DNA from: a virus
Direction: 5' to 3' (one strand)
Length of the DNA stretch: 31,681 bases
IMG/VR virus record: IMGVR_UViG_3300032285_001938
Span: 1 to 31,681 of that record
Under the pieces are notes generated by a model that made no database searches, had not been told where the DNA came from, and saw only the letters and a list, made by a program, of their open reading frames with translations. The translations under genes were made by a program, and so were the position numbers. Shown here in pieces: positions 1-31,681 of this stretch; the stretch's first letter is position 1; every line of letters starts with the position of its first letter.

Positions 1-123
1 AAATAGCCTACAGCCGAATAATAAGCCACAAATCTGACCCTATGCCACTCCGACAATTCGCGCTTCATGAATCCTTTCCGTTTGGCTACAAACTGCTCCA
101 TAGTGTACTGGTCAAGCTCCCAA
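1..123. repeat. Terminal direct repeat, left copy (circular contig overlap)
   Basis: These 123 bases are identical to 31559-31681. The reading frame of the chaperone extension runs uninterrupted across the join, so the simplest reading is an assembly overlap of a circular or circularly permuted genome of 31558 bp. A true short terminal repeat is possible but less likely, because it would split a conserved gene. Confidence 0.93.
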
Positions 124-245
124 GGATGGAGACCCATTTCACCGTAAGCCTCGGCTAACAATTCCGACCAACCGAACGGCTCACTATTGCTGTGTGTCGG
201 CTGTACCGGGTGCCTCCACCGAAAAAGCCAATGTGAAAGCCTGAG
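1..245 (-). CDS. Tail assembly chaperone extension (GT domain), upstream part, split by the contig ends
   Basis: This frame is open from just after a TGA at 246-248 and continues past base 1 into 31558 and on to the stop at 31417. From about base 185 downward it reads as real protein (GWSELLAEAYGEMGLHPWEL), then joins the piece starting MEQFVAKRK at base 101. That compact helical sequence lies upstream of the nearest ATGs (135-137 and 99-101), which suggests the frame is entered from the preceding chaperone gene by ribosomal frameshifting. In many siphophages such a G/GT pair sits between tail tube and tape measure, exactly as here, and guides tail tube assembly around the tape measure. The alternative is separate initiation at 137 or 101. 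Confidence 0.7.
184..245 (-). other. Candidate programmed +1/-2 frameshift window
   Basis: The chaperone stop is at 184-186 and the first stop upstream in the extension frame is at 246-248, so the switch must happen in these 62 bases. Candidate slip sites in the chaperone frame are GCT TTT TCG (220-228, five T in a row), GCA CCC GGT (205-213, tRNA-Pro could move +1 to CCG) and GAC ACA CAG (190-198, ACA can re-pair two bases back on ACA). The shift is +1 or -2, not the common -1. Confidence 0.5.
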
Positions 246-522
246 TCACCTTTGTAGCATCTTCCATGCCAAGGTCAGAAACCCAATCGGTTACTTCCGC
301 ATCTGTAAAGTCTGGTTGTTTCTTGAGGCTTAGATAATTGCTTAACAAGGCCGCGTGAACTATAGACTTCACAAACTTGAACTGATCGGAAGGGTTGCCA
401 CTTCCTGCAAATTTCAACGGGTCGCTGTCTGTTATTTCCCCAAGGAAGCGAAGCGTTCCAAAGTTAAACTTTAAACCACGCTCCATGCCTCCCAAAAATA
501 GGGTCATGTAGTTTTTACTCAT
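184..522 (-). CDS. Tail assembly chaperone, short form (gpG-like)
   Basis: The 112-residue product lies between the tail tube gene (540-980) and, across the contig ends, the tape measure gene. Position, size and mixed helical sequence fit the first tail assembly chaperone of siphophages, which binds the tape measure protein during tail assembly and is absent from the virion. Its last codons (positions 184-245) overlap an open +1/-2 frame encoding the extension domain, so a minor frameshift product is expected. No catalytic motif is present or expected. The function rests on synteny rather than on a diagnostic motif. Confidence 0.75.
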   Translation of the reverse strand: MSKNYMTLFLGGMERGLKFNFGTLRFLGEITDSDPLKFAGSGNPSDQFKFVKSIVHAALLSNYLSLKKQPDFTDAEVTDWVSDLGMEDATKVTQAFTLAFSVEAPGTADTQQ

Positions 523-539
523 TTTATTGGTCGTTTTTA

Positions 540-980
540 TTAAACAGTTGTATCAATAGTTCCACTGAAAGTGAAAGTCGCAGTAAACTTAATCAAATCA
601 CCTTCGGCAGCTGTAACCTGAATACTTGAAATATAGCCTACACCGGTAGCATAAACGGCAGTACCTACAGCAACGGAACCGCTGATAGCATTTTGATACT
701 TAGCGTAAAGTTTAGTCTTGTTATTGGTGTATCCTGCGAGGTCATTGAATGACAACTCGGTACTTCCAGGCGCGCCATTAACAACACCGCTGAAATTGAT
801 GGTTCCTTCAGGAATATCAACAGCTGCAAAGCTACCACACTTCGTTTTGGTAGTGTTTACATTTGCTGAAAGGTTGAAGTCTGAAGACTCTTCGCAGGTA
901 ATGGTTTTAAGGCCGGTTGCACCTGTAGTATCTGTTGAAATTTGCAGGGTAACTATTGACCCTAAAAGTTCTGTAGCCAT
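540..980 (-). CDS. Major tail tube protein
   Basis: The 146-residue product is rich in beta-strand-forming Ser, Thr, Val and Gly, starts MATELLGSIVTLQIS and ends in alternating strands (FTATFTFSGTIDTTV). It sits after the tail completion genes and before the chaperones, the usual place for the TP901-1/HK97 type tail tube subunit, which stacks as hexamers around the tape measure. No second domain is attached. A similar fold is suspected in the 231-residue protein at 27002-27697; this one is the better candidate for the tube because of its position next to the chaperones. Confidence 0.78.
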   Translation of the reverse strand: MATELLGSIVTLQISTDTTGATGLKTITCEESSDFNLSANVNTTKTKCGSFAAVDIPEGTINFSGVVNGAPGSTELSFNDLAGYTNNKTKLYAKYQNAISGSVAVGTAVYATGVGYISSIQVTAAEGDLIKFTATFTFSGTIDTTV

Positions 981-1002
981 TGCTATTTGTTGTTTGTGTT
1001 AT

Positions 1003-1278
1003 TTATAAAATTGGTTCCTTGAATGCTCTGTAAACGATTTCACCGTACGCCACTTTGCCACTTAACACCGCATAAGATTGAAACTCCCACACACCGGACT
1101 GATCAATATCACCGCTCAATACTGAATATATCAAATATTGCGTCGATGGTGTAGCTGTCCAATAACCGGTGTCTCCGTTCGGTTTTTTATACAATACCCT
1201 TGCTGTTGTAGCTCCGACTACCGAAGTACCACAGTCAAGCGTTATGGTGATTAATGTTTGTTTATTAAATAAGCTCAT
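1003..1278 (-). CDS. Small structural-region protein, unknown
   Basis: I do not recognise this 91-residue protein. It is predicted mostly beta (TLITITLDCG, ARVLYKKPNGDTGYW, YLIYSVLSG, GVWEFQSYAVLSG), resembling the small Ig-like or tail-associated proteins encoded between tail completion and tail tube genes. Its ATG overlaps the TGA of the gene before it (1275-1277), so the two are translationally coupled. A minor virion or assembly role is an inference from location. Confidence 0.7.
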   Translation of the reverse strand: MSLFNKQTLITITLDCGTSVVGATTARVLYKKPNGDTGYWTATPSTQYLIYSVLSGDIDQSGVWEFQSYAVLSGKVAYGEIVYRAFKEPIL

Positions 1279-1523
1279 CCTGTTATGTTTGTTTCAAAGG
1301 TTGATGGCCATCCAATGCCCCTCGTATCTAACTTACTTTTATCTGCAAGTTGTGGCTCCACAATAGACTTCCATGCCAATAATTTGTATTCATGCACTCC
1401 TATGACAAACGTTTGCATATTAACGTTATAATAGGCCGTGTCGATAGACAAGTAAATTATATTCCCTGCGCTTGGTAGTGCTGAAAGTGGTAAGGCTGAT
1501 ATGGGAGCGAAACCCAACATCAT
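1275..1523 (-). CDS. Small structural-region protein, unknown
   Basis: This 82-residue product begins MMLGFAPISALPLSALPSA, an alanine/proline-rich start often seen on small head-tail or tail proteins, followed by a beta-rich middle and a DTRGIGWPSTFETN segment. It overlaps both neighbours by 4 nt (ATGA). The hydrophobic start is too proline-rich to be a convincing membrane segment. Probably a minor tail or head-tail joining component, but I cannot assign a family. Confidence 0.68.
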   Translation of the reverse strand: MMLGFAPISALPLSALPSAGNIIYLSIDTAYYNVNMQTFVIGVHEYKLLAWKSIVEPQLADKSKLDTRGIGWPSTFETNITG

Positions 1524-1951
1524 TGTATGACCCTATTTCTAATTACCAATGTTTTTTTAATCTCGAATCCTCTTGCCGTTTGTATTGCAATATCGTCCAC
1601 TGTGTTCACGAGCTTTGCGTAGCTAATTTTGTAAGGCGCATCGATACTTAATCCGTTGGTAGTCACCGTTGGAAAAAGTATGTCTGTAATTTGGCTTGCA
1701 ATTACATCAGGGATTGTTTTACTTGTAGCTGACCTTTGTACCGAAACGATTTGCAAGTTCACATCGCATTCACCTGCAAAATAGCTTTTCGTGTTTGCGC
1801 TGGTCATGTTTTGAGTCGTAACCCGAACATAAAAGAATTCGTCAGTCTCAGCTTTATCATCCATGAACGGCACATCTTTAATGCCGTATTGAACGTTGCC
1901 GTCCAATGCAGCTATGTATGATGCTCTTAATGCCGTTCCGAAATCTGTCAT
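1520..1951 (-). CDS. Tail completion protein, gp17/DUF3168-like
   Basis: The 143-residue protein follows the HK97 gp10-like gene and precedes the tail tube, the normal place for the tail terminator or completion protein. Its layout, an N-terminal helix (FGTALRASYIAALDG), a central strand-rich segment (VNLQIVSVQRS), a helix (IPDVIASQITDILF) and a final strand (RGFEIKKTLVIRNRV), is typical of the gp17/gpU fold that closes the head-proximal end of the tail tube. Assignment rests on layout and synteny. It overlaps the previous gene by 4 nt. Confidence 0.65.
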   Translation of the reverse strand: MTDFGTALRASYIAALDGNVQYGIKDVPFMDDKAETDEFFYVRVTTQNMTSANTKSYFAGECDVNLQIVSVQRSATSKTIPDVIASQITDILFPTVTTNGLSIDAPYKISYAKLVNTVDDIAIQTARGFEIKKTLVIRNRVIQ

Positions 1952-2478
1952 CGTTGTACGTTTTTCTGCCCTTGTTTTAAGGCTTCAAGGTAACCCTTTT
2001 TAATAAGTTCAATCCTGTTTTGGCCGTTTTTTGTTGTAAAGAAAAAAGGATGCGCTTTAACTCCGTTTTTCATGATGTGCCACCACACGGCCTTCCAATC
2101 ATTCACGCCTTTCTTACTTGCCCACTGCTCAATAGTTTTTTTGCTATTCACTCCACCACTTCCACGCCCCTTAAATTGTGCAGCATAACCTCCAACCCAA
2201 TTAGGAACACTTACTTTCTTTTTAGTACCAAATTCCATGTAGGCAGCGTAATCTGTCTGAGCAACGAATTCAACGCTAAGTCCTTTTTGTTCGTAGCTGA
2301 TTGAATTCTTTAACCTTGCAACATATACCGGAGCATCACGCTGCATATCTGCTTTAACTTTTTGCGCCATGTCTGTAATTTCAATCTTCATGGCAGCCTG
2401 AGAATTCTTATTAAGCGATTTATAAAAATTCTCAACTTCCTTGAATCCTTTTGTCTCTATAGTTATAAACTTGCTCAA
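1948..2478 (-). CDS. HK97 gp10-like head-tail/tail completion protein
   Basis: The 176-residue protein has the HK97 gp10 pattern: a long N-terminal helix (FYKSLNKNSQAAMKIEITDMAQKV), a DAPVYVARLKNSISYE segment, YAAYMEFGTKK, and HPFFFTTKNG near the C terminus. YxxYxEFGT and HPFF are hallmarks of this neck-region family. The start codon is a TTG whose last two bases form the TGA of the upstream gene (TTGA overlap); no in-frame ATG gives a plausible length. The coupling suggests re-initiation. Confidence 0.85.
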   Translation of the reverse strand: MSKFITIETKGFKEVENFYKSLNKNSQAAMKIEITDMAQKVKADMQRDAPVYVARLKNSISYEQKGLSVEFVAQTDYAAYMEFGTKKKVSVPNWVGGYAAQFKGRGSGGVNSKKTIEQWASKKGVNDWKAVWWHIMKNGVKAHPFFFTTKNGQNRIELIKKGYLEALKQGQKNVQR

Positions 2479-2807
2479 CTAATCCGCTGAATTTGAAAAG
2501 TATAAAAACGCCTATCTTCCAATTGCCTCCAATAATTTAATATTTCATAAGTTTTACTCTCAATTACTATAACTGTATCTTTTGTTATATGATCCTCTAA
2601 CGATGTCTTGTAGAAACAAACAAAGTCGCAAAGGTCTGTCATCATATCTTTTCCATCAATAAAAACCCTTGCTCCTCCTGTTCTTGTCATACTTCCACGC
2701 GTAGTACAAAGATTGCTGAAACTATCGAAATAGCCTCCGCTACCGTCCTCTGTCTTAGATACGGTCTTAAATGTTGCTATATGCCAAAAGTCACCTAAAC
2801 GAGCCAA
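2475..2807 (-). CDS. Head closure / head-tail adaptor protein
   Basis: The 110-residue protein resembles SPP1 gp16-like adaptors: an N-terminal strand pair with a GSGGYFDSF turn, a TRGSMTRTGG segment, and a C-terminal VIVIESKTYEILNYWRQLEDRRFYTFQIQRI hairpin, where the family usually has a 'typeIxxvxxxdxrrryleixc' ending. It plugs the connector before tail attachment. The likely start is TTG, since the first ATG lies deep inside; it overlaps the gp6-like gene by 13 nt. Confidence 0.8.
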   Translation of the reverse strand: MARLGDFWHIATFKTVSKTEDGSGGYFDSFSNLCTTRGSMTRTGGARVFIDGKDMMTDLCDFVCFYKTSLEDHITKDTVIVIESKTYEILNYWRQLEDRRFYTFQIQRIS

Positions 2808-3352
2808 GATTTCAATTTAAATTGTGATAACAACTTTCTTGCCTGTTCGCTCTGAATTCCTGCATCGTTACTTTCCCCTCTGTTATTATACCTCCAAACA
2901 ACCTCTTCAACAATGGCCTGCTTTAATGATTTAGGAACTTGTAAACCTACGGAAGGGTAACCGGCCGAATAAGTTACTTTTAAATAATCGTACATTGGAC
3001 TAACAATGTAAGGATACTTACCACCTCTTACAGTGTATTGAGTCACTGTATCACCATCCGCATCAACGATGGCAGTAATTTCATCAACAGGCGCGCCAGG
3101 TAGAACAATATTACCGCACTCATTACGAAGTTCGGCTTCGATGGACTTTTCAATGATGGAAATTTCACAGAACCTTTCTACCGCTTCCCTGCAATTGCTA
3201 ATCAACATAGCAATGAAAGTATCATCATCGTTGAAGTCGTAGTCCGTAGTCGTATCAAATCTCATGTTTAACTGAAATTTGACATCGTCTATGCTAATCG
3301 GTTCTGGGCCGGTCTCGGTAAGTACGTTATATCGCGCTTCGTTGTAGTACAT
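2795..3352 (-). CDS. gp6-like head-tail connector protein
   Basis: The 185-residue protein fits the gp6/gp15-type connector: N-terminal PISIDDVKFQLNM, an acidic stretch, then IAMLISNCREAVERFCEISI, a central beta domain (LPGAPVDEITAIVDADG and YLKVTYSAGYPS) and a C-terminal helix (LKQAIVEEVVWRYNNRGES). The order 'LK..Lr......dd..l..li..Are..E......' followed by 'y.aGy' is diagnostic for the family, which forms a ring beneath the portal. It shares one base with the next gene's end. Confidence 0.88.
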   Translation of the reverse strand: MYYNEARYNVLTETGPEPISIDDVKFQLNMRFDTTTDYDFNDDDTFIAMLISNCREAVERFCEISIIEKSIEAELRNECGNIVLPGAPVDEITAIVDADGDTVTQYTVRGGKYPYIVSPMYDYLKVTYSAGYPSVGLQVPKSLKQAIVEEVVWRYNNRGESNDAGIQSEQARKLLSQFKLKSWLV

Positions 3353-3549
3353 TACTTTATTTTCTTTTTGCGTTCAGGTTTCAGCACAGCGGCTTTACTT
3401 TCACTGGTTTCTTCGCCATATGGTTCAATTTTATTTTTGTTCAATAGTTCTTTAAACCGTTCTTCACTTATCACAATAACCTCACCAATATTATGATATT
3501 GGCGTGTAAACTTATCGATAAATGCGGAAATTATTTTAGCTTTCTTCAT
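3352..3549 (-). CDS. Small basic protein, unknown (capsid-connector interval)
   Basis: This 65-residue product has a short folded part (FTRQYHNIGEVIVISEERFKELLNKNKIEPY) and a lysine-rich tail (KPERKKKIK). Small proteins with an 'rF..Ll....iep' segment often sit between capsid and gp6-like genes and may be head decoration or maturation factors, but I cannot assign a function. It begins just downstream of the terminator at 3554-3582, so its expression depends on read-through from the capsid gene. Confidence 0.7.
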   Translation of the reverse strand: MKKAKIISAFIDKFTRQYHNIGEVIVISEERFKELLNKNKIEPYGEETSESKAAVLKPERKKKIK

Positions 3550-3553
3550 AAGT

Positions 3554-3582
3554 AAAAATTAGGGGAGAGTTACCCCTCCCCT
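3554..3582 (-). terminator. Rho-independent terminator after the major capsid gene
   Basis: On the minus strand AGGGGAG (3582-3576) pairs with CTCCCCT (3567-3561) around an 8-nt loop and is followed by AATTTTTA. It fills the 39-bp gap between the capsid gene and the next gene. A partial terminator here would make capsid mRNA more abundant than the connector and tail mRNA downstream, which must still be transcribed by read-through. Confidence 0.8.
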
Positions 3583-3588
3583 TATTAA

Positions 3589-4704
3589 TTAGGCAACGTT
3601 ACCAAGGTCTGCGAAGATGGCAGAAGCAGGGAACATCAGGTTTACTTCTTCAAGGCACTCGATACGTGCAGTAATCAAGTTCTTCTGAACGTTGTCAGAA
3701 TCTTGCTCAAAGAATTCAATCATCAAACCTTCAGCTTCAACGCGCTCGATAAAGTTGTTATCCAGTACCAGTACCTTGTCGTCAGCAATCCAAGGAGCGG
3801 CAATGATAGGTACGCCTGAGATGGTCATTGAGCCATTAGGAGCAGTTACCACGCCACCGCTTCCGCTGTAGTACCCGTTAGTATAGGTCAGCTTATTCAA
3901 GCGGCCCAACTGAGTAGGATTAACCAAAGCATAAGAGGCATCAAACAGAGCAGTGCGCTGATTAGCGATATAGTCAATCAATGCCTTCACGTCATCAGTT
4001 TCTGAAGTGGTAGTTGAGCCAGTTGCAGCACCTGAAACGGTAGTGTAGAAAGCACTGTTCTCAGCCTTGTAAAACTCTCTCAAAAGCATGGTAGGGAGAG
4101 TCTGTTGGAAGAAAGGCAAAGACTTAGCCAATTGCTTTGAAAAACGAGCAAAACCAGATACATACTTAGTAACGGTTTTAACCTCTGTCAAATCAAAATC
4201 GATTTGAGTCTTAGCGTTTCCTTCAGTTTGTGCGCTGATTGAACCTTCACCGGCTGACTCACGATAATAAGCCTGCACCAAAGTAGAACTATTAGAAGTT
4301 CTAATCAAATCACGGAAGTTAGGCATCTGAGAGGGCAGGATGGCGTTGGTGCCATAGTTTACCACGCTATCACCAGTAAGGTTATTGGAGATGGTCATGT
4401 TACCAACAGCTTTCAGTTCCATCTTGTAACGGCCACCACCACGAGAAAGGGACTTTGACAAATCAGCCCACTCTTCTTTCACTTGATCAGCAAAAACTTG
4501 TCCAAAAGACTTCTTGCTTTCAAATGTCTTAGCAATAGTATTTTGTGCAGCAATTAAAGAATCAAGTGCTTTTTGATTCTTGTCGGCTTCGTCACGCAAT
4601 ACATTAACTGAAGATTTTACTTCGCTCAAGCCAGCCTCAAACTGGGCAGCTTTTTCGTTGAAGCCTTTAACGCCTGCTTCGATGGCTTTCAATTCATTTT
4701 CCAT
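3589..4704 (-). CDS. Major capsid protein, HK97 fold
   Basis: The 371-residue protein starts with a coiled-coil delta/scaffold domain (about residues 1-65, with repeated Glu, Lys and Ala heptads), normally removed by the prohead protease encoded upstream. The remainder has the Phage_capsid pattern: a flexible arm, YYRESAGEGSISAQTEGNAK near 145-165, KYVSGFARFSKQLAKSLP, then YALVNPTQLGRLNKL and GVPIIAAPWIADDKVLVLD, typical of the A-domain and spine. It lies after the protease and before a terminator, as expected for the most highly expressed virion gene. Confidence 0.95.
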   Translation of the reverse strand: MENELKAIEAGVKGFNEKAAQFEAGLSEVKSSVNVLRDEADKNQKALDSLIAAQNTIAKTFESKKSFGQVFADQVKEEWADLSKSLSRGGGRYKMELKAVGNMTISNNLTGDSVVNYGTNAILPSQMPNFRDLIRTSNSSTLVQAYYRESAGEGSISAQTEGNAKTQIDFDLTEVKTVTKYVSGFARFSKQLAKSLPFFQQTLPTMLLREFYKAENSAFYTTVSGAATGSTTTSETDDVKALIDYIANQRTALFDASYALVNPTQLGRLNKLTYTNGYYSGSGGVVTAPNGSMTISGVPIIAAPWIADDKVLVLDNNFIERVEAEGLMIEFFEQDSDNVQKNLITARIECLEEVNLMFPASAIFADLGNVA

Positions 4705-4706
4705 TG

Positions 4707-5447
4707 TTAGAATAGTTTTATTATGTTATCAATCAGTTGCATTTCCTTTGCGTAGTCCGGTACAATGGCCTTGGCCGGTTGTATGGTTTCATTTTGCTGC
4801 TGGATGGCTGCAAATAAATTCTTTATACGTTCATTGAGCATTTGTAACCTCATTTCGACAAGTTCAAACGATTCATCGCTAATGTTTCCATTGCGAAGAG
4901 TTTTAGTTACAAGCTCAAGGTCTTTGTTTAGTTGTTCTAATTCGCTGTTGGCTTCCTCTTTAGATATGGACTTGCCTGCCGACAAAGTAGGTGTATTTGG
5001 ATTCGCGCCCCACAAAACAGCGGAACCTTCGTACAGCATTACTTCTTTAATCAGGTTGTAATCGCTTTTTGTTTCTTCCTTAATAGTCCTGAATCCAATT
5101 GAATGCTCGGTAATATGTCCGCTCTTGTAGAACTCCAATACATCGTTGCCCCAGGTAGTATTAGGTATATTGGTTACCCCTACCAACATATCACCCTCAA
5201 CAAATAGCTCACTAAATTTACCTACGGCTGATTTAAGCGAAGGATTATGGTCAGTTAGGTGCCAAATTTGATTTTTTGCTTTAGGACCGCGTTCGTTCAA
5301 TGTTTTAGTGTATGCGCTTGAGTCGATGACATCCCCGTCAAGGTCTTTGCTGCCCATTTGTGAGATGGCAACTTTTACTCTGCGGTCATTCTCTGATAAA
5401 TCAATCAGCCCACCGCTGAAATTCTTAGTATTGAAAAAACTCTTCAT
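4707..5447 (-). CDS. Prohead (HK97-family) serine protease
   Basis: The 246-residue protein carries the prohead protease core: DRRVKVAISQMGSKDLDGDVID near the N terminus, a histidine-containing strand IWHLTDHNP (H63 or H67) and the serine motif EHSIGF (S116), matching the family's His/Ser catalytic pair. Then come YEGSAVLWGANPNTP, another family segment, and a Glu-rich coiled coil ending in Gln/Glu stretches that may act as internal scaffold. It cleaves the delta domain of the capsid protein encoded 2 bp downstream. Confidence 0.93.
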   Translation of the reverse strand: MKSFFNTKNFSGGLIDLSENDRRVKVAISQMGSKDLDGDVIDSSAYTKTLNERGPKAKNQIWHLTDHNPSLKSAVGKFSELFVEGDMLVGVTNIPNTTWGNDVLEFYKSGHITEHSIGFRTIKEETKSDYNLIKEVMLYEGSAVLWGANPNTPTLSAGKSISKEEANSELEQLNKDLELVTKTLRNGNISDESFELVEMRLQMLNERIKNLFAAIQQQNETIQPAKAIVPDYAKEMQLIDNIIKLF

Positions 5448-6290
5448 TTATTGATTGTTTAGCATATTAATTAATCGTTGAGCTGTGCGTGATTGCCTGC
5501 GGCTTACTGTGTACGTGCGACCGGCTCCCATGATGGGCTTACCATTGGCATCGCGTTTGATGGAGTATTCCAAGTGGCACCTACAATTTATTGTTTGGTC
5601 AGGCGCACCGTTCGGGTCTCCAGGGTAAGCAAGACCTGGCAGGAATTCCTGATTCATGTCTATTTTCTGCGTGTCAAGTTCAAGGTGACTATGACGGGTT
5701 CTATTGTCATGCACCGCGACCCACTCCTTCCAAGTAGCGAATCCTGTTTGCTGCGCTCCCATGTTGGCACCGAAGTTGATAGCTCTATTGGATTCTGTTC
5801 TTGCAATCATTCGCGCCCTCCATGCAAGAAATTGCGAAGTTTCCACTTGCTGCACCAGCCACTCGATGGAACGGCCTTCGGTAATCATCTGTGCTATTTT
5901 TTCTTCAATCATCTTTCTAGTAGTGGCAGTGATAGGCACCACTACTTTATCCATCAAAAATAAACCAAAATAATCGAGTATTTGCTGAGTCCATGTGGCG
6001 TTAAAGCCCATGTTTTTTTGCTGCCTTGATTCCTTTCTCAACCGCTGATATACTTCCCCTGCTTTCGCTTTTCCTGCCACAAGATACAACCGCTGAATCA
6101 CCGGCCCGATATTGGCGTTGATAAGTGTTGTTTGCATCCTGGATTGAGCTACTGAGAAGCCTGAAGATTTGATGTCTGAGGTAAATGACTTTACTTGAGA
6201 CACTAATGCTTTGAGAATCCTATCGTAAAATAGTTTCTCGTATTTGCGTCTAAACCGTTCATTCTTTCTTATTTTCTCCCTTCTGCTCAT
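5448..6290 (-). CDS. MuF-like minor head protein
   Basis: The 280-residue protein has a basic helical N-terminal half and a C-terminal phage Mu gpF-like domain: RMIARTESNRAINFGANMGAQ (160-180), WVAVHDNRTRHSHLELD (190-206) and GAPDQTINCRCHLEY (228-242), including the NCRC cysteines typical of the family. It lies between portal and protease and is normally an internal or portal-associated head protein. No toxin domain is attached. It abuts the protease gene. Confidence 0.92.
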   Translation of the reverse strand: MSRREKIRKNERFRRKYEKLFYDRILKALVSQVKSFTSDIKSSGFSVAQSRMQTTLINANIGPVIQRLYLVAGKAKAGEVYQRLRKESRQQKNMGFNATWTQQILDYFGLFLMDKVVVPITATTRKMIEEKIAQMITEGRSIEWLVQQVETSQFLAWRARMIARTESNRAINFGANMGAQQTGFATWKEWVAVHDNRTRHSHLELDTQKIDMNQEFLPGLAYPGDPNGAPDQTINCRCHLEYSIKRDANGKPIMGAGRTYTVSRRQSRTAQRLINMLNNQ

Positions 6291-6435
6291 AATGTTTTAT
6301 CAGCTCCCATATTTTCTCGGTCATCATGTGTCTAAGCCCATTTTTATGTATCCTTTTCAACGGGCAGTCTGTTTTTAGTATCGGGATAGTTTCGTTTACT
6401 ATCTCCTGTATTTTAGCTTGGTTCTCCTGATTCAT
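6259..6435 (-). CDS. Small helical protein in the portal-MuF junction, unknown
   Basis: A 58-residue frame (MNQENQAKIQEIVNETIPIL... ending QKGENKKE) starts at the ATG whose complement lies at 6433-6435. It overlaps the portal end by 23 nt and the MuF start by 32 nt, and fills what would otherwise be a 122-bp gap. The protein is predicted helical with two charged segments, and dense packing elsewhere makes a gene here likely. I do not recognise it; a small head or portal accessory protein is possible. Confidence 0.6.
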   Translation of the reverse strand: MNQENQAKIQEIVNETIPILKTDCPLKRIHKNGLRHMMTEKIWELIKHYEQKGENKKE

Positions 6436-7843
6436 AATCTATCATTCCGCTGCCGTTCAAGTTGGATTGAATCTGTGCAAGCTGGGTTTCATCCATTGTA
6501 GCCAAAAGTTCCTGCAAAGTCACCTTACCACTATCAAATAAGATAAGGTCTTTCGGCAAATCTGCAGGGACATCTAAGTCCATCATCTCGAGCTTGTAAG
6601 CCTCAGGTACTGGCAGCTCTTTTACCCATTTCCATTTCTCCGCCTTGTCTTCGTGCAGTTCCTGAAAACAATCAGCATCGAAGTCGATGTAAACATTTTC
6701 TCCTTTTAACCCCCAGTCACTTTGCACTTTCTTGTTTAGGTGATCACGTGTAGCAATAAGGTGAGGCATCACACATCGCTGCGTAAGTGCTTTTTCCCCT
6801 TCTTTTTGGTTGTTGTAGGTCTTGTTATCAGGGTCATTCAGCAACTGCGAAGGAACGCCCCAAATATTGGCAAGCCTCCTAAGGTCAAGGTCTTCAGCCT
6901 TCAAAATATTCAAGTCCACCACTGAATCTCCCACCTTGATGAATCCGACCGGAAAGCCGCTTGTTGCAATCTTACCGCTGTTGGAAGCACCGCTGTATTG
7001 AGAGGCCAGCACCTGCTTAACTGCTTTGGCTTGTTCCAAACCTTCCTCAGGTTGGATGCGATCATCGTTTACGTACAAAATACCATCTGCTCCACCGTTT
7101 TCAAACTTGGCCGCTGAGGCTGTTTTGGCATAGTTGTTTCGTGTGAGATTCTTCAATGCTGCCTTTAGCGGAGATTGCCCGTAAAGATGTGAGCCCTGCC
7201 AATAGTACTCAGGGTTCCAATATTTTTCGTGCATGACTGATTCACGAGTAAAGTTCAGCATCTCCGTAGCCATCAACTTATACCCAACTACTCTATTTGG
7301 GAATCCCAATGTTGCCAATATGGTCATGTACTGCGATGGGAGAGCCTGCAGCTCTATGGGTATCCCAGCATTGGCACCTGCATCGAGTAAATTTGCCCAC
7401 CAAAACTTATTACCGGTCAGCATTTTATAAGCCGCTCCGTTGGCTACAAAATCGCCAAAGGTTTCGTTTTCATTTGGCCACATTAATAACTCCGCCCATC
7501 GTCCTGTACGGCTGTTAAAAGTGGTAATTTCTTCAAGCGATTTCTTCCGATACTTTACTGCTTGTTTGTAATCTTTAGCGGCTAAAGCGGCCTTGTATTG
7601 CTTCATAGCTGCCTCGTCCACCACTTTATAAAGTTCCCATTCGGGCATTCTTGCTTTTTCAGTTACCAGATTAATCGCAGAGTAAACAATATCGTTTGCG
7701 GCGTATCCATTACGAATGTAGTTTTCGGAGGTGTCAGCCATCCAAACAAGGGAGCCGTTTACATAAGCATAAGAGCCGCTTCCTGTTGGAAGAGCTTGTT
7801 TGATGTTAAATAATTTGGCTACCGCCTTTTGTATCGAGTTCAA
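6413..7843 (-). CDS. Portal protein (HK97 gp3-type)
   Basis: The 476-residue protein has the portal signature: NGYAANDIVYSAINLVTEKA at the start, ELLMWPNENETFGDFVANGAAYKMLTGNKFWW, AASAAKFENGGADGILYVND, and VGDSVVDLNILKAEDLDLRRLANIWGVPSQLLND, where the family has 'le.....i..iFgVPp.llg'. It forms the dodecameric DNA entry ring. The start is TTG within a TTGA overlap with the terminase stop; the next ATG is about 35 codons in and would remove conserved sequence. Confidence 0.94.
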   Translation of the reverse strand: MNSIQKAVAKLFNIKQALPTGSGSYAYVNGSLVWMADTSENYIRNGYAANDIVYSAINLVTEKARMPEWELYKVVDEAAMKQYKAALAAKDYKQAVKYRKKSLEEITTFNSRTGRWAELLMWPNENETFGDFVANGAAYKMLTGNKFWWANLLDAGANAGIPIELQALPSQYMTILATLGFPNRVVGYKLMATEMLNFTRESVMHEKYWNPEYYWQGSHLYGQSPLKAALKNLTRNNYAKTASAAKFENGGADGILYVNDDRIQPEEGLEQAKAVKQVLASQYSGASNSGKIATSGFPVGFIKVGDSVVDLNILKAEDLDLRRLANIWGVPSQLLNDPDNKTYNNQKEGEKALTQRCVMPHLIATRDHLNKKVQSDWGLKGENVYIDFDADCFQELHEDKAEKWKWVKELPVPEAYKLEMMDLDVPADLPKDLILFDSGKVTLQELLATMDETQLAQIQSNLNGSGMIDYESGEPS

Positions 7844-9012
7844 CCTACTAATATTTTAAATTTAAATTGCCCCTGTGATGTAAAGATAGCATATCTAAGC
7901 GCATCCGATATGTGATCGTTTTCCTTGACAGGTTCGTCCAATACCTTCCCGTTCTTGTCTGTTTTCCACTTGTATGTCTTCAACTCCTTAATCAGGTTCT
8001 CCGAATTCCTGGTAATGTAAAGCGGCATTGATTTGACTTTTCGGATTCCTTCTGTTACATCCTTATGCGCTGGCTTCGCATTAAATCCTGCCCTTGTCAG
8101 CTCTTCAATTGTCTTAGGCTCCGCGGCATCGCAATAAATAACATCCGCCCTATTAATACCTATTGATTTCAATTTCTCGATTAAGTCACCTGTTGTTAGC
8201 TTCGTTTGGTAGATTATTTCCTCCGCATAGTTGGCAACTTCGTAAGTTTCAATCTTGACAAGTGCGCTCGGTACATTGTAACCAAAGTCAAGGCCATAGC
8301 AAACCGAACCTTTGGCCGGTAGTTCGTCTGTGACTTTCCAATGGGTATAAATCTGTTCCTGAGAGGTACCCCTAAGCCCAAGGCCAAACACCTGCCACAT
8401 GAGAGGATCCGCATCCCGGTAGGACTCAATAACCTCAATCTGTTTCTGCGGAAGATTGCTCAAATTGTTTCTATAAGTGCTGTGAATCTTGATAGCATCG
8501 TTACCGTCTGCAATGTGATAGCACCAGACATCAAAATCAGAAGGGTTGAGGTCTATAATTACTTTGTTCCTTGTCCTCATGTCGAGCTGATCAAACAAGG
8601 CCTTGCTAATCATGTTGGCTTCGTTGACATAAAGTAAATCGCGACCAGGTCCGCGAGCCTTATCAGGATCTTCCAAACCAACAAACTCAATGTAGGACTT
8701 ATTCTTAAAACTGTAAATTTGGTCAGTCTTATTATGATTTGCCTCAGTGTAAAGTCCCCAAATATCCATGATTTCCAAAAAGTCCCTAAGGGCTCCAGAT
8801 TTGAGATGTGGCAGGGAACGGCTTACAATTGTTATTTTTTGCTTAGGAACATTACTTGCCCAAGTTATTAGCACTTGAACTGTTGAATAAGTTTTACCTG
8901 ATCTTGTGCCGCCTTCGTTGACAATGTACCGCTTTTCAGACTCATGTAAAGCCCGATAATTAGCCGTATAAACTGGCGTAACCTTAAACCGCTTTGATAG
9001 GCTCGCAGTCAT
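7840..9012 (-). CDS. Terminase large subunit
   Basis: The 390-residue protein has the ATPase Walker A VNEGGTRSGKT (31-41), Walker B LLYVNEAN (126-133) and a DLNPSDF coupling segment near 154-160, followed by a C-terminal RNase H-like nuclease with acidic motifs CYGLDFGYN, YCDAAEPKT and NDHISDALRY. It drives DNA into proheads and cuts the concatemer. The family looks like the compact PBSX/T4-type terminases. It overlaps the small subunit gene by 29 nt and is coupled to the portal gene. Confidence 0.96.
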   Translation of the reverse strand: MTASLSKRFKVTPVYTANYRALHESEKRYIVNEGGTRSGKTYSTVQVLITWASNVPKQKITIVSRSLPHLKSGALRDFLEIMDIWGLYTEANHNKTDQIYSFKNKSYIEFVGLEDPDKARGPGRDLLYVNEANMISKALFDQLDMRTRNKVIIDLNPSDFDVWCYHIADGNDAIKIHSTYRNNLSNLPQKQIEVIESYRDADPLMWQVFGLGLRGTSQEQIYTHWKVTDELPAKGSVCYGLDFGYNVPSALVKIETYEVANYAEEIIYQTKLTTGDLIEKLKSIGINRADVIYCDAAEPKTIEELTRAGFNAKPAHKDVTEGIRKVKSMPLYITRNSENLIKELKTYKWKTDKNGKVLDEPVKENDHISDALRYAIFTSQGQFKFKILVG

Positions 9013-9358
9013 TGTCTATTTCTAATGTGATACCACCGCTCAGAGTGGTGTTGTTGTTTGAGTTAATTTGTTGCAGTGTAAGTCGCTCAAATTCCTCGTC
9101 GTTGGCCATTAGTTTGTAAGCAGCAATCTGTAGGGTAGGTTGGTCGCTTTGTATCCAACGATTGCGCATATTAGACTTATATGAAACGCGATTATCCTCT
9201 AAAGCCTGTTTTATATTGTCTAATTTATCGAACCCCCAATTGTACAATGATGATCTGTCAGGCTCCACATATTGAGAAATTTCATCAAAAAAAACAAGTT
9301 TGTTCTTCTTGATAGCCTCTAAACATTTGTTCAATATCTTATCCCTGTCGTAAGCCAT
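8984..9358 (-). CDS. Terminase small subunit
   Basis: The 124-residue protein starts with a helix-turn-helix-like segment (ILNKCLEAIKKNKLVFFDEISQYVEPDRSSLYNWG) followed by helices that should form the oligomerisation core and a C-terminal tail rich in Asn and Asp. Being directly upstream of, and overlapping, the large subunit supports DNA recognition for packaging. It is the first well-supported gene of the late operon, right behind the promoter at 9363-9395. Confidence 0.85.
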   Translation of the reverse strand: MAYDRDKILNKCLEAIKKNKLVFFDEISQYVEPDRSSLYNWGFDKLDNIKQALEDNRVSYKSNMRNRWIQSDQPTLQIAAYKLMANDEEFERLTLQQINSNNNTTLSGGITLEIDNDCEPIKAV

Positions 9359-9362
9359 ACAA

Positions 9363-9395
9363 CAAAACTACATTAAAAACAAATATTTTACCAAA
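9363..9395 (-). promoter_or_regulatory. Bacteroidota-type promoter for the late operon
   Basis: On the minus strand TTTG (9395-9392) is followed after 21 nt by TAGTTTTG (9370-9363), matching the Bacteroidota -33 TTTG / -7 TAnnTTTG consensus. The terminase small subunit ATG is only 5 nt further on, so the transcript would be nearly leaderless, or a promoter further upstream also contributes. Confidence 0.55.
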
Positions 9396-9476
9396 TTAAT
9401 TTTCTTTAACCTGTCCTTGCTGCACTGTTGGTTCTGGTTTTATAATGCCCAGCCACTTGAGTAATTTTTTAAACAT
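9396..9476 (-). CDS. Possible 26-residue basic peptide
   Basis: A short frame reads MFKKLLKWLGIIKPEP followed by a polar tail. The start resembles an amphipathic basic helix. It lies alone between the iteron region and the late promoter, and its stop overlaps the promoter's TTTG element. Real small phage genes of this kind exist, but there is no coupling or clear leader to confirm it. Confidence 0.4.
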   Translation of the reverse strand: MFKKLLKWLGIIKPEPTVQQGQVKEN

Positions 9477-9523
9477 GGTTCAAAGATAAGATAGGGTAGG
9501 GTAAGATAGCGAAAAGTTGCATG

Positions 9524-9824
9524 AAAGATTCAAAAGATTCACCAAAGTTTCACCAAAGATTCAGCATATTTTTTCATAGTACTTTGATTACCAATAAGTT
9601 ATGTTACAAAGTTTCAAAGATTCAAGATTTCATAGGAAAATATATAAAATTTCAAAGTTTCAAAGTTTCACCTATATATTATATATAATAATAATATAAA
9701 TAAATTAGTTCTATTATGTTTTTTGAATCTTTGAAACTTTCCTCTGAAACTCAAGCCCACACTACAAAGTAAAGATTCAGCAGGTGAATCTTTCGTGAAA
9801 CTTTTGAAACTTTGGTGAATCTTA
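9524..9824. repeat. Iteron array with AT-rich core; candidate replication origin
   Basis: Nine-base units AAAG(A/T)TTCA recur on the plus strand at 9524, 9533, 9544, 9555, 9608, 9616, 9654 and 9662 (variants at 9624 and 9646), often sharing a base with the next. After an AT-only stretch (about 9672-9707) the inverse complement TGAA(A/T)CTTT appears at 9724, 9732, 9785, 9796, 9805 and 9816 (last base varies), plus one direct copy at 9771. Some copies are extended by CC or GC. The array directly follows the primase-helicase gene and overlaps its last codons. Converging iterons round an AT-rich core are typical of initiator-bound origins; a multi-site operator is the alternative. Confidence 0.72.
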
Positions 9825-12107
9825 GTAGGTCTTTTCATAGCTACCCCTTGAAATTTGGCTGAATAGTTCTTTTTGGCGATTTATAAACGTTTTAACAGTA
9901 GCCTCCTTTATTCCGATACTTTCCCCTATCTCGATGGCTGTCTTCAATTTAAAGGCTTGTGGTAGTTTGCTATAAAGTAACTGCTGTGCAGGTAGCAATT
10001 TATCAACTGGGCTTTCAGGTGTGAGTATCTTCATGGCCTTTAGCATATTATCTAAAAAGTACTCAGTTAATCTAATGGATTTCTCCATCGCTCCTTGGGT
10101 AATCGTGCAATTTTCACGATAGTTGTAGTCCTCCATAACTTGGATAATAAGAGCAAACCTCAAACAATAGTTTTGATACTTGGCAATAATTCCCTTGATA
10201 TGATCAGATTGCGAGCTATCATATTTTTTATTTTTAGCATCGTGCCATGTTTTATATAGTTTGTTGGCTTGCTCATTCATGTAGTAAATATATTTCATGC
10301 CCTTACGCATCGCTAATAGGCCAAAAATGAAGTTTTTATATCCGTTTAGTATTTCATAAGGAATATTGATTTGCTGCCATTCTTGCTTATTCTGAGGCTG
10401 CGGATAAACAAATAGAAACCTATGGAAGAATCCGTTGTGTTCATTTTCGTTTGCTGAAAGTGTGGTAAGTACTCCAGGTTGAACACCTCCGACGATTGTA
10501 CAAAAAGGCTCATCGACTTTATCAATACCGCGCGATACCCTTTGTACAAGTAATGGCTCACCACTCCAAAGGGATAGCCACTTTTCAAGCTCATCGTTTG
10601 TATCGCTGTATTTATTCATTTTCTTAATAAAACCAATAAGCTCATCATTCAGAAGGCAACAACCATACTCATTCACTGCAAGAATCTTTGAAATCATCTC
10701 GATGGTACTGTCTCCAATAATTACCTGATAGTATGGCGGTGCTTCTGGTTCAGGTTCTGATTTATTTTTACTTGCTTTATAGTCTTGCAGTTCCTCTTTG
10801 TATCGTTCGAGTTCCAATTTATAATGCTTGTAACTTTCAGCATCATATTCCTGAAACGGATTGAATGCCTTATTTAGTGCAGGTGTTTTAGATGCCCCAG
10901 GAGGTGCAACAATGGCCATGTATAAAATAGGCTTAACGATGTATCCCTGCATTGCCTCCATCGTGCAAGTATTCCCTATGGCCGTAGAAACTGCTGCCAA
11001 AATACCACCGGCCAAATATTCATGCTGTATCACTTGTTTGCTAATAAATAATTGCAAAGCACTTGGGAAGATATCAAAAGGGAATTTTGAGCGGTCTTGT
11101 TTTGGTTGTTCTTGTTCAATCGGTTTGGTTATTTCAATATCGTTATGCTCACACAGAAATTTAATTGTTTCAATTGTAGTTATCCAATCTTGTTTTGATT
11201 TGTAATAAATGAATCTTGTGGGAGTAAGTATCCAGCTGTGATCGTCCGAACTTATACGACTGTGAAAATTTGGGAAGTCAGTAAAACTTCCACTCATAAT
11301 TAGTAGCTTTTTTACTTTACCAAAATAAACCTTTGCGGAATAATCAGCAAGTGAACCCTTGCGTAAATAGGCTGCATATTTTTTACGATTATATCTTGGG
11401 TTTTTTATAATATACAAATCGATGCTTTCAAGCAATTCATTAAATAGATCATCTGTACATGATAAATCAAATAACAGTGCAAGCTCTTCGTATTCTTTTG
11501 GATATTCAATTATAATCGAATCCCTATTTAATTCAATATCATCGTATTCATTAAAGTAAATACACGAAGCACAAAGCATATCGAACTCATCTTGAGTCAG
11601 TTCTTCGATATCTGTAAGTTCGTTATGTATTAATTCGTAACCTGGCGTTGGATAGCAAAAAGACAATAGGCCACCTGTATAGATGCTTATTACCTCTCTG
11701 TTTTCACTGCTCTTTGCAAGTGGTTTTTTATGTTCAACTTTGCTAAACTTAGAGTAAATATGATAACCTCCGTTCCTTGTTTTCTCTATACAAACTTTCC
11801 TTAGTACATCTTCGTTTGTACTTTTAACTATATTTAAGAACTGATTGAATAGTTCCTTATTTTCAGTATTCTTTAAATCAAAATCAAACATGAAATAGGG
11901 CGGCTTCATCCTTAATGCAAGGCCATTCATCTTATTCAAGTCCTGCATCCATCGGCTCACATCATTAATAGAATGATATTCTCCTTTATCTTCAATATCT
12001 GTTTTGTATTCAGGGAATTTCTCTACGTTCTTTTTATTTATATCCCAATCAACAGGCACAGGGTAAAGCCCCATTTCAAAAAGTTCTGATAGTACTTTGA
12101 TGTCCAT
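9822..12107 (-). CDS. Primase-polymerase/helicase replication protein (DUF3987-type)
   Basis: This 761-residue protein has an N-terminal prim-pol-like domain with the metal-binding MFDFDL motif (73-78) and KTRNGGYHIYSK (109-120). A central DUF3987-type helicase domain begins near FPSALQLFISKQVIQHEYLAGG (347-368) and has Walker A APPGASKT (401-408) and an LLNDEL Walker B-like motif. The C terminus (AIEIGESIGIKEATVKTFINRQKELF) looks like a winged helix-turn-helix. It probably primes and unwinds phage DNA and may bind the adjacent iterons. It is the last gene of the early operon and follows a structured leader. No phage DNA polymerase is visible, so elongation likely uses the host enzyme. Confidence 0.88.
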   Translation of the reverse strand: MDIKVLSELFEMGLYPVPVDWDINKKNVEKFPEYKTDIEDKGEYHSINDVSRWMQDLNKMNGLALRMKPPYFMFDFDLKNTENKELFNQFLNIVKSTNEDVLRKVCIEKTRNGGYHIYSKFSKVEHKKPLAKSSENREVISIYTGGLLSFCYPTPGYELIHNELTDIEELTQDEFDMLCASCIYFNEYDDIELNRDSIIIEYPKEYEELALLFDLSCTDDLFNELLESIDLYIIKNPRYNRKKYAAYLRKGSLADYSAKVYFGKVKKLLIMSGSFTDFPNFHSRISSDDHSWILTPTRFIYYKSKQDWITTIETIKFLCEHNDIEITKPIEQEQPKQDRSKFPFDIFPSALQLFISKQVIQHEYLAGGILAAVSTAIGNTCTMEAMQGYIVKPILYMAIVAPPGASKTPALNKAFNPFQEYDAESYKHYKLELERYKEELQDYKASKNKSEPEPEAPPYYQVIIGDSTIEMISKILAVNEYGCCLLNDELIGFIKKMNKYSDTNDELEKWLSLWSGEPLLVQRVSRGIDKVDEPFCTIVGGVQPGVLTTLSANENEHNGFFHRFLFVYPQPQNKQEWQQINIPYEILNGYKNFIFGLLAMRKGMKYIYYMNEQANKLYKTWHDAKNKKYDSSQSDHIKGIIAKYQNYCLRFALIIQVMEDYNYRENCTITQGAMEKSIRLTEYFLDNMLKAMKILTPESPVDKLLPAQQLLYSKLPQAFKLKTAIEIGESIGIKEATVKTFINRQKELFSQISRGSYEKTY

Positions 12108-12118
12108 TGTAATTAATT

Positions 12119-12224
12119 AAAAATCCCGAAGGTTGCCTCTGGTGGAATCGGATGCGCTTGCACCCTCAGAAGCCCCCTCCGGGAATTTCAATAAGTTTTA
12201 TTTATCGGGATTCCACCTCCGACA
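12119..12224 (-). promoter_or_regulatory. Structured leader A: kissing-loop/terminator element before the primase-helicase
   Basis: Minus strand, 5' to 3'. Hairpin 1 has a 6-bp stem (12224-12219 with 12208-12203) and loop AGGTGGAATC. Hairpin 2, AATAA-AAC-TTATT (12202-12190), abuts it. Hairpin 3 (12184-12124) has a 9-bp basal stem (TCCCGGAGG with CCTTCGGGA), an inner stem CTTCTG/CAGAGG and an apical GGGTGC-AAGC-GCATCC, then five T. GGTGGAATC in loop 1 is a perfect 9-nt complement of GATTCCACC (12149-12141) in hairpin 3. The start codon is 12 nt beyond the T-run. This suggests attenuation or translational gating. I do not recognise it as a known riboswitch. Confidence 0.7.
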
Positions 12225-12236
12225 GGGCAAAGTTAA

Positions 12237-14387
12237 TTAAAACAAGGTAGTTTGTTTTTTAGTTTCAACTATTGCTGCAAGATTCTTTTTTGCTTGGTCA
12301 AAATAAGATTCTTTAAGTTCAAATCCAATTCCTTTTCGGTTCATCTTTACAGCTTGAAATACCTCTGATCCAATACCCATAAATGGAGTGAGTACCGTGT
12401 CATTTTCGTTACTATACAAATGTATTGCTTTTTCAATTGTTGGAAGTTGCAAAGGACAAATATGCTTTTCATCGTTTTCATCCCTGCCATTCCTATATCC
12501 TTGCAAAGTATCACCGTAATCAATATCCATCCAAACAGGGGAAGCATATTTTTGCCATGTGTCTACATTTATTGTGCATTTCACTGGATCAGTTCTATCG
12601 CCATCTTTTCTAAATATTAATAGGTAGTCCGGTATTCCCACTCTGGACATCGTGCTGTCTTTTTTTACTTGTTTATGTAAAAGCCCAAGTGCTTTTGTTC
12701 TTTGCATTTCTACAACCGGATCTTTCCAAATTGTAACCCTTGAATGATAAATAAAACCAGCACTTTCGAATGCTTTTAAAATTAACCCACTAAAATCACG
12801 CAATCCAATAAAACCTTCTTTTCCTTTTTGTATGGGTAAGTCCATGCAATGTACTGCAACATTTCGGCCTTGTTTTATAACTCTGTACAATTCTTTAATA
12901 AGGAAATTAAATTGAGTTAGGAATTCATTGTAATCTTTGCTGTTACCCATATCTTCCAAATGTGATGAATAAGTATAAAGATCAGCGAAAGGAGGTGAAA
13001 AAATAGAGAAGCCAACAGTTTCATCTTGAACATCTTTAATCAACTGGATACAATCACCACGCTTTATATTGTAATATTCATTATCGACTTCATCAGTATT
13101 GTTAGTTGCTGATTTCAAAATAGTATTATTTAAATTCTGATTTACAGCTTTGCTCATTTCATCTTGCATAAGTTCAAATTGTTTTTGTTTGTTATCTATG
13201 CTTTGTTTTACGTTGGACATGGTATCGGTAGTAATCAAATAAATATTAACAGCTTGCTTTTGTCCAAATCTGTATGACCTTCTTATGGCCTGGTACAATC
13301 CCTCGAAACTGAAGTCTAAACTTGCAAATATTTGATTATTGCAATTTTGATAGTTAAGGCCAAATGAAGCTATTTTAGTTTTAGTAATCAATACCCTAAA
13401 TTGATTATTTGCGAATCCAAGCAGCATCTTTTCTTTGTATTCATTACTATCTGATCCTTTTACTTCAATTGCCTCAGGGATTAGTTTTTTTAATAACTCA
13501 CCTTCTTCATTTTGCTTTATCCATATAATAAAGTTATCGGTTGAGTTATTTACAATTTTCGCAACTTCATCGAGTCGCTCAATTTTAGTAAATCGAAGCT
13601 CTTGATTAAAGTTAGTCGCTGAAATTATAGCATCGTTGAATAAGAGGCCGTTATCTCGTTTTTTGGTTATTATTTGTTTTTCAATAAGATTCAATGATGG
13701 CAAATCGTAATCTTGCATCTGAAATCCAATATCGTTAGGCTTATTTAACATGATTGACCAGGTGCCAACAAATTGATAAAATAATTTTACAGCATGTCCT
13801 TTTAATCTCCACTTTGAGGTCTCACCGCCATCATGGACAAAATACATTGCAAGCATTTCATTGCGACCCATGACGTCTAAGAACTCGGCATGATTGCCAA
13901 GCTCCATAGGATCGTTAGGGGATGGAGTGGCTGTACAAGCTAATTTGTAAGGAGTCAATTTAAATAAGTCTATTATCTTCTTTTTAGTCTCACCTTCAAA
14001 ATTTTTCAATATAGAAGATTCATCCAAAACAATCCCTGAGTACTTTTGGCTTTCTATGTTATCTAACTGCTCATAATTGTTTATTTCTATGCCATCAATT
14101 GGAATCTTAAATTTAATAGCCTCGTTAATTGTTTGTCCTTTTACTGCTAAAGGTGCTAAAATCAAAATAGTCTTATTTGTATGCTTGTAAACTTGATGCG
14201 CCCATTCAAGTTGCATCAAAGTTTTCCCAAGTCCGCAATCAGCAAATATTGCATACTTTCCAGCCTTTAAGGCTCTTTTTACAATAAACTTTTGAAATTC
14301 AAATAAGTTAGGATTCAACTCACCGACATCGAATCCTGAATAAACATGAGCTTTCCGCTTACTTTCCAAAAATTGATTATAGTCCAT
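12237..14387 (-). CDS. SNF2/DEAD-type helicase fused to a DNA methyltransferase
   Basis: The chosen start MDYNQFLESK gives 716 residues; upstream codons would run through the leader's terminator hairpin. Residues 30-400 are a superfamily 2 helicase: CGLGKT (51-56), DESS (122-125), TATPSPND (152-159) and a motif VI-like QAIRRSYRFGQKQ (366-378). Residues 438-716 are a beta-type amino-methyltransferase with motif IV FSPPF (463-467) and, later in the chain, motif I TPFMGIGSE (667-675), the order found in N6-adenine or N4-cytosine enzymes. It may remodel and methylate phage DNA, protecting it from restriction or marking it for replication. The sequence specificity cannot be told. Confidence 0.88.
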   Translation of the reverse strand: MDYNQFLESKRKAHVYSGFDVGELNPNLFEFQKFIVKRALKAGKYAIFADCGLGKTLMQLEWAHQVYKHTNKTILILAPLAVKGQTINEAIKFKIPIDGIEINNYEQLDNIESQKYSGIVLDESSILKNFEGETKKKIIDLFKLTPYKLACTATPSPNDPMELGNHAEFLDVMGRNEMLAMYFVHDGGETSKWRLKGHAVKLFYQFVGTWSIMLNKPNDIGFQMQDYDLPSLNLIEKQIITKKRDNGLLFNDAIISATNFNQELRFTKIERLDEVAKIVNNSTDNFIIWIKQNEEGELLKKLIPEAIEVKGSDSNEYKEKMLLGFANNQFRVLITKTKIASFGLNYQNCNNQIFASLDFSFEGLYQAIRRSYRFGQKQAVNIYLITTDTMSNVKQSIDNKQKQFELMQDEMSKAVNQNLNNTILKSATNNTDEVDNEYYNIKRGDCIQLIKDVQDETVGFSIFSPPFADLYTYSSHLEDMGNSKDYNEFLTQFNFLIKELYRVIKQGRNVAVHCMDLPIQKGKEGFIGLRDFSGLILKAFESAGFIYHSRVTIWKDPVVEMQRTKALGLLHKQVKKDSTMSRVGIPDYLLIFRKDGDRTDPVKCTINVDTWQKYASPVWMDIDYGDTLQGYRNGRDENDEKHICPLQLPTIEKAIHLYSNENDTVLTPFMGIGSEVFQAVKMNRKGIGFELKESYFDQAKKNLAAIVETKKQTTLF

Positions 14388-14392
14388 AAAAT

Positions 14393-14479
14393 AAAAAATC
14401 CCCACCAGATGCGAGCTGATGGGGTTATTGCATGATGAATGCAAATAAAGTGCAACGGCTCGCATTCGTTGCTCTTTAT
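14393..14479 (-). promoter_or_regulatory. Structured leader B: kissing-loop/terminator element before the helicase-methyltransferase
   Basis: Minus strand. Hairpin 1 (14479-14445) has stem ATAAAG-A-GCAACG / CGTTGC-A-CTTTAT, twelve pairs with one A-A mismatch, and loop AATGCGAGC. Hairpin 2, TTGCAT-TCATC-ATGCAA (14444-14428), abuts it. After 3 nt, hairpin 3 (14424-14400) has 9-bp stem CCCCATCAG/CTGGTGGGG with one T-G pair and loop CTCGCAT, then six T (14398-14393). Loop 3 is the exact complement of ATGCGAG in loop 1 (8 nt counting the adjoining G-C). The start codon lies 5 nt after the T-run. The architecture matches leader A although the stem sequences differ. Confidence 0.75.
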
Positions 14480-14483
14480 CGTT

Positions 14484-14942
14484 TTACAAATTTACAACTT
14501 TATCATAAATCTCAAAGAAATCTTCAGGACTGACACAGAACTCATAAATACCGCCAGCTTTGCGTTCCCTTTGCTGCTCGAGTAACTGATGTTCGGATGG
14601 CCGGTCTTTACCTATTTTGATTTCAAGCATAACACTTCTGCCATTGATTGTTGCGCTAATATCCGCAGTTCCTTTCCTCGTAGTGCTTCGCATCCATTTC
14701 TTAGTACTAAGCACAGCACCTGATGCTGTCTTTTCCACGCTATCTACTAACCGGCCGCTTACATTAATCCTTGTCGCCCTGAATCCTTGCCATGTCAAAT
14801 AATTAATGATGAAAATAGTCAGTCCGTTTGCTTTCGCCACTACAGGCATCTTAGCAGGTGTGTAATGACCGTTTCTGTAAGCATTGGGATATTGCTCCTT
14901 AAAGTAGTTTTCATGCGCCTGTAGGTAGCGTTCTTTTGTCAT
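14484..14942 (-). CDS. VRR-NUC family nuclease
   Basis: With the ATG at 14942 (MTKERYLQAHENYF) the protein has about 152 residues. The C-terminal half has the VRR-NUC pattern: RKGTADISATINGRSVMLEIKIGKDRPSEHQLLEQQRERKAGG, in shorter form G-T-x-D-I, then E-I-K as the catalytic acid and lysine, and a Q-rich helix. The ending GGIYEFCVSPEDFFE is also typical. Such PD-(D/E)XK enzymes in phages act as Holliday junction or branched-DNA nucleases in replication and recombination. It overlaps the upstream gene by 32 nt and precedes leader B. Confidence 0.85.
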   Translation of the reverse strand: MTKERYLQAHENYFKEQYPNAYRNGHYTPAKMPVVAKANGLTIFIINYLTWQGFRATRINVSGRLVDSVEKTASGAVLSTKKWMRSTTRKGTADISATINGRSVMLEIKIGKDRPSEHQLLEQQRERKAGGIYEFCVSPEDFFEIYDKVVNL

Positions 14943-15159
14943 AATAGTTACTTGCAAGTTTAAGGTGATTATCGGTAAGCTTTAGGATGTCAAAATAAAT
15001 ATCATTCAAGGTTGATGGCTTCACCCATGATCTTGATTTAAGCCAGGTAAATAGATGCTCTTTATTGATAAATTCACCCCAGTGAGCCTCAAACATTACA
15101 CCTTTGAATTTGTAGATGCGGACAATTCCAAACTTGTCGATATCGTATAATTTTTGCAT
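14911..15159 (-). CDS. Hypothetical protein in the replication region
   Basis: I do not recognise this 82-residue protein. It starts MQKLYDIDKFGIVRIYKFKG and is rich in aromatic residues, with a central EHLFTWLKSRSWVKPSTLNDIYFDILKL helix pair. It overlaps the zinc ribbon gene upstream by 64 nt and the nuclease gene downstream by 32 nt, so it is translated as part of a tightly packed group. No catalytic or metal-binding pattern is visible. Confidence 0.6.
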   Translation of the reverse strand: MQKLYDIDKFGIVRIYKFKGVMFEAHWGEFINKEHLFTWLKSRSWVKPSTLNDIYFDILKLTDNHLKLASNYYDKRTLPTGA

Positions 15160-15281
15160 GGTTTTCTATTTATAGTGTAGCAATGTGGACAGATTGGAAG
15201 GGATTCCTTGCGGCCTGCAATTGTTTGTGTGAATAGTTTGTTGCAGTTTCTACACTTGATCCACTTAGCAGTTATTTTCAT
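15096..15281 (-). CDS. Small zinc-ribbon protein
   Basis: The 61-residue protein has two cysteine knuckles, KCRNCNKLF and PICPHCYTI, spaced as in a Com-like or rubredoxin-type zinc ribbon. The folded part is about residues 1-40; the rest is Ser/Thr-rich and lies over the start of the next gene in another frame. Com-type ribbons can bind mRNA or DNA, so regulation of neighbouring genes is possible but unproven. Confidence 0.65.
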   Translation of the reverse strand: MKITAKWIKCRNCNKLFTQTIAGRKESLPICPHCYTINRKPCKNYTISTSLELSASTNSKV

Positions 15282-15355
15282 TTTATTAGTTTTAAAATTG
15301 CAGCCAGTAGAAACGGGCCGCCTGTTTACCTATATAACCACATGAAAAGTTAATA

Positions 15356-15676
15356 TCAAAAGGGTAAATTTTCAAAGTCGTTATATGCCTTACTATCAAA
15401 CTTACTTCCTCCAATTATAAAAGTTTGTTCAATTTCTTTTTTATCAGCTTCTTTTAAATTTGCAATATAAATCTTAGATTCTTTTGCTTCTCTTTGTTCT
15501 TTAGTTTGACTAATTTGAATAGAAGCTATATTTCCATATTGGTCTGGCTCTTTATTTATAATTTCTCCTCTTATCCATGTAGCAATATTTAGCCAAATAT
15601 TACCGTTTTTATCTTTTCTTAATAATTCTTTTGGAATTTTTGTGAGGTTAATACCTCCAGTTAATAGTGTATTCAT
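15356..15676 (-). CDS. Probable single-stranded DNA-binding-like protein
   Basis: The frame could start earlier inside the tRNA-like gene, but MNTLLTGGINLTKIPKELL is the likely start, giving 106 residues. It has a short OB-like beta region (GNIWLNIATWIRG, GNIASIQISQTKEQREAKESKIYIANL) and ends SKAYNDFENLPF, an acidic tip with terminal Pro-Phe like the tail by which bacterial SSB proteins recruit partners. It probably coats ssDNA during replication or RecT recombination. The domain is short, so SSB-like is a tentative assignment. Confidence 0.6.
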   Translation of the reverse strand: MNTLLTGGINLTKIPKELLRKDKNGNIWLNIATWIRGEIINKEPDQYGNIASIQISQTKEQREAKESKIYIANLKEADKKEIEQTFIIGGSKFDSKAYNDFENLPF

Positions 15677-15716
15677 AAAATTTAAAGCCCGCGTTACCCA
15701 GCGAGTGAGGGTTAGC

Positions 15717-15841
15717 TGTGGGAGCAGGACTCGAACCTGCATTAAACCTTTGTTAGTGCGTAGCAATAGTACTCTTGCTTATTTATCTGCGCCACCAGCG
15801 TCTACCGCGACCGGGTAACCCGATCCTTCCGCCATCCCACA
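15717..15841 (-). tRNA. Anomalous class II tRNA-like gene, 125 nt, anticodon not assignable
   Basis: The ends form a perfect 7-bp acceptor stem (TGTGGGA with TCCCACA). The T arm is canonical (GCAGG-TTCGAGT-CCTGC). The D arm reads GCGGAA...GGTAGACGC, as in leucine/serine tRNAs. Inside the D loop is an extra hairpin, GATCGGG-TTA-CCCGGTC (15825-15809). The anticodon region holds another, AGCAA...TTGCT (15779-15762), inside a longer GGTGgCG/CGCACT stem. A short variable arm, AAC-AAAG-GTT, follows. No seven-base loop with U33 can be drawn. No CCA is encoded. It may be a tRNA with insertions, a processed decoy or a degenerate gene. Confidence 0.55.
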
Positions 15842-15844
15842 ATT

Positions 15845-16171
15845 TTATAATTTACTCAAATCTTCTTTCAATCTTATTAAAAAATTCTCATCCCCATCAT
15901 CACCTGATAAAAACCAATCTATCCGCTGGGCATAGATTTGCGCTTGTTTTAATAGCAATAAACCTTCTTTAAACTTGTCTAATATTTCTGTAGGGTATTC
16001 TATATGATACAAATCTTCAGGGTATTTTTTATACCAATTTGGGTCTCTATATCCTTCATCATTTAGCTCTTCTTTTGTTTTCTTACGACCATTCCGCTCA
16101 ATAATCTCCTCAATCGATTCGATTATTTCGGTTATTTGGTATTGGTTGTAGTTGAAATATCCACCGCTCAT
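15845..16171 (-). CDS. Conserved phage hypothetical protein
   Basis: The 108-residue protein begins MSGGYFNYNQYQITEIIESIEE and ends WFLSGDDGDENFLIRLKEDLSKL, a pattern I know from many unrelated phages and prophages but for which no function is established. It is helical and acidic, with two long amphipathic segments. Its ATG overlaps nothing downstream but its end is 3 bp from the tRNA-like gene; upstream it shares 4 nt with the next gene. Confidence 0.8.
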   Translation of the reverse strand: MSGGYFNYNQYQITEIIESIEEIIERNGRKKTKEELNDEGYRDPNWYKKYPEDLYHIEYPTEILDKFKEGLLLLKQAQIYAQRIDWFLSGDDGDENFLIRLKEDLSKL

Positions 16172-16377
16172 AATTTTTCTATTTCTTTTTTAACAGCATA
16201 CCAATAATAAGCATTTTCTTGTGTTTGCCAATTTAACAATAATATTTCATCTATTGATACTAATGTACATTGTTTAACTACATCATTATCATGTGGTAAG
16301 TATTCATCTGATAAATGATGTTGAATTCTACTATAAAACTTACTATATAAATCAATAGATTTTTCTTTTGGTGTCAT
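16168..16377 (-). CDS. Conserved small phage protein, unknown
   Basis: This 69-residue protein starts MTPKEKSIDLYSKFYSRI and ends YYWYAVKKEIEKL. The 'TPKEKA..L..kf......W..VK.EI..L' pattern recurs in small early proteins of Bacteroidota phages. It is helical, with no catalytic motif. It overlaps both neighbours by 4 nt. Confidence 0.72.
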   Translation of the reverse strand: MTPKEKSIDLYSKFYSRIQHHLSDEYLPHDNDVVKQCTLVSIDEILLLNWQTQENAYYWYAVKKEIEKL

Positions 16378-16604
16378 GGTTTAAAGCTTGGTACTTCAAT
16401 ATCAAAAGAATATAGACATATACGCTCTGCGTGATTAGACATACCTATAGTGTAATTCTCTTGGTATCTCTTATCTTCCGCTGGATCATTGGCAAACATC
16501 ACACCATTAGTATTCCACCATATGCACGTGTTCAGGGTTTTCTTGGTAGAGATTGCAACCTCCTTTGCTTCCACTCTTTTGATTTCTATATCCTTTAGTA
16601 TCAT
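16374..16604 (-). CDS. Hypothetical protein
   Basis: I do not recognise this 76-residue protein. It has a beta-rich N-terminal part (ILKDIEIKRVEAKEVAIS) and central NTCIWWNTNGVMFANDPAEDKRY. It is coupled to the following gene by a 4-nt overlap. The leader reads TATAACAAATAACAATG, a variant of the ATAACACATG start context seen in other early genes. Confidence 0.68.
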   Translation of the reverse strand: MILKDIEIKRVEAKEVAISTKKTLNTCIWWNTNGVMFANDPAEDKRYQENYTIGMSNHAERICLYSFDIEVPSFKP

Positions 16605-16606
16605 TG

Positions 16607-16816
16607 TTATTTGTTATATTTTTGGTTGTAATACTGTTCCCCAAGCGTGGGATATACACTATTGCTATACTCAAAATTAGAGTCAACAGCTTTTATTATC
16701 TGCTCTTTCTCTATTTGTTTAGCCTCAGCAATTACTTCTTTTGGTATCTCAATACGGAAATCATTCCATGAGTATTCATTTACTTTTTGAAGTAACCATT
16801 CTACTGCTGTTATCAT
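16607..16816 (-). CDS. Conserved small phage protein, unknown
   Basis: The 69-residue protein starts MITAVEWLLQKV and ends TLGEQYYNQKYNK. 'TAVEWL......i......EAK.mEk.qii.A........GEqYYn..y' is a recurring pattern in short proteins of Bacteroidota phages. A helical fold and no known function. It is the first gene after the 192-bp non-coding stretch at 16817-17008, so its transcript may have a structured leader. Confidence 0.75.
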   Translation of the reverse strand: MITAVEWLLQKVNEYSWNDFRIEIPKEVIAEAKQIEKEQIIKAVDSNFEYSNSVYPTLGEQYYNQKYNK

Positions 16817-17008
16817 ATTAAAATTTTTTCATATCGTTTACATCAACGAAATGGTCTTATAAATTATCTCATCGAGCATAACCTCGAACTATTCGGAAAT
16901 TCCGGATGGTTTAACAGTAGCGAATTAGCCACCTTTTTAAGTTGCCGTCTGTTCCGAGCTGTCAGCGTTCTATGTCTAATGGAAGTTGATGCGCCTATAC
17001 CAATTTTC
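16817..17008 (-). other. 192-bp non-coding stretch with several hairpins
   Basis: No frame longer than a few codons fits. On the minus strand I see short hairpins GTGGC-TAATTC-GCTAC, TCGAG-GTTATG-CTCGA and TCGTT-GATGTA-AACGA, and a long-range 7-nt complement, CATCAAC with GTTGATG, joining its two ends. There is no T-run and no clear TAnnTTTG box. It is unusually long for this packed genome, so a small RNA or a structured leader of the 69-residue gene is possible. Confidence 0.45.
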
Positions 17009-17491
17009 TTACTTCAAAGTAACCGCCACAGTCGTGGTACTTGTTTTAGATGGCGGATAGATAGTTATTATTTCCCCGGTCTCCGATTGCAGCACTTCCA
17101 GACCTTCAATCGGGATTGTCTTAATAAACGCCTCACGCTTTTTTATTTGCTCATTAAGCGCATCCAATTGCGTGTATAGTGCCAACAATTCAAGGTCACC
17201 GCACTTGCTATAATCGTATCGCACGCCTGTTTCGCGGATATCTAATGTAGCGTTGAATCTCTCATGCTTTTTTCCGTACTTACTGGCCTCGGTAATTACG
17301 GCATCCTTAAAATCTTTGTTGGAAGTGATGGCCTTGATAATTTCTTCCATGCACTTAAGCGTGATAAGTACTTTTTCAGGATCTTCATTGCCTTCGGTGA
17401 TGCGATTGATAACATCGCGCACGAAGTAACTGCGCTCTTCTTTGTTGGTGTAAAACAGCGCGAGCGCGCTGGTAGTTGTTATTTCACTCAT
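17009..17491 (-). CDS. Hypothetical protein of the RecT operon
   Basis: The 160-residue protein is mainly helical: residues 15-75 (VRDVINRITEGNEDPEKVLITLKCMEEIIKAI) and a likely coiled coil around LELLALYTQLDALNEQIKKREAFI, then a beta C terminus (EIITIYPPSKTSTTTVAVTLK). I do not recognise a family; helical partners next to annealases are often DNA-repair or Gp157-like accessory proteins, but the match here is weak. Its leader contains ATAACACATG. Confidence 0.65.
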   Translation of the reverse strand: MSEITTTSALALFYTNKEERSYFVRDVINRITEGNEDPEKVLITLKCMEEIIKAITSNKDFKDAVITEASKYGKKHERFNATLDIRETGVRYDYSKCGDLELLALYTQLDALNEQIKKREAFIKTIPIEGLEVLQSETGEIITIYPPSKTSTTTVAVTLK

Positions 17492-17494
17492 GTG

Positions 17495-17683
17495 TTATAA
17501 TTTAGGTTTGATAAAGATAGACAATATCATTGCTGCATCATCCGACAGCGCGAAAAATCCTTCTTCAATATATGATACTATTGTGATACCCACAATATTT
17601 CCGGGCATCTTCTCAGCTGTGAGGCTGCACTGCTCATCCCTGATAAGCAGCACTTTGTCATTGAGAGTTATTTCCTGATTCAT
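17495..17683 (-). CDS. Hypothetical protein downstream of RecT
   Basis: This 62-residue protein is beta-rich (DKVLLIRDEQCSL, NIVGITIVSYIEEGFFAL) and may be a small barrel. It overlaps the end of the RecT gene by 4 nt and lies 3 bp before the 160-residue gene, so the three form one translational unit. No known motif; a link to recombination is inferred only from the operon. Confidence 0.65.
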   Translation of the reverse strand: MNQEITLNDKVLLIRDEQCSLTAEKMPGNIVGITIVSYIEEGFFALSDDAAMILSIFIKPKL

Positions 17684-18348
17684 TCGGATTCAATTTCAAA
17701 GGTTACTTCACCGCCATGACTATGGACGGCTGCGGCTAAATTTTCAAGTGCTTGCTTTTGGTCAGGTGTGAGGCTGAAAGAATCAATGCACTTTTGCGCT
17801 ACTTCCAAATCACCAGCATTGATGCGTTCAATTGCTTTCTTGTACTGAGCCTCGGTTATTTCTGGCTTAGCTTCGGCAAAGTCCATTTCCTCAGGAACGT
17901 AAACAGGCTGTTCGTAGATGTCAGGAGTGTACCACTTTACTCCGTTACTTATGGCGCGAGCGAAAAGCATATTTCTTGGGAATTTGTCTAAGTTCTTAGT
18001 ACCGGCCTTTCGGGCATCTTCGATGGTGAAGGTCGAAGTACCCAACGTTTTATTCCCTTGTTTGAATTCGATGGAGCAAATCTTGTCATCGTGTTCAATT
18101 ACGTTGTAGTCGTACTTGCCGAATGACTTAACCCTTGCCGCCATCAAACCAGCACCTACGACAGGCTTTCCCTGGATTATATGAATGCCGTTCATCGCGG
18201 CCATTGGGCTGATGCCCATCTCTTGACCTGCAATAATCTTAACCACTGCTTGGTGGACGGATTTGATATCGGAGAATAAACCGCTACGGAAAAATACTTC
18301 GCCAATACTTAGCGCATCTTGTGCGCTTTTTACAATTTCTTGTTTCAT
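17680..18348 (-). CDS. recT: RecT-family ssDNA annealing protein
   Basis: The 222-residue protein shows the RecT/Redbeta-type pattern: VFFRSGLFSDIKSVHQAVVKIIAGQEMGISPMAAMNGIHIIQGKPVVGAGLMAA in shorter form 'aGqemGisP..Am.GI.ii.GKpv', then KYDYNVIEHDDKICSIEF, FTIEDARKAG and PRNMLFARAISNGVKWYTPD, all typical for the Bacteroidota branch of this family. The last 60 residues are acidic. It anneals complementary strands in phage recombination and replication. No RecE/exonuclease partner is adjacent, though the VRR-NUC nuclease may serve. Confidence 0.85.
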   Translation of the reverse strand: MKQEIVKSAQDALSIGEVFFRSGLFSDIKSVHQAVVKIIAGQEMGISPMAAMNGIHIIQGKPVVGAGLMAARVKSFGKYDYNVIEHDDKICSIEFKQGNKTLGTSTFTIEDARKAGTKNLDKFPRNMLFARAISNGVKWYTPDIYEQPVYVPEEMDFAEAKPEITEAQYKKAIERINAGDLEVAQKCIDSFSLTPDQKQALENLAAAVHSHGGEVTFEIESE

Positions 18349-18353
18349 GTGTT

Positions 18354-18512
18354 TTAGTTTATAATGGTAATATTTTCAACTGTGCCAAGATATTCGTATG
18401 TCCAGGCCCATGTTGGGTAAAGCAATACTAATTTCAGATAAGCCTTGTGGTCATCTTCAGCGGTTATAACAGCTGCACCGCTGTTTTTAGAGACAAATAG
18501 GTATTTATTCAT
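18354..18512 (-). CDS. Small hypothetical protein upstream of RecT
   Basis: A 52-residue frame reads MNKYLFVSKNSGAAVITAED and ends LGTVENITIIN. It begins inside the last bases of the preceding gene (4-nt overlap at 18509-18512) and stops 5 bp before the RecT start. The regular coupling and protein-like composition make it a probable gene. It is soluble, with strand-helix-strand character and no recognised motif. Confidence 0.65.
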   Translation of the reverse strand: MNKYLFVSKNSGAAVITAEDDHKAYLKLVLLYPTWAWTYEYLGTVENITIIN

Positions 18513-18694
18513 ATCGTTTCTAATTGATTATAAGGTAAAAAGTAACTAAGCTCAAACAAGCCTGCAAATCTTGTTTTTATTGACTCAGGCAGAATAAGGT
18601 AGTGATCTGAGTTGATTATAATTTTTTTTGGAGTGCGCAGGAACTTAAGGGTGTAATCACCGATAAGTTGGTGAATGGTGGATTCAGTTATCAT
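18509..18694 (-). CDS. Small hypothetical protein
   Basis: This 61-residue protein (MITESTIHQLIGDYTLKFLR...) has mixed helix and strand character without a recognised motif. It overlaps the preceding 26-residue membrane peptide gene by 11 nt and the next gene by 4 nt, forming a continuous translational chain. Function unknown. Confidence 0.6.
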   Translation of the reverse strand: MITESTIHQLIGDYTLKFLRTPKKIIINSDHYLILPESIKTRFAGLFELSYFLPYNQLETI

Positions 18695-18764
18695 CGGTTA
18701 GCTCTTTATGTGTTATTATTAGGCCACCTACTAATAAAATGCAAAGTGGTATTATTAAATGCAT
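18684..18764 (-). CDS. Tiny membrane peptide, 26 residues
   Basis: The frame reads MHLIIPLCILLVGGLIITHK plus a short acidic tail. Residues 2-18 are a clear single membrane segment. It overlaps the end of the 40-residue gene by 10 nt and the start of the 61-residue gene by 11 nt, as expected for coupled genes. Such peptides can alter the host membrane during infection, but no function is known. Confidence 0.5.
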   Translation of the reverse strand: MHLIIPLCILLVGGLIITHKELTDDN

Positions 18765-18877
18765 AGTCCTAATATTACCAGCACAGCGGCTGCGATGAGT
18801 AAAGCGATGTCTCTGCGTGTGGGAGTGTATTCGGGTTCTACCTCGAATTTCCACTGGATGTTTTCGTTTTTTTTCAT
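18755..18877 (-). CDS. Small membrane-anchored protein, 40 residues
   Basis: The product has a charged N-terminal part (MKKNENIQWKFEVEPEYTPT) and a C-terminal membrane segment (IALLIAAAVLVILGLCI), so it is likely tail-anchored in the host inner membrane. It is the first gene behind the promoter at 18897-18928, with a short leader containing TATAACACATG. Unknown function; host takeover is a guess from early position. Confidence 0.62.
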   Translation of the reverse strand: MKKNENIQWKFEVEPEYTPTRRDIALLIAAAVLVILGLCI

Positions 18878-18896
18878 GTGTTATAGTTTGATGATG

Positions 18897-18928
18897 TAAA
18901 TATATAAAGCTTTATTTTATAAAACAAA
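18897..18928 (-). promoter_or_regulatory. Bacteroidota-type early promoter, internal
   Basis: Minus strand TTTG (18928-18925), 20-nt spacer, TATATTTA (18904-18897). It differs from the TAnnTTTG consensus in the last base. The spacer ends AAATAAAGCTTTA, nearly the same as the promoter at 20844-20875 (AAATAAAGGTTTA), so the two are duplicates or share a regulator. It would drive the tiny membrane genes and RecT. Confidence 0.65.
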
Positions 18929-18929
18929 T

Positions 18930-19259
18930 TTATTTTTCACTATCCACAAAAAGTATTTCCTCCCCCGCAATTATCTTATCCATTATCAGCTCAATCACCT
19001 CACGCTGTGGCGGATTAAGTAACCTGATCCGGTCTACTATGGCATCCACTACAAGCACATCGCTTTCAATCTCATCACGGACGGCACTGCGCACATCGTC
19101 AGGGAATAGGATGCTACTCTTAAAGTCGTTCAAGATGTAGTCCAGACGGTTTATATAATTCTTTAAAATAGGTTTCTTTAATGCCCGGTTAAAGTCCTCA
19201 GCAAATTCCTTGGCCTTTTTTACGTTGTGCAGGAATGCAACGAGTGAGGTACTGTTCAT
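18930..19259 (-). CDS. Hypothetical helical protein
   Basis: The start MNSTSLVAFLHNVKKAKEF at 19259 avoids overlap with the zinc-finger gene, giving 109 residues. The sequence is almost all helical (DFNRALKKPILKNYINRLDYILNDF, VRDEIESDVLVVDAIVDRIRLL) with a short strand-like end (EEILFVDSEK). No motif is recognised. It ends right at the promoter at 18897-18928. Confidence 0.68.
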   Translation of the reverse strand: MNSTSLVAFLHNVKKAKEFAEDFNRALKKPILKNYINRLDYILNDFKSSILFPDDVRSAVRDEIESDVLVVDAIVDRIRLLNPPQREVIELIMDKIIAGEEILFVDSEK

Positions 19260-19260
19260 A

Positions 19261-19560
19261 TTAAAATTTATAATAAGGATCATGTTCAAAATAGATAGAA
19301 CTATCGCGCTTGTCCTGAATATCCTTGTTGCTGCAAGTGATACAAATATCTCGCTTGTTGTCGCTTTTGCCATAGTAACTGGCAAGCGAGCGGTCAATCT
19401 TGCACACTGTGCAAACCTTTGTCGCTCCGTTGTATTTTCGACTATTTCGTTCATGTGCTACGCAGTCATAACAAGTAGATGAATAGCCGTCTTTATTTTG
19501 CGGTGCTACTTGGTACCTCTCGTAGTCCTTTAGTTTATGGCAGCGGATGCATTGTTTCAT
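19261..19560 (-). CDS. Double zinc-knuckle protein (endonuclease VII-like zinc module)
   Basis: The 99-residue protein contains four CxxC pairs, CIRC (4-7), CYDC, CTVC and CITC, giving two zinc sites, each in the pattern 'CxxC.......Y........g....CxxC' seen in the N-terminal part of recombination endonuclease VII/HNH proteins. The HNH catalytic histidine-asparagine core itself is not evident, so it may be a DNA- or RNA-binding module only. Its ATG overlaps the stop of the tiny membrane gene upstream. Confidence 0.68.
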   Translation of the reverse strand: MKQCIRCHKLKDYERYQVAPQNKDGYSSTCYDCVAHERNSRKYNGATKVCTVCKIDRSLASYYGKSDNKRDICITCSNKDIQDKRDSSIYFEHDPYYKF

Positions 19561-19652
19561 TTAAATCGTTTTATTTCGTTATCTACAATAATTGCCAGGA
19601 TCAGCACACCAACGAAGGCACATAGGGATAGGATAAAGCTAATTTTCAGCAT
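19557..19652 (-). CDS. Tiny membrane protein, 31 residues
   Basis: The frame reads MLKISFILSLCAFVGVLILA followed by IIVDNEIKRFK. Residues 4-22 form a single membrane segment with a basic tail. It overlaps the previous gene by 14 nt and the next by 4 nt (ATGA), which supports translation. Function unknown. Confidence 0.55.
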   Translation of the reverse strand: MLKISFILSLCAFVGVLILAIIVDNEIKRFK

Positions 19653-19812
19653 CTTTTGTATGTTTAATGTTGTGGTTATTTTCTATTTTAATAATCGTAT
19701 TTATTACAGCATCTAAACATTCTAATTCAGCTATTATATTAGATTTTTCTTGCCTCAAGACTTGCATTTTATCTTTTAGCTCTTTTATTATTGTTTCAAT
19801 TTTTGTCAACAT
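19639..19812 (-). CDS. Small coiled-coil protein
   Basis: Starting at MLTKIETIIKELKDKMQVL the product has 57 residues, nearly all in heptad-like coiled coil, ending in an Asn/His/Lys-rich tail. The start overlaps the end of the MazG-like gene by 17 nt; the longer alternative start would overlap by more than 80 nt and is less likely. Probably dimeric; no function assigned. Confidence 0.6.
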   Translation of the reverse strand: MLTKIETIIKELKDKMQVLRQEKSNIIAELECLDAVINTIIKIENNHNIKHTKDAEN

Positions 19813-20236
19813 CTTCAATGATTTTAGCAAGTTTAAACAATTTGTTTTCGCGCCACTTGGCAATCTCATTTTTGACATCGAACAGGAAAACCATTTGCTC
19901 CATCATAATTAGCACGTCTGCTATTTCCTCACGTATATTATCCTCGTTGCCGTTGTCATTAAGTTCTTTTGCCAGTTCTTTGCTTAACTCAGCCATTTCT
20001 TCGATGGCCTTGATAATTTGCTGCTTATTGTCGAAGGCTTCGCAAGCCTTGATTGCAATAGATGGCTCCTGCATCTTCTTGCAGTACAATGCAGCATCAA
20101 GCAGCTCCTCATACAAGTGCTGCTGCCAATCTTTAGTTTTAAGGTCGGTTCTATCCATAGTGGTACCATACTTTTCAATGCCGCGGGCTTCGCGGGCTTG
20201 CAGGTCGTTAATTACTTTTTTCAGCAGTTCGCTCAT
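19796..20236 (-). CDS. MazG-like nucleotide pyrophosphohydrolase
   Basis: The 146-residue protein has an N-terminal block (RGIEKYGTTMDRTDLKTKDWQQHLYEELLDAALY) seen in phage dATP/dGTP pyrophosphohydrolase-like proteins, and a second helical block with EEMAE (79-83) and EEIAD (103-107), the ExxE / ExxD metal-binding arrangement of MazG enzymes. It probably hydrolyses nucleoside triphosphates, altering pools or lowering alarmones. The two acidic blocks (EELLD 43-47 is the first) may form one four-helix bundle. Overlaps the upstream gene by 29 nt. Confidence 0.72.
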   Translation of the reverse strand: MSELLKKVINDLQAREARGIEKYGTTMDRTDLKTKDWQQHLYEELLDAALYCKKMQEPSIAIKACEAFDNKQQIIKAIEEMAELSKELAKELNDNGNEDNIREEIADVLIMMEQMVFLFDVKNEIAKWRENKLFKLAKIIEDVDKN

Positions 20237-20351
20237 TTTTAAAATTTTTAATTAGTTCACGTAATTCTTTTTCCCAGTCCTTACGGATGTAAAAACTTAC
20301 AACTTTCATCTTGTAGGGCGATTTCTTTCTTCCTGGTTTGTTTTTGGTCAT
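20208..20351 (-). CDS. Small basic protein, possibly DNA-binding
   Basis: A 47-residue frame starts MTKNKPGRKKSPYKMKVVSF, continues YIRKDWEKELRELIKNF and ends NERTAEKSN. A basic arm, a short strand and an amphipathic helix recall one half of a ribbon-helix-helix repressor, though the second helix is weak. It overlaps the preceding gene by 4 nt and the MazG-like gene by 29 nt. It may regulate early transcription; this is a guess. Confidence 0.55.
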   Translation of the reverse strand: MTKNKPGRKKSPYKMKVVSFYIRKDWEKELRELIKNFKNERTAEKSN

Positions 20352-20557
20352 GTTAAAAATGGAAATTTTTGTTTTATTTCTTGTTCTGTTAAAACGTAGT
20401 AATCCTCATTATTTTGGATGCCATAATAAGTGCCATCTTTGATATTGAGACAAGTAAGCCAACAATTGCCGTTAATCTTACTTTTTGAAGTAACGATGTA
20501 GTAAGTGTTGTTGTGCAAGATTACATCGTCAATAATTGCGTCAAATGTGTGTGTCAT
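20348..20557 (-). CDS. Small hypothetical early protein
   Basis: The 69-residue protein (MTHTFDAIIDDVILHNNTYY...) is beta-rich with several tyrosines, ending TEQEIKQKFPFLT. It may be a small barrel; no known motif. It is coupled by 4 nt to the next gene and its leader carries the hairpin at 20575-20593 plus ACACACATG, a variant of the common start context. Confidence 0.65.
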   Translation of the reverse strand: MTHTFDAIIDDVILHNNTYYIVTSKSKINGNCWLTCLNIKDGTYYGIQNNEDYYVLTEQEIKQKFPFLT

Positions 20558-20574
20558 GTGTGTAGGTTTAAAGT

Positions 20575-20593
20575 GGCCGGTTATTTGCCGGCC
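20575..20593 (-). repeat. GC-rich hairpin between early genes
   Basis: GGCCGG-CAAATAA-CCGGCC on the minus strand forms a 6-bp all-GC stem in an AT-rich gap. It is followed by ACTTTAAACC, not a T-run, so a simple terminator is unlikely; a mRNA-stabilising or protein-binding element is possible. Confidence 0.5.
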
Positions 20594-20611
20594 GTTGGTT
20601 AATTACTTAGA

Positions 20612-20821
20612 TTATTTATTTAAAACAATCATTTTAAAATTTACCCAATTATTTTTTTGCTTTAAACTTTCTAATAAAGCAATAATATTGGTTTTGCTTA
20701 CAATTCCTTGCACTTTTTTTTCATCTCTATTAAAATAAGTTGTTCCCTTAATAAAGATAAAATCATAAGCATTTTCAGCAGTTATTGACCAAGTGTACTG
20801 TGTGTCTGTCATGTGTTTCAT
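20612..20821 (-). CDS. First early gene, hypothetical
   Basis: The 69-residue product (MKHMTDTQYTWSITAENAYD...) is directly behind the early promoter, so it should be among the first proteins made in infection. A start at the second ATG (MTDTQYTW) is possible. It has a strand-rich N-terminal half and a helix (NIIALLESLKQKNNWVNF). No motif recognised; host takeover or regulation is only implied by position. Confidence 0.65.
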   Translation of the reverse strand: MKHMTDTQYTWSITAENAYDFIFIKGTTYFNRDEKKVQGIVSKTNIIALLESLKQKNNWVNFKMIVLNK

Positions 20822-20843
20822 GTGTTATAGGTGTTTTGTAATA

Positions 20844-20875
20844 CAAATATATAAACCTTTATTTAATCAACCAAA
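20844..20875 (-). promoter_or_regulatory. Bacteroidota-type early promoter
   Basis: Minus strand TTTG (20875-20872), 20-nt spacer, TATATTTG (20851-20844), an exact match to TAnnTTTG. It lies just after the late terminator and 23 bp before the first early gene, so it is the likely start of the early operon. Confidence 0.8.
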
Positions 20876-20902
20876 TTTATTTTAAAGTTTTTTTTACGGA
20901 CA

Positions 20903-20933
20903 TAAAAAACCCCCGAGATGGAAATCCCAGGGG
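20903..20933 (-). terminator. Rho-independent terminator ending the late operon
   Basis: Minus strand stem CCCCTGGGAT / ATCTCGGGGG (20933-20910), ten pairs including two G-T, loop TTCC, followed by six T (20909-20904). It lies after the endolysin gene and before the early promoter, separating late from early transcription. The 98 bp between endolysin and terminator hold no gene. Confidence 0.88.
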
Positions 20934-21031
20934 AACGACCGAAAATGAGAAAACTGCTCGATACAGCTTGATATAGCTCCCATAGGTTGCTATTGTTAGC
21001 TAATAATTACAGCCCTTTTCGGCTTAATCCT

Positions 21032-21526
21032 TCATGCTTCGTTCTTACTTATTAACCCAGTACTATCTTTATAAACTTTTCTAACATTCAACGGTTGTAA
21101 GGTATATGCAGGTCTCCGAGGCTTGTACAGCCTGTTCTTTGCTATTTCTACAATTGAAACGGCATTACCCTGATTTCCCCCAAGTACCCCATAGGTACTA
21201 ACCGTCTCATAAACATACAGACCAACATGGCCACCGCCTTCACGTTTAAATGTCAAAACATCTCCAAGCATAGGCTCTACTACAGCCAATCCCCAATCAG
21301 CCCATGATAAAGCCCACAGTGGATTCTTTGCAGGGATACGATCCGCGCGTTTCATGATTACAGCCATGAATAGTCCACACCAAGGGATTTCATCCGCGTT
21401 ATATTGTGTGAGATTCAGCTCGCGAGCCCAGCCCATGATAACAGGATTATGTTTAACACCTACCACTTCCTTAACGCCCAATAACTCGATGGCCTTTAGT
21501 AAGTGGCGCGGCCCTGGCTCACTCAT
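21032..21526 (-). CDS. Cysteine-dependent endolysin (CHAP/TIGR02594-like)
   Basis: From MSEPGPRHLLKAIELLG the protein has about 164 residues. It carries PWCGLFMA with the catalytic Cys, GGGHVGLYVY with the His and GGNQGNAVS with a polar third residue, the Cys-His-Asn layout of the CHAP/NlpC-like TIGR02594 family that cleaves peptidoglycan peptide stems or cross-links. No signal peptide is visible, so a holin should release it. The ATG overlaps the stop of the membrane protein gene by 8 nt. It ends the late operon. Confidence 0.85.
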   Translation of the reverse strand: MSEPGPRHLLKAIELLGVKEVVGVKHNPVIMGWARELNLTQYNADEIPWCGLFMAVIMKRADRIPAKNPLWALSWADWGLAVVEPMLGDVLTFKREGGGHVGLYVYETVSTYGVLGGNQGNAVSIVEIAKNRLYKPRRPAYTLQPLNVRKVYKDSTGLISKNEA

Positions 21527-21830
21527 TAATCCAACCATAAGTTACATTAAAAGTTACATTCCAAAATATGCCATAAGCGATGAACCAGCCCCAGTGACCA
21601 TGAAAGCAAACGATAGCAAGCAATAGACAAATAATCATGCAGGATTTTGCCAGATGCCATGCATCAAGTTTGTAGCCGCCTATTTTCTTTGCATATTTCC
21701 AGCTTGTCCGCTTATACCAAAACCGTTCGTTTAGGTTTCTAAACCATGAACTATAAAAATTTTCATTTTCGAGCGTATCCATAATGGCGTTGAAAATAGC
21801 TGCTAATATGACAAAACATAGACTACCCAT
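21519..21830 (-). CDS. Lysis-region membrane protein
   Basis: From MGSLCFVILAAIFNAIMDTL the product has 103 residues with an N-terminal hydrophobic segment, a basic aromatic middle (FRNLNERFWYKRTSWKYAKK) and two C-terminal segments (SCMIICLLLAIVCFHG and WFIAYGIFWNVTFNVTYG). Three membrane passes next to an endolysin suggest a holin or pinholin, but I do not recognise the family. It overlaps both neighbours by 8 nt. Confidence 0.65.
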   Translation of the reverse strand: MGSLCFVILAAIFNAIMDTLENENFYSSWFRNLNERFWYKRTSWKYAKKIGGYKLDAWHLAKSCMIICLLLAIVCFHGHWGWFIAYGIFWNVTFNVTYGWINE

Positions 21831-22026
21831 TGTTTGTAGGTTTATTGCCAAATACAAACATAGATACTAAGCTTAAAACACCTGGCACAAATAAGATATA
21901 GGCTGCAACTTCTAATTTCCTGCCAAATGCTCCGTCTAATGTATAGTCGCTCCATGCAAATAAAGCAGCTCCAATAGCGCAAAGCAACACACCTACTATG
22001 AATGCTGCAAGTTCATTGTATCTCAT
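21823..22026 (-). CDS. Small two-pass membrane protein of the lysis cassette
   Basis: The start MRYNELAAFIVGV gives 67 residues; longer starts intrude on the spanin gene. Two membrane segments are clear (ELAAFIVGVLLCAIGAALFAW and VAAYILFVPGVLSLVSMFVF) joined by a short polar turn, and the end is NKPTNNG. Size and layout fit a class II holin. ATGA overlap with the spanin candidate. Confidence 0.62.
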   Translation of the reverse strand: MRYNELAAFIVGVLLCAIGAALFAWSDYTLDGAFGRKLEVAAYILFVPGVLSLVSMFVFGNKPTNNG

Positions 22027-22460
22027 ATTTTCGTTTTTATGATTATCAAAATTGTAGCTATTAATATAATAATGAAAAACCACTTGCGCCACTCATTTCT
22101 TGAGTTAAGTACATCGTTCAAATCTTTCTGAACAATCGCCAATTTGCCACTTAGTACCACCACCTTTGCACTATCTATCACCGTTGTTTGTATTGTTATG
22201 GTCTTATTTACGCATGGCTTTATTTTGTCTCTAATTACTTTGTAGATAGTGTCGTTGGTGTAAAAGTAGAGGCTATCCGTGTATATGATAGCCTCAATAT
22301 TTGTTACCGTGTCTGTAGTCGTGAACGTGTCTACTATAATGATGGGCGGAAATTTCTCTGAGCAATAAGTAGCTGCTTCTATTGGGTGTTTTTCAAGCCA
22401 TGCAGTTACTTTGCTTTGGGTTGTACAAGATGCAAGAAATAATATAAATAAGTACCTCAT
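22023..22460 (-). CDS. Candidate unimolecular spanin (lipoprotein with C-terminal membrane segment)
   Basis: The 145-residue protein starts MRYLFILFLASCTT, a signal peptide with lipobox LASC, so Cys12 should be lipidated. The middle (15-125) is a polar, Thr-rich beta region and then a helix (VLSGKLAIVQKDLNDVLNSRNEW). The C terminus (127-141, WFFIIILIATILIII) is a membrane segment followed by KTKI. A lipid anchor at one end and a membrane segment at the other is the design of u-spanins such as T1 gp11, which fuse inner and outer membranes at lysis. It lies in a cassette with holin-like proteins and an endolysin. Confidence 0.72.
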   Translation of the reverse strand: MRYLFILFLASCTTQSKVTAWLEKHPIEAATYCSEKFPPIIIVDTFTTTDTVTNIEAIIYTDSLYFYTNDTIYKVIRDKIKPCVNKTITIQTTVIDSAKVVVLSGKLAIVQKDLNDVLNSRNEWRKWFFIIILIATILIIIKTKI

Positions 22461-22669
22461 TTTTTAAATAGGTTAGTTACCTGCTCACCAAAGACCGTAC
22501 CACTAACCCAAATAAGCATATAGTACAATTGATCGGCTATCGTTGGACTAAGTGCTTTACCTGTTACCAGGTTTGTGATACAGTGAGCAATAAACATTAG
22601 CAACAGCACAAACATTACCACGCGCTTACTAGATAGGCTGCCGTTGATGTCGGTAATGATTTGCTTCAT
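22457..22669 (-). CDS. Holin-like two-pass membrane protein
   Basis: The 70-residue protein has two membrane segments (VVMFVLLLMFIAHCITNLV, LYYMLIWVSGTVFGEQVTNLF) with short charged ends (SSKRV and KK). A DINGSLSSKR start followed by two passes is common in small holin-like proteins of Bacteroidota phages. It overlaps the spanin candidate gene by 4 nt. The holin role is the best guess among three membrane proteins here. Confidence 0.66.
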   Translation of the reverse strand: MKQIITDINGSLSSKRVVMFVLLLMFIAHCITNLVTGKALSPTIADQLYYMLIWVSGTVFGEQVTNLFKK

Positions 22670-22896
22670 GGCCGGTCTTGTTTATTTTGGAGCTGTATCT
22701 GAATTTTCTCTAACTTGGAAAATATTGTGTCGAGTTTCTTTTCAAGCGTGCCATCCCTTAACGAACTGTTTTCCAGCTGTTTTTCAAGGCTCATCAATTT
22801 AATTTCCACCTCTTTAAGTTTAGTTTGCGTGTTTACCCAAACTGCGACTATTCCACCAAGTAGTGACAGTACCGAAATAACTTGCGACAGCTCCAT
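22666..22896 (-). CDS. Membrane-anchored coiled-coil protein, lysis-associated
   Basis: The ATG at 22896 (MELSQVISVLSLLGG) is preferred over a TTG five codons earlier, giving 76 residues. An N-terminal membrane segment (VISVLSLLGGIVAVWVN) is followed by a long coiled coil (LKEVEIKLMSLEKQLENSSLRDG and EKKLDTIFSKLEKIQIQL). This resembles hemolysin-XhlA-like or holin-partner proteins. It sits at the head of the membrane-protein cassette. Confidence 0.62.
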   Translation of the reverse strand: MELSQVISVLSLLGGIVAVWVNTQTKLKEVEIKLMSLEKQLENSSLRDGTLEKKLDTIFSKLEKIQIQLQNKQDRP

Positions 22897-22900
22897 AATT

Positions 22901-23287
22901 TTAGATTCCAATTAGTTTTATAAAAATAGGATAGTATTCATCCGTTTCTATTTGCTCGAATAATTCTACAATATTAGCCTCACCCCAGAATGGTTTTGTA
23001 TCCACTTCCTTTTCAGCCATCAATAGGTCTTCATGGTCTTTGTTGAATGCTACAATATTTTCAGGCAACAATACCACGCTATTGTCCTTCTCCTCTCCAT
23101 ACTTCTTGTAAAGCTCCAGCCTTTGCTCTTCGTAGGTCTTATTTTCCTCAGCGGTCATCTTGCTAATCCTGTGCAAGAATATCTTCATTTTCATGCTCAT
23201 TTTCTGAGCAATCAAGCCCTTGCTGTGGTCTTTAATTCCATTTAGTTCATAGTGCAGTCCTACAAGTTCGTGCAGTTTCAAATTCAT
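22901..23287 (-). CDS. Conserved phage hypothetical protein, helical
   Basis: The 128-residue protein begins MNLKLHELVGLHYELNG and has long charged helices (MTAEENKTYEEQRLELYKKYGEEKD) before a mixed C-terminal domain (PFWGEANIVELFEQI). The helical start resembles DUF1617-type phage proteins of unknown function, found between tail fibres and lysis genes. No catalytic motif. Confidence 0.65.
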   Translation of the reverse strand: MNLKLHELVGLHYELNGIKDHSKGLIAQKMSMKMKIFLHRISKMTAEENKTYEEQRLELYKKYGEEKDNSVVLLPENIVAFNKDHEDLLMAEKEVDTKPFWGEANIVELFEQIETDEYYPIFIKLIGI

Positions 23288-23309
23288 GGTCGTTTATTTT
23301 TTTATAAAG

Positions 23310-23678
23310 TTACCAACTTTTTTTATTATCCTCATATGCCTCTAAGAAATGCCTTGTATCTATTTTCTCAATCAGCCAATACAACATCTTACCTGCCATT
23401 GTTAGTCTATGCTTATTTTGGTACATTACGGAGCTGATAGTTTCGTCTGGGTTTCCGAATACCTCAGCCCTAACTATCAGCCGATTAAACATATAAGCAC
23501 AAACAACATTACCCATCTGGTCGATGGAGTAAGCAATCACGTATAGGTATAGGTATATCTTTTTGGACTTTATCAACGTCCAAATAAATCCAATTGGAAA
23601 AAGTACCGCTGATAATAAGATAGTTACTATCAGCAGTACAACATTAGATACTATCGATAAAAGTTTTCCCACTTGCAA
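23310..23678 (-). CDS. Hypothetical two-pass membrane protein
   Basis: No ATG precedes the first membrane segment; a TTG (23678) or GTG (23672) must be the start. The product has an N-terminal double membrane hairpin (SIVSNVVLLIVTILLSAVLFPIGFIW), a basic stretch, a hydrophobic YLYLYVIAYSIDQMGNVVCAYMF and a helical tail ending ATRHFLEAY-like (residues TRHFLEAYEDNKKSW). Function unknown; location suggests a tail-fibre accessory or lysis protein. Overlaps the preceding gene by 35 nt. Confidence 0.55.
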   Translation of the reverse strand: MQVGKLLSIVSNVVLLIVTILLSAVLFPIGFIWTLIKSKKIYLYLYVIAYSIDQMGNVVCAYMFNRLIVRAEVFGNPDETISSVMYQNKHRLTMAGKMLYWLIEKIDTRHFLEAYEDNKKSW

Positions 23679-24030
23679 TCTGATTATCGGCTACCGCCCA
23701 GTTATTGTTACGGATGGCTTCTACTTGTGTAGCAAGGGATATCCACTCAGGATTTCCGCTTTGTACACCTGCCTGAATCTGAGCCTCCAATTGTGCCATC
23801 ATCTCGCTGTTACAACGATTATACTGGCCTTCTGGTTTTTGTGATAACGTTTGGAATACACTGACGAACATTGCAACTTCGATGTCGATAGAAGCATTGT
23901 CATCCTCTAATTTACCACCTGTTGCGAGGCTGATAGCGTTGTTAGTTGTTTGAGAGAAAAAAGCAGGATTGTATTGTAAATCCGCTGCAATAAGATAAAA
24001 GTACTTTACTTTGAGTGTGATGTTTACCAT
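23644..24030 (-). CDS. Small protein after the tail fibre, unknown
   Basis: The 128-residue protein has a beta start (NITLKVKYFYLIAADLQYNP) and helical rest (SEMMAQLEAQIQAGVQSG and EWISLATQVEAIRNNNWAVADN). It begins 1 bp after the fibre gene and may be a fibre chaperone, but no family is recognised. Confidence 0.62.
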   Translation of the reverse strand: MVNITLKVKYFYLIAADLQYNPAFFSQTTNNAISLATGGKLEDDNASIDIEVAMFVSVFQTLSQKPEGQYNRCNSEMMAQLEAQIQAGVQSGNPEWISLATQVEAIRNNNWAVADNQIASGKTFIDSI

Positions 24031-24031
24031 A

Positions 24032-26539
24032 TTAGATTATTGTAAATGTTTTAGTTGAACCGCCTACGCGAATGTAAATATTTGTGCCGTCAAACCACAA
24101 ATCACCGTTTGCAGGACTTGTTGGAGCTGTGCCGCTTGGAATGTTTAATGATGCGTATGATGTTGTACACGCTGCAATAGTCATTTTTCCACCTTGAAAT
24201 AAACTCAATCCCCCCGTCACCCTCAGCGCGCCAGATGTGGCTCCTGTGCCATTTATGTCGAGGCGATAGTTGTTGTCGGTAAAGGTACCTCCGTTTTGGA
24301 TTAATACATTACCAGTATTTCCAAATATCCTAAATCTTTCCGTTTGTGAAGTTGTTGTTGTTATTCTAAAGTGTGCAGTTGAAGAATTATTGTATAAAAT
24401 AATATTGAAACCATTAGCACCACCAGATGTAAATGCTACTAAATTTCTTTGCGCAGTACCTACCCAACTTGAACCAAAAATTTCTAATGCTCCATATTCT
24501 GAAACATCATTTTTAATTACTAAAGCACATTCACCAGTTGAACTTGTATTTATTAAAGTTGCATTAACAGACCCGCTTGAACCAACTGATTTGCTTATAT
24601 ATAAATCATTTGCAGGACTACTCGTCCCAATTCCAAGCCTTGCATTCGTATTATCCCAAAATAAATTACTACTTCCAGTTACAGAACTTGTTCCGCTCCA
24701 ATAGGTCACCTGACCTGCTGTTCCGCTTCCTGAGATGCCGCCACCACTTGCTGAAGTGGTAATAATGTTGCCACTTGAGTCGAAGCCTAAAAGTCCTGCG
24801 ACTGTGCCTGGAACTGATGAGGTAGTTGTATATGATGAAAGTTGAAGTACACCAGTAGCTTTAAAAGTTCCATTGATTCCTAAAGCATAACCCATATCTG
24901 ATGCTCCATTATTAATACTTACATTTCTATTAGAACCTGGAATATAAATAGCTGCATCAGAATCAGCAGCATCTGTTGAACTTAGTGCTGTTCTTACAAG
25001 TATTTTAAAATCACCACGACCATAAGATCCAAGTCTTGTTGATACAATCCTAACAGCTTTTTCTGAATTATTAAATGAATAATAATGCGATCCACTATTT
25101 ACACTATTACCCATAAATTCAGAACCTTCTAAAGAAACAAGCATAGATACTTTTGTAGGCCCTGCTAAAGACCCTGATGTAGTCATAAAATTTGCTCCAT
25201 ATGATCCAAGTTGCAAATCTCCTATATCTGAAGCTCCAATAGGAACAGATTTAACCCATGCACTTAATGTATTATTATAAAAATATATACCCTTTGTACC
25301 TATGTTTGTATTTGTTCCTTTTAATATTATAGATGTTGCTGATGAAATAGCAGTTATATCTCCTGCAAAATAACCTCCACCATTAACATTCAACTTATAA
25401 GTATTTGTTCCAGGCGTAGCCGCATATCCCACAAGCAAATTTCCGCTTGAAGTATTCATAAAATTATCCCCCGTCGTAGTAGCAAGCCCTATGCTAAACG
25501 TTTTAACACCCGTAGCTGTTTCAGTTCCTGCTAAATGCATAACAAGGCTATCTGATGCACCACCAAGACCAGCAAGTGTAACCGTAGGAATATTTAAAAC
25601 ACCGCTTACTAATGTAGCTGCTCCACTTGATCCTGTAGTTGTTAAACTTGCAAAATATGAAGATATACTAATTGAGCCATTTCCATTACTTATACTAATG
25701 CCTGAACCTGCTGTTAAGGTAGCTTTAGTTAATGTATTTCCGCTTGAATTACCTATTAATAATTGTCCATCGGTAAATGTAGATTGTCCAGTGCCACCTT
25801 TATTAGGTTGCACGACTGCACCATTCCAGGTAGCACTTGTTATTGAACCTGTATAATCAAATGTATTTGTTGACCAACTAACATTTGATGGTGTTTGAAA
25901 GTGCGCATCCCATGTTCCTGCTGCATTTGAATTATCTATTAACTCAAGTGTTAAATAAGCCCCAGATTGAACTGCTTTTACAAGTGTATTACTATTATTA
26001 TTTACATTAATAACTCCGGTAGTTTGATTGTTATTAAATGAAAAAATAGTACCCTTAGGTAAAGTAGTCGCATCAGGTAATTTTATAGTTTGACCACCTG
26101 AGCCACTTACTAACGTTACAGGAGGGGAACTAATTGTTAAAACAATTTGAGTACCTGAAGCGGTAACACTTGAAAATCCGTTAAAATATGCATTAGCATA
26201 TACATTAAAATTTCCAAGATTTAAGTTTGCAGTCGCTCCGGTGTAGGGTACCAAATTATTAACATAAGCCGCGCTGACTGTGTTAAACACATATTTTGTA
26301 CCGGCCGAAAAATTAACCGCGCTTCCTGCATTACTTGAGGCTTCAATTGTTGTACGTGTAAGTACACCACTTGCAACAGTTCCCTCACCAACTTCCCACT
26401 CTGTTTCTGTTGAATTTACAATGCAATATTTATATGTTCCGTTAGTGAAAGTCTTGTATCCGACAACAGCTCCGGATAAGGTAAAAGTACCTGTACCGGT
26501 CGAAGTGGAAGTTTCTTTTATTCTATCAAAAAATGTCAT
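24032..26539 (-). CDS. Tail fibre / receptor-binding protein
   Basis: The 835-residue protein starts FFDRIKETSTSTGTGTFTLSGAVVGYKTF, a widespread N-terminal domain of phage tail proteins, then VPYTGATANLNLGNFNVYA, also common to Bacteroidota fibres. The remainder is low-charge and rich in Gly, Ser, Thr and Asn, with many beta repeats of the type 'DNTNARLGIGTSSP' and 'NLLVGYAATPGTNTYKLNVNGG' that form trimeric stalks. No chaperone autocleavage or enzymatic motif is seen. The end is SGTAPTSPANGDLWFDGTNIYIRVGG, a typical fibre tip cap. It should determine host range. The central DNA (about 24880-25400) is especially AT-rich. Confidence 0.85.
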   Translation of the reverse strand: MTFFDRIKETSTSTGTGTFTLSGAVVGYKTFTNGTYKYCIVNSTETEWEVGEGTVASGVLTRTTIEASSNAGSAVNFSAGTKYVFNTVSAAYVNNLVPYTGATANLNLGNFNVYANAYFNGFSSVTASGTQIVLTISSPPVTLVSGSGGQTIKLPDATTLPKGTIFSFNNNQTTGVINVNNNSNTLVKAVQSGAYLTLELIDNSNAAGTWDAHFQTPSNVSWSTNTFDYTGSITSATWNGAVVQPNKGGTGQSTFTDGQLLIGNSSGNTLTKATLTAGSGISISNGNGSISISSYFASLTTTGSSGAATLVSGVLNIPTVTLAGLGGASDSLVMHLAGTETATGVKTFSIGLATTTGDNFMNTSSGNLLVGYAATPGTNTYKLNVNGGGYFAGDITAISSATSIILKGTNTNIGTKGIYFYNNTLSAWVKSVPIGASDIGDLQLGSYGANFMTTSGSLAGPTKVSMLVSLEGSEFMGNSVNSGSHYYSFNNSEKAVRIVSTRLGSYGRGDFKILVRTALSSTDAADSDAAIYIPGSNRNVSINNGASDMGYALGINGTFKATGVLQLSSYTTTSSVPGTVAGLLGFDSSGNIITTSASGGGISGSGTAGQVTYWSGTSSVTGSSNLFWDNTNARLGIGTSSPANDLYISKSVGSSGSVNATLINTSSTGECALVIKNDVSEYGALEIFGSSWVGTAQRNLVAFTSGGANGFNIILYNNSSTAHFRITTTTSQTERFRIFGNTGNVLIQNGGTFTDNNYRLDINGTGATSGALRVTGGLSLFQGGKMTIAACTTSYASLNIPSGTAPTSPANGDLWFDGTNIYIRVGGSTKTFTII

Positions 26540-26949
26540 TGTATATTTATTATTCCGTTAGTCTGGTTAAAATCAAGGACAAAAGAATACCCGTTATTTA
26601 GCGTTAAATTGCTGCCATAATCCGCCCAACCTATCAGCAAATCGTTATCACTATTGTAAAGAACAGCGTAACGGAATGGCCCAATATTACCACCAAAAGC
26701 CGACAAGGTAGCATCCGCGCAAATTAGCTTGTATACCCCTGCTGTTTGTGTACTGCTTACATTCGATAGTGTTAAGCCACCTGCCGCGTATCCATTACCT
26801 GAGCTTATTTCTATGATGTCGGCAGTATCAAGGTCAGTAGCAAGTGGCAAAGTATTTGACAGCATCACCTTTAACACATCGCTTCCAAGGTTATGGTAAC
26901 CTTCAGCAAGTGCTTCTACGAAAGAATTAAATTTATTGAACGCTGCCAT
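26536..26949 (-). CDS. Tail-associated structural protein
   Basis: The 137-residue protein begins MAAFNKFNSFVEALAEGYHNLGSD and contains VMLSNTLPLATDLDTADI, followed by beta strands ending FVLDFNQTNGIINIQ. This 'F..F.e.la...hnl.sd...v.Lsnt.P' pattern recurs in small tail or appendage proteins of many phages. It overlaps the fibre gene by 4 nt and is likely a baseplate or fibre component. Confidence 0.72.
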   Translation of the reverse strand: MAAFNKFNSFVEALAEGYHNLGSDVLKVMLSNTLPLATDLDTADIIEISSGNGYAAGGLTLSNVSSTQTAGVYKLICADATLSAFGGNIGPFRYAVLYNSDNDLLIGWADYGSNLTLNNGYSFVLDFNQTNGIINIQ

Positions 26950-27001
26950 AATCGAAATAACTTAAATTTTATCAATTGCACCCTAATTAGGCCAATTTAT
27001 T

Positions 27002-27697
27002 TTACACTGTTTGTGTTAAGGTCACCGCAGTAGCAAAAAGTCCGTTTGTGCAAATCGGGATTACATAAATTGTATTACTGCCACTTGCAAGCTGTATCGG
27101 AATAACTCCGGTAGTGTTGCCCGTCCAGTCTGTAATTACAACAGGCGCGCCGTTAATGGAATAGCCGATTGAATCGCAGCCGCTGCTCGATGCTGTGATA
27201 TTTATCTGATAGTTATGTGCAGGATCGTCCGCCCTAGTGCTAATGTTAGCCGATAAAGTAGCTGTGCAAGGTGTCTTCGTGTCGAAAATATCAGGTTCAC
27301 CGGTTCCGGTTATTTTGAACGATTCCGTAGTAAAGCCCTCCGTAGGGCCGTTGAAGGAGCTTGATTCTATCACACCGCTGCCAAAGATGGCCTTAACGTT
27401 CGAACTGCTGTCTTCAAAAGTAATTCTAAAAAGTACCTCATGGAATGCGATTTGCTCAGCCAACAAATCAAAAGCAGCGGCATCCGTTTCGTTGAGTTTC
27501 ATCACTCCGTTAAGGCTCACCGTATATCCCAATGATTGCGGCTTGTATCGCTTCCACACACCATCACCTACGGTTTTCGTAGGTTTCAATTCTGTTGTAA
27601 ATTCGATGGATATATCTGTAGCGCAAACAAAGTCTCTGTAAGCTCCGTTTTTGAATATACGCATGATGGCATTACTGCCAAGTACTGGATCTGCCAT
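27002..27697 (-). CDS. Tail-tube-like protein with extra C-terminal beta domain
   Basis: The 231-residue protein starts LGSNAIMRIFKNGAYRDFVCATDISIEF, then KPTKTVGDGVWKRYKPQSLGYTVSLNGVMKL, LFRITFEDSS and ESFKITGTGEP at about residue 133. This is the tail tube (TP901-1-like) pattern. The last 95 residues (YSINGAPVVITDWTGN and SNTIYVIPICTNGLFAT) look like an Ig-like beta sandwich. It is encoded after the baseplate protein, away from the chaperone and the other tube gene, so it may be a distal tube cap, a minor tube subunit or an adhesion module. Confidence 0.65.
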   Translation of the reverse strand: MADPVLGSNAIMRIFKNGAYRDFVCATDISIEFTTELKPTKTVGDGVWKRYKPQSLGYTVSLNGVMKLNETDAAAFDLLAEQIAFHEVLFRITFEDSSSNVKAIFGSGVIESSSFNGPTEGFTTESFKITGTGEPDIFDTKTPCTATLSANISTRADDPAHNYQINITASSSGCDSIGYSINGAPVVITDWTGNTTGVIPIQLASGSNTIYVIPICTNGLFATAVTLTQTV

Positions 27698-29697
27698 TAT
27701 TTAAAAATATAGTTAAATTCGTCTGTTGTTCCTGTTTGTGTGCCATCGTTGGAGTCCTTGTAAACTTCCATAAAAGTAGCGCGGAAATTTCCGGTTAGCA
27801 TATCTTCCTCTACACTTGGCACAAGTACAAACTTACGATTTGGTGAAATATTGGTGAATGTATAACGCTTCGCCAAATCTAAAGGAGCAGCTGTTTCGTT
27901 TGTGAAATCGCCCTCAATTTTCAAAAATCTACGATAAGTTTGGTTATACTTTCCGCGATTAATTAGCTGCTTCCAATTTAGCACTTCGCTGTTCGGATAT
28001 CTGCAAAAGGAAGTAGAAATCAAATAACGAACGGAGGATATTGTACAGAATAACGACCCCTTAATAATTTTCTTTGGACTATCTGAAATTTGCACCGTTC
28101 CCTGATAGGTATCAGGAAAAACAGTTGTTTGTGCATTGATATGTTTATCACCTGTCAAATTAAAAATAGAACCGCGTGAAGAAAGTTGCAGGTCTATTTT
28201 GATGTCCTTAAAATATACTTCATTGCCACTTGTTTGCACATCACCTCGACCCAACAGCAAAAAACAAGTACCTGAGGCAGGAACCTGCACACTGTCAACT
28301 GAGAAAGATTTCCATAGTGTAGTATCTTCAGTTGTAGAGTATTGAGCAAAAGCGCTATTTGGAGTATTCAACCAACTACCTGAATTATCAAGACTGTACC
28401 AATCACCGGTACTTGATCCACTTGCCCCATCTTTCAATATAATTAACGAAGCCAAATAAAGTGTACCGACTGATTCATCCACTTTTGTCCGGGATGTTAC
28501 AGATATGCTTATTTTATCTCCATTATCGACAAAGAAATCTATGTTATTGTTTCTTATGTAATTTTCGAGCTGTGTATTTGGTGCAGTTGAGTCTATTGGA
28601 ACTACATAGTAGCGGTCTGTCATGTTTCCGAATCCGTCAACATCTTGCTTTATAAAAGCATATACACTTGATGCGCTTTGTGAAGTTGGCTGCCCTTTGT
28701 AGTGTGTCCAACCAACCATATTATAACCTCCAGCCCCTGAATTAAAAGTACCTAACCTTTGCAGCGCCTGATTATTGACCAAATCAGTTGGCACAACATA
28801 ATCAAACTGATTCACTACCTGCCTGTTGGCAAATTTAGAGCTGATTGTTTGGCTTTCATTTATCGGATAAATTACTTCATCACTTCCAACATTTGAGCCG
28901 ACTATTGAAGCAGTACTGCCGCTTGATACAGCACCTGCACTTGTGTAGTCTACATAGTACCAACTACCGGGCAGATATTGGCGTTCTGCTAAGGTTACAA
29001 TCTGCCACTTCCCTTTATGTTGTACAACGTGCGCCCAACCTTGCAGAATAATCTTCAGCGCATCGTAGCAATTTTCATACTGCCCTGGCTCTTTTAGGAA
29101 AGTACGTGCGGAAACTTCGGCTTGATTAAACAGGTCATAGGTTAGCGCATCGCTCTTGTCATACATCGAATTCCAAAAGTATCCGCAATAGGCCATAATT
29201 GGTAAGCCTAAATCAGTTTTGCTTAAAGCCCCTGCGATGTAGTCTATCAGCAAATTGAAATTCTCGAATTCGTCACCGTTAACATCAACAAGCTCGTAGC
29301 CTTTCAATAGTCCAATGCTATCCGTTGCCTTTAGATTAATTTCGTAGGGCTGATCCTGAAAAGGACTATTACCTTCATCAGGTGTAATGAATCCGATGAA
29401 ATAGGTATAGCTATTGCTGATAACTTCAACTTTCCATTGATTGTGCGAAGATGTTATAAAAGTTTCCCATGTTAACGTACTGCCAACATCCGACCAAAGA
29501 CTAAATTCAAGTTCCTTGCTTAATATAGTCGCATAACTGTCTTGCTCGTCTGAAATAGTATTAACCTTACACTGTGTTATATGGAAGTTGATGACACTTG
29601 TAGGGATTACATCTGGGTCAAGTTCGTAAATATTAACCTCAACAAGCTGATTCTGTTCGTTGGTAAAATTTGCCGTATATGTAAGATAATAAGCCAT
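27697..29697 (-). CDS. Baseplate / tail hub protein
   Basis: The 666-residue protein directly follows the tape measure, the slot of the distal tail/tail-hub (Tal-like) proteins. The start (ANFTNEQNQLVEVNIYELD) and YFIGFITPDEGNSPFQDQPYEINLKATDSIGLLKGYELVD match the early part of baseplate hubs in Bacteroidota phages; GYENCYDALKIILQGWAHVVQHKGKWQIV-type segments (around 210) follow. The second half is beta-rich and contains a galactose-binding-like stretch (FSVDSVQVPASGTCFLLLGRGD), possibly a carbohydrate-binding domain. Both ends share one base with neighbours. Confidence 0.75.
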   Translation of the reverse strand: MAYYLTYTANFTNEQNQLVEVNIYELDPDVIPTSVINFHITQCKVNTISDEQDSYATILSKELEFSLWSDVGSTLTWETFITSSHNQWKVEVISNSYTYFIGFITPDEGNSPFQDQPYEINLKATDSIGLLKGYELVDVNGDEFENFNLLIDYIAGALSKTDLGLPIMAYCGYFWNSMYDKSDALTYDLFNQAEVSARTFLKEPGQYENCYDALKIILQGWAHVVQHKGKWQIVTLAERQYLPGSWYYVDYTSAGAVSSGSTASIVGSNVGSDEVIYPINESQTISSKFANRQVVNQFDYVVPTDLVNNQALQRLGTFNSGAGGYNMVGWTHYKGQPTSQSASSVYAFIKQDVDGFGNMTDRYYVVPIDSTAPNTQLENYIRNNNIDFFVDNGDKISISVTSRTKVDESVGTLYLASLIILKDGASGSSTGDWYSLDNSGSWLNTPNSAFAQYSTTEDTTLWKSFSVDSVQVPASGTCFLLLGRGDVQTSGNEVYFKDIKIDLQLSSRGSIFNLTGDKHINAQTTVFPDTYQGTVQISDSPKKIIKGSLFCTISSVRYLISTSFCRYPNSEVLNWKQLINRGKYNQTYRRFLKIEGDFTNETAAPLDLAKRYTFTNISPNRKFVLVPSVEEDMLTGNFRATFMEVYKDSNDGTQTGTTDEFNYIFK

Positions 29698-31424
29698 TAT
29701 ACAAATCTACTCCTCCGCGCGCTTGTTCGTTGCTGTTGTAAGTAAATATTTTCACCGCTCAAAATACCAGTTACAAAGATGTTTTTATTTCCGCCAACGA
29801 TGTTATCCAATTTAGATAATGGTATAACCGCCTCAGGACCTGCTTCACCGATTAAAGCGCGTGTTGGGCCGGTTACAATGCCACCGTCTGCGAATTTGAA
29901 GCCAGCAAGTTGTCCAAAAATACCGCTGAAATTTTTAGCGAATGAGGCGCCACCTGCGGCAGAACCTGGGAAAGCAACTGAAATAATAGCCGCAAATATT
30001 GCAGCTGTAACAGCGGCTGCAATTAATTTCTTTATTACACCTGCAATCGCTTGCCCAAAAGCTGACAAAGCATTTTTAGAACCTGAAAGTATATCTTCAA
30101 ATAAGTTAGTAAAAGCTGGGCTTAATGTATTGATTAATAAATCTGAATATTGTTTGAGTTTTTCTAAATTGAATAATTCCTTACCACTTTCAGCATTTTT
30201 TTGCAATTCTTTTCCAATATTAGCAATTGAATTTTTAGTATCAGCAAAAACATCTCTATTTGCAGCTAACCTATTGGTATATTCATCTAAAACATTTTGA
30301 GTAGCAAATGGGTCAATAAGCGAATTTCTCATTGCCTGCCCCATCTCAGTTAATGCAACTGTAGTGGCTTTAACTGTTTTTAGAATAAGAATACGACCTT
30401 CTGGCTTGTCCTCCTTATTTTTATCCTTGCTTTGTACTTTAAATTTTAAAGTTTCATCAACTGCTTTTCCCAGTTCAGTGCTTAGTTGATTATACCCATT
30501 TTGAAGGTCTGAAACAGATTTAATTTGTCCATCTATTTCACTTTTAACATTACCTAAATTATTTTGAAGTGCTTCAAGTTTCCCTCCAAATGCATTAGAA
30601 GTAATACCTGTTCCACTTGCACCAACTACGTTAAGTTTAGATTGAGACTTTTCAACATCTGCTATTTGTTTTTGATAACTATCATATAATAACAGATTCT
30701 TTTCAAGTGCTGCTCTTTGCTTAGTTAACTCAATTGCTGTTTTTCCTATTTCTTCTTTAAACCCTTTTACAACAGCTTCAGCAATCAATGATTTTGTTAA
30801 TTCATCAACCGCCTTTGTTAAACCAATAACCTCTCCTTTTTCAATCTTTAAATCTTTGAAATAGGTTTCATTAATTTTCTTAAGCCTAGTTAGAGCATTA
30901 ACCCTTTGTTCGTAAGGTAAATTTGAGTTATTAACTGCTTTAGCAAGTGCAGTTATTTCTTCAATTTGTGATTGAGTGGAAGATTGAGCATTGAGATAAA
31001 TTTCATTTATCTTCTTTTGCGTTTCAGCTTGTTGGTTAGTCTTACTTAATAGTGCATCAATTGCATTTCCTAAACTCCCATACTTCTGTATTGCAGTTGT
31101 AACAAGCGCAGAAACCACACTGAAACCCACCGCAATACCGGCCGGCCCTGCAAGCGATGAGCCTAAAGCCTTTAAGGCACCACCTACGGAACCAGTCTCT
31201 TTTTGCAGCTGCCCAAACGAACTTAACAGCGGATCTAAGTTATTCTGAATTGCAATAAATCCAAAGGGAGCATCCGAAGCTACACGTGATAGATTGGTGA
31301 GGGCATATTGAGCTTTGCCACTCGCTTGATTAATCTGTGTAAGAGATTTCACTGCGGAATTCGTAGCCTTATCAAGGCCTGAGGCATCCGCGTTAATAAT
31401 TAATTTTATTTCATTATCAGCCAT
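29697..31424 (-). CDS. Tape measure protein
   Basis: The 575-residue protein starts MADNEIKLIINADASGLDKATNSAVKSLT, the usual tape measure opening, then long helices, a first hydrophobic stretch (LAGPAGIAVGFSVVSALVTTAI), charged coiled coils and a second hydrophobic region near the C terminus (IAGVIKKLIAAAVTAAIFAAIISVA). It ends with GGIVTGPTRALIGEAGPEAVIPLSKLD, a very common tape measure ending. It sets tail length; from the common rule of about 0.15 nm per residue the tail should be some 85 nm long. It overlaps the chaperone extension by 8 nt. Confidence 0.93.
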   Translation of the reverse strand: MADNEIKLIINADASGLDKATNSAVKSLTQINQASGKAQYALTNLSRVASDAPFGFIAIQNNLDPLLSSFGQLQKETGSVGGALKALGSSLAGPAGIAVGFSVVSALVTTAIQKYGSLGNAIDALLSKTNQQAETQKKINEIYLNAQSSTQSQIEEITALAKAVNNSNLPYEQRVNALTRLKKINETYFKDLKIEKGEVIGLTKAVDELTKSLIAEAVVKGFKEEIGKTAIELTKQRAALEKNLLLYDSYQKQIADVEKSQSKLNVVGASGTGITSNAFGGKLEALQNNLGNVKSEIDGQIKSVSDLQNGYNQLSTELGKAVDETLKFKVQSKDKNKEDKPEGRILILKTVKATTVALTEMGQAMRNSLIDPFATQNVLDEYTNRLAANRDVFADTKNSIANIGKELQKNAESGKELFNLEKLKQYSDLLINTLSPAFTNLFEDILSGSKNALSAFGQAIAGVIKKLIAAAVTAAIFAAIISVAFPGSAAGGASFAKNFSGIFGQLAGFKFADGGIVTGPTRALIGEAGPEAVIPLSKLDNIVGGNKNIFVTGILSGENIYLQQQRTSARRSRFV

Positions 31425-31681
31425 CTCTTAAACCTGCTTTTATTTCTAATTGTTTACGCTTTTCGTACCACTCTTTCAGCTCCTCACCTTTCAAGTCCTT
31501 TAACCGTTTCGGATCGCCTGGAAGCTCTAACAAATCACTCATCTTTGTGCCTTTCTTCAAATAGCCTACAGCCGAATAATAAGCCACAAATCTGACCCTA
31601 TGCCACTCCGACAATTCGCGCTTCATGAATCCTTTCCGTTTGGCTACAAACTGCTCCATAGTGTACTGGTCAAGCTCCCAA
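31417..31681 (-). CDS. Tail assembly chaperone extension (GT domain), downstream part
   Basis: This is the C-terminal half of the extension frame, read from the contig end to a TGA at 31417-31419. It contains MEQFVAKRKGFMKRELSEWH, YYSAVGYLKKG and an acidic/basic helix ending KQLEIKAGLRDG. The frame continues upstream across the contig join into 1-245. It overlaps the tape measure start by 8 nt, as expected for the GT domain that binds the tape measure. Confidence 0.75.
   Translation of the reverse strand, partial: WELDQYTMEQFVAKRKGFMKRELSEWHRVRFVAYYSAVGYLKKGTKMSDLLELPGDPKRLKDLKGEELKEWYEKRKQLEIKAGLRDG
31559..31681. repeat. Terminal direct repeat, right copy
   Basis: Identical to bases 1-123; see the left copy. 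Joining the copies restores one continuous chaperone-extension frame. Confidence 0.93.

Follow-up and report, generated by a model that had tools for sequence, protein, structure and literature searches.

In SaPI elements the origin is found immediately downstream of rep, and it is the C-terminal domain of Rep that reads it; an arrangement of Rep as two hexamers has been proposed (PMC7581432). In the RepA/iteron modules of PLE, the DNA-binding domains of the initiators swap together with the origin iterons, and a phage nuclease aimed at the iterons may drive this change (PMC8263062). Kazlauskas et al. predicted a helicase role for DUF3987 and, for the winged helix at the C terminus of related proteins, a role in recognising origins (PMC5862659). 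Pfam still lists DUF3987 under unknown function.

The stretch of DNA analysed here (the window), a virus record 31,681 bases long, has genes for the head, packaging and tail of a phage; its larger ORFs are on the minus strand. Between a 761-aa DUF3987 gene and a 124-aa ORF lies an array of short repeats running in two directions. The array is very probably the replication origin of the phage, read by the initiator encoded alongside it. An earlier note had proposed a probable replication origin at this site, and two lines of evidence now support that proposal: the array follows the gene in relatives, and its units covary with the winged helix at the C terminus of the encoded protein.

The repeat array and its surroundings

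Fourteen exact AAAG(A/T)TTCA units are found at 9524-9813, whereas 1000 dinucleotide shuffles have 0.067 on average and never more than 2. Elsewhere in the 31.7-kb window there is a single further exact unit, at 30448. With one-mismatch units included, the whole array occupies 9513-9824. The features of the region are listed below, with units given by their start positions.

8984-9358: 124-aa ORF just before the large terminase; putative small terminase, from its position
9396-9476, minus strand: candidate 26-aa ORF (MFKKLLKWLGIIKPEPTVQQGQVKEN) in the gap between the array and the putative small terminase, kept with changes in the sister locus L004
9513-9563, plus strand: outer block far from the gene; one-mismatch unit 9513 (AAAGTTGCA) and exact units 9524, 9533, 9544 and 9555, with spacings of 9 and 11 bp
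9577-9589, minus strand: weak IHF-like site AATCAAAGTACTA, differing from WATCAANNNNTTR at one position, in the gap that separates the outer from the inner block
9608-9624, plus strand: inner unit pair; exact units 9608 and 9616, 8-bp step
9646-9670, plus strand: core-proximal units; one-mismatch unit 9646 (AAAATTTCA) and exact units 9654 and 9662, 8-bp step
9673-9707, no strand: 35-bp core made up of A and T only; candidate DNA unwinding element
9724-9740, minus strand: opposing unit pair; exact units 9724 and 9732, 8-bp step
9771-9779, plus strand: single counter-oriented unit; relatives often keep one near the gene-side outer block
9785-9824, minus strand: gene-side outer block; exact units 9785, 9796 and 9805 and one-mismatch unit 9816 (TAAGATTCA), the last over the stop codon
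9822-12107, minus strand: primase-helicase gene, 761 aa, with PrimPol, DUF3987 helicase and winged helix; proposed initiator
9825-10010, minus strand: C-terminal winged helix, residues about 700-761, with recognition helix 735-744 (K739, T740) and wing R754; covaries with the units

Before the core, ten plus-strand units run in one direction, two of them with one mismatch, and six minus-strand units follow after it. The A/T-only run of exactly 35 bases between them is the longest in the window. The layout described in the earlier note, ten units one way, a 35-base A/T core and six opposed units, thus stands apart from one omission, the plus-strand unit at 9771 inside the right-hand block. The array does touch the primase-helicase gene as described there, the final one-mismatch unit running into the stop codon at 9822-9824. 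The A and T classes of unit, by contrast with what the note had reported, show no strict alternation. In the sister locus L004 one T-class unit has become A. From these two observations the classes look interchangeable.

No DnaA boxes (TTWTNCACA) are present anywhere in the window, and an Rfam search of 9300-9900 gives no match. The IHF-like site, having one mismatch, is not significant in the window alone. The GC-skew profile, proposed earlier as a check on the origin, has no sign change at the array; the record is linear and essentially all its genes lie on one strand. Just beyond the array a TATCTTTG element precedes the candidate 26-aa ORF; we take it to resemble a Bacteroidetes -7 box. 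The ORF itself (9396-9476) is outside the origin model. Upstream of the primase-helicase gene, a 742-aa protein (12237-14465, minus strand) joins an SNF2-like helicase and an N6/N4 DNA methyltransferase in one chain, and this fusion is kept in the related locus L009 at 70% identity.

Predicted fold of the primase-helicase

In Pfam the 761-aa protein matches DUF3987 (PF13148) with 192 bits against a cut-off of 27 (E 2.1e-56). This is the sole Pfam match, with no DUF927 or D5-type helicase and, for the full-length protein, no MCM family. A sequence search of known structures with the full protein likewise finds no relative. The AlphaFold2 model has a mean pLDDT of 88. A Foldseek search with this predicted model identifies an N-terminal PrimPol fold like the prim-pol of pRN1 ORF904 (1rni; E 1.6e-5). 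The helicase domain of the model superimposes on the MCM AAA+ fold with Z 17.6 over 270 residues at 3.5 A, and the best 50 chains listed for it are all from MCM entries. The model suggests an MCM fold for the DUF3987 helicase; we do not claim membership by sequence. In the literature we found no paper linking DUF3987 to MCM by structure.

The C-terminal elements are predicted as helices at 706-714, 721-730 and 735-744 and strands at 718-720, 749-753 and 756-759. When this small domain is compared alone, its best matches are winged helices with Z about 8 (archaeal MCM winged helix, BlaI, Fur). Predicted elements and structure matches agree with the earlier suggestion that the C terminus looks like a winged helix, although the matches to the modelled domain point to no particular family. 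In the model, residues 739 and 740 are within the recognition helix and residue 754 is within the wing.

Related arrays and covariation with the winged helix

A search of the phage collection for DNA relatives of the array region found none. The first genome scan, with the single protein as query, gave no match, and for that collection alignment A1 proved too divergent. Two IMG/VR loci whose proteins are 97-100% identical have the same array, and a pattern scan of IMG/VR for three clustered units recovered L009 (47% identical protein) and L037 (30%), both with a two-way array round an A/T core directly 3' of the gene. Alignment-based scans extended the set to about 100 loci, from IMG/VR plus one Pedobacter cryotolerans genome carrying a prophage (L153), which points to Bacteroidota as the host phylum. 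Many of the loci are close kin, and 54 are non-redundant by C terminus. A 7-mer count took in the 93 loci with enough flank, and in 71 of these the 420 bp 3' of the stop codon are the richest in one 7-mer among all 420-bp windows of the locus. Most of the exceptions have their two-way array further on, past an inserted gene where this was checked (L098/L099, L125/L126, L129, L142/L143/L148, L061, L064, L069 and L070). In L098 (4054-4617), L125 and L142, extra coding sequence in either orientation separates the primase-helicase stop codon from the array. L053 has nine units if both variants are counted. No clear array was found near the distant DUF3987 genes L075, L079 and L083, or near L090. 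Relatives still show the array behind the gene at identities as low as about 27-30%. We thus looked for relatives with the same primase and no repeats in this gap, a pattern named in the earlier note as telling against an origin, and with 71 of 93 loci richest there the origin reading was not refuted.

The geometry is broadly kept in the closer clade: an outer block, often a counter-oriented unit, an inner pair, the A/T core, an inner pair and an outer block, with 8-bp steps inside the unit pairs. In most relatives the AT-richest 60 bp of the array region are flanked by the inner opposed units. The units themselves differ from locus to locus, reading AAAGWTTCA in the window, AAAGTWACA in L053, L084 and L098, AGTTRTGCA-type in L055, L056 and L058, ASTATAACA in L092 and L105, AAATGTCCA in L061 and L069, and AAATTCTCA in L151. 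The arrays of clade A contain 15 IHF-like WATCAANNNNTTR sites where 1.0 is expected, and 10 copies of TGATAATCA where 0.1 is expected. In clade A arrays such as those of L053, L058 and L059 the latter element is palindromic and is followed by AGTTA-like sequence; it is possibly a site for a host IHF/HU-type protein.

Some look-alike arrays were set aside. L011, L025 and L038 have 13-40 same-direction AAAGATTC-type units, which are unrelated, and the ORFs around the L011 and L025 arrays show no primase-helicase. These units follow 8- and 12-bp steps (L011:2330-2774, L025:203-647, L038:93-213) in an unrelated contig family. A two-way repeat in L032 comes with no match to the primase-helicase. 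In L007 a two-way AAAGTTTCC array (10701-10953) lies shortly past the 3' end of another phage gene, which is helicase-like but different and encodes an HTH-like C-terminal tail; here the design may have arisen by convergence.

The gene on the far side of the array varies among relatives: it encodes a PD-(D/E)XK-like nuclease in L053, an SNF2-like helicase in L106 and a small, weakly HTH-like protein in L087, while in L085, L109, L112 and L118 the terminase comes only after one to several genes. In L009 the large terminase ORF (1360-3675, minus strand) has an apparent intein inside it, which starts CFVGEIMITTMTGG and ends VHNC. In mobile elements of Bacteroides, the DUF3987 and DUF6371 genes are separated by short converging repeats, and no terminase adjoins these. 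Opposed TTGCACTT-type repeats also follow the DUF3987 gene of pSR11, a circular 11.5-kb plasmid of Salinibacter ruber in whose incomplete annotation this gene is the sole named replication gene. The changing neighbours and the repeats in mobile elements and pSR11 argue for an origin and against a late-operon operator or a packaging site, and both of these were down-weighted because the neighbours change. As an operator, the array would be bound by the primase-helicase to control the late operon from the small terminase onward, switching the phage from replication to late transcription. In the window the array does lie upstream of the putative small terminase, which fits this reading, as does the TATCTTTG element just past the array with its resemblance to a Bacteroidetes -7 box. 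But the far-side gene is not constant, the Bacteroides elements have no terminase beside the array, and such an operator would have no need for converging blocks round an A/T core. Lying 3' of the primase-helicase gene, the array also cannot be the operator of that gene's own promoter. We consider an operator unlikely, and the switch between replication and late transcription raised in the earlier note is unsupported.

The sequence of the units goes with individual residues of the protein. Unit matrices were aligned automatically and then compared with every column of the protein alignment, in a main set of 28 loci (723 columns) and a core set of 22 loci (646 columns). For unit base 7, the best predictor among the 28 loci is residue 740, with a mutual information of 1.52 of 1.65 bits (rank 1 of 723), and in the 22-locus core this residue explains all of the entropy, 1.18 of 1.18 bits (rank 1 of 646). 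Residue 739 is the best predictor of base 3, at rank 1 in both sets, and wing residue 754 ranks 1 of 723 for base 4, and 4 of 646 in the core. Bases 5 and 6 have no leading recognition-helix or wing partner (28 loci, 723 columns). At residue 740 Thr pairs with T, Val, Leu, Met or Ala with A, Ser with G and Arg with C, the last with one exception; at residue 739 Lys pairs with A and Arg with T or C. Exceptions to the pairing are L070 in the main set and L186 at base 3. In a tree built from the helicase region, with the winged helix left out, Thr-T and Ser-G each occur on three separate branches, so they are not explained by shared descent alone. When helicase-core distance is removed in a partial Mantel test, the four windows over residues 735-759 come out on top of 149 (best r 0.42, 0/2000 permutations). 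In a second, more distant clade residue 740 fixes the base by another rule, Asn-T, Asp-G and Ser/Thr/Ile-A; here the rank of residue 740, 6 of 539, is confounded by relatedness, and the base was read by eye.

The rules were tested on loci fetched later, L186, L187 and L230. L187 (Lys-Ser), which is related to L102, has the unit AAAGTTGCA, with both positions as expected. In L186 (Lys-Met) base 7 is as expected and base 3 is not. The strongest case is the pair L229 and L230, whose proteins are 95.2% identical; their winged helices differ at four residues, one of them at the position of residue 740, where L229 has Asn and L230 has Asp. All nine units of L229 read TTCTCA and all ten of L230 read TTCGCA, the switch expected from Asn-T and Asp-G. 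Together, covariation and predicted fold strongly support the C-terminal winged helix as reader of the units, and they suggest that initiator and origin evolve together like lock and key across dozens of related phages.

This covariation also bears on a structured origin, in which the inverted blocks would act as a hairpin or cruciform, like the stem-loop of pRN1, and not as double-stranded protein sites. The pRN1 stem-loop origin does lie downstream of a similar gene (PMC4234260), and the array strand folds far better than shuffles (z -6.9). Opposed units give such folding automatically, however, and pure structure does not require units tied to recognition-helix residues, which makes this reading very unlikely. 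Scarcely credible is a packaging site (pac) bound by the small terminase: the repeats adjoin the terminase genes in the window and are near them in some relatives, but among relatives the array goes along with the primase-helicase rather than the terminase, and its unit sequence covaries with the primase-helicase winged helix.

Origin model and comparison with known systems

For the array as an origin, we infer unit binding, core melting and fork direction in four steps. Judging from covariation and predicted fold, the C-terminal winged helix would bind each 9-bp unit, with K739, T740 and wing R754 setting the sequence. The converging blocks flanking the A/T core would then gather many copies of the protein, probably aided by a host bending protein at the IHF-like site, as suggested by the enrichment of this motif in relatives. 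Rings of the MCM-fold DUF3987 helicase may load on either side of the A/T core, in opposite orientations, and open it, a step modelled on the symmetry of the array, on SaPI Rep as two hexamers and on MCM. Finally, the fused PrimPol domain would prime both strands, and two forks would depart in opposite directions.

The evidence links DUF3987 with an MCM fold, with a residue-to-base covariation and, in dozens of phages, with a candidate origin. In uncultured phages, the gene alone could then be enough to predict the origin. We give an even chance to a wider reading, in which the DUF3987 proteins of Bacteroidota phages and mobile elements would be self-contained replicases, with two opposed MCM-fold hexamers loaded by an iteron-reading winged helix. 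Two or three residues would set the specificity by a readable amino-acid-to-base rule, and initiator and array would shift together in small steps while the geometry is kept. If the origin model is true, the C-terminal domain should bind AAAGATTCA and not the L056-type ACTTATGCA. The pair offers a clean natural system in which one can ask how a DNA-binding protein changes in concert with its site, present in some 14 copies, and whether origin-targeting defence drives that change, as suggested for PLE iterons (PMC8263062).

As in the SaPI and SCCmec Rep-type systems, the initiator helicase gene is followed directly downstream by a short-repeat origin, here a candidate origin from its position and repeats. 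In those systems the C-terminal domain of the helicase recognises the repeats (PMC7581432), and the strong covariation of units and winged helix suggests a similar role here. The helicases themselves differ: SaPIbov1 Rep and Cch are DUF927 helicases and Cch2 and SaPI5 Rep are D5-like, whereas the window protein has a DUF3987 helicase of predicted MCM fold. No sequence link from it to the SaPI/SCCmec helicases was found with the tools used. P4 has a second, distant array (crr). Unlike P4, the window has no second array, its sole further exact unit being the one at 30448, in a record that may be incomplete. The P4 alpha protein combines in one polypeptide a primase, a helicase and a winged helix that binds short repeats of the origin, the design proposed here too, but its primase is of the Toprim type (PMC4234260) whereas the window protein has a PrimPol fold. 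pRN1 ORF904 shares the PrimPol fold, a helicase, a C-terminal winged helix and an origin downstream of the gene, but has an SF3 helicase and a 100-nt stem-loop origin without iterons (PMC4234260), in place of an iteron array round an A/T core. PLE modules have a RepA_N initiator and change by whole-module swaps, whereas here a primase-helicase changes residue by residue. What is new in the present system is the type of helicase, the fixed geometry with changing units, and the covariation at the level of single residues.

Follow-up and report, generated by a model that had tools for sequence, protein, structure and literature searches.

Leader A, an element on the minus strand (12118–12225) directly in front of a phage primase-helicase gene, is on balance probably a promoter-proximal transcription attenuator in which the terminator is built into a pseudoknot, so that the primase-helicase would be expressed through read-through. 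The window analysed is an entire IMG/VR record of 31.7 kb. Its minus strand carries tailed-phage genes for a terminase, portal, capsid, a DUF3987 primase-helicase (761 aa; 9822–12107, ATG at 12107), which follows leader A on the same strand, and a helicase-N6/N4 DNA methyltransferase fusion (716 aa; 12237–14387, ATG at 14387), which follows a second leader, leader B. TAnnTTTG is the consensus of the −7 element of Bacteroidota promoters (PMC10309648). We infer a Bacteroidota host for the window phage, because Flavobacterium phages are among the relatives of the fusion and the promoters belong to the TAnnTTTG type.

Read along the minus strand, leader A consists of a promoter, hairpin 1, an A/U-rich linker, hairpin 3, a U-run and the ATG. 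The promoter −7 element TAACTTTG (12228–12235) fits the TAnnTTTG consensus and lies 3 nt upstream of hairpin 1 (12203–12224), in which the stem P1 (TGTCGG/CCGATA), conserved family-wide, closes the loop AGGTGGAATC (12209–12218). Hairpin 3 (12124–12184), identified by its fold and by a covariance model match (R2, below), contains the terminator stem P2 (12176–12184 with 12124–12132) followed by an internal loop GG/AA, P3 (12167–12173 with 12135–12141) and the apical hairpin P4 (12150–12165). The U-run TTTTTAATT (12115–12123) is directly 3′ of this G+C-rich stem, as in an intrinsic terminator, and the terminator ends 16 nt before the primase-helicase ATG. Three stacked stems, a T-run and a nearby start codon had already been proposed in a sequence-only reading of this DNA and are borne out by the fold and the sequence. 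Confirming another of its claims, that of a perfect 9-nt complement between loop 1 and hairpin 3, the loop-1 strand GGTGGAATC (12209–12217) is complementary at 9/9 positions to the partner strand GATTCCACC (12141–12149), located within hairpin 3 where a bulge separates stems 3 and 4. As the last C of the partner strand can also pair in stem 3, 8–9 bp are available for the loop pairing. The fold of leader A is better than that of dinucleotide shuffles (z −4.5 to −4.9), none of 200 being as good, while a plus-strand reading was rejected because the plus-strand fold of 12100–12240 is no better than shuffles. Hairpins 1 and 3 of the proposed hairpin plan thus stand, but its hairpin 2 (AATAA-AAC-TTATT) is weak and absent from the minimum-energy fold; the stretch in question, AATAAAACTTATTGAAAT (12185–12202), resembles the A/U-rich, G-poor linker of the family described below.

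Leader B, also on the minus strand, comprises a promoter element TAAATTTG (14487–14494), hairpin 1 (14452–14472) with the loop strand ATGCGAGC (14458–14465), hairpin 2 (14428–14444), and the terminator hairpin 3 (14400–14424) with the loop strand GCTCGCAT (14409–14416), followed by a U-run (14388–14399). Its two loop strands are complementary at 8/8 positions and, unlike leader A, it has a real hairpin 2. Leaders A and B are members of two sub-types of one family, and a putative co-regulation of the genes behind them is plausible.

Loop complements of this length are rare by chance. When hairpin 3 of leader A was shuffled, a loop 1 complement of at least 9 nt arose in 28/20,000 shuffles (~0.14%), and the 8-nt loop complement of leader B in 26/20,000, which answers the concern that shuffled sequences might give equal complementarity at similar rates. 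Among 28 promoter-terminator-ATG units selected blind to loop sequences, 25 had a complement of at least 6 nt between their own loop 1 and hairpin 3, compared with 19% for swapped partners; the highest count in 100,000 permutations was 15. An early unrestricted scan without promoter or ATG, requiring a kissing complement of at least 7 nt, gave 32 real elements versus 17 per shuffle and was too noisy alone. A blind scan of 1.42 Mb, which required nothing beyond hairpins 1 and 3 and a complement of 7 nt or more between them, returned 74 elements versus 32 per shuffle, and the excess lay in elements bearing a U-run (at least 6 T in 8 nt; 28 versus 2 per shuffle). An ATG lay 8–22 nt downstream in 26 of these 28 U-run-bearing elements, and TAnnTTTG lay 3–20 nt 5′ of hairpin 1 in 20/28 with no promoter criterion having been applied (1 per shuffle set). 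No elements were found in two AT-rich Firmicutes control phages.

Filtering for a promoter, hairpin 1, a loop complement of at least 6 nt, a terminator and an ATG yielded 57 distinct elements from IMG/VR, or about 48 non-redundant ones once near-duplicates were removed. We define the family by a promoter, P1, a loop complement, a terminator hairpin, a U-run and an ATG within ~25 nt, all of which are present in leaders A and B. The same plan occurs with unrelated sequences upstream of homologous fusions, primases and other genes on the same contigs; the genes behind the elements include those for the fusion, for primases and for endonucleases of the HNH and GIY-YIG kinds, as well as other genes of the replication region and small unknown ORFs, the GIY-YIG and initiator-like labels being our reading of the sequences rather than profile matches. 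Sequence comparison establishes where the promoter lies, that the fold and its pseudoknot are conserved, that there is a terminator with a U-run, and that the ATG follows at a fixed distance (5–24 nt from the P2 end, median 11).

Members of type I, which includes leader A, have a P1 of ~6 bp, a loop of 6–11 nt, a linker (median 16 nt), P2 and an apical P3/P4; their partner strand occupies either the apical loop or a position on the 3′ side. Several of them carry a purine internal loop in P2 (GG or GGA versus AA or GAA), and GGGGA and AAC are near-invariant in a short group. In type II, which includes leader B, a real hairpin 2 replaces the linker, and the terminator is a plain hairpin whose loop is the partner strand. 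The hairpin 2 stretch is an unpaired A/U-rich linker in most relatives; over all linkers the composition is 44% A, 36% U, 14% C and 6% G. The idea that the linker is a spacer scaling with helix length was dropped, there being no correlation in elements without hairpin 2 (rho ~0, p 0.88). Type I linkers, including that of the window at 12185–12202 (−), contain a recurrent AACATTTA / AACTTTAA motif that is loosely like the −7 element TAnnTTTG; by analogy with what has been suggested for putL, this motif could be a candidate sigma-dependent pause site.

Several individual loci are worth recording. A leader very like A, with an 8-nt loop complement and an altered P1, lies before a 104-aa ORF at L082:2219–2350 (+), and a 97% identical primase begins ~1 kb beyond this leader and ORF, which suggests that the leader stays with the promoter and not with the gene. 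Elements are found directly before free-standing HNH/GIY-YIG endonuclease genes at L084:13263–13394, L170:12850–12978 and in L004, L060, L052, L040 and L008; such genes may have spread with these leaders or captured them. A different conserved leader, GAGTAATGGATACAATCGGAGGTTAAAGTGTGTGCGAGATTCATGCAG, which does not belong to the family, is directly upstream of the helicase-methyltransferase gene in L012–L022, L028, L038 and L041.

The element is also present in six of eight cultured Bacteroidota phages checked. Convincing examples precede the ORFs at 35995 and 40457 of Flavobacterium phage FCV-1 and those at 12978 and 14068 of Flavobacterium phage vB_FspS_snork9-1, and occur in Flavobacterium phage 11b (33738), Cellulophaga phage phi19:1 (10495), Polaribacter phage P12002L (34375) and, twice, in Riemerella phage RAP44; none was convincing in phages 6H and phi39:1. 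The genes behind the two snork9-1 leaders are gp040 and gp043, and that behind the phi19:1 leader is gp030. When a score cut-off was applied, the eight genomes gave 8 matches versus 1.7 per shuffle. Behind the FCV-1, snork9-1 and phi19:1 leaders no homology was found, either for the small ORFs or for the proteins that follow, and we therefore do not call these genes orthologous. Together, the cultured phages and the IMG/VR elements supply the further examples in related genomes for which the sequence-only reading had called.

The loop-1 pairing covaries across the family, as judged from sequence alignments. Pair counting in tool-made alignments revealed compensatory changes in the pseudoknot at two pairs in alignment A5 and one in A6; two such pairs distinguish L127/L131, and one distinguishes L106/L006 from the L122/L116 group. 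None of 500 shuffles reached the covariation score of the A5 and A6 alignments, which are small (6 and 4 sequences). Similarly, altered loops are matched by altered partners in L010/L088 and L007/L086. A covariance model built from four elements without pseudoknot information (R1) detected new members, including L117, in which the loop complement is GCGGCCAC/GTGGCCGC, and FCV-1, and those inspected carry a 5–8 nt pseudoknot complement. A second model (R2), trained without the window sequence, detected leader A (E 0.011). Searches of bacterial chromosomes with R2 found none in 297 and 41 genomes, a weak result since few candidates were scored per genome. The covariation and the swapped-partner tests uphold the earlier proposal that shape and loop complementarity, rather than sequence, are conserved.

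To establish which segments pair, we compared own with swapped pairing energies in the 48 non-redundant elements. Specificity for the own partner was confined to P1, P2 and loop 1 with the apical part (each p < 0.0002). There was no conserved alternative pairing between P1b and P2b (p 0.11) or P1b and P2a (p 0.64), nor any specific pairing between the linker and P2 (p above 0.4), and neither the P1 strands nor the linker were specific for P2 or the initiation region. Pairing with the initiation region (TIR) was likewise unspecific for loop 1 (L1 × TIR, p 0.99) and the apex (apex × TIR, p 0.16). Loop 1 with the P2 3′ strand was borderline (p 0.018), possibly through spill-over from the adjoining partner strand. 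Since P1, P2 and the loop pairing alone are specific, the family keeps one pseudoknotted fold rather than two competing folds, and the absence of a conserved antiterminator fold makes a classic two-state attenuator unlikely. The exclusive on/off switch that had been proposed between AATCCCG of hairpin 1 and CGGGATT of hairpin 3 falls with this result: the match is present in leader A but is not conserved in the family.

These features suggest how an attenuator of this kind could work. The position of TAnnTTTG 3–20 nt upstream of hairpin 1 (20/28) points to an RNA start at or near hairpin 1, and a promoter downstream of the terminator is unlikely because only ~11 nt (median) separate P2 from the ATG; the conserved U-run and this lack of room argue for an attenuator at the transcript start. 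Leader A would then be the 5′ end of the primase-helicase mRNA, made from its own promoter (12228–12235). Hairpin 1, at or near the RNA 5′ end, would fold first; the emerging partner strand would pair with loop 1, and P2 would presumably close afterwards, followed by the U-run. The product would be a compact pseudoknot whose closing helix doubles as an intrinsic terminator. The majority of transcripts would end ~10 nt before the ATG as a structured RNA of ~105 nt, and the primase-helicase would be expressed through read-through, at a level set by pseudoknot formation or by a factor recognising the pseudoknot. Loop pairing and closure of the terminator stem are not in competition, so how the former would affect termination is not obvious; a pseudoknot that forms before P2 closes may adjust the efficiency of the terminator or offer a surface to a factor. 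We infer termination in vivo, regulated read-through and the role of the pseudoknot as control point from this arrangement.

A few leaders have an additional feature. Riemerella phage RAP44 (L173, NC_019490) carries paralogous leaders at ~13700–13890 (+) and ~30400–30590 (−) with the 13-nt loop complements TTAATCCAAGTGC and TGTTAAACCATCG, and in both the loop-1 sequence recurs at the start codon of the following ORF (ATGTTAATCCAAG, ATGTTAAACCATC), with an antirepressor gene next. By analogy, these leaders resemble the P1 c4-icd-ant layout, as loop 1 and the start region are alternative pairing sites for the partner strand. At L040:2614–2762 (+), which has an 11-nt loop complement, the loop-1 sequence ACAACGAC recurs just before the ATG as in RAP44, and this element is possibly a translational sub-type of the family. 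Complementarity to the initiation region of the following gene, found in both RAP44 copies and partly in L040, is absent in leaders A and B and in the family overall, and the idea that loop 1 generally copies the start region of the gene was rejected.

The tight ATG spacing also fits a translational role, in which a pseudoknot ~11 nt from the start codon, possibly bound by a phage protein, would hinder or position the ribosome, and the terminator-like appearance would be secondary. We regard this as unlikely. The narrow distance from P2 to the ATG speaks for it, as does the loop-1 copy in RAP44 and L040, through which the partner strand could pair with the start region too; however, essentially all members have a U-run, which translation does not need, and outside RAP44 and L040 no leader segment prefers its own initiation region over swapped ones. 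That the hairpins are ordinary intrinsic terminators with chance loop matches is scarcely credible: terminator hairpins are common near genes and single 7-nt matches were seen in shuffles, but the permutation test, the blind scan, the covariation and the independent discovery by covariance model contradict it, as do the empty Firmicutes controls.

Two further explanations draw on known phage RNAs. An antitermination RNA that, like HK022 putRNA, binds RNA polymerase and carries it past its own and later terminators would account for the placement of the leader just past the promoter, as in putL, for its ~100 nt and for its compact multi-hairpin fold before early or replication genes. We nevertheless think it quite improbable, given that put has neither a built-in terminator nor loop-loop pairing (PMC9378689), that Rfam gave no match and that leader B has no conserved sequence core. 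There is also a slim chance that the terminated leader acts in trans as an antisense or immunity RNA similar to P1 c4 or P4 CI RNA, its target being either its own nascent copies or the start of the gene. Loop and partner sequences that change fast yet stay complementary would be expected of antisense specificity systems, and in the RAP44 leaders, which precede antirepressor genes, one strand is complementary to the start of the following ORF. Against this, the loop and partner 9-mers of leader A have no other occurrence within the window, start-region matches are lacking in A, B and most members, and the Rfam search gave no C4 match.

Attenuation by a pseudoknotted terminator at the transcript start thus remains our preferred reading. 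As a more tentative extension, which we hold to be possible rather than probable, the leaders might form a phage-wide regulon of self-locking terminators, each loop 1 being the private key to its own terminator, with joint release by one phage or host factor or by pseudoknot folding kinetics and no competing antiterminator fold; if true, this would be a new mode of transcription attenuation across Bacteroidota phages. The pseudoknotted terminator leader looks like a widespread, apparently undescribed gene-control element, because dozens of Bacteroidota phages carry the same layout in different letters. Searches of the open-access literature turned up no account of a leader of this kind, though that does not prove it new. 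With Rfam 15, at gathering and E-value thresholds, no family matched the window, and only chance-level matches were obtained for the window region and 8 loci; the family escapes Rfam and ordinary alignment because its members have almost no primary sequence in common. Bacteroidota phages are dominant in gut and aquatic viromes, and the timing of their gene expression is poorly understood. A leader class whose sequence makes it recognisable in cultured as well as metagenomic phages, and which precedes genes for primases, helicase-methyltransferases and homing endonucleases along with others of the replication region, offers a directly testable way into this question. The terminator design would be unusual in combining a loop-terminator pseudoknot and copy-specific complementary loops with no conserved antiterminator.

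Among known systems, HK022 putL/putR are similar in being short structured RNAs just past a phage promoter and before early genes. The put element is made up of two stem-loops and lacks both a terminator and loop-loop pairing (PMC9378689), whereas here the second hairpin is a terminator that pairs with loop 1, and copies precede many separate genes. Classic attenuators and riboswitches share with the leaders a 5′ position and an intrinsic terminator shortly before the gene, but the leaders have a private loop-terminator pseudoknot instead of a conserved exclusive antiterminator pairing, and a loop-borne ligand pocket is not expected because the loop sequences are not conserved. The P1 c4 and P4 CI leader antisense RNAs are phage leader RNAs with loop complementarity, and the RAP44 copies are like them in preceding antirepressor operons and matching the start codon region; in leader A and most members, however, the complement is inside the leader itself and not at the gene start. 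In the pistol ribozyme, the loop of hairpin 1 forms a pseudoknot with a strand within the second helix, and there is an A-rich joining strand, both of which recall the leaders. No pistol match was obtained with cmscan in E-value mode; the leaders lack the pistol core, their partner strand lies on the 3′ side or in the apical loop, and their outer helix is a terminator with a U-run. The T4 gene 32 mRNA likewise has a pseudoknot upstream of the start codon in the leader of a phage replication gene, but it has no terminator and serves autogenous control of a single gene, while the leaders described here carry a terminator and precede unrelated genes.

Follow-up and report, generated by a model that had tools for sequence, protein, structure and literature searches.

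Leaders with complementary hairpin loops precede early genes of Bacteroidetes phages and may act as conditional terminators

What is the structured stretch that separates a nuclease-like gene from a helicase–methylase gene in a viral genome? The record concerned (31,681 bases, analyzed whole and hereafter called the window) encodes on its minus strand a 716-aa fusion of a SNF2-type helicase with an N6/N4 DNA methylase (12237–14387; Pfam PF00271/PF00176 and PF01555; PHROG 16 and 67). The gap in front of this gene, here termed leader B, had been read as three hairpins with a perfect loop–loop complement. We read leader B as belonging to a class of cis-folding RNAs whose existence we regard as close to certain; most likely, with a probability of roughly 0.55, the class serves early genes as a conditional terminator (attenuator).

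The three hairpins and the loop–loop match are present on the minus strand at 14480–14400. Hairpin 1 (14444–14480), i.e., GATAAAG-A-GCAACG[AATGCGAGC]CGTTGC-A-CTTTATT with the loop AATGCGAGC at 14466–14458, has 13 pairs rather than the 12 first proposed once the terminal G-U is counted, and it carries the single A·A mismatch of that proposal. Hairpin 2 (14428–14444; TTGCAT[TCATC]ATGCAA, 6 bp) lies in the linker. Hairpin 3 (14400–14424) reads CCCCATCAG[CTCGCAT]CTGGTGGGG with 9 bp, followed by ATTTTTTATTTT, and by sequence it has the features of an intrinsic terminator: 9 bp, 6 G-C pairs, and then AUUUUUU. The U-run AUUUUUUAUUUU (14388–14399) reaches the ATG at 14387–14385, so that the last hairpin is followed at once by the U-run and then the start codon (ATTTTTTATTTTATG). 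The hairpin 1 loop AUGCGAG (14465–14459) is the exact complement of the hairpin 3 loop (14415–14409) over 7 nt, as claimed for CTCGCAT in the sequence-only reading, and over 8 nt with the closing C/G, i.e., strand AUGCGAGC at 14458–14465 and strand GCUCGCAU at 14409–14416. RNAfold returned the same three hairpins with a folding energy of −32 kcal/mol (z = −3.0), a value that 0 of 200 shuffled sequences reached. The match is also beyond chance: in cross-pairings of unrelated leaders, matches of at least 7 nt occurred in about 0.5% of pairs and of at least 8 nt in about 0.08%.

A promoter stands just upstream. The −7 box TAAATTTG (14487–14494, minus strand) fits the Bacteroidetes primary sigma consensus TAHHTTTG and is separated by 18 nt from a −33 element TTG at 14515–14513 (TTG-N18-TAAATTTG, 14515–14487). 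It sits 6 nt before hairpin 1 and overlaps the 3′ end of the nuclease-like gene (stop 14484–14486), which weakly matches a PHROG endonuclease/Holliday-junction resolvase. The minus strand of the entire window contains 16 exact TAHHTTTG boxes, two of which lie 3–6 nt ahead of leaders B and A (the latter described below). The same consensus is reported for Flavobacterium, with the start site 4–5 nt after the box (PMC6847099); applied here, this distance would put the transcription start at 14481–14482, immediately 5′ of hairpin 1, and therefore the RNA 5′ end at the foot of that hairpin. The layout of leader B thus runs from promoter through hairpin 1, linker, terminator-like hairpin, and U-run to AUG, and the order of promoter, structure, terminator-like hairpin, and gene is that of an attenuator.

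The plainest alternative is that hairpin 3 is the ordinary terminator of the upstream gene and that the loop match arose by chance. Compact phage genomes do put terminators beside start codons, and the window has one such ordinary strong terminator at 20933–20910 (CCCCTGGGATTTCCATCTCGGGGG TTTTTT), which is followed by two tandem promoter boxes (20879 and 20851). The promoters there come after the hairpin, whereas in leaders A and B they come before the hairpins. Given also the statistics and covariation presented below, we assign this alternative next to no weight for leader B, and for the class it is already refuted.

The window holds a second leader of the same layout. Leader A (12224–12119, minus strand) follows a promoter box TAACTTTG (12228–12235) and comprises a hairpin 1 (12203–12224) with the loop AGGTGGAATC (12218–12209), a kissing partner GATTCCACC (12141–12149), and a U-run (12119–12123), and it precedes the window's gene for a primase/helicase-type protein (9822–12107; DUF3987, PF13148; ATG at 12107). 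The two leaders had been grouped, and this holds for their shared order of elements and for the kissing. Homology between them was, however, considered and rejected as unsupported by sequence, and the kissing partner is a 3′ bulge of the terminator-like hairpin (about 12184–12124) in leader A but the apical loop in leader B. A copy of leader A with 82% identity stands before another gene in a related contig, L083, whose primase is 97% identical in protein sequence, yet has its leader swapped for an unrelated leader that is built alike (GUAGCAG/CUGCUAC). The order in that contig (2227–3310) is the leader A copy with a small gene, an HNH gene, and then the new leader with the primase; gene-plus-leader units look exchangeable.

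Beyond the window, about ten phage lineages have the same layout, with different yet matching loops, in front of their orthologs of the helicase gene, e.g., with CUGCCA in L005, GUGCAG in L042, GUAGUAG in L076, and, as read by eye, GUGGUGA in L052; many other relatives of the helicase gene are without such a leader. It also occurs before replication-initiator and HNH/GIY-YIG genes. We used a detector that seeks a hairpin 1 and a terminator-like hairpin with matching loop on both strands, with dinucleotide shuffling as the control. Across 80 loci, kissing with an exact promoter was detected 15 times against 1 in shuffles; in an enlarged set, kissing with a start codon within 40 nt was detected 40 times against 3, falling to 29 against 0 when a promoter with at most one mismatch was also required. 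Looser settings gave 44 against 3. Detector thresholds were changed between these three runs, the shuffles were run once or a few times, and related loci inflate all of these counts, although identical hairpins were counted once. Because the detector by design favors matching loops, a second selection ignored the match and took leaders by promoter, first helix, and last helix near a start codon. Of those with a U-tail, 16 of 39 showed a match of at least 6 nt, compared with 2.4% of cross-pairings, several of the 16 being homologous members of subfamily C with differing loops; without a U-tail, the figure was 12 of 259, with about 6 expected by chance. The genes behind the leaders encode helicases, primases, DnaD-like and O-like initiators, DUF1376/DUF6291 proteins, and HNH and GIY-YIG proteins, a spectrum biased to the early region because loci were chosen by the helicase gene. 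The complementary pairs were also considered as DNA operators, a reading that was rejected because a single genome can have different pairs and because the pairs are located in the loops of hairpins.

Compensatory change also speaks for the kiss. Homologues in which the loops mutate without compensation had been named as the observation that would speak against the kiss; the opposite was found in 16 sequences of three subfamilies. Covariation of the kissing helix occurred in subfamilies A, C, and E, that of leader B not being among them. In subfamily C (six leaders with a similar frame before different genes), 7 of 7 kissing pairs are formed in all rows, 5 of the 7 have changed on both sides, one-sided changes number 0, and 100% of cells are paired. 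The leader A type (leader A, L083, L094, L139, and L066) has changed on both sides in 4 of 8 kissing pairs, again with 100% of cells paired, and the type found in cultured phages (morran, filifjonk, mumin, FCV-11, and FCOV-S2) in 5 of 8, with 97.5% of cells paired. Among the 16 sequences, a single kissing cell is unpaired (the eighth pair of FCOV-S2), and in no case did one side alone change with the pair retained. A fourth set (L011, L015, L020, L040, L120, and L127) has two long-range helices, i.e., a GCGG/CCGC-like one and a 7-nt kiss, as judged by eye and uncounted. This covariation in relatives shows that the two loops do pair as a helix in the RNA, and pairing that is kept in successive relatives while the letters change points to an undescribed kind of gene-control RNA. 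The kissing complex suggested for leader B is thus strongly supported as a class feature, by compensatory changes in three subfamilies, repeated independent occurrence, and presence in cultured phages. Only one further copy of leader B was found and it is identical over the stretch compared; its own loops therefore show no covariation, and the case for its kiss is made through class membership. A covariance model built from cultured-phage members, when run on the window, recovered leader B with E = 0.02, a score that is weak alone.

The members share a topology. The loop of hairpin 1 is complementary to an unpaired stretch of the second hairpin over 6–9 nt, and the kissing strands often read GUNNNAG, an impression gained by eye. 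In the promoter-selected set, linkers measured 12–50 nt in 34 of 44 hits (peak 16, with seven at exactly 16), the other 10 having been set aside after inspection as probable background and the lower bound being partly chosen; one of those 10, L031, is a true member in which the wrong hairpin was read. Such lengths are expected if one molecule must bridge both hairpins. Members with a long hairpin 1 (leader B, L005, L007, and L076) have a small extra hairpin in the linker that is absent from many others. In the leaders of FCL-2, L079, L118, and L133, GAGUA and GAAA lie opposite each other between an outer and an inner helix, which is the sarcin-ricin pattern; the second leader of FCV-11 has UAGUA/GAAA. 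The U-run follows the stem directly in most members, even where the start codon is farther off. In subfamily C it lies 4–5 nt off the stem (GGGGUUAAUCUUUUUAUG) and in subfamily D it is weak. From the end of the hairpin to the start codon, catalogued leaders span 4–24 nt.

Leaders of this kind occur in cultured Flavobacterium phages, i.e., FCV-1/FCV-11, FCL-2, morran, and mumin, and are therefore directly testable. In FCV-11, a leader at 35874 precedes a gene of 69 aa, and a second at about 40364 (GUAGUGC/GCACUAC; found with a model and read by eye) precedes an HNH endonuclease gene. FCL-2 has one, with CAUCCAC/GUGGAUG, before a replication-initiator-like gene. These two phages share the promoter region of one site, whereas the leader and the gene behind it differ. 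Lillamyvirus and Muminvirus phages have one leader each at the site examined, and in Laban6-1 no element with a promoter was found. Six phage records from Cellulophaga and three from Tenacibaculum likewise match the region of morran9-1; a shorter, leader-only query gave no Cellulophaga or Tenacibaculum matches, so the shared part is probably neighboring sequence.

Searches for known RNAs yielded neither a matching family nor a description. The sequence-only reading knew of no riboswitch of this form, and Rfam 15 (4227 families) contains no matching family: at gathering thresholds there were 0 matches in the window, at permissive thresholds the best sub-threshold hits to leader B had E = 0.09–0.16, far below the cut-off, and ten further leader loci matched nothing but a tRNA. 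Little beyond shape and complementarity is conserved, and sequence-based RNA searches would miss the class for this reason. Our model of subfamily C (R1) found its own kind and weakly matched the leader of L005, with no match in five Bacteroidota genomes. The cultured-type model (R2) gave two weak matches in 296 Bacteroidota genomes (L206 and L207); L207 was rejected as a member, being an ordinary terminator with no hit in the kissing scan. When leaders of subfamily C or D were compared with phage records by BLAST, no useful match emerged, and our search of the literature on kissing leaders in phages found no description.

Several known systems resemble parts of the design. In ColE1, RNAI and RNAII pair through fully paired kissing loops of 6–7 nt, and the Rop protein reads their shape rather than their sequence; these are, however, two molecules that control a plasmid primer. 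The guanidine-II riboswitch has two short hairpins with interacting loops in a 5′ leader, but it has conserved ACGR loops and a ligand, whereas the loops here vary fully and no Rfam match was obtained. The c4 antisense RNA and P4-type immunity RNAs (RF01695) are phage RNAs that combine short loop complementarity with premature termination. Their layout differs, the RF01695 model matched neither the window nor leader B, and the ten leader loci gave no Rfam match to them (c4 RNA is listed in PMC2864571). Attenuators of the pT181 type share the 5′ leader with a sensing hairpin and a terminator before a replication gene, as well as kissing hairpins (PMC4878617). In those attenuators the kiss is made with an antisense RNA, and the antiterminator is a 5′ segment that pairs with the terminator stem; in the leaders one RNA contains both partner loops, and a search for an antiterminator found none. 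HMP_4078 is a candidate structured RNA of gut Bacteroidetes phages, a palindrome of 109 bp that lies close to D5-type primase and integrase domains and is described only as not predicted to be a terminator (PMC8040213). Judged by this description, HMP_4078 may be a member of the leader class or a different RNA.

How might such a leader work? As a conditional terminator, its loops would pair within one molecule to give a compact pseudoknotted domain that folds as the RNA leaves RNA polymerase. The second hairpin and U-run would act as the terminator, so that the default product would be a terminated RNA of roughly 80–110 nt with little downstream message, and the early gene would be turned on when the phage permits polymerase read-through. 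Terminators before early genes are frequent in phages (PMC9378689), and a kissing helix made of loops rather than stems is compatible with a terminator. A classical antiterminator switch was rejected: in 30 leaders, no segment pairing with the terminator arms was found, the mean longest match being 4.6 for the 5′ arm (4.9 shuffled) and 5.7 for the 3′ arm (5.6 shuffled). Any switch should therefore act via the kiss, through its timely formation or its reading by a factor. Read-through might be triggered by a factor that recognizes the kissing shape, or by an altered polymerase or its speed, which would decide whether the kiss forms ahead of the terminator stem. The fold might also block a ribosome-binding region or respond to a ligand or to the zinc-ribbon protein, as first suggested; the free variation of the loop sequences argues against a conserved ligand pocket of loop bases.

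Subfamilies C and D, with their distant or weak U-runs, would be poor intrinsic terminators and may have a translational or stabilizing role. On such a post-transcriptional account, the pseudoknotted 5′ domain would block 5′-dependent decay and/or tune translation by keeping the start codon beside a U-rich stretch and a hairpin that is stable. A stem is predicted at the very 5′ end of the RNA, hairpins end 4–24 nt from the start codon in catalogued leaders, and in subfamilies C and D the U-rich stretch lies beside the start codon and not the stem. In Flavobacterium, initiation tends to be poor where the start codon has structure nearby or a U at −3 (PMC6847099), so the leader context would be repressive unless opened. 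In Lillamyvirus and Muminvirus phages, however, the U-run is at the stem and the annotated start some 20–60 nt further on, and the strong tie between U-tails and kissing reported above counts against the account as well. We consider it unlikely.

A different proposal is that the leader, once terminated, works as a small RNA in trans on other leader copies, for gene-dosage control or superinfection immunity, as do c4/P4-type or plasmid copy-number RNAs. This would explain why loops diversify among close relatives. In its favor, kissing sequences differ within a genome (leader A GGUGGAAUC and leader B AUGCGAGC; FCV-11 GUAGAGAG and GUAGUGC); in subfamily C they diverge faster than the frame, and some genes behind the leaders encode replication initiators or primases. 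Loop diversity is equally well explained by compensated drift in cis, however, and with both partners in the same RNA, cis pairing should win. Linkers below 12 nt are also few in the promoter-selected set, though action in trans would not require length. On balance, a trans-acting role seems improbable.

A leader might also bind the transcribing polymerase and make it ignore terminators, including the adjacent one, as the put RNA of phage HK022 does. Both are short two-hairpin RNAs directly behind an early phage promoter, early genes are preceded by terminators in both cases, and put needs no protein. But put, which binds polymerase, is conserved in sequence and contains a triplex stem (PMC9378689); its descriptions mention no kissing loops, and it does not form part of a terminator. 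The leaders are free in sequence, their loops kiss, and the kissing partner is the terminator-like hairpin itself, at the start codon. A put-like function is accordingly very unlikely.

The conditional-terminator reading can be extended, tentatively and at slightly less than even odds, to a large class conserved in topology and free in sequence: a cis kissing-loop pseudoknot built into a terminator, with diversifying loops and in some cases a sarcin-ricin-type element, that controls early replication and homing-type genes across Bacteroidetes phages through a switch that is neither an antiterminator nor a ligand aptamer. If true, it would be a widespread early-gene regulator in phages of a major bacterial phylum, where phage gene control is little known. 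For RNA design, the class would also be a useful source of kissing pairs that occur naturally inside terminators and are distinct from one another.

Some individual loci deserve mention. In L085, a leader stands behind the helicase gene (2933–3040; model R2, E = 0.0003), with the hairpin 1 loop UGAAGUC, its partner GACUUCA, a U-run, and ATG. Contig L113 has two leaders (7897 and 10201), each with an extra hairpin between promoter box and kissing hairpin. A leader of the same layout precedes a 61-aa gene in a bacterial genome contig of Dysgonomonas sp. 521 (L144, 786), which is presumably a prophage. Finally, an AT-rich gap in the window (9524–9823), before the gene at 9358–8984, contains clusters of the short repeats AAAGATTCACC and AAAGTTTC / TTTGAAAC; these are iteron-like, and the gap could be a replication origin.
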